Assembly (NCBI GenBank): GCA_023205875.1 | Contig: CP060771.1 | Location: forward strand, 124,001 to 188,000 | Length of the DNA stretch: 64,000 bases | Origin: Chloropicon primus | Taxonomy: Eukaryota; Chlorophyta; Chloropicophyceae; Chloropicales; Chloropicaceae | Direction: 5' to 3' | Part shown: positions 1-64,000 of the stretch, in pieces | How positions within the stretch are numbered: position 1 is the first letter of the stretch | Layout: every line of letters begins with the position of its first letter | Program-made: the position numbers and the translations under genes | The notes under the pieces: model-generated | Told to the model about the DNA's origin: nothing | Databases searched by the model: none | The model's input: only the letters and a program-made list of their open reading frames with translations

Positions 1-548
1 ACGCCGTTCTTCGAGGTGTTCCAGTTGGGAAAGAAGCGAGACAGGATCCCCTTGTTCGCAGCCACGCCTATGAAGAACGTCACCATGTCGCTCAGCACCA
101 CCCCGAGGTAAACCCAAGCATAAACCACGAGGTTCTGAGCCCACGTCCTCAGCATAACCTTGGACCCCACCCAGCAAACCAGGGCGTCCTCGCTGACGGG
201 GATGCCGCACCCAGCTGCCAGGAGGTAAAGGAAATAATAATGAGGCGGACCTTGCAACGCTTGCGCGCTCATCCATTCCGCGATAGGAGGCAGCGCACGC
301 GCCGTCGTTGTGGACGGCCTCCGTCGTCGTGTTCCAACGAGTTTCGTCGCCTGAGTACACGCTGGTGCTGGTCTCCGTCGGGGCAAGGACGGTGCTTCCG
401 GCTTCCGCCTCGAAGAGGCGGACTTATCGCGGAACCCGTGACGCTCCCGTGGCCACGTTCCCTCCCTCAGCGACCTCGCCACTCCGCTGCGTCGTCCTCT
501 GCCCTCCAGCCTCATCCCTCGCGTTGTCATCGCCATGCCGTGTCTCAT
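1..548 (-). CDS. DedA/VTT (SNARE-associated Golgi) family membrane protein, 5' part only
   Basis: An open frame runs off the left window edge, so only the N-terminal part is present and no stop is seen. After a basic, Arg/Ser/Thr-rich leader of about 85 residues it reads YFLYLLAAGCGIPVSEDALV and later VVLSDMVTFFIGVAANKGI, the GIP..ED and G..L.D....IG signature of DedA/VTT transporters (lipid scrambling or ion coupling in known members). The leader looks like an organelle targeting peptide (inference). ATG candidates are 548, 536 and 527. The shared promoter-like element at 584-616 lies just upstream in the matching orientation. The family call rests on one membrane block. Confidence 0.6.
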   Translation of the reverse strand, partial: MRHGMAMTTRGMRLEGRGRRSGVARSLREGTWPRERHGFRDKSASSRRKPEAPSLPRRRPAPACTQATKLVGTRRRRPSTTTARALPPIAEWMSAQALQGPPHYYFLYLLAAGCGIPVSEDALVCWVGSKVMLRTWAQNLVVYAWVYLGVVLSDMVTFFIGVAANKGILSRFFPNWNTSKNG

Positions 549-583
549 GGCATGAAACACCCAAGCCCTTGGCCAAATGGGTC

Positions 584-616
584 GAGTGAGGTACCAACGT
601 AAAGACCGTGAGACGG
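584..616 (-). promoter_or_regulatory. Promoter-like element, upstream of the DedA-type gene
   Basis: Read on the minus strand it contains CGTCTCACGGTCTTTACG and ends CCTCACTC. It matches the copy at 50615-50647 at most of 33 positions and lies 36-57 bases before the candidate start codons. Function is inferred from recurrence and position. Confidence 0.5.
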
Positions 617-1286
617 ACGACCGCGTTGGTACCCCTCTCACCTCTTGACCCTCCGCCCTCTCTCTCTCGTCGCCGACGACGACACGATCGCGCCTTTGCC
701 TTGGGCCTGCGCGCTGGATTCTGCGGCTGAGAGCGATCCTGGAGGGGTGGAGATCTTGATCATCGCGTCGGTGCTGCAGGGAGAGGGAAGTCACAGGATC
801 AGGACGCCTCCGTAACCATCCGTAACCTCTGTTTGGCTTGCTCCTCCGATCCGACCTGATCCAATCCGATCGCTTGCTTGCTTGGCCTTCTTCTTCTGAT
901 CGATCGTAACGCAAACGCAACGCAACGCTTGCTGGAGCAATCCATCCTTGAGGTGATGCCGTCGTCGTCGTCGTCGTCGTCGTCGTTGTCCCTCCCTCCC
1001 GTCGAGTCGATCGCTTGCTCTTCTTCTGATCGATCGATGGAGAGCAAGCGACAGAAGAGCAAGCAAGCAAGCAAGCAAGTGATCGACCGATCGATCGATC
1101 GGAGGTGTTGCTCTCCCTCTCCACTTGGCTTCCTCCATCGGCACCCGGGGGGAAGGATCGTCGCCTCCTTCTCGTCTGACTGAAAGAGCCAGCAAAAGTA
1201 GAGCAAGCAAGTGATCGATCGGTCGATCGGAGGTGTAGGTGTGGCTCTCGTCGTCGTGCTGTCGCCAAGCCAGCGAGTGCTTGGCA
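617..1286. other. Divergent intergenic region (DedA / SPO11)
   Basis: No credible gene. It holds GATCGATC-rich patches near 890-905, 1030-1040, 1080-1100 and 1212-1230, a (GTC)n run near 960-986 and an AAGC tetranucleotide run near 1060-1078. ORFs here are low-complexity shadows of these runs. Confidence 0.6.
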
Positions 1287-2444
1287 ATGGAAGGTGATCG
1301 CAAGGCCACGGGCGAGCGCCTCGGGAGCGCGGCCAAGCTTGTGTGCATGATGATGGCCCACGAGGATTCACACGACCTGCTGGCGAGGATGAAGAACGCT
1401 GTCGTGCGTTACGACGCGAAGGGTGCTTTGAGCGTACTGGAGACTCTGGAGAGCAGAAAGGGCGACGCGGCGGGGGAGCACAAGACTTCGGGGGAGCACA
1501 AGGCCAAGGAGAATCTGCAGGTCATGGTCTTCTGGGCGCGGATGCTGGTCCTCATCAACGAGCTGCACAAGGGATGTATCGAGAACGTGAGCATCAGTCA
1601 GAGGGGCCTGTGGTACAAGGTGAAGGGCAAGGAGATCCCCAACTCGAACAAGCTCTACTTCCCGTCCATGCATGTTCTCTGCGACTCGATCGGTAAGCTC
1701 TGCGCGTTTCTGGACGTGCCAAAGCACAGCCTGGGAATCGTGACGAGTCCAAAGGGATTCGTGTACGGCAGGCTGATCATCGAATCGGCGGGGAAGGAGG
1801 CGGCCGTGAATTGCTTCAGAGAAGGCGGGCACAGCATCTGCGGCAACCCAGACACGATTAAGGGGTTCACTTTCAAGTGCTCCGCGACGTGCATCCTCGT
1901 GATCGAGAAGGAGACCATATTCAAAACGCTGATCGAGGAGGGGCTCGTGGACAAGCTGCACGTCATATTGGTCACAGCAAAAGGTTATCCTGACATTGCG
2001 ACCAAGTGCTTCCTGAAGTGCCTGTCGGAGGCCTTCCCGAACCTGCCCGTGCACTGCCTGGTGGACTGCAACCCCGAGGGCCTCCAGATTCTTGCAAACT
2101 ACAAGTTTGGCTCTTCGAACTGCAAGGCGGGAGACCCCTTCCTCCTCCCCGGCCTGTCTTGGCTCGGCATACTTCCCAGCGAGGCCTACGGGGGCGTGCT
2201 GTACACGAGCCCCAACTTCGGCAAGCGCGACGATGCCCTGATTGGGAACCTGCTGAAGAGGGTCGGGGGCTGCCTGGTCCCGGGGGGCTCCGGATCGCCC
2301 CGCGTCTCCGCGCAGTGGCTGGACGAGATGCGCAAGATGATGGAGGTGAGGCACAAGCTGGACATCGAGACGTTTGTGCTCCTCGGTCTCAGCTTGGCAG
2401 ACTACGTGTGCGCGAGGATCTTGCAGCAAAAGGAGGTGTACTAA
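1287..2444 (+). CDS. SPO11 / topoisomerase VI subunit A family protein
   Basis: A single-exon 385-residue protein. SPO11 makes meiotic double-strand breaks through a catalytic tyrosine and a Toprim metal site. Visible parts are a winged-helix region with SISQRGLWYKVKG, where Tyr110 is the candidate nucleophile (families usually read RDIYY). The Toprim glutamate lies in LVIEKETIF (Glu207), followed by AKGYPD and the acidic motif LVDCNPEGLQIL (Asp260). The second acidic position of the usual DxD is Asn262 here. Length is typical for SPO11. The ATG at 1287 was chosen because the open frame upstream has only non-ATG starts. It is convergent with CDC48, with 70 bases between stops. Whether it is meiotic SPO11 or a TopVIA paralogue cannot be told from sequence alone. 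Confidence 0.85.
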   Translation: MEGDRKATGERLGSAAKLVCMMMAHEDSHDLLARMKNAVVRYDAKGALSVLETLESRKGDAAGEHKTSGEHKAKENLQVMVFWARMLVLINELHKGCIENVSISQRGLWYKVKGKEIPNSNKLYFPSMHVLCDSIGKLCAFLDVPKHSLGIVTSPKGFVYGRLIIESAGKEAAVNCFREGGHSICGNPDTIKGFTFKCSATCILVIEKETIFKTLIEEGLVDKLHVILVTAKGYPDIATKCFLKCLSEAFPNLPVHCLVDCNPEGLQILANYKFGSSNCKAGDPFLLPGLSWLGILPSEAYGGVLYTSPNFGKRDDALIGNLLKRVGGCLVPGGSGSPRVSAQWLDEMRKMMEVRHKLDIETFVLLGLSLADYVCARILQQKEVY

Positions 2445-2514
2445 AAGACATGGGTGTGTGTACTTAAAAAAAGGCGTTATCAAATCAAATCAGATCGACG
2501 CTTAGCAAACCGAA

Positions 2515-5478
<2,964 letters not shown>

Positions 5479-6060
5479 GGTGGTACTGATCAATACTGAT
5501 CGATCGTCAAAAGGGATCGCCGGGGGGTTTGAATGAAATTGATCGTGAGACGTTGCACAAGAGGCGGAAGAGGTGAGGAAGGCCAAGGGATTGCCTCCGC
5601 TTCACAAGGTGATCGACGCCATGAAACGGAGCATGTGAGCATCCTATGGAAAGAGAAGAGAAGGATCTTTCGATCTATTCCACCTTTAACCCGCCTTGCT
5701 TTCGTCTTCTGGCATCGTACACGGGGCAAAGTGTAAGTAACGTCTCACGATCAATCGAGAGGTCGAACGTCCGTCCTCGAATGGAGCTGAAATTCGTTGA
5801 GGTCTCTGGGCTTCAAACACACGGAGAGGGAACAGACGACAGCTCGGATAGGTTTGCTCGCTTCGGTTTGGAACGCGTTTCGGCGACGGGAGCGCGACGT
5901 TGGGAGGTCGAGGTTGGCATCACGCGAAACTAAGCGTCGAGACCTTTCCGTGGACGGGTCGCTCGAACGATTTGAGCACTTGACTCCATTTACGTTGCCC
6001 ATTCTTTCGTTCTTTTGCAGAGAGAAAGAGAGAGAGAGCATTGGTATTGCTGCTTGAGCC
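5479..6060. other. Divergent promoter region, CDC48 / GBP-like gene
   Basis: No separate gene is seen. It contains GATCGTGAGACG at 5541-5552 (minus orientation, toward CDC48) and CGTCTCACGATC at 5741-5752 (plus orientation, toward the GTPase gene). The segment before 6021 reads TTGACTCC...TTTTGCAG, a plausible 3' splice site of a 5'UTR intron for the plus-strand gene. Confidence 0.45.
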
Positions 6061-8046
6061 ATGCCGTTCCTCGGGTTCCCTTCGCCGTTCAAGGGCACCG
6101 CGACGAGGACGAGGACGAGGGCGTCCTCCGCTCCTGACGGAGAACTTGGTGCAGACGCGACGACGCTGTCTTCATCATCTTCTTCTTCTTCTTCATCATC
6201 ATCTTCAACAACTTTGGAGCCCCTGCAGTTGGTGGAGCTGAGCGAAGGGAGGTTCGTGGTGAACGCGGAGGCTCTGGACGTTATTCGTAACGCCGAGGGG
6301 GACGTTGCCGTGATAAGTTGCTGCGGGAGGTCGAGGCAAGGCAAGAGCTTTTTGCTGAACAACCTGTTGAGGAAGATGTTCGAGGTGGGAGAGGACGAGA
6401 CGTTTGGGGGGTTCAGGACCTCGGGGTCGACCGAGCCTTGCACCAAGGGGCTGTACCTGTGGCCGGAGGCCCTGACCGGGACCAAGGACGGCAGGAAGCT
6501 CAGCGTGTTCCTGGTGGACTCGGAGGGGATCGACAGCTACGACCAGACGACGAACTATTCCGCGGAGATATTCTCCATGGCCATCCTCTTGTCCTCCGTC
6601 TTCGTGTACAACAGCATGGGAGCGATCGACGAGAGCGCCATCGACAAGCTTTCTCTGGTCTGCGAGCTCACCAGGCTCATCAGGAGCACCGGCGGGGACG
6701 TGACAGAGGAGGGGGACACGAGCGACGAGATGCCTTCGCTGATCTGGCTGCTTCGAGACTTTTTCCTGGACTTCGAGGACGGCTCCGCGGAGGAGTACCT
6801 GGAGAAAGCCCTGCGCACCTCGTCCTTGAACTCGTCCTCGGGCGCGAACTCCGTCCAGCAGGAGCAGAGGGACAGCATCAGGGAGGCCATCAAAGGCTTG
6901 TTCCCGCAGAGGGACTGCCTCGCCATGGTGAGGCCCCACACCAGCGAGAAGTGCCTTCGAAAGTTGGACGCCCTCAAGTCGTCCGAGCTGAGGGAGGAGT
7001 TCAGGAACGGGGTCGAGAGCCTTTACCAGAAGATACTCGACCAGGTCAGGCCGAAGAGGTTCGGGGACAGGCGCCTCGACGGGCCCATGCTCGCCAGCCT
7101 GGTCGAGCTCTACGTCAAGGCCATCAACGACGGTGCGGTGCCGACCATCGCCTCGGCGTGGCAAGGCGTCGCCGAAATGCAGTGCCAGAAAGCGGTCCGT
7201 GGCGCGATCGAGATGTACAGGGAGGGGCTGGAGAGCTCTCAGGTGAGAGCCAGTGAGGTCGCCATGAGGAGCCACCACGAGGACATGCTTGGGGAGGCCA
7301 TGGTCGTGTTTGACAAAATGTGCGCGGGCGGCTCGAGGCTGAGATCGACCCACAGGAACGAGCTGGTGGGCGAGCTCAAGGAATACTTCGAGGGCTACAA
7401 AGCCAGACGGTACCTGGAGGCAGAGATCTCGTGCCTCGATAGCCTGAAGGACGCGGAAGCGAGGATGAAAGACCTCGTTCAGGAATCCAAGGACGCGGAG
7501 CTTCAGGAGTGGATCAAGGGTTTTGTGGAGGACTACTCGGCCAACCAAGAAGGCCTGAGCAAATTCGACCTCCTGTGCAAGTTCCTCCTGACTTGCATGG
7601 AGACCCTGGTCTCGGAAAAGGGGGCGAGCCAGAGAGGGGAAGTGGAGGACCTGGAGAGGCAGCTGGCGGGGCTCAAGGAAAAGCACTCCAGTGACATGGT
7701 CAAGAAGGAGGCTGCCATGGCGACATTGAAAGAAGTTCTCCTCACCGAGACCCAGAGCGTGAGAATCATGTTGAACCGGGAGAAGGCGAGGAACAAGAGG
7801 CTCGCGGTGAAGGCAGACACTTTGCAGAAGCAGCTCGAATCTTCGAACAGCAGCGTGCAGTGCTCCGCGGAGATCGTGGACAGGTGGGCAAAAGAAGCCG
7901 CGATGGCAAATTCTGAGCTGAAGACTCCGCCGAAGCAGCAGCCCCCCCTCGACATGATTGAAACGGGCGACGATCCCGTGAAGACCCTCTGCAGCAAATT
8001 CAAGACGACTTCCATGAGGGACATCACAAACCATAACGGCAGCTGA
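6061..8046 (+). CDS. Guanylate-binding-protein/atlastin-like large GTPase
   Basis: A 661-residue dynamin-superfamily GTPase. It has a Ser-rich N-terminus with a poly-Ser run, then a GTPase domain with P-loop CCGRSRQGKSFLLN (about 87-100), switch and G3 region FLVDSEGIDSYDQ (about 152) and the GBP-type G4 replacement LLRDFF (about 230). A long all-helical C-terminal region follows, with a predicted coiled coil at about 500-610. No C-terminal CaaX box or transmembrane pair is obvious, which favours GBP over atlastin. Animal GBPs act in defence and membrane remodelling, but the role in an alga is unknown. It is convergent with ChlD, with 90 bases between stops. The start has a probable 5'UTR splice site 40 bases upstream. 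Confidence 0.85.
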   Translation: MPFLGFPSPFKGTATRTRTRASSAPDGELGADATTLSSSSSSSSSSSSSTTLEPLQLVELSEGRFVVNAEALDVIRNAEGDVAVISCCGRSRQGKSFLLNNLLRKMFEVGEDETFGGFRTSGSTEPCTKGLYLWPEALTGTKDGRKLSVFLVDSEGIDSYDQTTNYSAEIFSMAILLSSVFVYNSMGAIDESAIDKLSLVCELTRLIRSTGGDVTEEGDTSDEMPSLIWLLRDFFLDFEDGSAEEYLEKALRTSSLNSSSGANSVQQEQRDSIREAIKGLFPQRDCLAMVRPHTSEKCLRKLDALKSSELREEFRNGVESLYQKILDQVRPKRFGDRRLDGPMLASLVELYVKAINDGAVPTIASAWQGVAEMQCQKAVRGAIEMYREGLESSQVRASEVAMRSHHEDMLGEAMVVFDKMCAGGSRLRSTHRNELVGELKEYFEGYKARRYLEAEISCLDSLKDAEARMKDLVQESKDAELQEWIKGFVEDYSANQEGLSKFDLLCKFLLTCMETLVSEKGASQRGEVEDLERQLAGLKEKHSSDMVKKEAAMATLKEVLLTETQSVRIMLNREKARNKRLAVKADTLQKQLESSNSSVQCSAEIVDRWAKEAAMANSELKTPPKQQPPLDMIETGDDPVKTLCSKFKTTSMRDITNHNGS

Positions 8047-8136
8047 AACTGAAACCTAATTTAAGAAGAAAAATGGAATTTATCATACACTTACAAACAA
8101 ACCAGAAGAAGGTCTAGCTCCCCGCCCCTCAATACC

Positions 8137-10410
8137 TTAGCTGCTCTTCAAATCAGCAAGCGCGCCCGACGCGGTGGCGGCGATCTCTCCTTCGCTCGCA
8201 TTGGGAAGGTAGTAGTACTTTCCATTTGCAGCAGTCGCAATTTCTTCGGCCACCCCCGTGGAGACAAACTTATTCTCGGTGTCGATGACAAGGAGCTGCA
8301 TTCCTTGCGCATTGATCTTCTTTGCCATGTCCAGGACCTCCTCCTTGAGCTCCTCGGAAGAAGGCTTTGGGGCATCCTCCTTGATCGCGTCAGGGTCCTT
8401 CAAGCTCTTTCCGAGGCTCACGTTGGCCCTTCCATCCGTGATGCACACGACCATCACCCGCCCCACATCGCCGCTGGACATGGCGTTGATGCCCACCCTC
8501 GCCGCGGTCGAGAGCCCGTGGCAGAGCGGGGAGCCGCCTCCGCAAGGCAGCTTGTCCAGCCTCCTCTTCGCCATCGCGATACTCTTTGATGGCGGCAGGA
8601 GCACCTCCGCCTCGTCCCCGTAGAAAGGCACGATGGAAACTTGGTCTCTCGACTGGTAGGACTCCGTCAGCAGCTTCATCGCTGCTCCCTTGGCGCTCGA
8701 CATCCTGTTCAGCGCCATGGATCCCGAGGCGTCCACTACGAAGATGACCAGGGCCCCAGCCTTCCTGGCCAACTTTTTGCTCCTCATGTCGCTCTTGTCC
8801 ACGTAGACTGGCTTGGCCTCGTTGCCCTTGGCCACGTCCCGGTCCCTTCTCGGCTTCTGGTAAGGAGCGGCGGTTCTCAGGGTGGCGTCAACAGCGAGTC
8901 TCTTGACCTCCCCCTTGGGGATCATTGGCTTGATGTACCTTCCCCTGTCCTGCGAGAAGATCAGGTTCTTGGCCCTGCCGCTCTTTCCTTGGGAGTTCTT
9001 CTGCTGGTTGGCGAACATCAGGACGCTTGGGTCCAGGATCACGCCCTCGGGATCGAAAACAAACTCCTCTGGAATCTGGTCCGGCTCCTGCTCCTCTTCC
9101 TCGTCGTCGTCGTCTTCCTCGTCCTCTGGCTCGTCCTCCTCCTCCTGGTCCTCTGGAGGCATCTCGTCCTGCGGCGGCGGAGGCGGCGGAGGCGGCTGCT
9201 CCTCCTGCGGAGGCTGGTTGTCCAGAACCGTGGCCCTCGGGATGATGGCGAGCTGCACCGCCTTCCTCAGGTCCTCCTCCTCCACCCTGTCCCTGCCGTT
9301 GAGGGCGCAGTGGGCCTTGGCGACCCGGATGGCGAACAGCTCCGCCCTCTGCCCCTGAACCTGGCCCCTCACTGCCTCGTCCACCAAGTACTTCACCTGC
9401 TTCTCCCCGATCTGGACCTCCTTGAGGTACTCCCTCGCCAGAATCACTTGAGTCCGCGCCTGCTCCGTCTCCTCGTCTGTCTCCTTGATCACATCGGCGC
9501 TGAAGTCGGCGAACCTCGTGGCGATCTCCACCACGTCCACGCGGTCCTCGAGAGTCAGGGGAACGTCGCTCGACAGGGTCATCGCGATCCTGTCCAGCAA
9601 GTGCTGCCTGATCGGGCCCTCTTCCGGGTTGTAAGTCGCGATGAGCAAGGGCCTGCACGGGTGGGAGATGGAGATTCCTTCCCTCTCCACCACGTTCACG
9701 CCGTCCGAAAGCACGGAGAGCAGCAAGTTTGCAATCCCCTCGTCCAGGAGGTTGATCTCGTCCACGTACAAAATTCCCCTGTGGGCCTCCGCGAGCAAGC
9801 CAGGCTGGAAGACCGTCTTCCCCGTCTCGATGCTCTTCTCCATGTCCACCGTCCCGACGAGCCTGTCCTCGGTGATCCCCAGAGGCACCTGGATGAAGGG
9901 AGCCTTCCTCACGGACGTCTTCACCGCGCTCACCCCGCCCTCGGCCTCCACCCTCTCCACCAGGTCCTCCTCCCACTCCTCCGGCTTGCTCGGGTCGGCG
10001 TTCGTCCAGCTCCCCTCCACCACCTCTATCGGGGGTATCAGGTCGTGGAGCCCACGAGCCATGACGCTCTTGCACGTCCCTCTCCTTCCGGATATCGCCA
10101 CACCTCCCACTTCCGTGTCCACCGCACCCAAAAGAAGCGCCGTCTTTATCGCCTCCTGGTCCACCACCTTGGCCAGCGGCAGGAAAGACCTTCCCTGGCT
10201 CCTCGAGAAGTCGAAGCCCTCGGACTCCTCCACGGCCTCCGCCTCCGCCTCCGTCGCCTGCGAGGCCCTCACCCTCCCGCACGGTGGAGAACTCAAGTAC
10301 CTCACGGATCTCCAACACCTTCCGCACACCCTCGACCTCCCCACTCGCCTCGTCTCCGCCCTCCTCAAGCCCATCCCCCTCATCCCCCTCGCCGTCGTCC
10401 TCGCCGTCAT
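8137..10410 (-). CDS. CHLD: Magnesium chelatase subunit D, plastid
   Basis: Subunit of the ATP-dependent Mg-chelatase that inserts Mg2+ into protoporphyrin IX, the first committed step to chlorophyll. In the 757-residue model, a basic transit-like leader (about 1-60) is followed by an AAA+ domain with P-loop-like GRRGTCKS (about 106) and [12 protein letters not shown] (about 212). Next come a poly-Pro then acidic linker (about 390-450) and a C-terminal VWA domain with MIDAS motif DASGSMA (about 559). Sequence agreement with plant ChlD is high throughout. The frame is open upstream only to a non-ATG codon, so the ATG at 10410 is preferred. The promoter-like element ends about 50 bases upstream. 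No ER signal is visible before the transit peptide. Confidence 0.93.
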
Positions 10411-10457
10411 CTCCTTCGCGCGCCTCTGCCGAACGAACCACGAACCGGAATCTTTCG

Positions 10458-10489
10458 ATGGAGACACCGTTGGAAAGATCGCAAGACGC
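10458..10489 (-). promoter_or_regulatory. Promoter-like element, upstream of ChlD
   Basis: On the minus strand it reads GCGTCTTGCGATCTTTCC followed by AACGGTG, the shared element, 48 bases before the proposed ChlD ATG. Confidence 0.5.
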
Positions 10490-11444
10490 ACTTTCGTTTG
10501 ATCCGAGTCTATTCACGAGTGCGTCCCTCTGTCGTCGTCACCAGCTCGATCAAGCCGCGCCTCTCCAACCAAGCCCTGCGCCCTGGACCAGGACGTTCTA
10601 TCCAGAAGTGGGTTTCTGGATAAGAGAGGTGCCGTGTTTTACGATACTTCTATCATAGAACAACGTGGACGATCTTTTCCAAAATCGGGGAATAGAAACG
10701 TCTCCCACGGGAACATTTTCCACCAATCAAAATCGTTTTCGTCATTTCGAATGTAAAGGGTCTGGATTGAGTGTACACGAGGAAGGCCAGTTTTCCACGA
10801 CGGAGCGCGTCTCGACGACTTTGGTGCGTCGTGTTTGGCGGACGCTTGGCCTCGTGCAAGAGGTTTTCGTCGACGTTGAGGCTTATCTATCGAAATATCG
10901 TCTCAAGAGGATCACGTAGGTGTCTCCATCGAAAGATTTGGTTCCTGTTTGAGGATTTGCGACACGTTTTGTCGTTTTGCCTTGCCTCCTGGCCCACGGA
11001 TGGATGGTTTTGTCGAGGGAGTCAAGGGAGTCAAGGGGAGGGGGACGGAGGTGAGGAGCGGTGATTGGAAAGATAACTTCACGAGAATCCCATCGCGCAC
11101 CCGCACGATCGAAGCGACGATCTGATGGATCCAAGATCTTGAAAACACTCCGACACTTTGCTCCGGCCTGGTCTCTGGAGGAGAGGCAGACCAGGCGGAC
11201 ACACGGTATCGCGATTCCCTCCGTCACTCGAAGACACGGATCCATGGACGCCCCTCGACGATCCGGCGCCTCATTCCCTCCCTCCCTCTCTCTCGAAAGA
11301 TCGCTCTCGTAACGGCTTTGGTCGTCGTCATGTCATGGGGGACCACCCCTGCTTGCTTGCTCGGCACTGACTCGAAGCGTTTGGTCTTCGTTCTTGGTCT
11401 TCGTTGCCCCAGTGCCCATTGCCAGAGGTGATGCGCCAGAGGTG
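10490..11444. other. Intergenic region and probable 5' leader of the RING gene
   Basis: No gene recognised. A block ACGATCTTTTCCAAAATCG at about 10671-10689 resembles the shared element in plus orientation. Just before the RING ORF, CACTGACTCG followed by a pyrimidine-rich stretch and CCCCAG (to 11412) or TTGCCAG (to 11425) looks like a 3' splice site, so a 5' exon may lie in this region. Confidence 0.45.
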
Positions 11445-12530
11445 ATGTACAGGGTGATCCAGGGGGAGGAGGAGAGGCGGGAGAGGGCGCGCGAGGCGAG
11501 GGACCGGCGCGGCCGTGGTGGTGAACAAGGGAGGGAACCGCCCACTCGCGGACGGACCTTCGTGGCCATCAGCGACTCGGATGAGGAGGAGAGCGAGCCC
11601 CGCGGCGCTGCTCCACCACCCCGGCCCTCAACCCCTCCACGCGTGGACGACGTCGTCGCGGAAGGGAGGGAGCGCCTCTGCAGGATATGCTTGGACGGGG
11701 AGACGAGCGACGATGTGATGATATCCCCTTGCCTCTGTCGAGGGACGAGCGCTTACGTCCACAGGGAGTGCCTGAACGACTGGCGAAGGATGTCGAGCAA
11801 CCCTTCGAGCTTCTGGAGGTGCGACAGCTGCAGGTACAACTACAGAACCAAGCAAATAAAGCAGCTCGATGTCCTCAAGCACCCCGCGTTTCTCGCCGCG
11901 GTGACGACCGCGGCGCTCGTCCTCGCCTCCTGCCTCGGCGCCTCGGCGCTCTCCTTGGTGCCCCTCAAGGAGAGGGGGGCGGCCCTGGTGTACCGCTGGC
12001 TGAGGTTTCGGCCCTCCTGGCGAACCGGGCCGGACGTGCAACTCCTCCTCCAGGGGAAAGGCATCACGGTCGAGGAGCCCTCCTTCCTCGCGGGAGCTTT
12101 GGACAACCTGTTCGTCTCGGTCTTCCTCGTGGGCTTGCTGGGGTTCTTGGGCGTCATGTACCTGCGTTATTACGCGAGGCACCGCAGGGACGAGTTCATG
12201 CGGTACGTGGCGCCCAGCCTGGTCCTGTCGACCGCGAACCTCGGGCTGCTAATCCTGCGTTTGTTCTCCCTGGTCGGCCTGTTCACGGTGTGGACTTGCG
12301 TGTACCACGAAGTGTACCAGAGGGCCCAAAAATTCGTCATGAGGCACGGCGAAGTCGTCCTCGACATCCACGACCGGGACGGGGACCACGGCGACCTTCG
12401 TGGACCGGTGAGGAGGGCCAACATGAGCGCTGTGCAGCTTCGCCTGGTCTCTTTCGCCTTCTGGCTCGACAGGTTCGCGGGACTGGAGCGGCGGCAGCAG
12501 CAGCAGCGGCGAAGGACCCATCATCGATGA
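11445..12530 (+). CDS. MARCH-type (RING-CH) membrane E3 ubiquitin ligase
   Basis: A 361-residue protein. After a charged, Arg/Pro-rich N-terminus comes a C4HC3 RINGv domain (about 79-127) beginning CRICLDGE, with PCLCRGTSAYVHRECL and ending WRCDSCRYNY; this type recruits E2 enzymes. Hydrophobic segments follow at about 147-172, 218-243 and 258-292, then a Gln/Arg-rich tail. The layout is that of membrane-bound MARCH ligases that ubiquitinate other membrane proteins. The ATG at 11445 is the first in this exon, but a 3' splice site directly upstream means a coding 5' exon is possible. Confidence 0.85.
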   Translation: MYRVIQGEEERRERAREARDRRGRGGEQGREPPTRGRTFVAISDSDEEESEPRGAAPPPRPSTPPRVDDVVAEGRERLCRICLDGETSDDVMISPCLCRGTSAYVHRECLNDWRRMSSNPSSFWRCDSCRYNYRTKQIKQLDVLKHPAFLAAVTTAALVLASCLGASALSLVPLKERGAALVYRWLRFRPSWRTGPDVQLLLQGKGITVEEPSFLAGALDNLFVSVFLVGLLGFLGVMYLRYYARHRRDEFMRYVAPSLVLSTANLGLLILRLFSLVGLFTVWTCVYHEVYQRAQKFVMRHGEVVLDIHDRDGDHGDLRGPVRRANMSAVQLRLVSFAFWLDRFAGLERRQQQQRRRTHHR

Positions 12531-12693
12531 CATCACATCCTGAGTCGGTGGTGGGAGAGGAGAACGAACCGGTTGTTGAAGCTTCGCCAAAACCAAAAGT
12601 TTTTGCTATTTATTGGATTTGAATAAGAATATTTTTCTATAAAAGACAAACGAGACGAGAAGTTGTTCGTGCTCTCTTCTCTCCATTACTTTT

Positions 12694-13285
12694 TTACGCG
12701 CCGGTCTTGCTCTGAGTGAACTTGACGGCCCAGAAAGGAATTCCGAAACCCAAGATTGCAGCTCCGCCGATCATGGCACCGAACTTGAGCTTGCGGTTCT
12801 TCATCTTCTTGATGGTGTACATCTTTGGAGCGTGCACGTAATCTGGTGCGTTGGCTCCGCCCATGTAAACTGGCCTGGAGGTGTGCAAGCTCCTCGACGC
12901 CACCCTCGTGACACCAGCCTGAATGCAGCAGCAGCAGCAGCAAAGCAAAATGGAAAGAGTCCAATTATGGTTCATGCGTCACGTCCATTGGCCAGCCAAA
13001 CGCGTGTGGAGAACGGAGGACGGAAGACGGAGGTAAATAAAAACGAAAAAGGAGTCAGCGATTGCGGAGGTTCCTCAACCATTGCCCAACCTCCAGGCGA
13101 AACACAAACACCTCTCTCTCTCTCTCTGTGTCTGTGTCTCTTGTTTTTTTTGTTTTTTTTCGTGGACGAAGGACGAGCGGAGTGCGCTTCGTAACGCCTT
13201 TCGTTCCGTTACGCCGTACCTTGATCTGGTGGGCCTCCTTGGTCGCGAGCTGCTTGAGCGCGTTCATCATCGTAGCCGACGCCAT
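12694..13285 (-). CDS. Cytochrome c oxidase subunit VIIc (yeast Cox8)-like protein, 2 exons
   Basis: Model: exon 1 13220-13285 and exon 2 12694-12918, spliced in phase 0 across a 301-base intron with GTACGG donor, internal CTGACTCC and CATTCAG acceptor. The roughly 96-residue product has an N-terminal mitochondrial-type leader (MASATMMNALKQLATKE, then TRVASRSLHTSR), followed by a basic stretch and one membrane span GAMIGGAAILGFGIPFWAV. The GF..PF..VKF...K pattern is that of COX7C/Cox8, a small single-span subunit of complex IV. The family is short and divergent, so this is probable rather than certain. Confidence 0.65.
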
Positions 13286-14105
13286 GGTGTTCTCTGACCT
13301 GACTGCGCTCCTTTCAGGGTTTGCGTCCAAATAACGTCCCGTATAGAAAATTGGAAGGAAATATTCCCCATACTTCACATTTAAAATACTTACATTCTCT
13401 ATGAGAAAAACCTTTAACAACGAGAAACACTTATAAAGAAGTGATGTGTTGTATCGAACGTATAATTACAATGTAATTACAGAAAGGTTTATGATTCTGT
13501 ATAGGACGTTATTCGTTCGTATTTGAAGTTTTTGCATTTCAAATGTGAATTTCAGATCTTCAGAGCAAAAAGAAACGACGATTGAGAGCCACACAATTTT
13601 TCTCACCGTCACAGAGGACTTGGACAGAGGTGAGTTTGACGAGGCGTGGAGGACGACAGGAGGGGGGAGTGCGAAGGGGACATCTAAAGATGGAAGCATA
13701 GTTTTCGTGGCTTTCCGTAGAACCTGGTCTCGTCCGAAATGACGCGATTTTGGAGGAATGGCTCCACGATGATGGGTCGGGGGATCTAGGTTGTGGCTGA
13801 GAGGGGAGGGGGATGTCTCCGCCCTCTCTGTCGTCCGAGGTTGTCACGGCGGCTGATCGTGCGCATCGCGAGAGGGGAGGGCGTCCTCCATCACGTCCTC
13901 ACTCCCTCTCCATCGCCCCCTCTCTCTCTCTCCCTCTCTCTCTCTCTCGTTTCCAGCAATGGAGAGTTGGTGTGATGCTCGTGACACCCCCCCTTGTTGT
14001 TGTTGGTGATGATGATGATGATGATTGTTCTGACTTCTGTCATTTGTTTCCCTCCCCCCTACTTTCTTGCTTTCTTGCTTTCTTGCTTGAAGAATTTCTG
14101 GAACG
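13286..14105. other. Divergent intergenic region, COX7C-like / MET1-like
   Basis: No gene found. The first 300 bases are AT-richer than the surroundings. An AGAG|GTGAGT donor-like site near 13630 and a TTCTGACTTC plus pyrimidine tract ending near 14095 would fit a 5'UTR intron of the MET1-like gene. There is a (CT)n tract near 13917-13949. Confidence 0.4.
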
Positions 14106-15125
14106 ATGTTGAAAGGAAGCTTGAGAGTGAAGAGCTGCCAGCAGGGGAACCTCGTCGTGCACGCGGCGACGAGGGGAGGCCGAGCGGGAAGAGTCCCCGC
14201 GGCGAGGACAGGAAGCAGGAAGCAGGCCTCGAGGAGCCAGAGTTTCAGGAGGCTCAGGGCGGCGGAGACGAACCAGGAGGCTGGTACCGGAGCCGGGGAC
14301 TGGGAGACCTGGGCCCCTGACGGGGAGGGCCAGGACGGGGCCATCTACACGGTGAGCCTGCCCAAGCCCATCGGAGTGTCGATCGCCAGGGGAAACGACG
14401 GAAGGTGTTACGTGTCCAGGGTGGATCCCACGAGGGGTACCATCGACCCAAGGGTTCAGCCGGGAGACAAGCTGCTCCGAGTGAGCCAGTCCTTCGGCGA
14501 GGAGACCTGGGAGGCATTGAACTACGGCCAGGTGGCGTACGCCATCAGGACGAGGAACGGAGACGTGTTCTTCGAGCTCCAGTCGAGGGGCGGGGACATG
14601 TCCATCTTCGAGAAGAAGAAGGTCGACGACTCCACGGCGGAGATGTTCAAGGCCGAGAGGAATGGAGGCAACTACGGCATCGGCACCAAGGAGCTTCAGC
14701 AGAGAAACTACATCGCTGCTCAGGAGACGGCGAGGGAGAGGAGGGAGCTGTTCGACGACGGCCTCGAGAAGTTCAAGGGGGGGGATCACGAGAACGCTAT
14801 TTTGGACTGGGAAAACGTGCTTGGTCTCGAGCCAGCAAACTACATGGGGGACGACTTTTCCAAGGTGTCTCAGATCTACCAGGTCGCCGCTTACAATATT
14901 GCTTGCGCCTACGCCAAGATGGGACAGGTCGACCCCGGCCTCGAGGCCCTCGAGCAGGCCCTCAGATCCGGCTTCTCGGACTACGACAAGTGCAGGAATG
15001 ACCCCAACCTCTCCAACTTGCGCACCTCCCAGAACTTCAGGCCTCTGATGGACAAGTTCGACGAGCCGATCATTAACATGGATGCCATCAACGCGGTCAA
15101 GGGACTCTTTGGCTTTGGAAAATAA
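14106..15125 (+). CDS. MET1/ZKT-like PDZ-TPR thylakoid protein
   Basis: A 339-residue protein. A basic Ser/Arg-rich transit-like leader (about 1-60) precedes a PDZ-like domain (about 80-165) with GVSIARGNDGRCYVSRV and PGDKLLRVS. A linker and TPR-type helices follow (about 215-300), including YNIACAYAKMGQ and GLEALEQAL, then a conserved C-terminus ending LFGFGK. This order matches plant MET1 (PDZ, K-box, TPR), a stroma-facing thylakoid protein needed for photosystem II supercomplex assembly and repair. The plastid location is inferred from family and leader. The chosen ATG directly follows a probable 5'UTR splice acceptor. Confidence 0.75.
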   Translation: MLKGSLRVKSCQQGNLVVHAATRGGRAGRVPAARTGSRKQASRSQSFRRLRAAETNQEAGTGAGDWETWAPDGEGQDGAIYTVSLPKPIGVSIARGNDGRCYVSRVDPTRGTIDPRVQPGDKLLRVSQSFGEETWEALNYGQVAYAIRTRNGDVFFELQSRGGDMSIFEKKKVDDSTAEMFKAERNGGNYGIGTKELQQRNYIAAQETARERRELFDDGLEKFKGGDHENAILDWENVLGLEPANYMGDDFSKVSQIYQVAAYNIACAYAKMGQVDPGLEALEQALRSGFSDYDKCRNDPNLSNLRTSQNFRPLMDKFDEPIINMDAINAVKGLFGFGK

Positions 15126-15630
15126 AGCGGAGCCCCGCCATTCAATGCACATTGCTTTTCTTTACGACGTGCTCACGCAAGACGGGTGGAAGCCAACAGG
15201 TTATAGACCTCGAAGACAATCCTCCCCACCGAAGAACTAGACTCAGTGTGACCGTTTCAATGGAAGATCGCCCTCAAATGCTTCGAGGGAGGTGTCGACC
15301 GAAAGATGAAGGGACGAAGCTTCGGGCCTGCTGCCCCTCCCTTGCCTCCCCCTCCCTCCCCGACGCCTGGATCCATCCCCCATCATCACAGCAATCCCTC
15401 CCAAAGCAAGCAGATCCAGAGATAAGCCATCCGCTTCAATGGAAGATCGCCCTCAAATGCTTCGAGGGAGGTGCCGACCGAAAGAAAAAGGGACAAAGCT
15501 TCGGGCCTGCTGCCCCTCCCTTGCCTCCCCCTCCCTCCTCCTCCTACCTCAACAACAACAATCACTCGAGCCATCTTTCGCGCGCTTTTCTGGGCTGGGC
15601 TGGATCTCACAACAATTCCTCTCTGCTGCG
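15126..15630. other. Intergenic region with a direct repeat
   Basis: Gap between two plus-strand genes. Most of it is the direct repeat listed separately, and the last 90 bases are CT- and CA-rich leader sequence. No gene is seen. Confidence 0.6.
15258..15540 (+). repeat. Direct repeat, unit 179 bp, two copies
   Basis: CAATGGAAGATCGCCCTC starts at 15258 and again at 15437, and about 100 bases match with a few changes (TGTCGACC/TGCCGACC, GATGAAG/GAAAAAG). Each copy begins with a fragment like the shared promoter element (GGAAGATCG). It lies upstream of the gene at 15631. Confidence 0.85.
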
Positions 15631-17052
15631 ATGGCGTCGACGACGGAGAGTATCACGCTGCCGACGTCGGTGCCTCGCGTCATAGAGGCGGAGGGGACGC
15701 CGGAAGCGTTGATCCCGAACGAAGCTCCGTCGACCGTGGCGTCGCCCTCCGCGTCGCCCTCCTCCTCCCCTTCCCTTCCTTCACGAAAGAGGAAGAAGAA
15801 GAGGTCAACCCATGACGACGATGATCATCAACAACAACAACAACAACATCGTGGTCGTCGTCAACAAGGAGGAGGAGGAGGATGGAAGAGAGTGGTTGGA
15901 GCGGCAGGAGGCATCTTGAGCAAGGCTCCGGGGTTGGCCCTGAGTCCGAGGCACGTCGTAACGGCAGCCGTCGGCGGGGCTGCCGTCATAACGGCCGTGC
16001 GGTTGGCGAGAAAGCTGCTGGGAAGGAGGAGGAGGAGGAAGGAGGAGGAGAAGAGGAAGGAGGGGGAGGGTGACGGGAAGGAGGTGGTCGTGGAACCTCG
16101 ATGGAGGTCGATGGCACCGGCGAGGAGGGAGGAGAGCGGATCGACGGAAGCGACGGGGACCTCCTCGAGGCCTGAGCCTCTGCCAGTGGTGACCCAAGAG
16201 CCCGCAACAACGGCGACAAGGCCAACCTTGGCGGAGGACGGTATCCCCTCGAGCCTGCCCCGAAACCTTGCCTTCAAAGGATCCTCTTGGGGGAGGCTGA
16301 TGCTTTTTTTCCTTGTGCTCGTCACCCTTCTGGAGCTCGTGAGGCAGGTGAACTTCAACCACTTGGACCTGAAGGGCTTGAAGCTTCAGGGCGGAAAGCT
16401 GACGCACCAGCACTACCTCGTCCTGAGCGAGAAGGTCTTCTGCCTGTTCATGGCCTGGTACCTGACGGTGTGGTCGAGCTTTCTGACCACGAGGAGGGGG
16501 AGGGAGAGCCTCCTCGTCGCGGGAAGCGTGGTGCGCGCCTCGCCCGGGCCGAGTTCCGAGCCTGCCAGCCAAGGGCTTGACGGCGGCAAGGGGACGAAGG
16601 CAATCGACTTCAGCGGCATTTGGCTTCGGGACAGGAAGAACAGCGACAGCCTGGCGGGCGTCTGCAAGCTCGCGAACGTGAACAGATTCCTCGCCAAGGC
16701 CATCTGCCTGGTGAGAGGGTCGGAGCTTGTGCAGACGGAGGAGGGCTTGTCCATCCGCGTCTTCAGCGAGATCCCTTGGTTTTCCCTGAGGGAGAGGTAC
16801 ACGTTCAGCGGCAACGCTTTGAACAAGAGGAGAGACTTTCGTAGGGGGGAGATGGATTGCACGATGGAGAGGACCAGCACTGGCTTGAAGTTTTTGATGA
16901 AATGGCCGGAGCCATGGGGCGGGACCGAGGAGACGTACTACGTGCTTGTCGGGGACCACACGCTCCACGTGAAGACCACAAACACCATCACCCAAAGCGA
17001 CGGGGTGCCCAAGAGCATCTCTTACACCACGATCTACCACCGCAGGCACTAG
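15631..17052 (+). CDS. Membrane-anchored protein with C-terminal beta-rich (lipocalin/VASt-like) domain
   Basis: Not assigned to a known family. The 473-residue protein has a Ser/Pro-rich N-terminus, a Lys/Arg and Gln-rich tract (about 50-90) and a Gly/Ala segment around 105-125. A basic region is followed by two hydrophobic spans near 218-238 and 271-290. The C-terminal 140 residues begin DFSGIWLRDRKNSDSLAGVC and carry alternating strands such as TYYVLVGDHTLHVKTTNT, which looks like a small lipid-binding beta-barrel (inference). The start at 15631 follows a CT-rich leader, and the frame is open further up but lacks conservation. It is convergent with MAK16, 99 bases apart. Confidence 0.6.
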   Translation: MASTTESITLPTSVPRVIEAEGTPEALIPNEAPSTVASPSASPSSSPSLPSRKRKKKRSTHDDDDHQQQQQQHRGRRQQGGGGGWKRVVGAAGGILSKAPGLALSPRHVVTAAVGGAAVITAVRLARKLLGRRRRRKEEEKRKEGEGDGKEVVVEPRWRSMAPARREESGSTEATGTSSRPEPLPVVTQEPATTATRPTLAEDGIPSSLPRNLAFKGSSWGRLMLFFLVLVTLLELVRQVNFNHLDLKGLKLQGGKLTHQHYLVLSEKVFCLFMAWYLTVWSSFLTTRRGRESLLVAGSVVRASPGPSSEPASQGLDGGKGTKAIDFSGIWLRDRKNSDSLAGVCKLANVNRFLAKAICLVRGSELVQTEEGLSIRVFSEIPWFSLRERYTFSGNALNKRRDFRRGEMDCTMERTSTGLKFLMKWPEPWGGTEETYYVLVGDHTLHVKTTNTITQSDGVPKSISYTTIYHRRH

Positions 17053-17151
17053 GCAGGCGCGAAACAGAGAAACCCCAAGCAAATAGAATCAAGTGTACAA
17101 ACCTGTAATACAAATTGTTTTTCGAACTGTAAATCTTTTCTTTTCTCAACC

Positions 17152-18174
17152 TCAGTAGTCGACCGCCTGCCTCTCTGTGGCGTACTTGGGCTCGTGCTCG
17201 TACTCCACCTCGATGTTCTTCCTCGGTTTCTTCGAAGAAGACCCTTTCTTCCCCTTCTTCCCCGTCGTCGGCCTTTTCTTCTTGCCCTTGCCCTTGCCCT
17301 TGCTGTCCCCGTAGTCCTCTCCAGAGTCGGAGTTGTCCAGCGCCTCCAAGTCCGCGTTCGGGAGCTCAAACGACTCGATGTCGCTGTCATTCAAGTAGTC
17401 GTACCCCTCGACGAACTCGATCTCCTCGTCGTCCTCGTCCTGCTCCTCCTCACTCTCGCCCTCGAACTCCTCCTCGTACTCGGCCTCCCCCTCCTCCCCC
17501 TCCCCGTCGCTCAGCAACGAGTTCCTCTGAGAGTCCTCGCCGCTGTCGTACTCCTCCTCCCGTTCCCTCTCGGCCTCTTCCTCCTCCTGGTTGAGGACCT
17601 TGTTGTACTGCTTGGCCGGGAAGTTGTAAATATCCTGGTAGTTCCCACTCTGCAGCCTGCTCAGGAGCTCCTTCTCGATCTCCCGGTCCACGTTCGAAGC
17701 CGCCTCCGCCTTGGCCTCCCTCTTCCTCTCCACTTTCTCCTTCCTCGCGGGCACCGTCACAAGCTTCGGCCTCACCCTCAGCGCAAGCCTCTTCATCCTT
17801 ATCAGGTACTGCGTGATCTTCGTCAACCTCTGCTTGTTCTTGTGCACCAGAAACTTGGGCCAATACTTGAGATGCGAGTCTATCTGCTCCAGAGCCTTGG
17901 CATAATTCCTGCTCAGCTTCACCCGCTGCCACAAGTTCTTCGGAGAGTGAGCCCTCTCGATCGTTTTCATGTAAAGGTAGCACCGACCCTTCTCCTCAAG
18001 GATCGTAGCGTACCTGCTGTTCGCCAAGGGACAACTCGACCGGTTGCACAACCCAGTCACATTATATTGGTTTCGACAAAAGTTTTGTGTCTCCTTGTTT
18101 TGCATCTTCGTCGAAACTTTGAACGAGCAGTGGTGGTGGTTGATCACCGACCAAATGATCTCGTCGTTCTGCAT
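17152..18174 (-). CDS. MAK16: MAK16 ribosome biogenesis factor
   Basis: A 340-residue nucleolar protein needed for 60S (5.8S/25S) rRNA maturation. The N-terminus is highly conserved: [17 protein letters not shown], then [19 protein letters not shown] and PLANSRYAT, with the Cys set typical of the family. A central RNA-binding-like basic region ([20 protein letters not shown]) follows. The C-terminal third is acidic and then Lys-rich ([19 protein letters not shown]), as in other MAK16 proteins. No intron is needed. Start is the first in-frame ATG. A promoter-like element lies at 18303-18336. Confidence 0.93.
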
Positions 18175-18302
18175 CTTTGCCACCTACGTCAACTAAACTC
18201 AACCACGCTCCTTCCTCTCTTGGCTCTTGGCTCTTGGCTCTTGCTCCGAAGAATGAATGTTCGAAACCTCCAGGTCTGGCCCTTCCTCGAGTCGAAATGG
18301 GT

Positions 18303-18336
18303 CAAGCGAACACTCGTTGGAAAGCTCGCGAGATGC
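18303..18336 (-). promoter_or_regulatory. Promoter-like element upstream of MAK16
   Basis: On the minus strand GCATCTCGCGAGCTTTCC followed by AACGAGTGTTCGCTTG. It is the shared element, 130 bases before the MAK16 start. An adjacent plus-orientation half copy, GATGCTCTTTCCGATGATC, starts at 18332 and faces the hydrolase gene. Confidence 0.5.
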
Positions 18337-18705
18337 TCTTTCCGATGATCTCTCACACAACAGGTACTCCTCCCTCCGTCGTCTCACAAAATGCCCTGGA
18401 AGACAAGCGACACCTTCTCCTCGAGCGAGGCCCTCGTTCCCCTTTCTGTGGCGCTGGCGGCGACGGACCGCTTGGAAATGTTGCTGGAAATATTGGCCAA
18501 AGGAGGCCAAACAAGGAAGCTCAACGCCTGTGTTCAATGGCTCCAAGGTCACCGCCTTGCGACAGAGTCTCTCTCTCGCTCGCTCTCGCTCTCGCTCTCG
18601 CTCTTTCAAAGCCTCTCTCTGCCTCGCTCTCTGTCTCCTTCTCTCTCTCACTCTGTCTGAAACTTCATTGGGAAAGCGTCGTCGTCGTCGTCGTCGTCTT
18701 CCAGA

Positions 18706-19224
18706 GTCTGCAGCAAAGAGCTTGTGATGGAATGGAATGGGAAGCACGAAAGAGGGCAAGGAGCTCGGCCGTTATCCTCGCCATGTCCCCTCTCACCCGC
18801 TTCCATCCATCCATCCATCCACCTCCCTTGACAACAAAGCTCCTCTCCTCTCCCAAAAGTCATTATTGCCACAAGAAAAAGTCTGCAGCAAAGAGCTTGT
18901 GATGGAATGGAATGGGAAGCACGAAAGAGGGCAAGGAGCTCGGCCGTTATCCTCGCCATGTCCCCTCTCACCCGCTTCCATCCATCCATCCATCCACCTC
19001 CCTTGACAACAAAGCTCCTCTCCTCTCCCAAAAGTCATTATTGCCACAAGAAAAAGTCTGCAGCAAAGAACTTGTGATGGAATGGAATGGGAAGCACGAA
19101 AGAGGGCAAGGAGCTCGGCCGTTATCCTCGCCATGTCCCCTCTCACCCGCTTCCATCCATCCATCCATCCACCTCCCTTGACAACAAGGCTCCTCTCCTC
19201 TCCCAAAAGTCATTGCCAAGAAAA
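18706..19224 (+). repeat. 175-bp tandem repeat, about 3 copies
   Basis: GTCTGCAGCAAAGA recurs at 18706, 18881 and 19056, exactly 175 bases apart, and the copies are almost identical. Each unit holds a GAATGGAATGGGAAGC block, a (CATC)n run, CCTTGACAACAA and CCAAAAGTCATT. The third copy is slightly shortened at its end and abuts the hydrolase ORF. Confidence 0.95.
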
Positions 19225-19229
19225 AGTGA

Positions 19230-20531
19230 GTGAGGAGATGGAGATGGAGATCATTCGTAACGCCCGCCCGACGACGGCAACGGAGGAAGAGGCAGGCGGA
19301 GGAGGCAAGGCGGAGGAGGTTTCTTTTCGTCCTTAGCGTCGTAGCCCTCGTGGCAAGCTTTTCGTTTTCGGAATCCGTCCGAGGGGACACCCTGGAACGC
19401 TTCACGAGAAGGAACAGGTTCCTCGTCGAGGAGGACGATGGCATTGGAGAACAGGAGGAGGAGCCCTTGCTAGCGTCTGCCCAGATGCTCACGCCTTACC
19501 GAGGGGCGGGTCCGTTCGACATCTCTCGCGAGTACAAGGAGTGGAGCTTTGGCAACCACACGAGCAGGGGCGTGATCTACAAGCCAGTTTCGAGGAACGA
19601 CAACGGGGTGGTGACCAGGATGGACGACGGGTCCAAGTTTCCTGCCATTGTGTTCGGGCACGGCCTCTGTGCAAAGCCAGAGTTCTACGAGCACATGAAT
19701 GTGTTGCTCTCGAGCTGGGGGTACGTCGTCCTCGCCACGGAGGAGTTCTCCGATTGTGACGTGAGCAACTTCGCACCCGGCGGGGAGCAGGTGAACACGA
19801 CCGCGTACACCGAGGAGCTGGAGCGGAACGTTCTCTATCTCGCAAGCGGCGCGGTCGGCGGGGTGAACGCTTCGGCAATCGCCCTCGCCGGGCACTCGAT
19901 GGGGGGTGGCGCATCCATCAACGCCGCGGTGAGCTTGGAGGACAGAATCCCCGGGCTCGTCAAGGCGGTGGTCGCAGTGGCCCCCTGGAACGGCGTGGAG
20001 CCCAACCCCTCGACGAGGATTCCGGATCTCGGGAGCGACGTTCCGGTCTTTTTGATCTGCTCGACGCAGGACTCTCTCGTGCCGTGCAGCGGCCCGATCA
20101 CAACAGAGGTCGTCATCGGGTCCTTCAGGATGCCCTTCGCCTCCTTGATCCCTGCGATCCACGGCAGGCACCACGGCGTGGACTGGAACGGGGGCGTCCT
20201 CGCGATGTACGAGAACGCCACGTCGTCGGGCGGTGACTCGCCGGCAGTGATCCTCGCCGTGGTGAAGGACGCGAACCACCTGACCATCGTGGACACGGAC
20301 GGTCGCGCCGGGGGGACGAAGCTGGCCGAGGAGGCCTTCTCCAGGTACCTCGAGTTCCCGAAGGTCGACTTGGAGCGGGGCGCGGTCCTCCCCACGATCG
20401 AGTACTCGGTCGCTTTCCTCGAGTGGGTGATGAGGGGAGATGCCGTGGCCCGAGACCTGCTGTGGGGGGAGGGCATCCAGAGCGACGCCAGGTTCAGGCA
20501 GCCCGTGCTGAGGAGCTCCGGAGAAGATTGA
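19230..20531 (+). CDS. Secreted or membrane alpha/beta hydrolase (dienelactone/PETase/chlorophyllase-like fold)
   Basis: About 433 residues in frame. An Arg-rich start leads into a hydrophobic signal (FLFVLSVVALVASFSFSES), then the hydrolase domain with FPAIVFGHGLCAKPEFYEHM (oxyanion region), nucleophile elbow GHSMGGGAS, acid-loop FLICSTQDSLVPCSG and histidine in DANHLTIVDTDG. It resembles PF12740-type esterases, with substrate unknown. The frame at 19230 opens on GTG with a stop just before it and has no ATG before the catalytic domain. The true start therefore lies in an upstream exon, or is created by splicing (an AG at 19229-19230 would leave TG, so a preceding A would give ATG). Confidence 0.75.
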   Translation: MRRWRWRSFVTPARRRQRRKRQAEEARRRRFLFVLSVVALVASFSFSESVRGDTLERFTRRNRFLVEEDDGIGEQEEEPLLASAQMLTPYRGAGPFDISREYKEWSFGNHTSRGVIYKPVSRNDNGVVTRMDDGSKFPAIVFGHGLCAKPEFYEHMNVLLSSWGYVVLATEEFSDCDVSNFAPGGEQVNTTAYTEELERNVLYLASGAVGGVNASAIALAGHSMGGGASINAAVSLEDRIPGLVKAVVAVAPWNGVEPNPSTRIPDLGSDVPVFLICSTQDSLVPCSGPITTEVVIGSFRMPFASLIPAIHGRHHGVDWNGGVLAMYENATSSGGDSPAVILAVVKDANHLTIVDTDGRAGGTKLAEEAFSRYLEFPKVDLERGAVLPTIEYSVAFLEWVMRGDAVARDLLWGEGIQSDARFRQPVLRSSGED

Positions 20532-20720
20532 CGAGGATTGACGAGGATGAGGATGAGGTAGCAGCTCACCTGGGCTGACTCAATATAGATCTATATACAT
20601 ATAAGAAAAGAAAAGAAAAAAAAGGACGTCGAACTTTTTTTTTTTGTGTGTGTGTTTTCAAGTGCCATACCCCTTTCCTCCCTTTCCTCCTCCTGGTGAC
20701 CACGGTGACGATCATGATCG

Positions 20721-20755
<35 letters not shown>

Positions 20756-21117
20756 CGTGCGTGTCAGAGGGGAATCATGAGAGAGAGAGAGAGAGAGGGA
20801 CACAAAGACAGGGTGAGGCCCTCGCTCGCTCCCCCTTGTCCGGCCCCTCCATCCTCCTCCTCATCTCCATCTTGGGCGCTGATCCCAAGGACAAACCCAT
20901 TTGCATTTTCTGATTTTGCTGTGACGTAGTGGCAAATCGCTTGACGCGACATGGCAAACAGGCGGGCCAGGAGCCCAGTGGAGGGCGATGTGTGGATGTG
21001 GGCACGGGGGCATTGTTTTTTTGCATGTGCATGCGCCCACCACCACCATCCGCTACCATCGCCCTCCACCCACTCCCTCTCCTCCTCCTCCTCTGACTTG
21101 CTTACTTGCTTGACTCG
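20532..21117. other. Intergenic region with microsatellites
   Basis: Holds an A-rich stretch (20602-20623), a T run with (TG)n (20635-20657), a (CT)n-(GT)n tract around 20720-20763 and (GA)n near 20779-20797. CTCTGACTTG followed by TTGACTCG just before the AP2 ATG may mark a 5'UTR splice region. No gene is seen. Confidence 0.5.
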
Positions 21118-22665
21118 ATGATGCTGAAGGCGATGCCTCCCCCTGAGGTGCCAGGGCCACCGCCATCGCCGGTGGTGGAGGGGGAGGCAGGGACACTGAC
21201 TGCCGTCGGAGAGTCGTCGGACGGGATGAAGCCTCTCCCTGTTGCTGCTGCTTTCGGCGACGTCGTCGACGACGTGGTGACGAGCCCCCGGTCGATCACG
21301 CACCTGATCTCGGGGAAGAGCCTGACGCCTAACGGCTCGCCGGACGTTACGCCCCCGAACTCGAGGAACTCGAGCTTCCGGCTGGACAGGCAGCCGAGCC
21401 ACGACAAGTCCGGGGGCTCGGACCTTTCGAACGGCGGGAGCCTTCCTGTGAAGAGGGAGAGGTCCTCGGCGATCGGCCCCGGGGACGACTTTCTCGACGA
21501 CGAGGAGCGCCTCGAGGCGGAGTTGTCTCACTTGCCGTCGAGAAGCGCCGCGGAGGAGACCCGGGCCATGATGAGGCGCCTCCAGGAGACGGAGGACCTG
21601 GGTGGTTCCAAGTGCCCCGCCTCCCCGGGCACGCCCTTGGCGGGCAGGACCTCCAAGAACCCCCTCCATGTCACGTACAACCACAAGGGGCAGAAGAAGG
21701 TGACGGGAGTTCGCGGCGTCCACCAGATGGGGGAGAGGTACGGCCGGAGGTTCCAGGTCAGGGTCTGGCTCAGGAGGGGCCAGTTCAAGGAGAAGGAGTA
21801 CAACTACAACGCCGCGGGCCAGCCTGTCGACCCTGACACGAACCTCCCGGTGGCCAAGAAGGTCCTCACCGGCGGCGGCAAGAGGATCCACTTGGGCTGC
21901 TTCTCCCACGTCAAGACCGCCACCAAGGCGTTCGACATCGCGGAGATCTTCTTCAGGGGGGACGCCGCGCAGACGAACCTGCCCATCACGACGTATTCGG
22001 ACAACCCCGTTCTGTTCTTCCTGCTGCATATCGTGCAGGACAGGAACTCGCTCGAGGAGTTCATGACCGTGTGGAAGCACATCATGCCCTACAAGTGGAT
22101 CATCGACGCGGACAAGCCCACGGAGGAGGTCGTGGCGCAGCTCGAGGTCATCAAGGAGAGCCTCGCGGCGTACCACAACAAGGCTCAGAGGTACGCCGAG
22201 AGGATGGGCTACCAGCAGCACCAGCTGCAGCAGCAGCAGCAGGTGCTCCAGATGAACCTTTTCCTCGAGGAGAACCAGTCCCCGTTCCAGCAGCACACGC
22301 CGAGCAGCACCTTTCTCGCAACGGAAGACGAGATGACCCAGCTGCTGGAGACCACGAACAAGCTGATCAACGGCCTGCCGGAAGCTGACCAGTACGAACC
22401 TCAGGAAGCGGTGGGCCTTAAGAGGAAGCTCAACGAGCTCACCGCCAGCCAGATCGCGAGCGTCGTGGACGCGACAAACTTCAGCGCCAGCCAGCTCGAC
22501 CTCGCCGCCTACGGAGGACAGTACATGCAGCAGCAGCAGCAGCAGCAGTACCAAAGTCCTTCCGTGCGAGGCATTCAGGCGGACTCCAGCCTCTACAACA
22601 CGGTCGCCGCTCTGGAGAACCACCTGATGGGTGATCAACAGTTCTCTCCGCCGTCGTTGAACTGA
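21118..22665 (+). CDS. AP2-domain DNA-binding protein
   Basis: A 515-residue putative transcription factor. The Pro/Ser-rich N-terminus has a basic patch, then a single AP2-like domain (about 193-290) beginning KVTGVRGVHQMG. It contains FQVRVWLRRG, the HLGCFSHVKTATKAFDIAEI helix and NLPITTY, matching GVR..W.V.I, LG.F.T...AA.AYD.AA and NFP..Y. About 30 residues (NYNAAGQPVDPDTNLPVAKK and flanks) are inserted between strands 2 and 3. Downstream lie a helical region and several poly-Gln tracts (QQQQQ). The open frame upstream of the ATG has only a TTG start. Targets are unknown. Confidence 0.75.
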   Translation: MMLKAMPPPEVPGPPPSPVVEGEAGTLTAVGESSDGMKPLPVAAAFGDVVDDVVTSPRSITHLISGKSLTPNGSPDVTPPNSRNSSFRLDRQPSHDKSGGSDLSNGGSLPVKRERSSAIGPGDDFLDDEERLEAELSHLPSRSAAEETRAMMRRLQETEDLGGSKCPASPGTPLAGRTSKNPLHVTYNHKGQKKVTGVRGVHQMGERYGRRFQVRVWLRRGQFKEKEYNYNAAGQPVDPDTNLPVAKKVLTGGGKRIHLGCFSHVKTATKAFDIAEIFFRGDAAQTNLPITTYSDNPVLFFLLHIVQDRNSLEEFMTVWKHIMPYKWIIDADKPTEEVVAQLEVIKESLAAYHNKAQRYAERMGYQQHQLQQQQQVLQMNLFLEENQSPFQQHTPSSTFLATEDEMTQLLETTNKLINGLPEADQYEPQEAVGLKRKLNELTASQIASVVDATNFSASQLDLAAYGGQYMQQQQQQQYQSPSVRGIQADSSLYNTVAALENHLMGDQQFSPPSLN

Positions 22666-22823
22666 TGCTTTGGACAACCACTGCAACCGCTTACTGAATC
22701 GAAAGCAAAAACAAAAACAAAAACTCAACGATGCTTGACAAATTTTACAAGGAATACCACTTACTTTGGCGATGTCCTCCTCGGCTACGCACCTTTCCTC
22801 GCCTCCACCATCTCCCCGGTCGG

Positions 22824-23390
22824 TCACCTGCCGCTCGCCAGCCTCGAGCAACGCTTCAGAGCGTCCCTCGCTTCTTGCATATCTCCCAGGGCGCTCTTCG
22901 CCATCATGTGGATGCTCTGCAAGCTCTCGTCCACGCCGAGCCACCTCTCCGTGTCCCTCCTCATTGCCTTGGACCACTGGTGGAGACCAACAGCAGCCCC
23001 CCTCACAAGCTTCTTGTGCCCTTTCAGTGCGTCTGACCTCGACACCAAAGCCTCCAAGTCAAACCTTTGGCGCTGAAGCTGGCACCCGCGGTCCAATCCA
23101 CTGAACCTGCTCCCCTCCTGGCCTCCGCTGCGTCCCTTGGCCTCCTTCCTCCTGTCCTCTCCCTCGACAAGGCTTCCACCTTCCACCTGGTGGCTCTCCT
23201 TGCTGCTGCTGATGGACAAGTCGTCCCGTCGCTCCGTGTCCTTCCCCTCGTGTTGTGATGGCGGCGGATCTCGCGCCGTCGTTGTGGCCTCCTCCTCCTC
23301 CTCCTCGTGCTGGACTCCCCCCTCCTCCTCCTCCTCTTCTTCCTCCTCCTCCTCGTCGTCTTCGCCCAACACGAACTCACCCAGTGCCAT
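22824..23390 (-). CDS. Orphan acidic protein with helical C-terminus
   Basis: A 188-residue protein I do not recognise. The N-terminus holds a run of 11 Glu after GEDD and a second Glu run, then a polar linker. The last 90 residues are predicted helical and basic (for example LDRGCQLQRQRFDLEALVSR and LQSIHMMAKSALGDMQEARD), possibly a coiled-coil partner protein. It has a real ATG, and the shared promoter-like element sits 61 bases upstream in the right orientation, which argues that it is expressed. The stop overlaps a donor-like CAG|GTGACC, so a further exon cannot be excluded. Confidence 0.5.
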   Translation of the reverse strand: MALGEFVLGEDDEEEEEEEEEEEGGVQHEEEEEEATTTARDPPPSQHEGKDTERRDDLSISSSKESHQVEGGSLVEGEDRRKEAKGRSGGQEGSRFSGLDRGCQLQRQRFDLEALVSRSDALKGHKKLVRGAAVGLHQWSKAMRRDTERWLGVDESLQSIHMMAKSALGDMQEARDALKRCSRLASGR

Positions 23391-23450
23391 GCCTGGATGC
23401 AGCTTGCTCTATCGAACCGTCCTTCCTCACCACAGCGTCTCTTCTTCCAA

Positions 23451-23480
23451 GGAAGGGCTCTTTCGAAAGAGCAAGAGACG
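23451..23480 (-). promoter_or_regulatory. Promoter-like element upstream of the acidic orphan
   Basis: On the minus strand CGTCTCTTGCTCTTTCGAAA followed by GAGCCCTTCC, with the palindrome GCTCTTTCGAAAGAGC, 61 bases before the ATG at 23390. Confidence 0.5.
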
Positions 23481-23609
23481 ATCCTTCCGCCAGTCCGCGA
23501 CCTTCTCCCTTCCTCGACACGATCGACGCACGATGGCGTACCCGCTTGTCCTCCTCTCTCTCCTCCTCTCTCTTCCACGATTGAATGGGGGAGGGAGGAG
23601 AAGGAGAAG

Positions 23610-23790
23610 GCGAGGCTCATCGATGGCATGGATAGTGGATGCCGAGGAGGGGGAGGAGGAGAGGGGAAGAGGTGGGGTATTGATGGATGGATGCATTGTC
23701 TCTTGCTCTGTCCAAAGAGCCCTCGCTTGCAAAGAATAGCGTGGAGGAAGGGCATTGATGGTGCTGGTGCTGGTGCTGGTGCATTGATGG
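23610..23790 (+). repeat. Single copy of the 184-bp repeat family
   Basis: Matches the tandem array at 50765-51275: GGATAGTGGATGCCGAGGAG, the GAGGAGAGGGGAAGAG block, TATTGATGGATGGATGCATT, the promoter-like core (CTGTCCAAAGAGCCCTCGC here) and GTGGAGGAAGGGCA followed by GGTGCTGGTGCTGGTGC. Confidence 0.8.
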
Positions 23791-24002
23791 CGGACACACA
23801 CACACACACACACGAGGGTGAGGGTGAGGGTGAGTCTAAAGTCTTACTTTTGGTGTTATACTTAAAAGGAAAAATAATTTTGGGGTGGGACCACTCCTTA
23901 CTGAAGTCACCACGCGAACGACGACGAGAACGAGGACGACAGCGCGAGCGCGTCTTCGTTGCTGTCCAATGCATGCGATGGTCTACGACGGTGCTGAGAC
24001 GA

Positions 24003-25470
24003 TTAGCTTCCTCTGTAGGTGCTGTATCCGAAGGGGGAGTACAGCAAGGGCACATGGAAGTGCTGGCGCGTCTGGTCTGCGCCGATCTCGAAAACAATCG
24101 AAGCATTTGGATAGAAACCGAGCTTTCCTCCGCACTCGGCCGTCTCGTAGTGTCTGGTATCGAAAGAGATCTTGTAAATGCCAGAAGCGACCGTGGCAGA
24201 AGGTTGAAGCAACTGACCAGACCTTCCATCGCCGTTGGTCACGTCCTTGCCCACCAAGTCCCAGGCGTCCTTGCTGCAAGGCATCAGCCTCTCCAATTTG
24301 ATGGGCACGTTCATCGCTGGCCTTCCGTTGGCGATGTCGAGAACGTGGCTCGTGACGGGAGACCTCAAGTTGGCGCCACCTTATTGTTTTTTTTTCGCGT
24401 TTTGCGGAAGAGGGAAACAAAGTAAAAAGCACCCAGGCGAGGGTCGCTGTCAGTTTCACTCAAGCCGACGTTGCAGAGTCGCCCGAGTTCACACACACAC
24501 ACACACCACACGTACCCCCCGTGATGTGCGCAAGAATTTTCCCTGTCCGATTGACCCAGGTCTTCTCACCTTGCTCCTCTTGCTTCTGCTCCTCGGGGAA
24601 AAAGCTCGGAAAGAGCTTGCTCAACCTGAGCTCCGTGATCTTCATCTGCTCGATAGCAGCGTTCTGCAGCTCGTGAGAGGCGCTGTTTCCGTACCTGGTG
24701 GCGCGCACCGTCGCAAGGATAAAATAATTCGGTTGGTCAGCGAACGAACAAAGCAAGCAAGCGCATCTCGAGAGACAGTGCGGGCAAATGAGAAGGGTGC
24801 CAGTGGGACCTACCTCTCCTTGAGAGCGTGAAGCACCTCGTCTGCCTTCTTGCCGGTCGCAAAAATGATGAAGATGAAACCATGCTTATCAAAGTATCTG
24901 TCATTCCACTCCTTGAGTTCCTCCAAAGTCGTGGAGGTGCTCGAGGCCATAGCAGCGCTCTGCTCGTTGCTACAGAGCTCTTCTGTTGCCTGGAACTTCT
25001 CCTTCAGTTGGCTCACGTCCTGAGCAGCGCAAACAAACAAGGCAACACCGGAAGCGAACGCCATGCTCGAGTCAGTTTCAGTTTCCACCCACCAGAAAAC
25101 AAGCACAAGACAGGGAGAGAGATGATGTGATGCGAAGACGTACTCCTATGCGAGGATGAGCCTTGAAGGCTTCCAACCAATCGGCCACGCTGCAGTCATT
25201 CCACCAGACACCTCTAGCAGCACTCAGCACACCTAAGCAAGCAAAGCGAGCAAAGCGAGCACGTTCAGTTCAGTCTCTCACTCCCTGCGAGGCACGCTTC
25301 GACCGATGGCTCTATGGAAAGAGCATCGAGAGAGGGATCCATCCACCACCACCATCATCGCCTCCCCTTCCCTTCCTCTCACCTTCCTTGTCCACAAAAG
25401 GTCCCATCTTGGCCACCAGTTGCGACCATTGCTCTGACCCACAACACTTGTACAACTCCGCTGCGTTCAT
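24003..25470 (-). CDS. Allantoin synthase: OHCU decarboxylase-HIU hydrolase fusion (TTL), 5 exons
   Basis: Bifunctional enzyme finishing urate degradation: HIU hydrolysis and OHCU decarboxylation to S-allantoin. Exons 25383-25470, 25144-25232, 24814-25019, 24570-24694 and 24003-24379 join in frame to 294 residues. The N-terminal domain has YKCCGS, DWLEAFKAHPRIGD (catalytic His), SNEQSAAM, FGFIFI-like HGFIFIIFATGKKADE and NSASHELQNAAIEQMKI. The C-terminal transthyretin-like domain has TSHVLDIANGRPA, TNGDGRSG, ISFDT, HFHVPLL and terminal YRGS. It parallels the plant protein closely. The plant PTS2 peroxisome signal (R-L-x5-H-L) between the domains is not visible and no PTS1 is present, so a cytosolic form is possible. 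Introns carry CTGAC branch-like motifs. Confidence 0.92.
25301..25332 (-). promoter_or_regulatory. Copy of the promoter-like element inside intron 1 of the allantoin synthase gene
   Basis: On the minus strand CTCGATGCTCTTTCCATAGA followed by GCCATCGGTC. It lies in intron 1, downstream of the start codon, so it is either an intronic enhancer, an internal start or a non-promoter copy. Confidence 0.4.
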
Positions 25471-25640
25471 GACGAAAGAGTTGAAGCTGAAGCTGCAACA
25501 CACAGAGAGAGAGAGAGAGAGAGGAACGTAACCGACGTAACCGACAGAGGCCACCACTCGCGTCGTCTCCCTGAACGAGGAACCACCTTCGCCGCCAAGC
25601 GTTGCCCTAAAAGTGAAAGGTTTCATTCGGCACGTGAGGG

Positions 25641-27290
25641 ATGGCGAGAGCGACGAGAGGGACGAGAGGGACGGTCTCTGCTGCTTCTGCGACGGCGGAG
25701 CGTCGTCCTCTTCCTCGTGGCGTCGTTCGGAACTTGTCGGAGAGGTTTCATGCTTTGAGGAAGGAACGGAGAACGGCATGGACTGGGACATCTTCTTCTT
25801 CAGCAACAACTTCTGCAGCATCTTCATCTTCATCTTCGGGTTCATCGACGAGGGGATGGCGTTGCTCTTCCTCCTTGGGCGAGCGGAGGGCAACGAACGA
25901 GGTAAGGGACAAGTCCTTGAGCGGCCTCATCTCCACCTTCTCTCTCTCTCTCTCTCTCTCTTTGGGCTTCTCCTGCATTCATTCCTGCAGAGTGTGAAGG
26001 ATTCAACGACGGGATGGTTTGGGATGGCCTGTCGTGAAGCATTGCTGACTCTGGCTCTTGTCTTCTCCTGGTGTGAAGCTGGCATCTGTCTCGAAACCAG
26101 GGGGCTCACTGGAGGAGGAGGAATATGTCTTGGCCTGCTGCGAGGCGGAGGCGGGACCGCTGACAGTTGCTGTGCTGGTCTCGGGCGGCGTCGACAGCAG
26201 CGTTGCCCTGAGCCTCCTCAAGCGTGCGGGGCACAAGCTCAAAGCGTTTTACTTGCAGATCTGGTTCGAGGAAGCGTTTGACAACTACTGGGGAGAGTGT
26301 CCCTGGGAGGACGACTTGAAGTACGTAAAGGAGGTGTGCGAGCAGGCCGGGGTGGAGCTTGAAGTTGTTCCGCTGACGAAAGAGTACTGGGACATGGTCG
26401 TCTCGTACTCGATTAATGAGATCAAAGCCGGGTGCACGCCCAACCCGGACATGATGTGCAACAGCAAGATCAAGTTCGGCGCCTTTGTGGATTACCTGGA
26501 GGCCAAGTATCCCACCGGGACGTGGGACAGGGTAGCGTCTGGCCACTACGCTAGAATCCGGCAAACGGAGGGGGGCGAGAGGGTGCTCAGCATGTCAAGG
26601 GACGAGAGGAAGGACCAGACTTACTTCCTGGCGAGCTTGAGGACGGATCAGCTGGAGAGGTGCATGTTCCCCATCGGGTGCTTTGCCAAGGACGAGGTCC
26701 GGATGCTGGCGCAGAAGTTCGAGCTCGCAACTCGAGACAGAAAGGATTCTCAGGGCATCTGCTTCCTCGGGAAAGTGGACTTTGACGAGTTCATCGAGAA
26801 GCATCTGGGCACCAGGGAGGGCCTGTTTGTGGAGGACGAGACGAAAGAAGTCATGGGGAAGCATCGGGGGTATTGGTTTCACACCATCGGGCAGAGGAAG
26901 GGCATCGGCCTCTCTCACGGACCCTGGTACGTCTCCTCCAAGGACGTGGAGAACAACATTGTGTACATATCGAAGAACTACCACAATGAGGTGAGAGAGA
27001 GGAGCAGCTTCCTGTGCTCGGGCTTCAACTGGATCGCGGGCATCACGGCTCCTCAAGCCAAGGGGGTTTTGAGGTGCAAAGTTAGGCACGGGCCGGGGAT
27101 GTACGAGTGCAAGTTCACGGAGACGGAGGCGGGGGGCATGGCGAGGGTTGACATCAAGGGGAAGGACCACGGGTTTGCCCCGGGCCAGTACGCCGTTTTC
27201 TATGACGACGACATCTGCATCGGTTCTGCCATCATCCGCAGCATGCCTGAGCCACTCGCCTCCAAGGCCCCTCCACGGGACGTTAGTTGA
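25641..27290 (+). CDS. tRNA 2-thiouridylase (MnmA/TRMU), organelle-targeted, 2 exons
   Basis: Makes the 2-thio group of U34 in organellar tRNAs. Exon 1 (25641-25901) encodes an 87-residue Ala/Ser/Arg-rich targeting leader. A 177-base intron with GCTGACTCTGG near its end joins it in phase 0 to exon 2 (26079-27290), for 490 residues in total. The catalytic part has the PP-loop motif VSGGVDSS, the cysteine of NPDMMCNSKIKF and the second catalytic cysteine in DSQGICFLG, plus the HTIGQRKG-type motif (FHTIGQRKGIGL). It is complete relative to bacterial MnmA. Mitochondrial versus plastid targeting cannot be decided here. Exon 2 alone lacks an ATG at its start, which supports the two-exon model. Confidence 0.92.
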
Positions 27291-27360
27291 TCAATTACAA
27301 AGTCAGCTCGTCGTTCTTCTTCAATGAAGCTATACATAAAGGGGACCTAGCTCCTGCTCA

Positions 27361-28698
27361 CTAACTGTAAGACAGCCTTCCCCTCCTACCACGGCGCCTT
27401 GCCCGTGCCCACCAGGCCAGCGAAGCGACTGCAAGGACCGAGGCCACCCCCAGCGCGAATACCACTGCATTCCCATTCCCATCACTCGGTACGGCTGCAG
27501 CTGCTGTCGGGAGTTGGAGTTGGGCTTCAGCACGACGCCCAAGGATTCGATAAGCGTGCCTTTGGTATACTCTCGTGCAGGTTTTGGGAACCCCCTCCGG
27601 CAGCTTTGTCCAGCAGGCATAGTCGAAGGCGTGGAGCAGGCACAGCGCGTTGGCCACCTCACCCCCTTGTAGCCAGACATCCTTCGCAGCTTGGTAGGTC
27701 CCGAAGGGATCTCTCGATGACTCGTGGTGGCCCTCGTCCCTTGGCTTGGGGAAGTCCTCTGGCAGAGGAACTCCGGGACATGTCGACGAGAGAAAGGCAG
27801 GCCACGTCGTTTCCAGGTTCTCAAGAGTGGGAATGTACGCCGTCAACCTCGCATTAAAGTCCCTGGAAAGCGTTACGAGGATCCGGCTCATGGAAAACAA
27901 GTGGGCCCACGCCGGCTGCGACGAGAACGCGGTGTCCTCCCTCAAGAAATCCTTCACAAAAGCCGTGAAGCGTCTTCGCCTCTGGGACTCGCTAGAGTTG
28001 CTGTATGGCACCCCGAAGAAGTACGGCGGCGGTTCACCGGTCATCACGCAGCTTGGACAAGTTTGACCCCGAACCGCATTCAGGAACCGATACTCGACCT
28101 CGTTGTACCCCGCAAGGAAGTGAGAGACCGGGTCCCTGATCGCAGTGTAGATGCACGGCTCCACCTTCATCTTCTTGGCCTCCTCGAGGGCGCTCCTCAC
28201 CGTCACCGCTTCCTCCATCACGTGCGTGCCATTGTAATCCCTCCAAAGTTCCCTCTCCATCGCCCTGATGGCGTCGTTGGCCGCCTTGAAGACGCGCACG
28301 TAGATCGTAGCGAGGCTCGGCCGCTCTGGGTCGTGGCCATACCAACTAGCACCCCAGTCACCTGTGAAAAAAGTTTTCACCAGGTTGCTCGGTCCGCGAG
28401 TCGTGGTGAACCTCGTTCGGTTGGGGAAAACCTCCTCTCGTGCCAGCTCGAACAGAAGCTCTCCAAGCGCAGCGTTCGGGTATCCCTGGCCGCACAACTC
28501 GGTCCGGACTCGTGGCCATGTGTCCCCGTCCTGGCCTCTGCCGCCTCCATGAGTCCCCGTCCTCGCCGTCGTCGTCGTCGTGAAGAGGAAGAACAGGGTG
28601 AGGAGGACGACGCCAGTCAGCGCACAGACCACGATGCGAGTCACGGCGACCGGGCTCCTGTCCCCCCAAGACCTCCTCGTCTTGGCATCCGGCGCCAT
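27361..28698 (-). CDS. Sulfotransferase-like type II membrane protein
   Basis: A 445-residue protein with a short basic N-terminus and a signal anchor at about 18-41 (VAVTRIVVCALTGVVLLTLF), then a lumenal domain. The segment YTAIRDPVSHFLAGYNEVEY (about 184-203) is the 3'-phosphate-binding RDP...SxY motif of Golgi carbohydrate sulfotransferases, with several Cys and N-glycosylation sites (NGT, NRT, NSS). A P-loop-type 5'-PSB motif is less clear: LVKTFFTGDWG may not be it. A second hydrophobic segment near the C-terminus (about 412-432) precedes an Arg-rich tail, which is unusual. A role in cell-surface polysaccharide sulfation is inferred, not shown. Confidence 0.65.
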   Translation of the reverse strand: MAPDAKTRRSWGDRSPVAVTRIVVCALTGVVLLTLFFLFTTTTTARTGTHGGGRGQDGDTWPRVRTELCGQGYPNAALGELLFELAREEVFPNRTRFTTTRGPSNLVKTFFTGDWGASWYGHDPERPSLATIYVRVFKAANDAIRAMERELWRDYNGTHVMEEAVTVRSALEEAKKMKVEPCIYTAIRDPVSHFLAGYNEVEYRFLNAVRGQTCPSCVMTGEPPPYFFGVPYSNSSESQRRRRFTAFVKDFLREDTAFSSQPAWAHLFSMSRILVTLSRDFNARLTAYIPTLENLETTWPAFLSSTCPGVPLPEDFPKPRDEGHHESSRDPFGTYQAAKDVWLQGGEVANALCLLHAFDYACWTKLPEGVPKTCTRVYQRHAYRILGRRAEAQLQLPTAAAAVPSDGNGNAVVFALGVASVLAVASLAWWARARRRGRRGRLSYS

Positions 28699-28950
28699 GC
28701 TGCTCTTCGCACGGATGAATGGCTGCCAGGCGTTACGTACGTTACAGAGAGAGAGAGAGCCTCCACTGCAATGGCATTGACAATCGTGGCAAGACGCTTT
28801 GGGCTTGTAATGATAATGATAAAAGTATATATTGTTGTTGTTGTTGTTGTGTAATAGATCACTTCACTGATGTATTGCTTGACCCTTTGACCTCTCCCAA
28901 GCCTCGTCTTCCTATGGCGGGCTCCAACACCCAGGACGTGGTGGTCTTGG

Positions 28951-29841
28951 TCACATCTCCGCCGCTTCGATGCCTTCCGCATCCGAGTCCAGCTCTCCGC
29001 TGTTATCGCTCGCCGAGAGCGTGCTATTGACTGCATGAAGAACGCTGTCCATGATGTGCAAGCCACTGTCTTGCACGTCCAACGCCGAGCTCTCCTCCAC
29101 GAAACTCAAGACTTCTTCGATCTCTTCCGTGATCTCACTGTAGACGGAGACCGACGACGTTTGGTGGTCCATCATCGGGGAGTGTCTCGTCTGACTCGAG
29201 AGGTCTGGCAGCCCGGAGACCTCCTGGACAGCATTGGAAGGGCTCGGGGACCCCCTAATCTTGGGCAGGGGTGACCTCGTCGGCGGCGTTTGCTCGCCAC
29301 CACCAACAGCCTTGCCGCGGAGTGCCTTCACGAGCGTGGGTTCGCCGTCCTCCTCATCTGGCTTGCCGAACGCTCTTTGCAGCCGGGTCGAGTCCCTCAG
29401 CGGCACCTCGCACTCGAGGACCCGCAGCGTTTGATTCAGACCAGCCCACCTGAGTGACGGAGCACGACGGAGCGGAATCAGATCGAGCACAACAGCAGTC
29501 AGAACACAGCTCGAGTTAGCTTGTCACACGAGCTTCATCCTTTGGTTCCTCTCGCGTCCTCTCTCTTCTCAAGGGACCACATCTTACCTGAGCAGCTCTA
29601 TGACACCCTCCAACGCCTTCGTCCCGGCTTCGCTCTTCAGCAGCTCGGATACTCTCGAGCTCGTTCTCCTTTTGGCTGCTCTCCCTCCCTCCTCTCCTTG
29701 GCTGAGTTTGGTGTTCAAAGCAGCAAAGACCGTCGCTCTCACGTCTGCCTTGATCGCATCGAGTCGTCCTTCCGCCTCTAGAGTATCGATTAGGATCTGC
29801 TTCAGGCCACCGATCCCGCTGCTCTCCTGATCCCCTTCCAT
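28951..29841 (-). CDS. TON1/FOP (FGFR1OP N-terminal) family protein, 2 exons
   Basis: Exon 1 (29588-29841) and exon 2 (28951-29449) join in frame for 250 residues. The N-terminus GLKQILIDTLEAEGRLDAIK leads to ADVRATVFAAL, the helical start of the FOP/TON1 dimerisation domain. After the splice, RWAGLNQTLRVLECEVPL is its LisH-like part (plant TON1 has a similar WAQLNHTL segment). The C-terminal half is acidic and Ser-rich. TON1 organises plant cortical microtubules and the preprophase band, whereas FOP/FOR20 act at centrioles and basal bodies; which role applies depends on whether this alga has flagella. The donor is CAG|GTAAGA and the acceptor CACTCAG. Confidence 0.75.
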
Positions 29842-30700
29842 GTTGTCCTCACTCACTCCACTGGAGGACTGTCTCTCTCTCTCTCTCTCCAAGCCAAGAC
29901 CAGCTGTGGAGCAAAGATTTCAATTTTCGTCAAAACAGGTGGAAGGAAAGGCGCCCCACCGACGTTTCCAGCGGTTCTCTACCCTCTGAACCGCTTCCCG
30001 CCTCCCCAATCGGCGAAGGCTTGCCCTATCGAGAGCCTTTCCGAACTCAAAACTGTGAAACAGGGACACAAAAAGTGACCAAACAAGGTCTCAATCAGTT
30101 GCCAAGTCTTCACCACTGGGCCAAATCATTCAAGCGACGGCTCTTTGGAAAGATCGCGACATCATGCTTCTGCGCATTGGTTTCCTTTTCGCATCCTCCC
30201 GCCTTCACTGTCTTGAAACATACCTTGAAGCCCCTCTGATGGACCACCTCTCCCTCCCCTCTGATCTGATGCTAAAAGAAAAAGTTTTTGGACGAGGCTG
30301 CGATTTTGGCGCGATTTGATAACTCTGCAGAGAGAGAGAGAGGAAGGTGGTGAGGAGGGGACAAGGTACTGAGACTCTGGCACAATGTGGTGTAATCCAA
30401 TGACAATCCTCCCTGCTTTTGCCCCTCTCCTTCTCCCTCTTCCCTCTGTACACACACACACAGACACAGACAGAGAGAGGATGATGAATGAGGGCGATGG
30501 CGATGGCGACGTCGACTAGGATGGGGAGGAGGTCTCTTTTCTATTTTTAATCCATTGGCAATGCTCGCGTGGGCAGATCGCCTTCCTCGTGTCGTGTGCA
30601 TGTCATCCCGTCGGTTCCAGTCCCGCAAAAGAGAATAGTTGTTAATTGTAACATGGTATGGTTATTCAAGCTGCTATTGTACAACGCGGTCGCCCCCGCT
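29842..30700. other. Intergenic region, TON1/FOP upstream
   Basis: Contains the promoter-like element at 30131-30162, (CT)n and (GA)n tracts near 29871-29888 and 30330-30341, and a (CA)n tract near 30450-30470. No credible gene. ORFs on both strands lack conserved features. Confidence 0.55.
30131..30162 (-). promoter_or_regulatory. Promoter-like element, best match to consensus
   Basis: On the minus strand GTCGCGATCTTTCCAAAGAG followed by CCGTCGCTTG. It lies 290 bases upstream of the TON1/FOP start, leaving room for a 5'UTR intron. Confidence 0.55.
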
Positions 30701-32013
30701 TCACACGATACACTCCCTCCTGACTTGATTCAGGTCCAGGGTGGCCGATAACGAGGGGGACGACGAGAGGGGGACCACCTTGACCTCGTAGACGGTGCTC
30801 CACTGCTTGCCTGTCAACCAAATTCTCTTGGTCGCGGGGTCGTACGCTATTCCGTTGAGTACGTCCATCGTGTACCTTCTGCCCAGCGAATCGCTCTTTA
30901 CCAACTCCTTCGCCGTCAAGTCGGCCGCGTGGATCCAGCCTTTCACCTTCCCCGTAGCCGGATCGATCCTAGCGATGCAGTTCCTCATCCAGATGTTCGC
31001 CCAAACTTCTCCTTCGACGTGCTCGAGCTCGTTCAAGTACTTTACTCTCCTGTCTCCGTCCGCCACGTCGACCTTGTGATCGGTCTTTAGGGTCTCTGGG
31101 TCCAGGAAATAGAGGGTGTGGCCCGAGTCCGTGGCTATGAGGTGGCTCGAATCGTTCGTCAGGCCCCAGCCATCCTTAAGATCCGTCTTGGTTTCTTCGA
31201 GGAATTCCAAAGTCTCCGCGTCGTACACCAGCGTCGCGCCCGACTGCCACGTCAGTTGATACAACTTCTCCCCCCACCGGGTGAGCCCCTCTCCGAAGAA
31301 CCTCTGCTCTGCCATGGTCTTCGCCTCCACTCGCCCAGTCCCTGCATTCACCATCCTCACACTCGTTTGCCCTGCAAGAGATGTTCCCAGGGGAAAGACA
31401 CAACAAGGGCCGAGTCAGGAGATTGAGATGATGAGATGAACGACTCGTGTCTCCATCCCCAACACAAATACTCACCGTTCAGTCCCGTCGATTCGTAGAA
31501 CATGTCCTTGCACGATGCCTCCTCGCTCGAGCACTCCTGGTTGTACAAGAAGCCTTGGGTGAATGCCAGGTGGTCGTGGTCGAATTCCTTGACCACCTCG
31601 AGGACATAAATATCTGGCACCTCCACCTCCACCTCCACCTCTGGCATCACAACAACAACAACCTCTTCCCCTTCTGCGTTGTCCTCCTCCTCCTCCTCCT
31701 CCTCGTCCTCCGTCACGGCATCACTCGATGCATCGGTCGCCGCTTCGTCACCACCGACTTCATCCCTCATCCATTGCTCCTGGACATCACCAACACCAAC
31801 ACCAACACCATGATGGTTGGCCTCCGTGATGCCTTGAAGTTCGTTGCTCCTCTTCCTCTCATTGCTGGTGAGTTGGACGGCGAGGATGGAGGCGATGGCG
31901 ATGAGGACGGCGATGAGGAAGACCCTCATCAGCTTCAAGCGGAGGCTCGTCCTTCCTTCGCACAACTTGCCGCTTCGTCGCCGCTTCGTCTTCACTGCAC
32001 TGCTCGTCGCCAT
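30701..32013 (-). CDS. Plant-type glutaminyl-peptide cyclotransferase, membrane-anchored, 2 exons
   Basis: Converts N-terminal Gln to pyroglutamate on secreted proteins. Exons 31476-32013 and 30701-31371 join in phase (LNG|QTSVRMVNAG) to 402 residues; the 104-base intron has CTCCTGACTCGG. A cytosolic basic N-terminus, signal anchor (about 27-48, LMRVFLIAVLIAIASILAVQ) and an acidic, Glu/Val-rich stem (about 85-130) precede the beta-propeller catalytic domain (PF05096). The domain has HDHLAFTQGFLYN, FYESTGLNG, RFFGEGLTRWGEKLYQLTW, HVEGEVWANIW and VLNGIAYDP. The ER/Golgi location is inferred from the anchor. The family in plants is secretory. Confidence 0.9.
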
Positions 32014-32351
32014 GGCGAGGCTCCAGACTGAGGAGCAGACCACCAGAGGTGATGCGATGGACGGTGGTGGTGGAGGGAGAGAGAGAGAGGCCAGGGAAAG
32101 GAGGAATCCATCAGTCACCGAAGAGACAGAGACCTCACCTCCCTGCTCTTCTCTGTGCCGAGGGACGGCGAGGAGGGCAATTGGCAACGACGGTGAAGAA
32201 GACCGAGAAGTGTTTTTGTGTTTTCCTTGCACGTTTCGTGACGCAAGAAAGAAAAGAATCAGGCAAAACAAACCAATGGTTGCATCACAAGCAAAAACGC
32301 AAAAGAGTTCTTGCGTGCGTTCACCCCAAAGAGAAGAGGGTTTCGTTTTAT
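32014..32351. other. Short gap between uS10 and glutaminyl cyclase genes
   Basis: This holds the 5' leader of the glutaminyl cyclase gene and the 3' end of the uS10 transcript, both on the minus strand. No motif beyond purine-rich runs is seen. Confidence 0.5.
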
Positions 32352-32717
32352 TTACGCGACGTCGGCGATGGTGACCTCGACATCCACACCAGGCTCGATG
32401 GAGATGCTGGTGATCTGCTTGACGACCTCAGGAGGGGAGTACAAGTCGATCAATCTCTTGTGGATCCTCATCTCGAACCTGTCCCAGGTGTTGGTACCCT
32501 CACCGCAAGGAGACTTCCTGGTGACGATGCTCAACTTCTTGGTTGGAAGTCTCACAGGTCCCTTGACGCGAAGCTTCTTGCTCTTGGCTCCGTTGATCAA
32601 GTCACTGCAGACCTTCTCGAGGTTCTTCACGTGCCTGGAAGTCAAAGTGATCCTGATCTTGTGGATCTGGGCACTTCCCTCCTCCTCGTAGCCAGCCTTC
32701 TTCATAGGTGCAGCCAT
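32352..32717 (-). CDS. RPS20: 40S ribosomal protein S20 (uS10)
   Basis: A 121-residue small-subunit protein. It has the uS10 core: [40 protein letters not shown] and [20 protein letters not shown]. The last part, [20 protein letters not shown], is also typical. Length and sequence match eukaryotic S20, complete in one exon. The ATG at 32717 (MAAPMKK) is preferred to the upstream non-ATG extension. Codons favour a small set (AAG, CTC, TCC, GGA, CCA), as expected of a highly expressed gene. Confidence 0.96.
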
Positions 32718-34005
32718 CTTGTTGTTGCTCAATGAACTTCTTTCTTTCATTCGTCACGGAAGCAGCAGCAGCAGCAGGAGCAGGAGCAGAAAAAAAACGA
32801 AGAAGGAGAAGAAGAAGTCAGCATCTCTCTCTCTGTCTCTCTCTCTCTGTCTCTCTGTCGTGGTGCTCGAGAGCCCATCACCCGAATGCCTGTGAATGCA
32901 TGAAGAGGAAGAGGAGGAAGGTGGCGGAACCGAGGATGGCAACGGCAGAAGGGATGGAGAGGAAGATCGTTGCGTCTTCGGCTCCTCCTTACCTTTTATT
33001 TTTACTCTAAAAGGAACACCGACTCGGTCCGTTCGTGGTATTAGCGCGACGCCGTAAGTGAGTGTTCTGAGTTCTCCGCTCCGCTTCCCCTTTCCTCGGC
33101 CTTCGCTTGAGTGTTCCACTAGAGACGTAACACTCATGTGAGGAATCCACTCTTAATCAAAGGTCTTGAAACGAATACGTCTTGCAGTGAAAACGAATTG
33201 TGGCGGCGGCGGTGGTTCATAGTTCAAATGTGAAGTTCTGAAAGTCAAAACGAATCCATCCCACGACGACGAGTGTCCAATGCATGGCACTCGAGAAGAA
33301 GGACGGACGTCCGGTCTCTCTCTCCCCCCTTTCCTTCTTCCTTTCCCTTTCCTTTCCTGCTTGGTGGGAGGGAAACTGCCAAAGAGTGGCTCCTCCGGGG
33401 TTTCGTCTCCGTCTTCTGTGCCCAATGGCGCGGGTTTGGTTCGTTTCGTTTCGTTTCTTCTCGTTCGACTTCCCGTCCCTTGTCCTCGTCCTCGTTCCTT
33501 CGGGCCACGTTACCCCTCCATTTCAGACTAAGTTGCGCCACCCCTCGCTCCTTTCCTGTGGCCCTGCCGTCTTGGACCAACCCAAGACCTTCGAAGGGAA
33601 TACTCTTGAATCACGAAATAGACAGCCTGGTTTTCCTCTCTCCTCGCCGTCAGAACCCAAGCGTTAATCCCGTCTTATCCCCCCTCTCTCCCACCCTAAA
33701 CGCGCAAGACCTCGTGTCTACACTGGGTTGGGGAACTTTTCTCTCGAGGGATCCCACGTTCGTCAAGAGAAATTTGTGGGACCGCGTGGTCCCATGTGGT
33801 AAAACTACTCGATTCCTGACTTCAAGAGTAACGCCTCTCGCAGAAATAAAAACGTAGCGGTTTCTGGATCAACGAGGGAAGAAAAAGATGGCGTTCACAA
33901 AGCGCGACGCCGAGGTCGCCAGAGGACGAAGCGGAGCGGCCAACCACTCGACGGGGTAGGGCCAGCCAGCGTTGTCTCCATCTTTTTTTTTTACCCTACT
34001 CAAAG
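32718..34005. other. Divergent intergenic region, uS10 / giant surface protein
   Basis: Roughly 1.3 kb without a recognisable gene. The part near uS10 has GCA and (CT)n runs. The part before the giant gene ends in a T run (33981-33992) and ACCCTACTCAAAG before the ATG. Weak copies of the shared element may occur (for example CTTCGAAGGG near 33587). The promoter of the giant gene should lie here. Confidence 0.5.
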
Positions 34006-37000
34006 ATGAAGTACCAAGTTGCTTTGCTCTTCGTGGCTCTGTTCGGTTGCGTTGCCTTCCAGCAAGCTCAAGCTCAATGCCAAGGCAAATGGAGCGGGTA
34101 TGGTTCATGCGTGAAGCAGGCTGACGGCACCACGAAGAAGTGCAAGACTTGGGTGTATACCACTCAAGTGGCTTTCGGGCAATTCAGCAGCGGTGGAGGA
34201 AGCAGCGGTGGTGGAGGAGGAGGAGGGGCTTGCAATGGCTTGAAGGATGCCACGGCCATGTTCAACGGTGGCTGGAAAGATGACAAGTTGAAGCTCGGAA
34301 ACACTTACGTCGGTTGCCCAAACACTATGTGGGACCAACCCGTCATGAGAAGGTCTCTCCTGGGAGGTAGCTGTCCTAGCTACGGAACCAAGAAGTGTGT
34401 CACGACTGGCTGCACCCAGGGATGCCAGGGAACGTGGACCTCTTACGGAGCTTGCCAGCACAACTGGGCGACCGGAAAGACCGAGAAGTGCCGTCTGTTC
34501 ATCCAGTCCGGCTATGGCGGTAACGGTGGCGGTAACAATGGCGGTGGCGGCGGTGGTTCCTGGTGGCAGGACAGGAGAAGCCTTCTCAGCGGGGGGTGTC
34601 CAAGCAAGGAGTGCACCAGCGATGGTTGCGTCTCACAGCAGACGCACTGCTCGGGAGGGTGGTCCGGATACGGTCCTTGCCAGTACGATTCCGCTTCCAA
34701 GGCCAACAAGAGGTGCAAGAGCTACACCGTCTACGTTCAGGCGTCGGGCGGCGGTAACGGTTGCCCATACGCCAACGGTGCTCAGAGTTGCGCGGCCTCT
34801 CTATGCCCTCAGCCAAAGGACTGCGTGGGACACTGGGGAAGCTACTCGGAGTGCAAGTTTATTCCTCAGGGCGGCATGTACCAGCGTTGCAGAAGATACC
34901 TTGTTACGAAGAACGCCGCTCACAACGGACAGTCTTGCCCCTACTCCTCCGGCAAGATCCAGTGCACCAGCATTGGGTGTGCCCAGCCTGCGAACTGCCA
35001 GGGTCACTGGACGTCTTACAAGGCTTGCAATAACGGAAAGAAGTGCAGAAACTGGGTCATTACCACCCCAGCCTCGGGCGGTGGCTCCCAGTGCTCGCAC
35101 TCCCACGGCCAGGAGGACTGCACGACCTATGGATGTCCTCAGGCGACGAACTGCCAGGGACAGTGGAGCGCATACGGATCTTGCTCCAAGCACCCAGTCA
35201 CTCACGTCAACCAGAGGTGCAGAATGTACTCCATCACCCAGCACGCAGCTAACGGTGGCTCCCAGTGCGGCTACTCCACCGGCAGCGTTCAGTGCACCGT
35301 GGGAGGTTGCTCTCAGCCTGTTGATTGCAAGGGAGCCTGGAGCTACTCCTCGTGCAACTACTACTCGTACTTGCACAAGTTCATGAAGGTCAAGAGCTAC
35401 CAGCATATTGTCTCTGCCCAGAACGGTGGTCAGGGTTGCCCTTACAACAACGGTTACAGCGTGAAGGTTGAGGGCGGATGCGCCCAGCCAGTGGATTGCC
35501 AGGGCTCGTGGTCTGCCTACGGCTCTTGCGCTCCAAAGAACGCCCAGAGAAGAAACTTGTTGGGAGGAGCAGGAGTCATTGAGACGCACAAGTGCAGAAC
35601 CTACAAGATTACCGTGAACGCCTCGAACCAGGGCAAGGCTTGCCCGTTCTACAACAACCAGGTTGACTGCACGAGCAACGGCTGTGCTTCCATTGTCGAT
35701 TGCGAGGGTGGCTACTCGGGCTGGTCCGACTGCTCCTACGATGCCGCGTCCAAGACCACCAGGAGGAGCAAGACCTACCAGATTTACACTCCAGCCAGCA
35801 ACGGTGGCAAGACATGCCCACACGCTTCCGGGCTCAAGGTCTGGTCGACCGGTGGATGTCCTCAGCCTGTGGACTGCCAGTATGAATACACGACAAGCGA
35901 GTGCCAGATAAAGAATGGTGTCGCGAAGAGGTGCAAGGTCTTCAACCCAACTGTTCTGCCTTCGGCGAACGGTGCCCCTTGCCCATTCTCTGCGGGACAG
36001 GAAGTTGAATGCAGCACCAATGGCTGTGCCCAGCCTGTGGACTGCGTGGGTCACTGGGAGATGGGTGATTGCAAGTACCACGCCTCGAGTAAGACGAACA
36101 AGAGGTGCAAGATGTACAAGGTCACTCAGATGAACATGAACGGCGGTCAGGCTTGTCCTGTGTCTCACATGGCGACGGAGTGCATGACCGAAGGCTGTGC
36201 CCAGCCCGTCGACTGTGAATGGGAGTCCGTTTCCGACGGACAGTGCAAGTACGACAGTGCTACCAAGCAGAACTTGCAGTGCAAGACCGCTAAGATCACC
36301 AAGCCCGCAGCGAACAACGGCGAGGCTTGCCCTCACGCCGATGGGTACACCAAGTGCACCAAGGAGGGATGTGCCCAGCCACAGAGCTGCGTCGGTGCCT
36401 GGGGTGCTTACACTTCTTGCCACGCCAACGGATCCAACAACGAGAGGTGCAGGGTCTACAGCATCTTGTCCGACGCGAAAGCGGGAGGCGAGGCGTGCCC
36501 ACACGCTAATGGACACAAGGAGTGCACCCAGGGAGGCTGCGTTCAGCCAGTGGACTGCAAGTTCGTTTGGGAGGATGTCCTTCCTGCGGCGTTTGACGAC
36601 GACCTCGGTGCCTTCGGTGAATTCCCTGACGGTGCCGATGCCCTTCCTGAGCAGGTGGACGACGAGCTGAAGTGCCACGTCGACCCTGTTGCCGGAACTT
36701 CCAAGAAGTGCAAGAAGGTTAAGGTCACCGTTCCAGCCACGCACAACGGAAAGGCTTGCCCTCATCCCGATGGATACGAAGTTTGCTCCGAGGAGGAATG
36801 CGCCCAGCCTGTGAACTGTGTCGGTTCCTTTACCGGTTTTGGATCCTGCGAGTACGACTCGGCGAACCACTCCTACAAGAAGTGCAGGTCTTACAAGGTC
36901 AGCGTTGCGTCCGCCAACGGTGGCTTCCTCTGTCCATTTGCCAACAACCACAAGGAGTGCATCCTTGGAGACTGCGAGCAGCCAAAGGACTGCGAGTTCG

Positions 37001-40000
37001 GATGGCAGCCATACATGGGCGAGGGCGCTGAGATGTTTGATGCTACTGAGGACAGCATGAACGCTACCTTCGGAGCTTGCATTTTGGACAAGGAGACTGG
37101 CGCCAACGTGAGGTGCAAGATCGCGATTCACACCGTGGATGCCAGCAAGAACGGAAAGGCTTGCGAGGTGGAGAACCTCGACAAGGTCTGCATGAATGAC
37201 GGATGTGCTCAGCCTGTGCACTGCCACGGAGAGTGGTCCGAGTACAGCCAGTGCTTCCATGACACCGATGAGGACTCCAACAAGCGTTGCAGAACTTACT
37301 CCGTCAAGACTCCAGCTGCCCACGGAGGCGAGGCCTGCAAGTTCGAGGATGGCGTCAAGGCCTGCACGGTTGCCGGCTGCGGACAGCCTATCGACTGCGA
37401 GTCTGAGTGGACTCCTTACGGAAGCTGCCAGTACCACGCCTCGTCCCAGTCCAACAAGCGTTGCAGAGGTTTCAACGTCACGACTGTTCCTGACAACAAC
37501 GGAGAGCAGTGCCCATACCCAATGGGCTACAGCCAATGCGTCGAAGCTGGATGCCCGCAGCCCGTTGACTGCGTCGGTGCCTGGGAGGAGTACGAGGAGT
37601 GCTACCACAACAAGGAGGACCACACCAACGAGAAGTGCAGGAAGTACAAGGTCACTACCCCGGCAGCTCATGGCGGAGCCCAGTGCCCACACGTTGATGG
37701 AAAGACCGAGTGCACCCAGGGAGGCTGCGACCAGCCAAAGGATTGCCTCTTCGGTTGGTTCAGCAAGAAGCAGGTTCCAGGCCAGCCAGAGCAAGACGAT
37801 CTTGGCGTCAGCGAGTGCGCGCTCGAGAACGGCGTGAGTGAGAAGTGCTCTTACGTTTCTATTCTTGCAGAGCCCAGCAACCACGGTTATGCCTGCCCAT
37901 TCCCTGAAGGGTATCCAATGTGCTCCACGGCGAACTGCACGCAGCCCGTTGATTGTGTCGGAGGCTGGGAGCAGTACAACGAGTGCATGTACGTGACCGG
38001 TCTTCACAAGAGCGAGAGATGCAGGCAGTACAAGATCACCACCCAAGCTGCTCACGGAGGAAAGTCCTGCCCACACGTGGATGGCCACAACCAGTGCACC
38101 AAGGGAGGCTGCCCACAGCCTGTTGACTGCAAGTACGAGCTCACCAACCCAACCGCTTGCGAGTTGCACGTGAGCGACGGCGGCAGCAGTTCTAGCAACA
38201 GGCAGTGCAAGACCGCCAAGATTGTGACTGAGGCCAAGTGGGGCGGTTTGGCTTGCCCCTACACCGAGGGAGAGAAGGTTTGCACATCCGAAGGCTGCGA
38301 GCAGCCCGTGGATTGCGTTGGCGCTTTCTTGCCTGGCAGCTGCATGTACAAGAACGACGAGCACGTGAACTGGAAGTGTGACATCTTCGAGGTCACCACT
38401 CCAGCGAAATATGGTGGCCAGGAGTGCCCTCATGTGAACGGGTACAAGATGTGCTCCAAGGCCGATTGCGACCAGCCAGTGGACTGCAAGTACGAGTTTG
38501 AGTTTGTCAAGACCGCTATGGTCAGCGAGGACGGAAACATGACGGAGGACTCCGCCCTTTGGGATTGTGTCTTCTACCCAGAGACCCTGGAGAGGAAGCG
38601 TTGCAAGGTCATGCACATCGTGACTGAGCCTCAGTACAACGGAAAGGCTTGCCCATACCCTGAAGGAAAGGAGCTTTGTGACAAGACGGGTTGCAAGCAG
38701 CCAAAGGCATGCGTGGGAGAGTGGTCTGACTACTCCAAGTGCTACAATGAGGAGTTCGCCGGCGTGAACCAGAGGTGCAGAAAGTACAAGATCACCCAGC
38801 CTGCTGTTGCTGGTGGTCCAGTCTGCCCATTCCCTGATGGCTTCGAGCAGTGCTCCATGGGAGGTTGCAGCCAGCCTATTGATTGCGAGGGCGAATGGAT
38901 CTCTGAGGGCACCTGCGAGTTCAACGACGCCTCCAAGAGCAACGAGAAGTGCAAGACCTTCTCCATCACTACCAAGCCAGAATACTTTGGCAAGGAGTGC
39001 CCATACATGAATGGCCACAAGGAGTGCTCCAAGGAGGGCTGTGACCAGCCTGTGCACTGCCACGGAGAGTGGTCCGAGTACAACCAGTGCTTCCATGACA
39101 CCGATGAGGACTCCAACAAGCGTTGCAGAACTTACTCCGTCAAGACTCCAGCTGCCCACGGAGGCGAGGCCTGCAAGTTCGAGGATGGCGTCAAGGCCTG
39201 CACCGTTGCCGGCTGCGGACAGCCTATCGACTGCGAGTCTGAGTGGACTCCTTACGGAAGCTGCGAGTACTATGCTAGCTCCCAGTCCAACAAGCGTTGC
39301 AAGCAGTTCGATATCACGACTGTTCCTGACAACAACGGAGAGCAGTGCCAGCACGCGCAGGGCTATGCCGAGTGCACCGAGGAGGGCTGTGCCCAGCCAG
39401 TTGACTGTGTCGGTGCCTGGGAGGAGTACGAGGAGTGCTACTACGAGCAGGGAGCCCACGAGAACAAGAGATGCAGGAAGTACAAGGTCACTACCCCGGC
39501 AGCTCATGGCGGAGCCCAGTGCCCACACGTTGATGGAAAGTCCGAGTGCACCCAGGGAGGCTGCGACCAGCCAGTTGACTGTGTCGGAGGCTGGAGCATG
39601 TACACTGGAACTTGCCAGTACAACAACGAGACTCAGCTCAACACCGACTGCAAGACGTACGAGGTCACTGTTGAGGCTGCCCACAACGGCTTGCAGTGCT
39701 TGTTCTTGGACGGCGAGTTGAGGTGCGATGCCAAGCCTTGCAAGGCCCCAGTTGCCTGCGTTGGTTCTTGGGGCAACTATGACAACTGTGCCTACGACGA
39801 GGGATCTGACTCCAACAAGAGGTGCAGAAAGTACACCATTGAGACGGAGGCTGCCTTTAACGGACCACAATGCCCTCACGCCGACGGCGAGATGGAGTGC
39901 GTCGCCGAGGGCTGCCCACAGCCCGTGGACTGCGTTGGTGCCTGGCAGCAGTACGGAGAGTGCGAGTTTGATGCTAACGAGCACGAGAACAAGAGGTGCA

Positions 40001-41574
40001 GATTCTACGAGATCACCCAGGAAGCTCTTAACGGCGGAGTGCAGTGCCCTCACGAGGACGGCTTGAGGAGCTGCAACAACACTCTCTGCCCTCAGCCACA
40101 GAACTGCGTGGGAAGCTTCAGTGACGTCGGATCTTGCTCTTATGTTACTGCTGAGCACTCGAACAAGGCCTGCAAGGTTTTCACCGTTGACGTTGAGGCT
40201 GCTTTCGGAGGAGATGCTTGCGCACACGAGAACAACTTCGAGCAGTGCACATCCTCTGTCTGCGACCAGCCTGTTGATTGTGTCGGAGACTTCGTAACTG
40301 CGCCAAACTGCACTTTTGACGAGACTGCTCAGGAGTGGCAGAGCTGCGGAACTTACAGGATCACCACCCCAGCGGCTCACGGAGGCCACGTTTGTGCCCA
40401 TTCCGATGGCCACAAGGTGTGCGACGTTTGCCAATCTGGCAAGGTTCCAGTGGACTGTGCGTTCGACTGGGTTGAGGAGACTACCGATGAGTGCGCCACT
40501 GGCGGAGAGATCAAGCACTGCAGTGTTTTCACCATCACTCAGGAGCCAAATGCTTACGGCGAGGCTTGCCCACACGAGGCAGGACACAAGATTTGCAGAA
40601 CCGAGGAGTGCAAGAACGACGACAACGGGGGCGGATCCAACCAACATGGCTCCAACGGGCATCATGCCACTGGATCTGGAATCACTGGAGACGACAAGGA
40701 GACTTCCACCGCCAACACTGCCACTGGCTTGATGTACGGCGGTATCGCTTTGGCGGGCTTGCTGTGCTGCTGCATCCCACTTTGCTGCTACTACCAGAGG
40801 AAGAAGAAGAGGCAGGCTGCTTTGAGCCAGTCTGTGGAGGGCAGGAAGTACAGCTTGCTGAACTACGGAAACCCCAACATGGTGACCATGCCTGTTGGCG
40901 CTAACACCACCATGATGCAGAATCCTTTCTTCGGAGCTTCCAACGGCGCCAGGAGTGGTACCCTCGGTGGGGAGGTGAACTTCAACTCCAACCCACTTGG
41001 AGAGGAGGACTACGGTGATGAGGATTCCGGACTCACGCCATCCACCGAGGTTTCTGGCAGAGGCTCCGTGAACGAGGGCTTCTTCAACCCAATGTTCATC
41101 CAAGAGCAGCACGAGGAAGTCGTTGGCTCTCTTCAACAGAACATGTACGCCATGTACGATTACATCGATAGCATGTGCGACACGGAGGCCGAGAGCATGG
41201 CTTTTGGAGAGATCAAGAAGGACATGCAGGAGGCTATGATCTCCTGGACCCAGATTGAGGAGTCTCTGATCGATTCTGAGGGCCAGACCCTCACCCAGAG
41301 TGTCACAAGCGAGGACATGGAGGAGAAGCTCAAGGCGATTAGACAGAAGTTGAACAAGATCGAGCAGAGCGCCTTCATGTGCAGGGACATCAACACCCAG
41401 GAGAAGTCCTCCTTGAGTAACATGATCAACCAGGCTCGTGGCAAGCTGCGCAGAGTTTCCACCGTGGGAGGAAACACGGTGAACCCAAGGAGGAAGACCA
41501 CCATGCCAAGCGAGTGGAAGCAGATCAGGATGAAGCTCAAGACTGTGAAGGCTCTTCAGGGTGGAAACTTCTAA
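34006..41574 (+). CDS. Giant Cys-rich TSP1-like repeat surface protein (2,522 aa), single exon
   Basis: A signal peptide (MKYQVALLFVALFGCVAF, cleavage near AQAQC) is followed by about 35 repeats of roughly 55-70 residues, each PVDCxGxWxxYxxC then RCRxY, T.AA.GG..CP and C...GC, usually closing and opening with QPVDC. This spacing mirrors algal TSP1-type repeats (VDCVGSW..W..C) but without the CGGGxQ segment. The first three repeats carry Gly-rich inserts (SSGGGSSGGGGGGG). One membrane span lies at about 2241-2265 (GGIALAGLLCCCIPLCCYY), then KKKR and a 255-residue cytoplasmic tail with a helical region. Codon use resembles ribosomal and histone genes. The likely role is an abundant cell-surface, flagellar-hair or adhesion protein (inference); no homologue with known function is recognised. 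Confidence 0.9.
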   Translation: MKYQVALLFVALFGCVAFQQAQAQCQGKWSGYGSCVKQADGTTKKCKTWVYTTQVAFGQFSSGGGSSGGGGGGGACNGLKDATAMFNGGWKDDKLKLGNTYVGCPNTMWDQPVMRRSLLGGSCPSYGTKKCVTTGCTQGCQGTWTSYGACQHNWATGKTEKCRLFIQSGYGGNGGGNNGGGGGGSWWQDRRSLLSGGCPSKECTSDGCVSQQTHCSGGWSGYGPCQYDSASKANKRCKSYTVYVQASGGGNGCPYANGAQSCAASLCPQPKDCVGHWGSYSECKFIPQGGMYQRCRRYLVTKNAAHNGQSCPYSSGKIQCTSIGCAQPANCQGHWTSYKACNNGKKCRNWVITTPASGGGSQCSHSHGQEDCTTYGCPQATNCQGQWSAYGSCSKHPVTHVNQRCRMYSITQHAANGGSQCGYSTGSVQCTVGGCSQPVDCKGAWSYSSCNYYSYLHKFMKVKSYQHIVSAQNGGQGCPYNNGYSVKVEGGCAQPVDCQGSWSAYGSCAPKNAQRRNLLGGAGVIETHKCRTYKITVNASNQGKACPFYNNQVDCTSNGCASIVDCEGGYSGWSDCSYDAASKTTRRSKTYQIYTPASNGGKTCPHASGLKVWSTGGCPQPVDCQYEYTTSECQIKNGVAKRCKVFNPTVLPSANGAPCPFSAGQEVECSTNGCAQPVDCVGHWEMGDCKYHASSKTNKRCKMYKVTQMNMNGGQACPVSHMATECMTEGCAQPVDCEWESVSDGQCKYDSATKQNLQCKTAKITKPAANNGEACPHADGYTKCTKEGCAQPQSCVGAWGAYTSCHANGSNNERCRVYSILSDAKAGGEACPHANGHKECTQGGCVQPVDCKFVWEDVLPAAFDDDLGAFGEFPDGADALPEQVDDELKCHVDPVAGTSKKCKKVKVTVPATHNGKACPHPDGYEVCSEEECAQPVNCVGSFTGFGSCEYDSANHSYKKCRSYKVSVASANGGFLCPFANNHKECILGDCEQPKDCEFGWQPYMGEGAEMFDATEDSMNATFGACILDKETGANVRCKIAIHTVDASKNGKACEVENLDKVCMNDGCAQPVHCHGEWSEYSQCFHDTDEDSNKRCRTYSVKTPAAHGGEACKFEDGVKACTVAGCGQPIDCESEWTPYGSCQYHASSQSNKRCRGFNVTTVPDNNGEQCPYPMGYSQCVEAGCPQPVDCVGAWEEYEECYHNKEDHTNEKCRKYKVTTPAAHGGAQCPHVDGKTECTQGGCDQPKDCLFGWFSKKQVPGQPEQDDLGVSECALENGVSEKCSYVSILAEPSNHGYACPFPEGYPMCSTANCTQPVDCVGGWEQYNECMYVTGLHKSERCRQYKITTQAAHGGKSCPHVDGHNQCTKGGCPQPVDCKYELTNPTACELHVSDGGSSSSNRQCKTAKIVTEAKWGGLACPYTEGEKVCTSEGCEQPVDCVGAFLPGSCMYKNDEHVNWKCDIFEVTTPAKYGGQECPHVNGYKMCSKADCDQPVDCKYEFEFVKTAMVSEDGNMTEDSALWDCVFYPETLERKRCKVMHIVTEPQYNGKACPYPEGKELCDKTGCKQPKACVGEWSDYSKCYNEEFAGVNQRCRKYKITQPAVAGGPVCPFPDGFEQCSMGGCSQPIDCEGEWISEGTCEFNDASKSNEKCKTFSITTKPEYFGKECPYMNGHKECSKEGCDQPVHCHGEWSEYNQCFHDTDEDSNKRCRTYSVKTPAAHGGEACKFEDGVKACTVAGCGQPIDCESEWTPYGSCEYYASSQSNKRCKQFDITTVPDNNGEQCQHAQGYAECTEEGCAQPVDCVGAWEEYEECYYEQGAHENKRCRKYKVTTPAAHGGAQCPHVDGKSECTQGGCDQPVDCVGGWSMYTGTCQYNNETQLNTDCKTYEVTVEAAHNGLQCLFLDGELRCDAKPCKAPVACVGSWGNYDNCAYDEGSDSNKRCRKYTIETEAAFNGPQCPHADGEMECVAEGCPQPVDCVGAWQQYGECEFDANEHENKRCRFYEITQEALNGGVQCPHEDGLRSCNNTLCPQPQNCVGSFSDVGSCSYVTAEHSNKACKVFTVDVEAAFGGDACAHENNFEQCTSSVCDQPVDCVGDFVTAPNCTFDETAQEWQSCGTYRITTPAAHGGHVCAHSDGHKVCDVCQSGKVPVDCAFDWVEETTDECATGGEIKHCSVFTITQEPNAYGEACPHEAGHKICRTEECKNDDNGGGSNQHGSNGHHATGSGITGDDKETSTANTATGLMYGGIALAGLLCCCIPLCCYYQRKKKRQAALSQSVEGRKYSLLNYGNPNMVTMPVGANTTMMQNPFFGASNGARSGTLGGEVNFNSNPLGEEDYGDEDSGLTPSTEVSGRGSVNEGFFNPMFIQEQHEEVVGSLQQNMYAMYDYIDSMCDTEAESMAFGEIKKDMQEAMISWTQIEESLIDSEGQTLTQSVTSEDMEEKLKAIRQKLNKIEQSAFMCRDINTQEKSSLSNMINQARGKLRRVSTVGGNTVNPRRKTTMPSEWKQIRMKLKTVKALQGGNF
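37213..37736 (+). repeat. Internal duplicated block (repeats 17-19) of the giant gene
   Basis: About 524 bases nearly identical to 39049-39572, an offset of exactly 1,836 bases (612 codons, ten repeats). The QPVHCHGEWSEY, GQPIDCESEWTPYGSC and VDCVGAWEEYEEC repeats are shared in order. This points to a recent internal duplication or gene conversion. Confidence 0.9.
39049..39572 (+). repeat. Internal duplicated block (repeats 27-29) of the giant gene
   Basis: Partner of 37213-37736. The first 200 bases differ at only a few positions, while the middle part (about 39265-39470) has diverged more, which suggests conversion tracts rather than one clean event. Confidence 0.9.
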
Positions 41575-41687
41575 AGGTTTCTTCCTTTCTTGTACGAAGA
41601 CTCTAACTTTATAAACTCAGAGAAATAGAAACACAAAAAACTTTTTTCCTTATTATTAGCTTTAAAAAAAACCGAACCACCTTTGTG

Positions 41688-43155
41688 TCAACGAAGAGAA
41701 GCGATGCGCTCGACGGCGACCGGCAGGCAAGATGGGTCTGAGGCGGAAATAAGAAGGAAAAGAGTCAGTGATGGGCGACTTGCAGTGGCAACACTCACTG
41801 GGCCGGCCAAACTTACCACTCATCCAAGCAAAGCAGAGGCGAAAGTACCCCGGAGTCTTCATGCCGCAGCTCTGTCCAGGGTTCAAGACGACTCCTCGGC
41901 TCACGAGCCGGCTCCATAGTTTGCGTTCTGCATCGAAGCTGTTATCCTCCAGGAGGCCCCTCAGGTCAATAAAAAGGAAGAGACCAGCGCTGGGCTCACC
42001 CACGAACGGGATCCCCGCCTGCTGCAGCGCGCTTGTCAACTTCTCACTCGCCTGGGCAAGACAGCGGGCGTTCTCTGCCAAAAAGTCCGCGACAAACTCG
42101 TCCTTGCCAAGAACCGCCGCAAAGTCCCACTGGCACGAGCTCGATATTGCACAGCTGTAACCGAGTGCATTCCAGGCATGCACGATAGCAGAGTTCTTGC
42201 TGTGAAGGGCTCCAATTCTTAGGCCCGATGCACCAAAATCTTTGCTGAAGCCGAAAACCGTATGGCAATGGGTTTGGACCCAATGCTCATCCGGTAGTTC
42301 CAGTTCCGACACAAGGTCCGCGAGGCTCACAAAGTCATCTTTGTTTTTGTACACACTGCAAGCGTAGATCTCATCCGAAATAACGTGAAGGTCCAGTGAT
42401 TGTGCCCAACGCAAGACAGCTATCAGATCCGCTTTGCTGTGGACTATGCCCAAGGGGTTGTGCGGGTTCGTCAACAAAAGCACTTTGCACTTGGGTGTGT
42501 ACGCAGCTTGCAAGTCCTCAACAGAGAGCTTGCCAAAACGATCAGCAGACGCAGACGAAGGGTGCACCTTGACAATCTCGACCCCCGCTCTCATTCCCAA
42601 GTCCCTTCCGAACTGCCCGTAATACGGCGCTGGTACCAGACAAGCATCACCGTAGTCACAGAAACAGAAGAAACAATTTTCCAGAACCACGCCGCAACCG
42701 GCGCTCACCATCAAGTCCTCTGGCTCCATCCTTGCAGACTTGCAGATATGGCGATTCGCATAGCGCGAGACCGCTTCCCTCAATTCAACCATCCCCTTGT
42801 AGTCCTGGTACCCCAGCTTGTTTGCTGGAAAGGCCTTGGCCTGATTCAGCTCCTGAACCAACCGAGTTGTGCTCTCGAGCTTGTTCTCTGCTCGACATAA
42901 CAAGATCTTCCCCAACTCGTTCGTGTCACGACGCCACAAGTCCCTCAACCCTTCATCGTAAGCTCGAGCGAACTCAGCTCCATACCCCTTGTCCCCTCCA
43001 CCCGTCCACCTCTCTATCCTCTCCGAGACTCTCCCTATGGCTCTGCCCCCTTCGCTCCTCCTCCTCATCGAGCGCACGCACGTTACGCGACGCTGCCCCT
43101 GCAATTGACGAAAAACGTTACGCGGCGGACCTCTCCGATGCCCTCGTCCGCGCAT
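41688..43155 (-). CDS. ACC-synthase-like PLP aminotransferase, 2 exons
   Basis: A fold-type I PLP enzyme. Exons 41817-43155 and 41688-41737 join in phase, turning FAWMS|DPSCLPVAVERIASLR into the usual C-terminus; total 462 residues. Motifs are LGYQDYKGMVELREAV, the cofactor region GCGVVLENCFF, LLLTNPHNPLGIV, DEIYACSVY, the PLP lysine in FGFSKDFGASGLRIG (about 303) and the carboxylate-binding arginine in YFRLCFAWM. It resembles the ACC synthase/ACS-like group rather than AspAT, but ethylene-precursor activity cannot be claimed from this. A 60-residue basic N-terminus may be a targeting leader or untranslated (alternative ATG near 43068). The short 3' exon follows ACTGACTC. Confidence 0.85.
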
Positions 43156-43794
43156 CCGCCTCGAACCAAAGCCCCCCTCCCCCTCCGCAACACCAACACC
43201 TTCCCTCTCTGCTCACCCAAGTGATGCGGAGGCACAAGGCAACTGATGCCGGAGACTTGGTTGCTCAAATGAGTCAACTAAGGTACCTTTGGAAAGATCT
43301 CGGAGTCTACTTTCCTGTGATGCTGTGTATTGCCTCCTCTGCTCCCTTTTGTCGCCGATCCTTGGCCCAAAACCTCAGCCTCCTTTCGACTCGACCTCAG
43401 ACTGGAAATTAATGGGCGAGCATGGGCGAGCACTTCAGAGAGAGGCCCTCCAGTGCAGAGCGGAGCGGATGGCCGAGTGAGTCCAAGCGCCAAGAAGATG
43501 ATGGAGGGGGAGGATCACCATCAGGGGGGGTACCGTGGCACACCAATCCTCTCCCCTGATGGTGACATTCACCTCACCTCTGAACCTGTCTACGAGTTCT
43601 TTGAGTTGTTGAAGACGGTCAGTGGAGTCGAGTTGACGACAGGGGTTTGTTGGCAAGGTTGTGTGTGTGTGTGTGGTTTGAGGTTGTCTGTGTTTATAAT
43701 GGTGATAGAAGATTAATTCTTGCTTGGATACGATCCCTTTGACGGAGGCTGTAGCTGCCTCCCCCCCTCCCTTCACTGCTTGGCAACAAGAGCT
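43156..43794. other. Gap between aminotransferase and orphan genes
   Basis: Holds the promoter-like element, a palindromic-looking GGGGAGGATCACCATCAGGG / CCCCTGATGGTGACATTCAC pair (43507-43573) that could fold into a hairpin, and a (GT)n run near 43659-43676. No gene is seen. Confidence 0.5.
43275..43307 (-). promoter_or_regulatory. Promoter-like element upstream of the aminotransferase
   Basis: On the minus strand CCGAGATCTTTCCAAAGGTA followed by CCTTAGTTG, 120 bases before the ATG at 43155. Confidence 0.5.
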
Positions 43795-44283
43795 TCAAGG
43801 TCTCCTCGCACCCAGAATCTGCCCCTCTGCTATCTTGGTCTCCTCGCACGCCTTTCTGCCGTGCGTTGGCCTCGTTGGATCGACCTTGTGACAGGAAGAG
43901 TCAGAGGCACCGTGTCAGAACCACGGGACATCGAAAGCCGAGTCAAAACAGTACTTCTTCCTTACCTTATTCCAACCAAACTGCATAGCCGCGGTGACCG
44001 GTCCGGCGTACCTCTCCGTCGTCTCCGCCTTGCATCGAACGTGCTTGTGCATGTCCTCAGCGTACTCCTTCCAAGAGTTAGTCGTCCTGGCACACTCTCT
44101 AGCAAGAGATGGTCCAACCCCAGACGCTGGTGACATGCCCAAAATGTCCAGCGTCAAGATACTGGTGCCATAGTCAAGTGTTGACTTTGGAAGTCTCTCT
44201 CTCCTCTCGCCAGTCAGAGGGTCAAAAAAGCATCCAGGTGCAACATCGACTAGACCATCATCCCCTCGCTTCAACAGTGCCAT
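43795..44283 (-). CDS. Orphan 135-residue protein, 2 exons
   Basis: Not recognised. Exon 1 (43966-44283) and exon 2 (43795-43884) join in phase 0 over an 81-base intron with GTAAGG donor, CCTCTGACTC and CACAAG acceptor. Sequence features are CFFDPLTGERRERLPK, SILTLDILGMSPASGVGP and two Cys in a helical stretch (LARECARTTNSWKEYAEDMH). The C-terminus is short and basic. The ATG at 44283 directly follows another splice acceptor (CTGACTCGAG...GACGCAG), so a 5' exon, coding or not, probably exists. A regular exon-intron structure argues that it is a real gene. Confidence 0.5.
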
Positions 44284-45044
44284 GCTTGCCTGTCTCCCTG
44301 CTCGCTTCTGCGTCGAGGGAAAGAGACCAAGAGAAAGAAAAGGAACACTCGAGTCAGTTTCTCTCTTCAGTGTGGGTGGCTTCAAGCTCTTCCCGCCCTG
44401 GCCGACTTGGGTGGGGTCAAACGAGAGAGGTGGCTACAAGGATTCCGCCCATGCCTATGCTTCCTGCCTCACAGCCTCTCCTCGAGCCTCCCACCGCCCC
44501 GAACTCTTCTCCTCCCGAACAGGACTCCTTGGACCTCCTTGGACCACAACAAGGCACCACCTTGGCTTCAGGTCCAGGACACTTTGCTCGATAAGGCAAA
44601 GGAGGGAGGAGCCTGAGTGGGTGGAAAGAATTGACCGAAATGGATCCACAAGCCTCAGCTGGCTCGGGCCTGGAATCACCCAACCTTGCCTCACCTTGCC
44701 GCTGCTGCCGCTGCTGCTTTCGTTCCCCTTAGCCTTGGCCTTTGACTTTGCCTGCCTTTGCCTTTTGCATCGCATTTTGTCTTGGATTTTGATTAAGGAA
44801 ATGACGTACACTCAAGAGGCGTGACGGCAGAGGCTTGGGCAAAGACATTGACTCTGGCAGCAGCAGGCGAGGACGAGGAGGATGGAGAGCACTGAAGTGA
44901 CGATGCGATGGTCCGTGGATCTTAACGTACACTACATTGCTTTAATACAAAGTTTCCAAAACACACACATTATCATTATCATTATATTTTATCACAAAGC
45001 ACCACCGACAAGTGGGGTGTGTTGCTTCTCGTTCTTGTTGCTTC
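44284..45044. other. Gap upstream of the orphan and downstream of the CNB gene
   Basis: The first 60 bases hold a 3' splice site of the orphan's leader. The rest is Pro/Leu-type low complexity with no conserved ORF. A short AT-rich stretch near 44935-45000 probably belongs to the 3' end of the CNB transcript. Confidence 0.45.
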
Positions 45045-47993
45045 TCAAACAGCTATCGCAGTCTCAGTTACTCTTGCCCTCCTCACCAAGTCTCGGGTGT
45101 AATCCAAGAGCTGCCTCTGTTTCACGAATGGATCTCTTTGACTCTGCGTGAACTTGCTGTTGTCCTCCGCGCTGGTGGTGCAAATGAGCCTCACGCTGCC
45201 GTTGCTCCTGCCGGTGACGTTCTTTGCCCCCAAGTCCACATCGATTTCCATCCTCCGCCGGTGGAAGGGGAGGCTGGTGCTGTGCCACTTGGGCATCTTC
45301 TTCTCCTTGTCGCCCTCCCCAGCCTTCTTGGCCCTCATGATCGCAAACGAGGACTGGATCTTAGTCTTCGCGCCTTGCTTCCACCTGTTTTGAGGCGTGT
45401 ACATAGCTGGGTCAAGAAGCTTGCCGCTGGGGGGAGAGCCGGAAGCAAGGCCTTGGGACCCACTGCTGTTGATCTTGTCCCGGACGCTGAACTGCCTTGA
45501 TCCCCCATCAAGCGGGCTCTTCAGCTTCTTGCCCACCTTCGGGGTCTTCTTGCCCGACCGTCTGCCCTTGCCCGACCGGCTCCCGGCGGAGGAGACGCTG
45601 GGCACGGGCGTCAGGGGCGTCATGGTCGCGGTGCGGCTACCAAGCCTTCTCATGGTGGTCATGGCCGTCATGGACTCGCTCGCCTTCTCGTTCGCATTCG
45701 AGTACGTCTTATTCACCTTCTTGAGGGACTTGCTCGGCCTCAAGATGCTGAACTGGGCCGCAGACTTTTGGCGAACTTGGATGATGTTATCGATCCTCGA
45801 CTTCTGCCACTTGATCTGGCTGCTGTGCAGGGCCTTGAACTTGCCCTGCACTTCTGGGCTCAGCGCACCGGGGATGTCAGCGTTCTGCAAGTAGTAGACT
45901 TTGGCCGTGGACATGGACTTGATCGTGAACGCTTCGGGAAAGTTGCTGATGGCGGAGAGACCAAAGATCTCTCCCTCCCCCCTCAGCGCCACCTCCATGA
46001 AGTGCCCCGGCCGCTCCGGATCGGGGGCAATGACCTTGAAGGCCCCCTTGGCAATGATAAAGAGTCCCTCCGAGACGGACCCCACAGTCAAGACGGGGAC
46101 GTTGATCGGGATGTGCATGACTTGCAAGAAGTAAGACAGCTTGGTGAGCTCCACGATAGGCAGCTTTCCAACCAAGGACACTTTCGACAGGAATTCCAAG
46201 TTCTCCTTCAGCTTCTCCGCTTCGACTGCTTTGATGATCCTATCGTAGTCCTCCTTCTCGAGAACCATGAGCTCGGTCGGCTCCACCGAGATCACAGTCG
46301 CGTTACGGGGCTCACCCTTCAGCAAGGCCGTCTCACCGAAAGACGCCCCGATGGAGAGCACCCTGATGCATGAGCCGTAGTACTGCTCCACCGTCAGCCT
46401 CTCCCTTCTCGCTTCCCCGGCTTCTCGATGCCTCTGCAGCTCCTCGTTGCTAATCTGGTGAATGCCAACGCTGCCGCTGATGATGATGTAGAACGCATCT
46501 CCCGGGTCACCTTGCTGCACCACGATCTCATCCGCCCCGAGTTTCAGGCACTTGGTCACCTTGACGACTTCAAGCTGCTGCTTTCTTTGCAGGGTCGAGA
46601 AGAACTTGAAGGTCTCCATCATCCCCACGAGCTCCTTGAGGTCCTCTTCCGTCCTGTCTTCACTCGACTTGTAAAGCAACCTCGTCATCTTTTCAGGCTG
46701 AATGAACAGAGACATGCTTGCGCCTAACTTTCCGATCACATTCTTGCACTGGTCCCTCGTCAGGATCATCAAGTAGGTCTCCTCCCTGCAGATGGCCGTC
46801 TCCTGCCTCTTGTCCAGGGAGAGCAAAGCGCTCTCGCCGAAAAAGTCCCCGGCGTGCAAACTGGTCTGGCACGGCCCGTACACGTCCTCAATGTTCAGAG
46901 CCGTGGACTCTCCCGTACTCGGGCTCACGCTTTTGCTGTAGCTACCCGATTGCTCTCCCGGCTTCAGCAGGGACGACCTTCTCTCCTTTTTCTCGAGCTT
47001 CTTCGTGTCGAAGCTCTTCCCCGGGCTCCCCCCCTTTCTGTCCTTGGCGCTGGCCCAAGAGTGCACCGAGACCGAACCCTTGAGCACGATGTAGCAGCAA
47101 CTCTTGCCGTGAATCTCGTCTCCCTGAGCAAATATGATTCCGGACTCCGTGTACTTCTTCAGTCGAAGCATGTGGCAAAGCTGCTCCACGGCCTCCACTG
47201 GGAGCTGCTGGAAGAACGTGTGCCTCTTCGTGACCTGCACCAGCGCCTGGATGTCCTTAGCCGTTCTCTTCGACTCGGGTGCCGTCAGTATGGCAAAGTA
47301 ATTCTCTGCAAGATGCTGGATGTTCAGCGTCCGCTTCAGCACCGAGTCATAAACTTTTTTGTTGATCACGAGCAAAGTTGTCTCTTCCGCGAGCCCAATC
47401 ACCGTCGCCTGCCTTTGATTGTTCAAGTCCGCCAGAGCAAGCTCCCCAAAGCAGTGGCCCTCCTCCATCACGTTCACCACTAGCCCGTACTGCCCAAACA
47501 TCTTGGGACTGAGCGCTTCGTAGTTGCTCTCCGTCTTGATGATCTCCAAAGGCTTCTGTTGGTACACAGCCAGCTCTCCCGAGAGGATGCAGTAAAAGTT
47601 CTCTCCCTCCTCCTCCTCCTCGAACAAGACTTGCTCCCGGTCCACCGTCTGCCTATCGGCGTGCTCCAGCAAGTAATTGCAAGTGTGCTCCGGCAACTGC
47701 TGGAAGAGCCTGACCTTCTTGATCTGCTTCAGGGCCTCTGCCGTGTCCTTGGCGCTCGTGAAGCCCGTCTCCTGCAACGTTCCGAGCGCGAGACTTTGCC
47801 TGCTCCTTTGCGTTATGTTGTTCATATTTACCGCAGACACTCGGCGATTCACAAGACTTTTGCTTGCGAAGGGGCCGCCTATCGAGCTCGGGCCTCCTTT
47901 GGAGAACGAACCTCCTCGAGAGAACGAGCCCCTCGAGCCAAGGAAGGTTCCCTCCAGGTGACTGAGCGAGTTGCGAGTTGGAAAGTTATCCAT
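45045..47993 (-). CDS. Protein with four cyclic-nucleotide-binding (CNB) domains
   Basis: A single-exon 982-residue protein without kinase, channel or membrane segment. CNB hallmarks: FGELALADLNNQRQATV (about 182), FFGESALLSLDKRQETAI (about 384), FGETALLKGEPRNATVI (about 553) and FGLSAISNFP (about 678). Only the third has the full E...PR.AT phosphate-binding cassette expected for cyclic nucleotide binding; the others look degenerate and may be structural. Domain 2 carries a long Lys/Ser-rich insert. The N-terminus is a Gly/Ser/Phe repeat region, and the C-terminal 250 residues are basic and Ser/Thr-rich. A regulatory scaffold or cGMP/cAMP sensor is inferred. Confidence 0.85.
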   Translation of the reverse strand: MDNFPTRNSLSHLEGTFLGSRGSFSRGGSFSKGGPSSIGGPFASKSLVNRRVSAVNMNNITQRSRQSLALGTLQETGFTSAKDTAEALKQIKKVRLFQQLPEHTCNYLLEHADRQTVDREQVLFEEEEEGENFYCILSGELAVYQQKPLEIIKTESNYEALSPKMFGQYGLVVNVMEEGHCFGELALADLNNQRQATVIGLAEETTLLVINKKVYDSVLKRTLNIQHLAENYFAILTAPESKRTAKDIQALVQVTKRHTFFQQLPVEAVEQLCHMLRLKKYTESGIIFAQGDEIHGKSCCYIVLKGSVSVHSWASAKDRKGGSPGKSFDTKKLEKKERRSSLLKPGEQSGSYSKSVSPSTGESTALNIEDVYGPCQTSLHAGDFFGESALLSLDKRQETAICREETYLMILTRDQCKNVIGKLGASMSLFIQPEKMTRLLYKSSEDRTEEDLKELVGMMETFKFFSTLQRKQQLEVVKVTKCLKLGADEIVVQQGDPGDAFYIIISGSVGIHQISNEELQRHREAGEARRERLTVEQYYGSCIRVLSIGASFGETALLKGEPRNATVISVEPTELMVLEKEDYDRIIKAVEAEKLKENLEFLSKVSLVGKLPIVELTKLSYFLQVMHIPINVPVLTVGSVSEGLFIIAKGAFKVIAPDPERPGHFMEVALRGEGEIFGLSAISNFPEAFTIKSMSTAKVYYLQNADIPGALSPEVQGKFKALHSSQIKWQKSRIDNIIQVRQKSAAQFSILRPSKSLKKVNKTYSNANEKASESMTAMTTMRRLGSRTATMTPLTPVPSVSSAGSRSGKGRRSGKKTPKVGKKLKSPLDGGSRQFSVRDKINSSGSQGLASGSPPSGKLLDPAMYTPQNRWKQGAKTKIQSSFAIMRAKKAGEGDKEKKMPKWHSTSLPFHRRRMEIDVDLGAKNVTGRSNGSVRLICTTSAEDNSKFTQSQRDPFVKQRQLLDYTRDLVRRARVTETAIAV

Positions 47994-48939
47994 ATTGTTT
48001 GCAGCAGTCCTCCTGCTGGTTCCTCCTCAACCTTCTTCTTCTTCTTCTACTGCTGCGTGCAAAGCCTACGAAAGTTTTGCAGACAAGCCGGTCAACACAC
48101 TTCAGCACCTCCACCTCCACCTCCTGCCTTGTCTCTGTCTCTGCAGAGAATGCTTTGAAGAATGCAGTTGCTCACCACTCCAGGAGCCCTTGAGCTGGGT
48201 TCCAAGGTGAAGTCTTTGCTCAAGCTTGACACCCTTGCTGGCCTCTCTGCCACTTGGGCCACTAGCTCCACCCTTGCACCTCCCTCTCCGGCACCGAAGC
48301 CACCAGTAACAAGCACAAGGATAGGCTGAAGACAGGACCACCTTGGACCAAAGTCAGTTTTTCCAGCACTCCTTCCTCAATACCGAGCCAAACTTCACAA
48401 GCGACTGGTCTTTGGAAAGACGAAGACTTGTTACTTGAAGCCCTGGCCTCCTTTTGAGCCCCAGTACCGGTTCTGTGGCGCTCTTCCTCGCGTTTGACCT
48501 TACCTTTGGCTCACTTGTTGTCGACCAAGATGATGTCCAACCGTTCCCGAGTCAATAGTCAAATTAAGAAGGAAAATCCACTTGGGCGAAAAAGGCAGGA
48601 TCTTGAGAGGAAGGAAGGAGGGGGAAGAGGGGTACATCGAAAAGAGTTCCATCCGTTATCATCCATCATCGTTGGGTTCGTTCGTTCCTCGCTTCCTTCC
48701 TTCCTTCCTTCCTTTGGCTGGTTCATCGATTCATTGATTCATTTTGGTTGCTTGCTCGGTGCGTAGAGAAAGAGAAGGATCCACAAGAAGAGGAGAAGAG
48801 GGACAGCATCGCCGGAGCAGAGGAGGAAAGTCCTTTCCTTCCGGCCCTCTTTCCTGGCTGGGCGATCAAATGCCCTCGAGGCATGGCGGTCGTGGTGGTG
48901 TCTTGTGATGTAATACAGGAGGGGGTAGGAGGAAGGACA
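47994..48939. other. Intergenic region, CNB gene upstream / FYR gene downstream
   Basis: Contains the promoter-like element at 48398-48427, a (CTT)n run near 48029-48045, CTTC repeats near 48692-48712 and (ATTC/GATT) near 48727-48744. No credible gene. Confidence 0.5.
48398..48427 (-). promoter_or_regulatory. Promoter-like element upstream of the CNB gene
   Basis: On the minus strand GTCTTCGTCTTTCCAAAGAC followed by CAGTCGCTTG, 400 bases before the ATG. A 5'UTR intron would bring it closer. Confidence 0.45.
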
Positions 48940-50558
48940 TTAATTTTCGCATCCGAGGTGGCTCAGGATCCTTGGAACGAAACGAGCTGGCCACGCTGGC
49001 CACAGGAGCACGTTCTCTGGCATCTCTTCGCTCGTAAGCAAGAAGCGCTTTGTGGTGAAAAGGAACGAAAACCGAGTCAGCAGGCAAAGCACGGGGAAAA
49101 GGGAAGGGGGAAGAGAGCTTACCTTAAGCATGGCTCCCCCGTCTTCGGCTGCCCACTTGGCTAAGCTATCCCTGTCCCTGTGTTGGGTGCCACCCAGGGA
49201 CGTCGTTGTCGCCAGGACCATGGCAGTCCTCTCGCCCACCCCCTCGATCTTCATGAATTCCTGTGCCGCCTTCTCCTGTGGAGACAAAATCTGCGAGAAA
49301 GACAATGTTAGCTCCTCAGCGCTCGTTCCAAATCCACCTGTCGCGATTCCGTTCACTCACCTCGTTCCAAGCCCTGCTGCCCTCCAGCGCCGCTTGCAAC
49401 TCACTCTCGCTGTACATCTGCGCGATGGCCGCCTGCGTGGTTGGGTCTGAGAACCCAAAGTGCAGTGGGCCACTAATCCTTGTGCCAAGTCTCTTGTGCA
49501 GGCACACTGGGGGCGAGGAAAGGGGGAACGGAGTCAGTTCTGCGCTGGAATCCATTTGATCGAGTGGGCAGCACCTTACCTTTGGTCCAAGGCTTCGTGG
49601 GAGACTCGCCCCTGAACACGAGGTTCGTCTCCTCTTCCCTAACGGCAAAGGTTGGACCGTATTCGCCTGCGAAGAAGAAAAGAGATGAAAGTCATGGGGC
49701 AGAGTCAGCAACGTGGGGGCCAGAGCAACGCCGTGGCCACGTACCCGCCTCAATCCACATAGTGTATAGTTTGTTGAAGTGCCACTTCGTTGCCTGAAAA
49801 GAAAAGAAAAGAAAAGAGAAAGAGAGTTCAAGAGTCGAGTCAGTGCACAACAGACGGCGCGGCGCTGGGCTCGGATCCTCACCTTATATCCAACGGGATA
49901 AGCATGGTGAAAAAGGCAACCGGTGTTTGACCAGTACTTGTTCTTCCACTGCCCTCTGTGGATTTTCCCCAGGTCCAACACGCTAGCGCACCGCGTACGA
50001 GGGAGAAGAGAAGAGAAGAGAAGAGAAGAGAAGAGAAGAGAAAGTGAAACCATCAGGAAAGCGCGCCCAAACAATTGCAACCCGTCTAACTTACGTCACA
50101 CCAATGCTCTTGAGAGTGAAGGGAGCTCTGATCTCATGCTTGCAGAGCACAAGCTGTGCCCTCGTTCTCCCCCTTCCCGCACTGCTTGCTCCTTCCTCTT
50201 CCCCCCTCCTCTCCTCCTTCCCCTCCTTCGATTCAACCACCGCTTCAGGCTTCTCCCCTCGAAGCCTCTTGGACAATCTCGTGGGAGAGAGCATGGACGA
50301 GGCGGCTCCTCCGCCGCTAGGCCTCTGCTTCCTTCGCTTCGGCTTCCTCCTCCTCGGTGGACCACTGAACAAGGCAGCAGCGTAGCTCGCCTTCGTTTGG
50401 CTTTCCACTCGACCGAGCGGAACATCCCTCGCCACAGCCGAAAGCACGGATGACGGAGAGCTCAAACCAAGCCTCACGAGCTTGCTCCTGTTCGCCTTCA
50501 CTCGCTGCTCTCTCTCGCTCTCGTAGTCCGTCCTCGTCTCTGTCATCTTCATCTTCAT
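48940..50558 (-). CDS. FYRN-FYRC domain protein (TBRG1/KMT2-like FYR module), 7 exons
   Basis: Exons 50095-50558, 49883-49982, 49745-49793, 49580-49666, 49361-49506, 49123-49290 and 48940-49047 all join in frame for 373 residues. A basic N-terminus (PPRRRKPKRRKQRP) precedes FYRN with TVLDLGKIHRGQW, FHHAYPVGYKATKWHFNKLY and EYGPTFAV. FYRC follows with GESPTKPWTKVCLHKRL and SGPLHFGFSDPTTQAAI. FYR modules occur in MLL/KMT2 methyltransferases and TBRG1; no SET, PHD or JmjC domain is present, so this is a stand-alone chromatin-associated FYR protein. The C-terminal extension is unassigned. Introns are 70-111 bases, most with CTGACTC near the 3' end. Confidence 0.85.
50003..50041 (+). repeat. (AGAAG)n microsatellite in intron 1 of the FYR gene
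   Basis: Seven or more AGAAG units. On the coding strand this is (CTTCT)n and serves as the pyrimidine tract of the 3' splice site. Confidence 0.8.
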
Positions 50559-50614
50559 CTTCAACGTGTTGTTGATGATCACCACGAAACACGAAAGATG
50601 GACGCAATGACGTC

Positions 50615-50647
50615 GAGTGAGGTGTCTACGGAAAGATCGTGAGACGG
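50615..50647 (-). promoter_or_regulatory. Promoter-like element upstream of the FYR gene
   Basis: On the minus strand CCGTCTCACGATCTTTCC followed by GTAGACACCTCACTC, 57 bases before the ATG. Nearly identical to the copy at 584-616. Confidence 0.55.
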
Positions 50648-50764
50648 AGTATCCTCTGAACTTGGTCTCAGCAACGTTCTCGCGCTCGACTCGCGTCCTC
50701 CGCGTCTTCAAAGGTCGCGCGCCCTCGACGGTTACCTTTGGATTGGCGCGGGAAAAATTGAATC

Positions 50765-51275
50765 GATGGTGCTGGTGCTGGTGGATAGTGGATGATGATG
50801 ATGATGAGGGGCGGGCAGTGATGGCATGGATAGTGGATGCCGAGGAGGAGGAGGAGAGGGGAAGAGGGGTATTGATGGATGGATGCATTGTCGCTTGCTC
50901 TTTCCAAAGAGCCCTCGCTTGCAAGGATTGGCGTGGAGGAAGGGCACTGATGGTGCTGGTGCTGGTGGATAGTGGATGATGATGATGATGAGGGGCGGGC
51001 AGTGATGGTGATAGTGGATGCCGAGGAGGAGGAGGAGGAGACGGGAAGAGGTGGGGTATTGATGGATGAATGCATTGTCTCTTGCTCTTTCCAAAGAGCC
51101 CTCGCTTGCAAGGATTGGCGTGGAGGAAGGGCACTGATGGTGCTGGTGCTGGTGGATAGTGGATGATGATGAGGAGGAGGAGGAGGAGGAGGAGACGGGA
51201 AGAGTTGGGGTATTGATGGATGGATGCATTGTCTCTTGCTCTTTCCAAAGAGCCCTCGCTTGCAAGGATTGGCGG
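50765..51275 (+). repeat. 184-187-bp tandem repeat, about 3 copies, carrying the promoter-like core
   Basis: GATGGTGCTGGTGCTGGTGG starts units at 50765, 50949 and 51136. Each unit has a (GAT)n or GAGGAG run, TGGATGCATTGT, the core GCTCTTTCCAAAGAGCCC at 50897, 51085 and 51239, and GTGGAGGAAGGGCACT. The core reads on the plus strand in every copy. Related single copies are at 23610-23790 and, diverged and inverted, near 61895-61990. Confidence 0.95.
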
Positions 51276-51457
51276 TGATCTTTCCAAGAAGGAAGACAAC
51301 AACAGAGGATGATGAGGGGGTTGGAGAGCAGACGCAAGGGGCATACATGGCGATGGCGCTTCAAACGGTGCTACTTACATGGTGGTCCGGGGAAGTTACG
51401 ATTGACCCCCGTCACTACTTGTTATACAACTCGCACTAGACTCTAGTGTGCGCACTC

Positions 51458-52190
51458 TCAGGATTTGTCGACGTCGTTCTGTCGGTTCGTAAGGGCTTTC
51501 CAGAACTCCTTTCTGAACTTGCTGCTCGTGAGAACAAGGACGGGCCAAAGGAGAGAGAACATGACCCTGTTCTTCACTTCTGGCTTGAAGGTCGTCCTCG
51601 AGAAGGATGAGTAAAACCTTGCGCCGAAAGCAAGCCACGCTGCAAGGGGGAGGAAAAGAGCCGACGAGGAGCCAAAGTTGGGGCCGAGCCTGCCCACGCT
51701 TTCGTACGCCCCCCCCTCCCCCCCGGGCCCGTAGACGGTGATCGACTCGGAGTAGTAGCTCTTCCTGGACCCGCCGTCTTGTGAAAGCGAAAGGCAAACA
51801 AGCTTCACCGTCAGTTCACCCACACCAAAAAAAAATCAGCCGGAGAGCTACTGGGTTCCCTCCCCTCCCCTTACCTTTGAGCTTCTCCTCCGTTCTGTTC
51901 TCTCGCCTGTAGGTCCGTCCGGCGCCTCTGCTTTGCGTCAGTTGCCTCTCAAGCTCGTCCTGCATCCTCTCCGACTCCCGAAACATGTCGTCCATCCGCC
52001 TGTCAAAGTCGTTCAAACCTCTGCCGAAGGGTGAAGCCGCCGAGTCCTCGAACAAAGCCTCAAAGTCTGACCGTCCCGAGGACGACGACAAGGCGCAGGT
52101 GATGTTGCCCAGCCTCTTCCCGATGACCGCCGCCGCTCTGCTTCTCGAGGCGATCCCCTTGAACCTCAGGAGGAGACCCTTCGACGGCAT
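51458..52190 (-). CDS. Orphan organelle-type membrane protein, 2 exons
   Basis: Exons 51875-52190 and 51458-51777 join in frame for 211 residues. The N-terminus (MPSKGLLLRFKGIASRSRAA) is basic and looks like a mitochondrial or plastid leader. A middle helical region is rich in Arg/Glu/Asp (FDRRMDDMFRESERMQDELE), then SYYSESITVYGPGG and LGPNFG precede two short hydrophobic segments (ALFLPLAAWLAFGARF and VMFSLLWPVLVLTSS). I do not recognise the family. The intron is 97 bases with GAACTGACGG and acceptor CACAAG. Two copies of the promoter-like element lie upstream. Confidence 0.6.
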
Positions 52191-52338
52191 CCTTTCTTTG
52201 CTTCGAGTGAGACCTCGCTGGAAGCATCAAGGGACGAGGGTTCGACCTGAGATCCTCATCACCAACGCCTCCAACCCTCTTGCTGTGGCAAGGAAAGCAG
52301 ATTCCGTTTCAGTCTCTCAAATCGACGCCATTTCATTC

Positions 52339-52370
52339 CAGCGAGGGTTCTTTCGAAAGATCAAGAGATG
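52339..52370 (-). promoter_or_regulatory. Promoter-like element, proximal copy
   Basis: On the minus strand CATCTCTTGATCTTTCGAAA followed by GAACCCTCGCTG, 150 bases before the ATG at 52190. Confidence 0.5.
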
Positions 52371-52526
52371 AGGAAGCCATCAATGCTTCCTCCTCTTCCC
52401 CTCGTGCTTATTGTCTTCTCTCACTCTCCTGTTTCGTTAGCATCCATGGGAAGCAAAAACCAGAACAGAATCACGTCTCCTCTTCACTCCTCTCCACCTC
52501 ATCTTCGTCCGAGCGTCATCCCTTTC

Positions 52527-52560
52527 GAGTGAGGGCTCTTTCGAAAGATCAAGAGATGAG
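52527..52560 (-). promoter_or_regulatory. Promoter-like element, distal copy
   Basis: Same core as the copy 188 bases away (CTTGATCTTTCGAAAGAGCC), flanked by the same GATGAGGAAGCCATC in plus orientation; the pair looks like a segmental duplication. Confidence 0.5.
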
Positions 52561-53142
52561 GAAGCCATCGACGATTCCTCCTCTTCCCCTCGTCGTCCAC
52601 CTTGCGCCTTACCTCGTTCTCTTCCACCCTCTCTCTCGCCCTCTGGAGCTGAAAAAGGATTCGTGGCTAAGAGACGACGACGACGACGACGACGAGGAGG
52701 AGGAGCCATCGGCATCGACGAGAACGAGAGCGTCGCCGCGGACCCCACGATCCATATCCTTATCCATATCGTTATCCATAACTTGATTCCGCTTCGCAAC
52801 GGAAGAAGGATCCTTCGTTCGTGTGCCTGGAAAAGCAAACGACCAAGCTTGAGCCATTCATTGATTCATTGATTGATTGATTGATTGGATTGCGATTGCG
52901 ATTGCGATTTGCGATTGGAGCAACGGAGGAGGAGGGGAGAGAACAATCGTGACGCGGTGCATCGGCAGGTTGGAGATCTTATCCACGGGGCAAGGAAGTC
53001 GTCCGGTCGACAAGTTGTTAGGAAGACGAGACGAGACGGTTTCGCTGTTGGTGCCAGCCAGAACAGAGCAGAGCAGAGCAGAGCAGAGAGTTTCAATCGT
53101 ATCGAGTGTGTTGGTGGTCTTGTTTGGTGACAGATAGTGGAG

Positions 53143-54060
53143 ATGAATGGCGGTGGAGGCAACTCGGTGGTGGACGGCGTCGTGGTGAAGCCGAGCGTTG
53201 AGGGAGTGGAGGACTATGCCGTGAAGATTGAGAGTCTCCAGTTCAAGTTTCCTGGCAGGGAGGAGCCCATCATATCGAACTTCAGCTTGAAGCTGCCCCA
53301 CGGAAGCCGTTGCATCCTGGTCGGGGAGAATGGAGCGGGGAAGACGACCCTGCTTCAGCTGATAGCTGGCCAGTACATGGTGGACAGGAACACGATACGG
53401 ATTTTGGGAAGGCCGGCGTTCCACGACACGTCGTTGCTCTGCTCCGGGGACATGTCTTACCTCGGAACGGCCTGGAGGAGGGACATCGCGTTCGCTGGGT
53501 ACGGCGTGAGCCTTCAGGGCGACTTCTCCGCGGGGCAGATGATCCGCGGGGTGAAGGGCGTCGACCCGGAGAGGAGGGAGAAGCTGATAAAGCTGCTTGG
53601 GATCGACGAGTCGTGGCGCATGATGCGCGTCTCCGACGGTCAGAGGAGGAGGGTCCAGATCTGCCTCGGGCTCCTCAAGCCTTACAAGGTGCTGCTGCTG
53701 GACGAGATCACGGTGGACCTGGACATCGTCGGCCGCCTGGCCCTCCTGGAGTTCCTGGAGGAGGAGTGCGAGCAGAGAAAGTGCACCATCATTTACGCCA
53801 CCCACATCTTCGACGGCATCGAGCCTTGGTTCACGCACTTTGCTTACCTGGAGAACGGCGAGCTGAAGAGGGGCGGGGAGGCCTCGACCTTCACCGAGCT
53901 CAAGGACAGGAAGCTCCTGCACGTGATCGAGGACTGGCTGAGGAAGATCCGGGACGAGAGGAGGAAGAACAAGGTCAAGAACCCTGACGTCAGGTCGAGG
54001 CCGTCCGCCACCAAGATGAACCTGGCGTTCGGCAACAGGCACATGGCCTTCTACAGGTGA
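53143..54060 (+). CDS. Soluble ABC ATPase, CAF16/ABCI19-21 type
   Basis: A 305-residue single nucleotide-binding domain without membrane spans. It has Walker A GENGAGKTTLLQL, an unusual signature VSDGQRRRVQICLGLL, Walker B KVLLLDEITVDLD and the His switch in IIYATHIFDGIE. The SDGQRRRVQ signature and LDEITVDLD are diagnostic of the CAF16 group (yeast Caf16p associates with the CCR4-NOT complex; plant ABCI19-21 relatives are linked to stress responses). The C-terminus is basic and ends AFGNRHMAFYR. The start at 53143 is the first ATG after a possible acceptor (TGACAG). It is convergent with ATP sulfurylase. Confidence 0.9.
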   Translation: MNGGGGNSVVDGVVVKPSVEGVEDYAVKIESLQFKFPGREEPIISNFSLKLPHGSRCILVGENGAGKTTLLQLIAGQYMVDRNTIRILGRPAFHDTSLLCSGDMSYLGTAWRRDIAFAGYGVSLQGDFSAGQMIRGVKGVDPERREKLIKLLGIDESWRMMRVSDGQRRRVQICLGLLKPYKVLLLDEITVDLDIVGRLALLEFLEEECEQRKCTIIYATHIFDGIEPWFTHFAYLENGELKRGGEASTFTELKDRKLLHVIEDWLRKIRDERRKNKVKNPDVRSRPSATKMNLAFGNRHMAFYR

Positions 54061-54231
54061 TCAAAGAAGAAAGAAAGGGATGTTGAACATGGTCTTCCTT
54101 TGCGTGATTCATGGGCACGCACCAAAAAAAATTAAAGATTTCAAAGTCGATTTATTATATTCCAAACTTACTCGGGTGGGGTCCTTGTCTCTCTCTCTCT
54201 CTCCCCTCCGCCGCCCCGCCTCTTCTTCCTC

Positions 54232-55629
54232 CTAGTTGTTTTCCCTCAACACCTTGACGACGCTCTTGAAGGCGAACCACTCGGGGATGTCCTCGCCGGC
54301 CCTGAGCATCTGCCTGAACTTGGTTCCGGACAGCTTCTTGATGCTCAGGCCCTTGTCGGAGGCGACGTCGGCGGTGACGTAACCCTCCTCCTCGGTGTAC
54401 ACGATGTTCAGGCTGGGCACCGTCTTGACGCCGAGCTCCTCGGACATCTCCTTGGCGAGGTCCTGGGCGTCGTACGCGCCGTAAAAGTCCTCCCCGTCCA
54501 GGCAGGACTTGCTTCCGGCCATGTCCCTGCCGATGATGAAGTGGGTGCACCCGTAGTTCTTCCTGATGATCATGTGCTGGATGGCCTCCCTTGGGCCGGC
54601 CATGTGCATGCTGTAGGGGAGGTAAGCCCAGTTGACCTTTGGGTCGGCGGTCTCCTCCTTGAGGACCTCGTAGGTCCTGTACCTCACGACGCCTGGGATG
54701 TCATCGTCCTGGGTCGGGCCGCAGGTGGGGTGGACCAGGACGACTCCGTCCCCTCCCACGTTGTCGGCGTCCAGGGCCCTGGTGAACAGCTCGTAGTGGG
54801 CCTTGTGGACGGGGTTCCTGCACTGGAAGGCCACGACGTCGACGTTCGCGGGGAGCATGGCCCTGACCTCGGCGGGGGTCTTGCAGGGGAACACCCTGGT
54901 GGGCTTCTCGAGCCCGAAGATCTTTCCTCCCATGTAGGTGCCTCCCCTCTCCATGGAGATCATCTGCACGCCGGGGTGCTCCAGGGAAGAGGTCCCGTAG
55001 CACTGCTTGGCCTCGAGGGGCTTGTTCGGCTTGTACGTGGACTCGATCTCCATCACGGCGAGGTCCTGGCCGTTGTACGTCAGGAGGACCTTCATTCCAG
55101 GGGCGAGGGAGGCGTCGTCGGTGTCCATGACGACGGGGAGGCCGAAGAGGAGCCCGCTGGGGAGCCTCATGGTCTCCACGACCGACTTGTACTCTTCCTC
55201 GTTCATGAAGCCGTCGAGGGGGGAGAACCCGCCGACCATCAGGAGCTCCACGTCGCAAGCGTTCCTGTCGCTCAGCTCGATAGTCCTTCCCTCGCACGCC
55301 GCGACCAAGGCCTTCCTCTCCGCCTCGTCCGTGACCATCAGGTCGGAGAGCTTGCCCCCGTGAGGCGCGGCTTTACCCTCCACCACCGAGGCGGCGTCCG
55401 CGGAGATCGCCGCGTGGGCCACCATCCTGCTGGCCTGCATGCTCAAGCTCCTGGAGGAGGAGCTCCTGGAGCAGGAGGAGACGTTGAGCTTGAGGTGCTG
55501 CTGGGTCTGCAGGGTCCTGATGGAGGCGTTGGCCGTCCTGGTGGCCGACGAGTGTCCCAGCCTCAAACTTCTTCTGGGGGTGGTGCTCAGGGTCTGCCTG
55601 ATCGCCGCCTTGGTCGACGTCACGTCCAT
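54232..55629 (-). CDS. ATP sulfurylase (sulfate adenylyltransferase), probably plastid
   Basis: Activates sulfate to APS, the first step of sulfate assimilation. The 465-residue model has a Ser/Thr/Arg-rich transit-like leader (about 1-75), a PUA-like N-domain with LSDRNACDVELLMVGGFSPL and the catalytic domain. Motifs are AFQCRNPVHKAHYELF (HxxH type), LVHPTCGPTQDDDIPGVVRY and IIGRDMAGSKS, where the common GRDHAG reads GRDMAG. There is no APS-kinase or pyrophosphatase extension. A TTCTACAG acceptor-like site lies 25 bases before the ATG, so a leader exon is possible. Confidence 0.93.
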   Translation of the reverse strand: MDVTSTKAAIRQTLSTTPRRSLRLGHSSATRTANASIRTLQTQQHLKLNVSSCSRSSSSRSLSMQASRMVAHAAISADAASVVEGKAAPHGGKLSDLMVTDEAERKALVAACEGRTIELSDRNACDVELLMVGGFSPLDGFMNEEEYKSVVETMRLPSGLLFGLPVVMDTDDASLAPGMKVLLTYNGQDLAVMEIESTYKPNKPLEAKQCYGTSSLEHPGVQMISMERGGTYMGGKIFGLEKPTRVFPCKTPAEVRAMLPANVDVVAFQCRNPVHKAHYELFTRALDADNVGGDGVVLVHPTCGPTQDDDIPGVVRYRTYEVLKEETADPKVNWAYLPYSMHMAGPREAIQHMIIRKNYGCTHFIIGRDMAGSKSCLDGEDFYGAYDAQDLAKEMSEELGVKTVPSLNIVYTEEEGYVTADVASDKGLSIKKLSGTKFRQMLRAGEDIPEWFAFKSVVKVLRENN

Positions 55630-56039
55630 AATACTCTCGCTTGCTGTCTGTCTGTAGAAGAAGGAGACCAATAACCTAGAAATAGTAGTCGTGGAGGAGT
55701 ACCTGCTGGTGATGGTGGTTGATGATGATGAATGAAGATGTGGTGAAGATGAGGATGAGGTGGTGGTCTGGTTGTTATTATTATCGTTCGTCACGGTAGA
55801 ATGATGGATGGTGTTGCGTGAGGGAGAAAACGTCAGGACAACAAAAATACCATCAACAGCCCCCATGAAGGGAGGACGAGGAAAGGAGGGAAAGGAGGAA
55901 AGGAGGAAGGAGGAAGGAACACCCGTCCTCTCTTGCATTGCAAACCTGCTGCTGGTGCTCCTGCTGCTGCTGCTCACAGGTGGCGGTGAGGGGATGGTTC
56001 TCGTCGTCGTCGTCGTCGTCGTCACGGGGTTCGCCTTAC

Positions 56040-56080
<41 letters not shown>

Positions 56081-56230
56081 GTGGTTTTCTCGCCGCCTCT
56101 CCACCTCTCGATTTTCCGATCAGGAACGTCTTCGGAAGAAAAAAGGCGGCGAGTCTCCGCCACAGATTTCAAGATTTGAGGATGAGGTTTTTAGGGTTTT
56201 AGGTTTTTAGGGTTTTAGGGTTTTAGGGTT
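55630..56230. other. Intergenic region ending in telomere-like repeats
   Basis: Upstream region of the ATP sulfurylase gene, with (GATGAT)n, AGG-rich and two (CGT)n runs (56000-56020 and 56041-56078). No gene is seen. Confidence 0.55.
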
Positions 56231-56251
56231 TTAGGGGTTTAGGGGTTTCCC
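56186..56251 (+). repeat. Interstitial telomere-like repeat (TTTTAGGG type)
   Basis: Seven or so units of TTTTAGGG and close variants (TTTTTAGGG, TTTTAGG, TTTAGGGG) in a row, ending at the retroelement fragment. TTTTAGGG is a known algal telomere unit. Here it is internal, with genes on both sides. Confidence 0.7.
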
Positions 56252-56548
56252 CCGTGTCCCCCGCTCAGCAAGCAGCAAAACGCCCTCCCGCAACGCCAGG
56301 AGTTCTTTAAGATTGATGTGCAACTGTCTTTTTGCCTTCACGAAAGCCCCTGCTACCACCTCGTCCGGTTTTCCCGCCCTTCCTTCGATGACCACCCCCC
56401 ATCCCGAATCTGAAGCATCAGTCCACAGCACGAAGGGGGGCAATCTCGGAGACGCAAAGGTTCGGACAAAGTCTTCGTCCAAGCAGTCCAACCGTTCAAC
56501 AATGCGTCGCAGAGACGACAATGCCGACGATTCTCGCGCCAGCAACAT
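56231..56548 (-). mobile_element. Retroelement fossil: RNase H region of a Pol polyprotein
   Basis: A fragment with an RNase H-like block (VLWTDASDSGWGVVIEG, then HINLKELLALREGV) of the kind found in DIRS- and LTR-type retrotransposons. No reverse transcriptase palm, integrase, recombinase or terminal repeat is visible nearby. The element is broken and only this part remains. It overlaps the end of the telomere-like array. The subfamily is uncertain, and age cannot be estimated without copies to compare. Confidence 0.6.
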
Positions 56549-57702
56549 GGATTGCCTTGGCTCACCTTACCTCTCCCTTTCATCATCCCTCCCCCCTGTC
56601 CTTGCCCCCTCCTCGTGATCATCGGCCGGAGGAAGAGGATTGGCGGAGGGACGGAGGGATCCGTGGCTTGCCTCTGGCATTGTCCATCATCCTCGTCGTC
56701 CTCGTAAAGCGGTCCCTCCCCTTCATCCCCCCTCCTCCTGTCCTTGCCCCCTCCTCGTGATCATCGGCCGGAGGAAGAGGATTGGCGGAGGGACGGAGGG
56801 ATCCGTGGCTTGCCTCTGGCATTGTCCATCATCCTCGTCGTCCTCGTAAAGCGGTCCCTCCCCTTCATCATCCATCACCCCTCCTCCTGTCCTTGCCCCC
56901 TCCTCGTGATCATCGGCCGGAGGAAGAGGATTGGCGGAGGGACGGAGGGATCCGTGGCTTGCCTCTGGCATTGTCCATCATCCTCGTCGTCCTCGTAAAG
57001 CGGTCCCTCCCCTTCATCATCCATCACCCCTCCTCCTGTCCTTGCCCCCTCCTCGTGATCATCGGCAAAAAACCTGCAGCATCTCCCCTCGAGATGGGAT
57101 CACTTTGCCACGGAGGATTTTGACTGAAAGGCGCGGTTCCTACTTTGATCGTTCTTGATCGTTGGTTACAAAACTTCCCAGAAAAAATTCAAACTTAGAG
57201 TAGGTTTTAGGTCTTAGGTTCACCCACACGTGATGTGATCCATTGGACAAAGAAAAAAAAAAAGTCTGACGATCGCGCGATCGAAAGGCAAACGAGGACG
57301 ACGAACCAGACCGGCGCGCGTCGCCGCATCCTTCCCATCCTCGACCCAAGGTAAGGCGATCGGACATTGAGGCGGTCTTCGTCTCGTTCTCCTCTTTCGA
57401 ACGGTGTCCGCCACGGCCCAGGAAACGCACTCGAGCTCCTCTTCATCCATCATCATCATCACTTCCTTTTCGGAAGGAACTGCACCCAACGAGCTCGAAC
57501 TCTGCAGAGAAGTTCGAGTGGTCTTCGGGGTCGCGATCGGACAATGAGGCGCTCGACCGAAGGTTCGCGGTCGTTCGTGGGATCCCCGCGCGACGCTCGT
57601 CCCAATGCGCGTCTCTCGCGTCGTCGGGCGCGGCCTCGAGGGAGTCCAGGAGACGGAAAAGCAAAATCAAAAAAAAAGCTTTTTCATCACCTTCTTCCTC
57701 CC

Positions 57703-57733
<31 letters not shown>

Positions 57734-57892
57734 ACCGAGAACTCGGCCATCCACCGCGATCGACGCTGACACGCTCTCTCTTTCTCTCTACGAACGCAAC
57801 ATCAAATTCAAAAACCGTTCGTTTGACTCAGCAGCAGTTTTTTTTTTCGGAAAAAAAAAAGAACAACAAGAACAAGAACAAGAGAAATAACC
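56549..57892. other. Gap with tandem repeat, then leader of the GATA gene
   Basis: The first half is the 149-bp tandem repeat. From 57100 to 57890 it is a candidate promoter/5'UTR with A- and T-runs, a (CGA)n run (57703-57733) and GTCTGACGATCGCG near 57264. No separate gene is seen. Confidence 0.5.
56585..57065 (+). repeat. 142-149-bp tandem repeat, about 3.3 copies
   Basis: CTGTCCTTGCCCCCTCCTCG recurs at 56596, 56738, 56887 and 57036 (spacing 142, 149, 149). Units contain TGATCATCGGCCGGAGGAAG, GGGATCCGTGGCTTGCC and CCTCGTAAAGCGG and are almost identical; the first spacing lacks a 7-base CATCATC-type insertion. Confidence 0.95.
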
Positions 57893-60049
57893 ATGGACGA
57901 CGACGATTCAGCTCCGTCGTATTCTTCGTCTCTTCCTCCTCCTCTTCAAGAAGAAGAAGAACAAGAAGAAGACGAGATGGAGATGGCACCACCACCACCA
58001 CCACCACCACCACCTTCACCATCACCACCACCTCAAAAGCCCGCTGGGTTCCTCCTTTCCCCGGCGAGGAGGCAGCAGCAGCAGCAGCGACTCGAGAACG
58101 ACTCGTCGTTCTCCGACGGCCTCCCTAACCCCTCCCCCCCGGTCCAGCAGCAGCAGCAGCAGCTGTCCGAGACGTCCTCGAGGGTCGGGGTGGACTACCA
58201 GTGCTCGCACATCCCGGAGTACAGGGGTCGCTGGCCTCACCCCTTGGCCTCGGAGGACCTTCCCTCGCAGCCCCTAAACCCGTCGTCGTCCTCGTCCGCC
58301 TGGTCGGGCGAGGAGAGGGCGGCCTTCCTCCTGGGGCTCCACCTGTTCGGGAAGGAGTTCAGGTCCGTGCAAAAGTTCGTGTCCACCAAGACGATGCAGA
58401 AGGTGGTGCAGTACTACTACGACGACTTCAAGTACACCGTGGCGCACAGGCGCTGGAGGGAGTTCTCCGTGAGGTGGGGGATCAAGGGGGAGCAGTTCGT
58501 GAGCGGCAGGAAGCAGAACAAGCTTCTCACCGGCCTGATTGAGGGCAACGGAAGCCTGGGAAAGAAGCAGGAGGAGAACCTCCACGAGTGCGCCAAGAGC
58601 TTCAACAGCGGCGACATCAAGCTGGAGAAGTTCGTCCTGGACATGGTGCAGATCGTCGGCAGGGACGTCCTGGTGAGCGCGGTGGACCTCTCGTCCTACG
58701 GCCAGGACAGGCCCTCCGAGGAGGGCGGCGACCTCCTCGACGTCGGTTGCTCCTTCTTCTCGAGCTTGAGCCCGAAGCTGCAGAGGAAGATCTTCTGGGC
58801 TCACGTTTGGGACCCCCTGGCCCAGCGGACGGGCTGGAAGTGCGAGGAGGTCGAGACCCTCGTGTTCGACGTGGGGACGGGGGGCAAGGTCGAGGGCATC
58901 CCCGCCCTGCTGAAGCACGCGGAGGAGGCCGGGCAGGAGCTCGCCGTCCCCCAGGACACCAAGATGTGGTTCGAGCTCCAGAGGGGCCCGACCGCGAGGG
59001 CGGGGACCAGCGGGTCCGCGAGGAGGCACGGGGGCGGGAAGCCGTCCAGGACGTACGCCAACCACGACGGCAAGTCGTGCGCCAACTGCGGCACCACCTC
59101 GACGCCCCTGTGGCGAAAGGACCGGACGGCCAACGATGCCATCCTGTGCAACGCCTGCGGCATCTACAAGAAGAACCACGGCAAGGAGAGGCCCTTGCCC
59201 AACGGCCCGGTGGCCAAGCCCCCTGCGCCGGCCCCGCCCCCGGCCGAGAAGCAGACCAGCCAGAGCGAGGAGGGCAGCGCGCTTTCTGACCAGGACGTGG
59301 TCCAGGTGATCAAAGTGGAGGAGGAGGTCAAGCAGGAGGCGCAGGCAGCTAGCACGAAGCAGGAGGAGAAGAGGAGGAGGCCAAGCGCCCAGCAGCAGCA
59401 GCAGCAGGAGGAGGAGGTCAAGCTCCCCAAGTGGGGCGAGGCCAGGCGGACCAGGGGCACGAGCAGGAAGAGGAAAGCCGAGCCCGCGGAGCACGACGCG
59501 CCGAGCGTGGCCCGGCAGCAGAGGGCGAAGGACGAGGAGCCGATGCAGCTTGCGGCAGCGAAGGCCCTAATGGCCATCCACGGGGAGCACTGGGACAAGG
59601 TCGCCCCCCAGCAGTCCACGGGCCAGGCCAAATCCACGAGCCAGGCCAAGTCCGCGAGCCAGGCCAAGTCCTCGAGCCAGGTCAAGTCCTCGAGCCAGGT
59701 CAAGTCCTCGAGGTCCTCCTCGGGCTGCGGGAGCGTCCAGACCTGCGCGAACTGTGGCACGACCTCCACCCCGCTGTGGAGGAAGGACAGGGAGACCGAC
59801 ACGATTCTGTGCAATGCCTGCGGAATTTACAAGAAGAACCACGGCAAGACGAGGCCCATCAACGGCTTCAACAACACGGCCAGCAACCAGTCCAGCCAAA
59901 GGGACTCTTTCGCCCAGCCAAAGAGGGCGAAGAAGAGCAGAGGCTCCCCTCAGCTCGTCGTCGAGGATGCCGAGAATGACTCTCACCACTTTTGCAACCC
60001 CGTCCTCCTCCGGGTGGAGACGTCCTCCCCCTCCCTGGTCATCGTGTAA
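57893..60049 (+). CDS. SANT-domain protein with two GATA zinc fingers
   Basis: A 718-residue putative chromatin/transcription regulator. The N-terminus is acidic, then poly-Pro and poly-Gln. A region starting [13 protein letters not shown] is followed by a SANT-like helix set (about 135-190) [20 protein letters not shown], ending [14 protein letters not shown] finger 1 is at about 395-440 ([31 protein letters not shown]2-C-X19-C-X2-C) and finger 2 at about 615-660 (X18). Between them lie coiled acidic and Gln-rich stretches and a QAKSxS repeat. SANT plus GATA recalls animal MTA proteins and ELM2-SANT corepressors, but a clear ELM2 or BAH domain is not seen. Confidence 0.85.
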
Positions 60050-60277
60050 ACGGGCGCCACCCACCTTTTTATCTTTATATTGTATAAGCAACTCAAACCG
60101 TTGTCTACGTTTTAACACGAAGAAAATTTTGTCCAGCAAAAGCAAAGAAGCACAAGCCTTTGAGCTAAGTAGGTAGATAAACAAAATATTTTCAGCAAGT
60201 TTTTTTCTTATTTGGGTTGTGTGAAATGCGGCTTGGGGATGGGAGAGAATTCTCTCTCTTCCCCCCCCGCCTCTCTC

Positions 60278-61018
60278 TCAGCCCCTCTTCGCCTTGAGCT
60301 GAGGCTTGAAGGACCCTGGAAGAAGCAAGTAGATGTTCATGACACTCGCCGTGACTCCGAGGAAACCGAGCGTCCTTGGCTTCAGAGGCAGGGCATCGGC
60401 GAGGCCGAGGGCGAGGGTCGCCTGGATGAAGGCGTGGCACACAGTGAAGGTCCTCTTCAGAGCCATGGCGTCCGCCTTGGCCCTCGTCTCCCTCCTCTCC
60501 TCGTCCACCTCCTCGCCGTCCTTGTCCTGCAAGCTCTTCAACTTGGTGTTGGTGTTGCTCACGAGCTTGGAGAGCTCGAACATCTCGTTCAAGGCCTTGC
60601 AGATGGAACCCCCGAACCACGAGTACATGCTGACCTTCTTGGCGAGCGTGGCCGTCTCCGCGTCCTCGATGATGCCCGCAGACTTGGCCCACACGACGTG
60701 GTCGCCACCAAAGTACAGCGCCATGAGAAGCATCTGAGCCCTCTTCACGAGGAACATGATCTTCGGGTCGTCCGTCTTCGCGAGAGCTTTCGTTCCGAAG
60801 GGATCCGTGATCATAGGAGCCAAAGTCTCCACCGGCTTCATCACCCTAAACACCTTCCTGGCGCTCGCTACCTGTCCTTGCACCTTCTTCACCTTGCCAG
60901 CCTGCCCAGCGTGAATGAACATAAGTGCGTACTGGATGGTCGCGCAAAGCTTGTCGCGCCCGTCGCTCTTCGCCAAGAACTGCTTCATCGTGTTCAAGTT
61001 CTCTTCCGTCCTTCCCAT
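60278..61018 (-). CDS. PEX11: Peroxin PEX11
   Basis: A 246-residue peroxisomal membrane protein that elongates and divides peroxisomes. It fits the family over its length: amphipathic N-terminal helix region (DKLCATIQYALMFIHAG), RKVFRVMKPVE, then ALYFGGDHVVWAKSAGII and SMYSWFGGSICKALNEMFEL. A charged loop is followed by a C-terminal hydrophobic hairpin (LGLADALPL and LGFLGVTASVMNIYLLLPG) and a basic tail. It is closest in layout to plant PEX11C/D/E. Single exon, with the start at the first ATG. It is convergent with the GATA gene, 228 bases between stops. Confidence 0.9.
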   Translation of the reverse strand: MGRTEENLNTMKQFLAKSDGRDKLCATIQYALMFIHAGQAGKVKKVQGQVASARKVFRVMKPVETLAPMITDPFGTKALAKTDDPKIMFLVKRAQMLLMALYFGGDHVVWAKSAGIIEDAETATLAKKVSMYSWFGGSICKALNEMFELSKLVSNTNTKLKSLQDKDGEEVDEERRETRAKADAMALKRTFTVCHAFIQATLALGLADALPLKPRTLGFLGVTASVMNIYLLLPGSFKPQLKAKRG

Positions 61019-61894
61019 CTTGTCTCTCTTTCTCTAACGCCAGTCCCAGTCTCCTACTCGTCCTCTGCTCCAAAACGAAAACACGCGAGAGGAAAAATCC
61101 TTTCAGTCTCTCCATCCTCATGCGGACGCCATTTCCTTCGAGCGAGAGCTCAAACGAAAGAGGAAGAGGCGAAGATTTCAATTCCGTAGCCTCCCTTCGC
61201 GTCCTCCCCCTCGAACGCCCTCATTTCTCTCGTCCTTCACTCACCTTCGACTCCCTTTTGCTCTTTTTGCTCCCCAACGTGGAAAGGCAGATATTTTATC
61301 CTTAGCCGTCATCGACGAGAGAAGTTTAGCTCTTTTGTATTCGTTTGATGACGATCTGATAGCGATGCCCCAAGGGAGAGGAGATCGATCCGGAGAGAGG
61401 AAGACCCCGTCCTCCGATCTTCTCTTCTCTCCTCTTCCCTTCTCCTCTTCTCTTCTCTTCTCTTCTCTTCTCTTGCAGGGCAGGATTAGAGCGGGCTCGC
61501 TCCTGCCCCTTTCATCCTTTCCGGTTTTGTCTTGAACACCCAAAAGCTTGGGACAAGATGGATGGACGGATGCAAGGACCATGCCACGAGTCCCCGCGAG
61601 AGTCCTTCCTCCCAGGATTCTCCCTTCTCACTTTCCTTGGTGACCTCCATGATTCCCCTTCCTGACCCAGGCCAGAGAGAGACAATACATCCATCCATGC
61701 ATGATGCATCCATGCATCCATCCCCGCTCTCGCACTGGACGCCCGCTGAACCACCATTCCCACGCACGCCGAATCACCACCTCCCTCCTCCTCCTCCTCA
61801 TCACCATTGTTTCTACAACCTCTCTCTCTCTCTCTGTCTCTCTGTCTCTCTCACTCTCTCTCTTACCTCCCATCATCATCTAGGCACCGAAAGT

Positions 61895-61990
61895 GAGCAA
61901 GTGATGGCTCATTGGAAAGAGCAAGAGGCAATGCATCCACTCATCCAATCCCCCTCTCGCACTGCCTCCCCTCCTCGTCATCACTCTCAT
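61895..61990 (-). repeat. Diverged inverted copy of the 184-bp repeat family
   Basis: On the minus strand it has GGATGCATTGCCTCTTGCTC, then TTTCCAATGAGCCATCACTTGC, with a GAGGAGGGGAGG block upstream, matching the array at 50765-51275 in order but with many changes. Confidence 0.6.
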
Positions 61991-62174
61991 CACAACCACC
62001 ACCACCTCCGCCTCCTCCTCTGCTGGAGAATCAGCAGCAGTTTCGTTCTGATCCAAAAACCGAAACACACGACGACGACGACGACGACGTACGTCAAGGT
62101 GAGTTTGAGACACGAATTCGAGGACGAGGGCGACGCGCGTAACGGAAGTAACGTCCGTGGACGGAATCTTCGCT

Positions 62175-62205
62175 TCCTCCTCTTTCGAAAGACCCTCTCT
62201 GTGGA
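62175..62205 (+). promoter_or_regulatory. Promoter-like element upstream of the envelope protein gene
   Basis: CCTCTTTCGAAAGACCCTCT in plus orientation, about 145 bases before the ATG at 62345; the clearest plus-strand example of the shared element. Confidence 0.45.
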
Positions 62206-62344
62206 AAGATTGGGTCACCAAAAAGAAAATGAAAAAAAAAAACTAAAACGTTTGTTTTTCATGCTTTTTCATGGTTTTGCCATGCCTCTCTCTGTCTCTC
62301 TCAGTGCGAAGAAGAAGAGAAGCGCGAGGCCGAGGTCGAGGAAG

Positions 62345-63011
62345 ATGATCAGCACCACGGTGGCACGCCCGAGGACGCGCCACCTCGGCAGCAGCGTGAG
62401 GTCGAAGAGGTTCCAGCTGCAGCAGCTTCATGGCAGAAGGGAGAGGCCTCTCCATCATCATCAGCAACAACAACGACGGTGCTTGGTCGAAGCGAGGAGC
62501 AGTAAGCAAGGTTCGGGAGGTTTCTGGTCCGGTGTCCTCGTCGGTGGCACCGTGTTTGGCGTCCTTGGCTTCCTCTTTGCTCCACAGGTGTCCAGAGCTT
62601 TGCTGAACAGCGAAAGGATGAAGAAGCTCTTGGGAGAAGGGAACGAGAACCTCGAGGTGAGTGAGAGTGTCGGAGAGAGGATCTAGCTCCCTTTTCCTTG
62701 TTGATGCGTTGGGTGCTCGCTTGCTTGTGTTTCTGGCTGGCAAGCGGGCAAGAACAAGCAACAAACGAGAAGAAAGTGGCACGAACGAGAGTGCTCTTTC
62801 CCTCAACCATGCACACACACATACACGCGCGCGCTGACACTCGGTGGCCTCTCTCATTGCGCGTGGTTCGATCTCCCTGCCTTTTCCTTTTCAGGTGACG
62901 CGCGATATGCTCAACGACAAGATAAGCGAGCTGAACAGCGCAATCGATGGGGTTTCCCAGCAGCTGCAGAGCAGGACGGCCAATAAGGAGAGCCAGGTCG
63001 AGAGCTTGTAA
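62345..63011 (+). CDS. Plastid-envelope-type small membrane protein (YtxH-like), 2 exons
   Basis: Exons 62345-62656 and 62895-63011 join in phase 0 (ENLE|VTRDMLND) for 142 residues. A basic, Gln/Arg-rich transit-like leader (about 1-55) precedes a Gly-rich membrane segment FWSGVLVGGTVFGVLGFLFA with APQVSRALL. A C-terminal amphipathic helix (DKISELNSAIDGVSQQL) follows. The G..VGG..FG..G...APQ...ALL pattern followed by L..K...LN.AID.VS..L matches a plant inner-envelope protein group of unknown function. The 238-base intron has GCGCTGACAC upstream of TTTTCAG. Confidence 0.7.
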
Positions 63012-63396
63012 CCAAGTGTGAGTGGTTGTGTAAATCTAGCTTTTTGGGGGGCGAAAAAAAAAGACCCAACTTGTTATCTACTTGCCAAACTGAAGCGCGG
63101 AAAGCAGACGAGAGGAGGTCTCCAGCAGCACCGCCTCTTCCAGGTTCTCCTTGACCCTTTCGCTCTACGGGCGACGGGCGCAGCTATGGCAGGGTGGTGG
63201 CGCGCCAGGGAAGCGTGGCGGGGAGGTTAAAACCCCCTTTCGAAATTGTCTGTCCTGAAAAGAAAACGTTTCTCTATTTGTTTAAAAGGTGGAAGGGAGG
63301 TTAAAAAACCCACAGACGTGCTCCAGGTCCTACATTTCCCTGCTCCCCCGGCGGAGTGCGCCTCAAACGCTCGCCCCTCTTCCTCGTGGTCCTCGC
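63012..63396. other. Gap downstream of H2A and of the envelope protein gene
   Basis: Convergent 3' ends. Two similar GGGAGGTTAAAA(A)CCC blocks at about 63221-63234 and 63296-63310 could form hairpins and may act in 3' end processing, for example a histone-type 3' stem (speculative). No gene is seen. Confidence 0.4.
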
Positions 63397-63801
63397 TTAG
63401 AACTCCTGGGAGACGGATCCGGAGGTCCCCTTCTTTCCTCCCTTCTTTGGGAGAAGGACGGAGTGGATGTTTGGCAACACACCACCAGCGGCGATGGTGG
63501 TATCGGAGAGCAACTTGCTCAACTCCTCATCGTTCCTGATGGCGAGCTGGATGTGCCTTGGGATGATCCTGGACTTCTTGTTGTCCCTGGCGGCGTTTCC
63601 GGCCAACTCGAGAACCTCAGCGGCGAGGTACTCGAGGACGGCGGCCAAGTACACAGGGGCACCGGATCCGATCCTGGTGGCGTACTTTCCGCTCTTCAGA
63701 TACCTTCTGACCCTTCCCACTGGGAACTGGAGTCCAGCCTTGGCGGACTTGGTCACGGCCTTCTTGCCGCTCTTTCCCTTTCCCTTTCCTCTGCCGGACA
63801 T
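63397..63801 (-). CDS. Histone H2A, H2A.X-type C-terminus
   Basis: A 134-residue core histone. A Lys/Gly-rich N-tail ([20 protein letters not shown]) is followed by the histone fold with [55 protein letters not shown] and NDEELSKLL, then [18 protein letters not shown]. The C-terminus ends SQEF, fitting the SQ(E/D)-hydrophobic motif phosphorylated in H2A.X after DNA breaks. No intron. Highly biased codons. The upstream 200 bases to the window end may be a divergent promoter shared with another histone gene beyond the window (guess). Confidence 0.96.
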
Positions 63802-64000
63802 GATTGCTATTCACTCGGTGACTTTTGCAAATTCAAAACTTCACTGCAAAGGCAAACAGCTTCGTCAGTCACCTCAAGAACGAATCAAAAGAAACAAACA
63901 AACCAGCAGACAGAAAGAAGGTGAAGCGGATGGGATGATCTCCGTCATCCATCGACCTCCTCCCCCTGCATCATCATCATCACCAACACCACCATCAACA

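Follow-up and report, generated by a model that had tools for sequence, protein, structure and literature searches.

An oriented, recurrent 45-bp element of gene 5' regions in Chloropicon primus as a candidate promoter-proximal regulatory sequence

In the tiny marine green alga Chloropicon primus, a sequence of about 45 bp recurs next to gene starts, and the copy at 50603-50646 on the minus strand of the stretch analysed here raises the question of what this sequence does and where it lies relative to the start of transcription. The stretch (C18:124001-188000, 64 kb, called the window; positions without prefix are counted from its first base) was drawn from the genome of strain RCC138, for which a passage in PMC12301720 gives 17,584,162 bases in 20 contigs (1,855,637 to 417,210) and 8,683 predicted genes. 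The original prediction had named twelve sites in the window as a core-promoter-like element with a 16-base palindromic core that points towards the downstream gene, and knew of no named algal core-promoter element with this sequence. We likewise encountered no description of it among the papers listed for Chloropicon and algal promoters, phased promoters and introners in the open-licence PMC literature, and two Chloropicon genome papers (PMC12301720, PMC6731263) make no use of the word 'promoter' in their main text.

A 44-column matrix was built on 314 kb of sequence comprising the window, 20 systematic 10-kb samples, one per contig at position 200001, and another five stretches of 10 kb, some of which were picked near hits. 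With the threshold set such that five order-5 Markov controls average 2 hits, the matrix returned 106 copies in the 314 kb; the element is thus real, far above chance and spread well beyond the twelve sites first named. Loosening the threshold to 10 expected false hits added only 2 copies, and a profile HMM found 104 copies at E<=1e-4, with the best control hits at E 0.13-0.14. Pattern searches gave the same picture. A 17-base core with <=3 mismatches had 14 matches in the window (0.25 expected), and with <=2 mismatches it had 124+119 matches genome-wide, against 1+3 for the reversed pattern. A 32-base pattern with <=3 mismatches had 173+188 (361) genome-wide matches (control 0+0), and a 23-base asymmetric exact pattern had 450 (control 1). 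Extrapolation from the samples suggests about 4,000 copies in the genome. One element pattern searched in viral contigs had 0 matches, and genes without a matrix hit showed little sign of degenerate copies.

In the window, 27 copies were scored by the matrix, 16 of them not named before; all ten minus copies named by the original prediction and the plus copy at 62175 are among the hits. The focal copy scored 39.3 and has none of four splice-signal classes around it. Minus-strand copies also lie at 572-615 (score 35.8), 30120-30163 (47.4, with the exact sequence CGATCTTTCCAAAGAGC), 52193-52236 (28.1) and 61887-61930 (36.4), and a weak plus copy lies at 10899-10942 (18.4).

The full consensus reads CGTCTCKYGATCTTTCSAWNGAnnCCTCRCTYGAAnnnWTTGGC, with its blocks at fixed spacing over 45 bp. 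Matrix columns 11-15 and 20 are nearly fixed, and columns 18-19 and 22-23 vary. The conserved part is the asymmetric CTTTCSAWNGA-n4-TCRCTYGAA-n3-WTTGG, and the 16-base palindrome, which had been named as the core, turned out to be only one variant. The element is preceded by SGAA at -8 to -5 and by a G-rich purine tract at -60 to -20 (copies scoring >=25, 87 of 106, for this and the interval analysis), and GGTGAGGAT often stands near +50 on its 3' side. Analyses of flanks, folding, periodicity, donors, acceptors and TATA-like sequences used copies scoring >=20, mostly away from contig ends (95 or 96), and merging of copies more than 80% alike left 87 or 88 non-redundant copies. Copies of the GGCTTTC type carry a second common block, approximately TTTGTCGAGGACTTTGTGCACGGACGG, at about -66 to -40 without a canonical donor (examples at L033:7299, L033:9158, L017:1518 and L019:1272). 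A structured RNA family was considered as an identity for the element and set aside: Rfam gave 0 matches in the window at gathering scores, and the consensus-fold test was uninformative, the consensus fold being empty for the element and for all 100 shuffled controls alike.

The position of the copies relative to genes was determined with gene calls from a simple in-house hexamer model, whose called starts are unreliable (one was shown to be wrong). Outside predicted coding segments, which make up 62% of bases, lay 105 of the 106 copies; by the strands of the flanking genes, 64 copies stand between divergent genes, 30 between tandem genes, 0 between convergent genes and 12 at contig edges. Where both neighbours were available, convergent intergenic space held 0 of 94 copies, compared with 505 of 6,357 random points in noncoding DNA. 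Pairs of copies on opposite strands and no more than 1 kb apart were outward in 38 cases and inward in 2 (all 106 copies), and of the two inward pairs one is 963 bp apart and the other uses a weak reverse reading (score 17.1) of a palindromic copy. Genome-wide, exact divergent patterns matched at 59 and 47 sites (100 of 118 matches listed for the first), and a single stricter convergent pattern (gap 200-230) at 0. An orientation-specific element of gene 5' regions, as first proposed, is supported by these counts. In the window, the focal copy is divergent to a plus-strand trio in tandem at 50889-50932 (score 49.2), 51076-51119 (53.2) and 51230-51273 (53.2). The minus copy at 23437-23480 (45.9) has its divergent partner at 23697-23740 (plus, 43.6), and a weak minus copy at 5621-5664 (18.2) is the divergent partner of the plus copy at 5933-5976 (26.4). 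The latter faces the GBP-type GTPase gene at 6061-8046. The sequence CGTCTCACGATC, named before as the site facing this gene, is present at 5741-5752 on the plus strand; it is not a matrix hit and lies 192 bp before the scored copy.

Several further copies stand 5' of recognisable genes: on the minus strand a weak copy at 5349-5392 (score 15.2; CDC48-type AAA gene), and copies at 18292-18335 (37.9; Mak16/L28e-domain gene, with a weak plus reading of score 22.3 at 18327 overlapping its edge) and 43264-43307 (30.2; aminotransferase gene), and on the plus strand the copy at 11279-11322 (21.8; RINGv gene). The minus copy at 10445-10488 (34.4) belongs to a Mg-chelatase/VWA-domain gene, whose called ATG follows at a distance of 35 bp. 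That each minus copy lies upstream of a minus-strand gene holds for most copies and does not hold for all: between tandem genes of the 314-kb sample, 17 copies point with the gene direction and 13 against it, and several of the latter belong to an outward pair as its far-side copy (such as the plus copy at 23697-23740 with the minus copy at 23437-23480). Likewise, the proposed spacing of 36-160 bases to the ATG fits the 23 of 49 genes with a called start whose nearest copy is at <=160 bp; in the others it is further away. A same-strand copy within 800 bp was present in only 28 of 93 testable genes, hence most genes manage without a strong copy. Between -320 and +60 of 70 first copies no TATA-like sequence was found, and A/T content peaks at -150 to -105 of first copies, which together fit a promoter zone centred between divergent copies.

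Whether transcription starts at the element or before it can be approached through splice signals. Aligned upstream sequences contain GTGAGTTTG and GTAAGG near -70, and a donor GGTRAG was present on the same strand at -100 to -40 in 31 of 87 non-redundant copies; controls gave 0 in the antisense direction over the same interval, 0 of 87 on the mirrored reverse strand and 3% in Markov sequence. In those 31 genes transcription should begin upstream of the element, which is probably a downstream, leader or leader-intron element and not the start site itself. Strict donors of first copies, binned at -100, -80 and -60, numbered 2, 16 and 4, and the stretch from -320 to -100 had none. With the donor window moved by +100 or +140 bp, 10 and 16 donors were still found, in part belonging to second units and to the GGTGAGGAT block; a move by -150 or -100 bp gave 6 and 0. 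Three copies of the window are clear leader-intron cases. The plus copy at 62171-62214 (score 27.5) lies in a predicted 206-nt intron at 62099-62304 (plus, CAAG/GTGAGTTTG ... tctctctcag/TGCG) and the minus copy at 48387-48430 (33.5) in a predicted 178-nt intron at 48326-48503 (minus, AAAG/GTAAGG ... CTGAC ... gtcttcag). The third, on the minus strand at 61128-61171 (47.0) 5' of a PEX11 gene, has a donor at -73 and a CTGAAA branch-like motif downstream. Minus-strand copies at 25289-25332 (26.6) and 52515-52558 (52.5) have, respectively, a donor-like GGTGAG 50 bp and a donor GGTAAGG 54 bp upstream.

Locus L025 has copies at 279 and 456, one in each of two consecutive predicted leader introns. 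The second of these introns ends 6 nt before MTMNAEELKQEGNALYK (L025:565). TPR families are matched by the frame of MTMNAEELKQEGNALYK (best E=1.2e-6) and again by a piece further along in this stretch. The called ATG of at least this one gene is therefore wrong, because leader introns precede the true start; the TPR gene start at L025:565 had been missed by the automatic gene call. For the first sequenced C. primus genome, a passage in PMC6731263 puts introns at 0.5 per gene and their mean length at 152 bp. Judged by the donors, about one copy in three lies in transcribed leader, and the full share is probably larger. It is not bound to introns and occurs inside or outside them.

These donors bear directly on the idea of a core promoter element, in which transcription would start within the element itself, at TCTTTC, which may resemble the pyrimidine initiator of Drosophila TCT/MTE/DPE promoters, followed by fixed downstream blocks, two copies then being two start sites one nucleosome apart. 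The Drosophila elements Inr/TCT, MTE and DPE are directional blocks at fixed spacing over about 45 bp in TATA-less promoters. The C. primus element shares with them its direction, the fixed spacing of short blocks over about 45 bp and the absence of a TATA-like sequence, and the close proximity of many copies to the called ATG agrees with such a role. Unlike the Drosophila elements, it stands 3' of splice donors in a third of copies and recurs at +182 bp. Canonical same-strand donors upstream of the element need a start still further upstream, and initiation within the element does not readily account for a copy that stands 182 bp into the transcript. Core promoter elements typically lie at -40 to +40 of the transcription start; the same donors speak against such a placement, this part of the original prediction is not supported, and we consider initiation within the element unlikely.

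An equally unlikely alternative to our minds is that the element acts in RNA, as an intronic splicing element of stereotyped leader introns composed of donor, G-runs, element, branch point and T-rich tract. The donors indeed cluster between -74 and -67, where 14 of the 32 positions listed fall, the G-rich tract lies at -60 to -20, branch-like motifs peak at +60 to +80 and T-rich tracts at +60 to +100. A branch-point-like motif is found downstream of 20 of 87 copies and co-occurs with the donor (15 of 31 copies with a donor, 5 of 56 without; p=9e-5); the association between donor and T-rich tract is weak (p=0.04). At least two of the three features were present in 22 of 87 copies, compared with 1.2% in controls. 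A splicing role would explain the intronic third of copies equally well as the reading we prefer. However, 56 of 87 copies have no GGTRAG donor, which speaks against both this role and a leader-intron placement for all copies, and in the GCTTTC-type sub-class donors were seen in 4 of 26. A strict acceptor test was negative (16 of 87 copies, 24% in the Markov control, the region being purine-rich), none of the 30 gaps that separate coding segments contains the element (splice-like ends are present in 13 of these gaps), and pairs of copies without any splice signal keep a spacing of 177-188 bp.

This spacing is the second regularity of the element. Intervals between same-strand neighbours cluster at 154-188 bp (26 of 48), and exact pair searches gave 8 matches at 120-150 bp, 132 at 151-181 bp and 97 at 182-212 bp, with 0 in reversed controls. 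After double readings and arrays had been merged into 156 groups (151-212 bp), 125 of these, among the matches listed, were at 173-194 bp with a mode of 182 bp; the histogram took in 100 of the 132 matches at 151-181 bp, so that this range is under-counted. Maxima among the matches listed were at 177-178, 182-183 and 186-188 bp, that is about 5 bp apart, and this comb (R=0.315 at period 5.25) was reached by 0 of 5,000 smoothed resamples. At longer distances we found 25 pair rows at 236-266 bp, 16 of which share an end with divergent pairs read through palindromic cores, and 20 at 349-379 bp, 8 of them in arrays also matched at 151-212 bp. Examples in the window are the minus-strand pair of first copy 15452-15495 (score 34.5) and second copy 15273-15316 (42.3), 179 bp apart and with plus-strand genes called on both sides, and the minus copy at 52327-52370 (49.4), 188 bp from the next one at 52515-52558. 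Seven pairs at 177-183 bp have a core identity of 0.50-0.59 (random-copy mean 0.555) and flanks near background; recent duplication therefore does not explain the distance of about 182 bp. Tandem duplication as its cause holds for recent arrays and was rejected for pairs whose cores and flanks are at background identity. Recent tandem arrays with a period of about 155-170 bp, shorter than the 182-bp mode, were observed at L022:6896-7714, C16:318341-319369 and C18:415468-416428.

A/T and G/C dinucleotides upstream of first copies (score >=20) show a periodicity of 10.2-10.4 bp that was reached by 0 of 300 shifted controls. Together with the 182-bp step, this suggests nucleosomes, a reading underlain by the usual position of the +1 dyad relative to transcription starts. 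The element might then be a nucleosome-positioning or barrier sequence only, with no direct role in initiation, in keeping with the 173-194 bp spacing, its comb and the upstream periodicity. No clear dinucleotide periodicity is seen at +90 to +165 (A/T p=0.29, G/C p=0.08), and the strict direction and 45-bp specificity exceed the needs of a positioning signal, and we regard positioning alone as very unlikely. Picoalgae that bear DNMT5 have linker CpG methylation, a periodic feature of about 180 bp near gene starts, and the C. primus spacing resembles it in both respects. CpG autocorrelation gave no 180-bp period and only one DNA methylase (PF00145) frame was found, of 423 aa at C1:613202-614275; on these two grounds CpG linker methylation was rejected. 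The PF00145 frame is perhaps Dnmt2, and cytosine methylation may be absent.

An old transposable or introner-like repeat family scattered by insertion is the least probable of the readings, highly unlikely in our view: correlated columns (41 of the 4,005 pairs of columns exceed the 99.9% null, and many of the 41 are neighbours), the recent tandem copies at L022 and longer divergent intergenic regions in copy-rich loci (median 1301 bp, n=26, against 708 bp, n=12) speak for it, whereas the avoidance of convergent and coding sequence, the outward orientation, the absence from the gaps between coding segments and an identity of about 0.29 in downstream flanks of unrelated copies, compared with 0.56 in the core, speak against it, the last suggesting that the core is held by selection. 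Introners, known from Micromonas and others, are many sense-oriented introns that share sequence (Huff et al. 2016 is cited for them in a passage of PMC12730881). They are near-identical whole introns, found in coding sequence as well. In the C. primus element, by contrast, similarity is centred on the middle, copies lie near gene starts and over half have no clear donor; an introner identity was rejected because flanks of non-neighbouring copies are near background and none of the coding-segment gaps contains the element.

The reading that we prefer, for which we judge the prospects to be evenly balanced, is that the element is a directional promoter-proximal regulatory sequence located downstream of the start, in the leader and often in a leader intron, nucleosome-stepped and acting in the manner of intron-mediated-enhancement (IME) signals. 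Short promoter zones, TATA-less and in many cases bidirectional, would have copies on their flanks that point outward in the direction of each transcript, commonly with a second copy about 182 bp further on. In copies that have no upstream donor, too, the start would lie upstream of the element. A sequence-specific DNA-binding factor could read the element at the +1 and +2 nucleosome positions, and once bound could make the promoter zone upstream of it accessible and boost or position initiation in the direction of the element, an effect on expression exerted at the level of DNA and comparable to that of IME signals in Arabidopsis. According to passages of PMC6760150, the activity of the Arabidopsis motif TTNGATYTG is confined to transcribed DNA close to the 5' end, scales with the number of copies and needs no splicing, and the motif can influence the start site. 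Plant IME signals and the C. primus element would have in common a place in transcribed sequence near the start, a single direction, presence in several copies and occurrence inside or outside introns; IME signals differ in being short scattered motifs instead of a 45-bp asymmetric element in a nucleosome-like register. At best, the element works like TTNGATYTG by means of a different motif, the IMEter motif TTNGATYTG itself being found in 0 of 87 elements. Five plant first-intron motifs are described in PMC8157754. One reported there, TTTCGA, is part of the core here and occurs in 41 of 87 elements, a number reached by 0.8% of permuted motifs. KCGAGAR exceeds permuted motifs but is about equally frequent in flank (11) and element (12), and the second IMEter motif, CGATT, as well as ARATCGA, GATTCG and ACYCYRA, is at chance level in the 87 elements.

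The copies are unevenly distributed over the genome. Across 20 chromosomes, pair density falls with chromosome length (Spearman -0.92, complete pair lists, merged), as does the density of 53 strong single sites (-0.75). Systematic samples plus L029 and L030 contained 8 copies for C1-C6 (80 kb sampled), 19 for C7-C13 (70 kb) and 38 for C14-C20 (70 kb); L031-L033 were excluded from density counts because they had been chosen around known hits or a hit-rich spot. Among the matches listed (100 of the 450 exact 23-base sites), C1 has 24 exact sites, every one of them past 937 kb, and C2 has 17, every one of them short of 849 kb, with a largest gap of p<5e-5 on C1 and 0.00015 on C2. Among these matches, the domains C1:1-937474 and C2:848097-1769006 contain no exact 23-base copy and other parts of both chromosomes are rich; one two-mismatch site, C2:887544, lies inside the C2 domain. 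Gaps on C3-C6 are not significant, and a uniformity test gave p=0.008 for C4 and 0.04 for C6. Copy density correlates with noncoding share (rho 0.58) and weakly and inversely with GC (-0.43; n=23). GC3 as a proxy for recombination was rejected as an account of the distribution (rho -0.04).

A wider version of the preferred reading, which we put forward tentatively and think more probably wrong than right, is a chromatin-phased downstream promoter system in which the 45-bp element, at the +1 and +2 nucleosomes, would drive initiation from the leader in certain chromosome domains only. The element would then stand on both sides of many bidirectional TATA-less promoters, and domain-restricted use of the system would let its density rise as chromosomes shorten. 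As a separate observation, genes in element-poor loci have an excess of TCGTAACG or GTAACG[CG] upstream, and so do those genes of rich loci that lack the element. The 8-mer TCGTAACG is upstream in 5 of 40 cases in element-poor loci (0.03 expected; regions such as L009-L030), and of 51 occurrences of CGTAACG/CGTTACG 35 are noncoding. The motif is possibly the site of another factor.

If the preferred reading is true, the control of upstream initiation by promoter-proximal transcribed DNA would become testable in a 17.6-Mb genome. In plants that question is open, and the signals described there are short, dispersed and difficult to detect. The C. primus element is long and easily recognised, numbers a few thousand copies by our estimate, and has a preferred orientation as well as a nucleosome-like spacing. 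Its confinement to parts of the genome is a second pattern that calls for explanation, and the element is a usable marker of gene starts in a marine algal class with few regulatory data.
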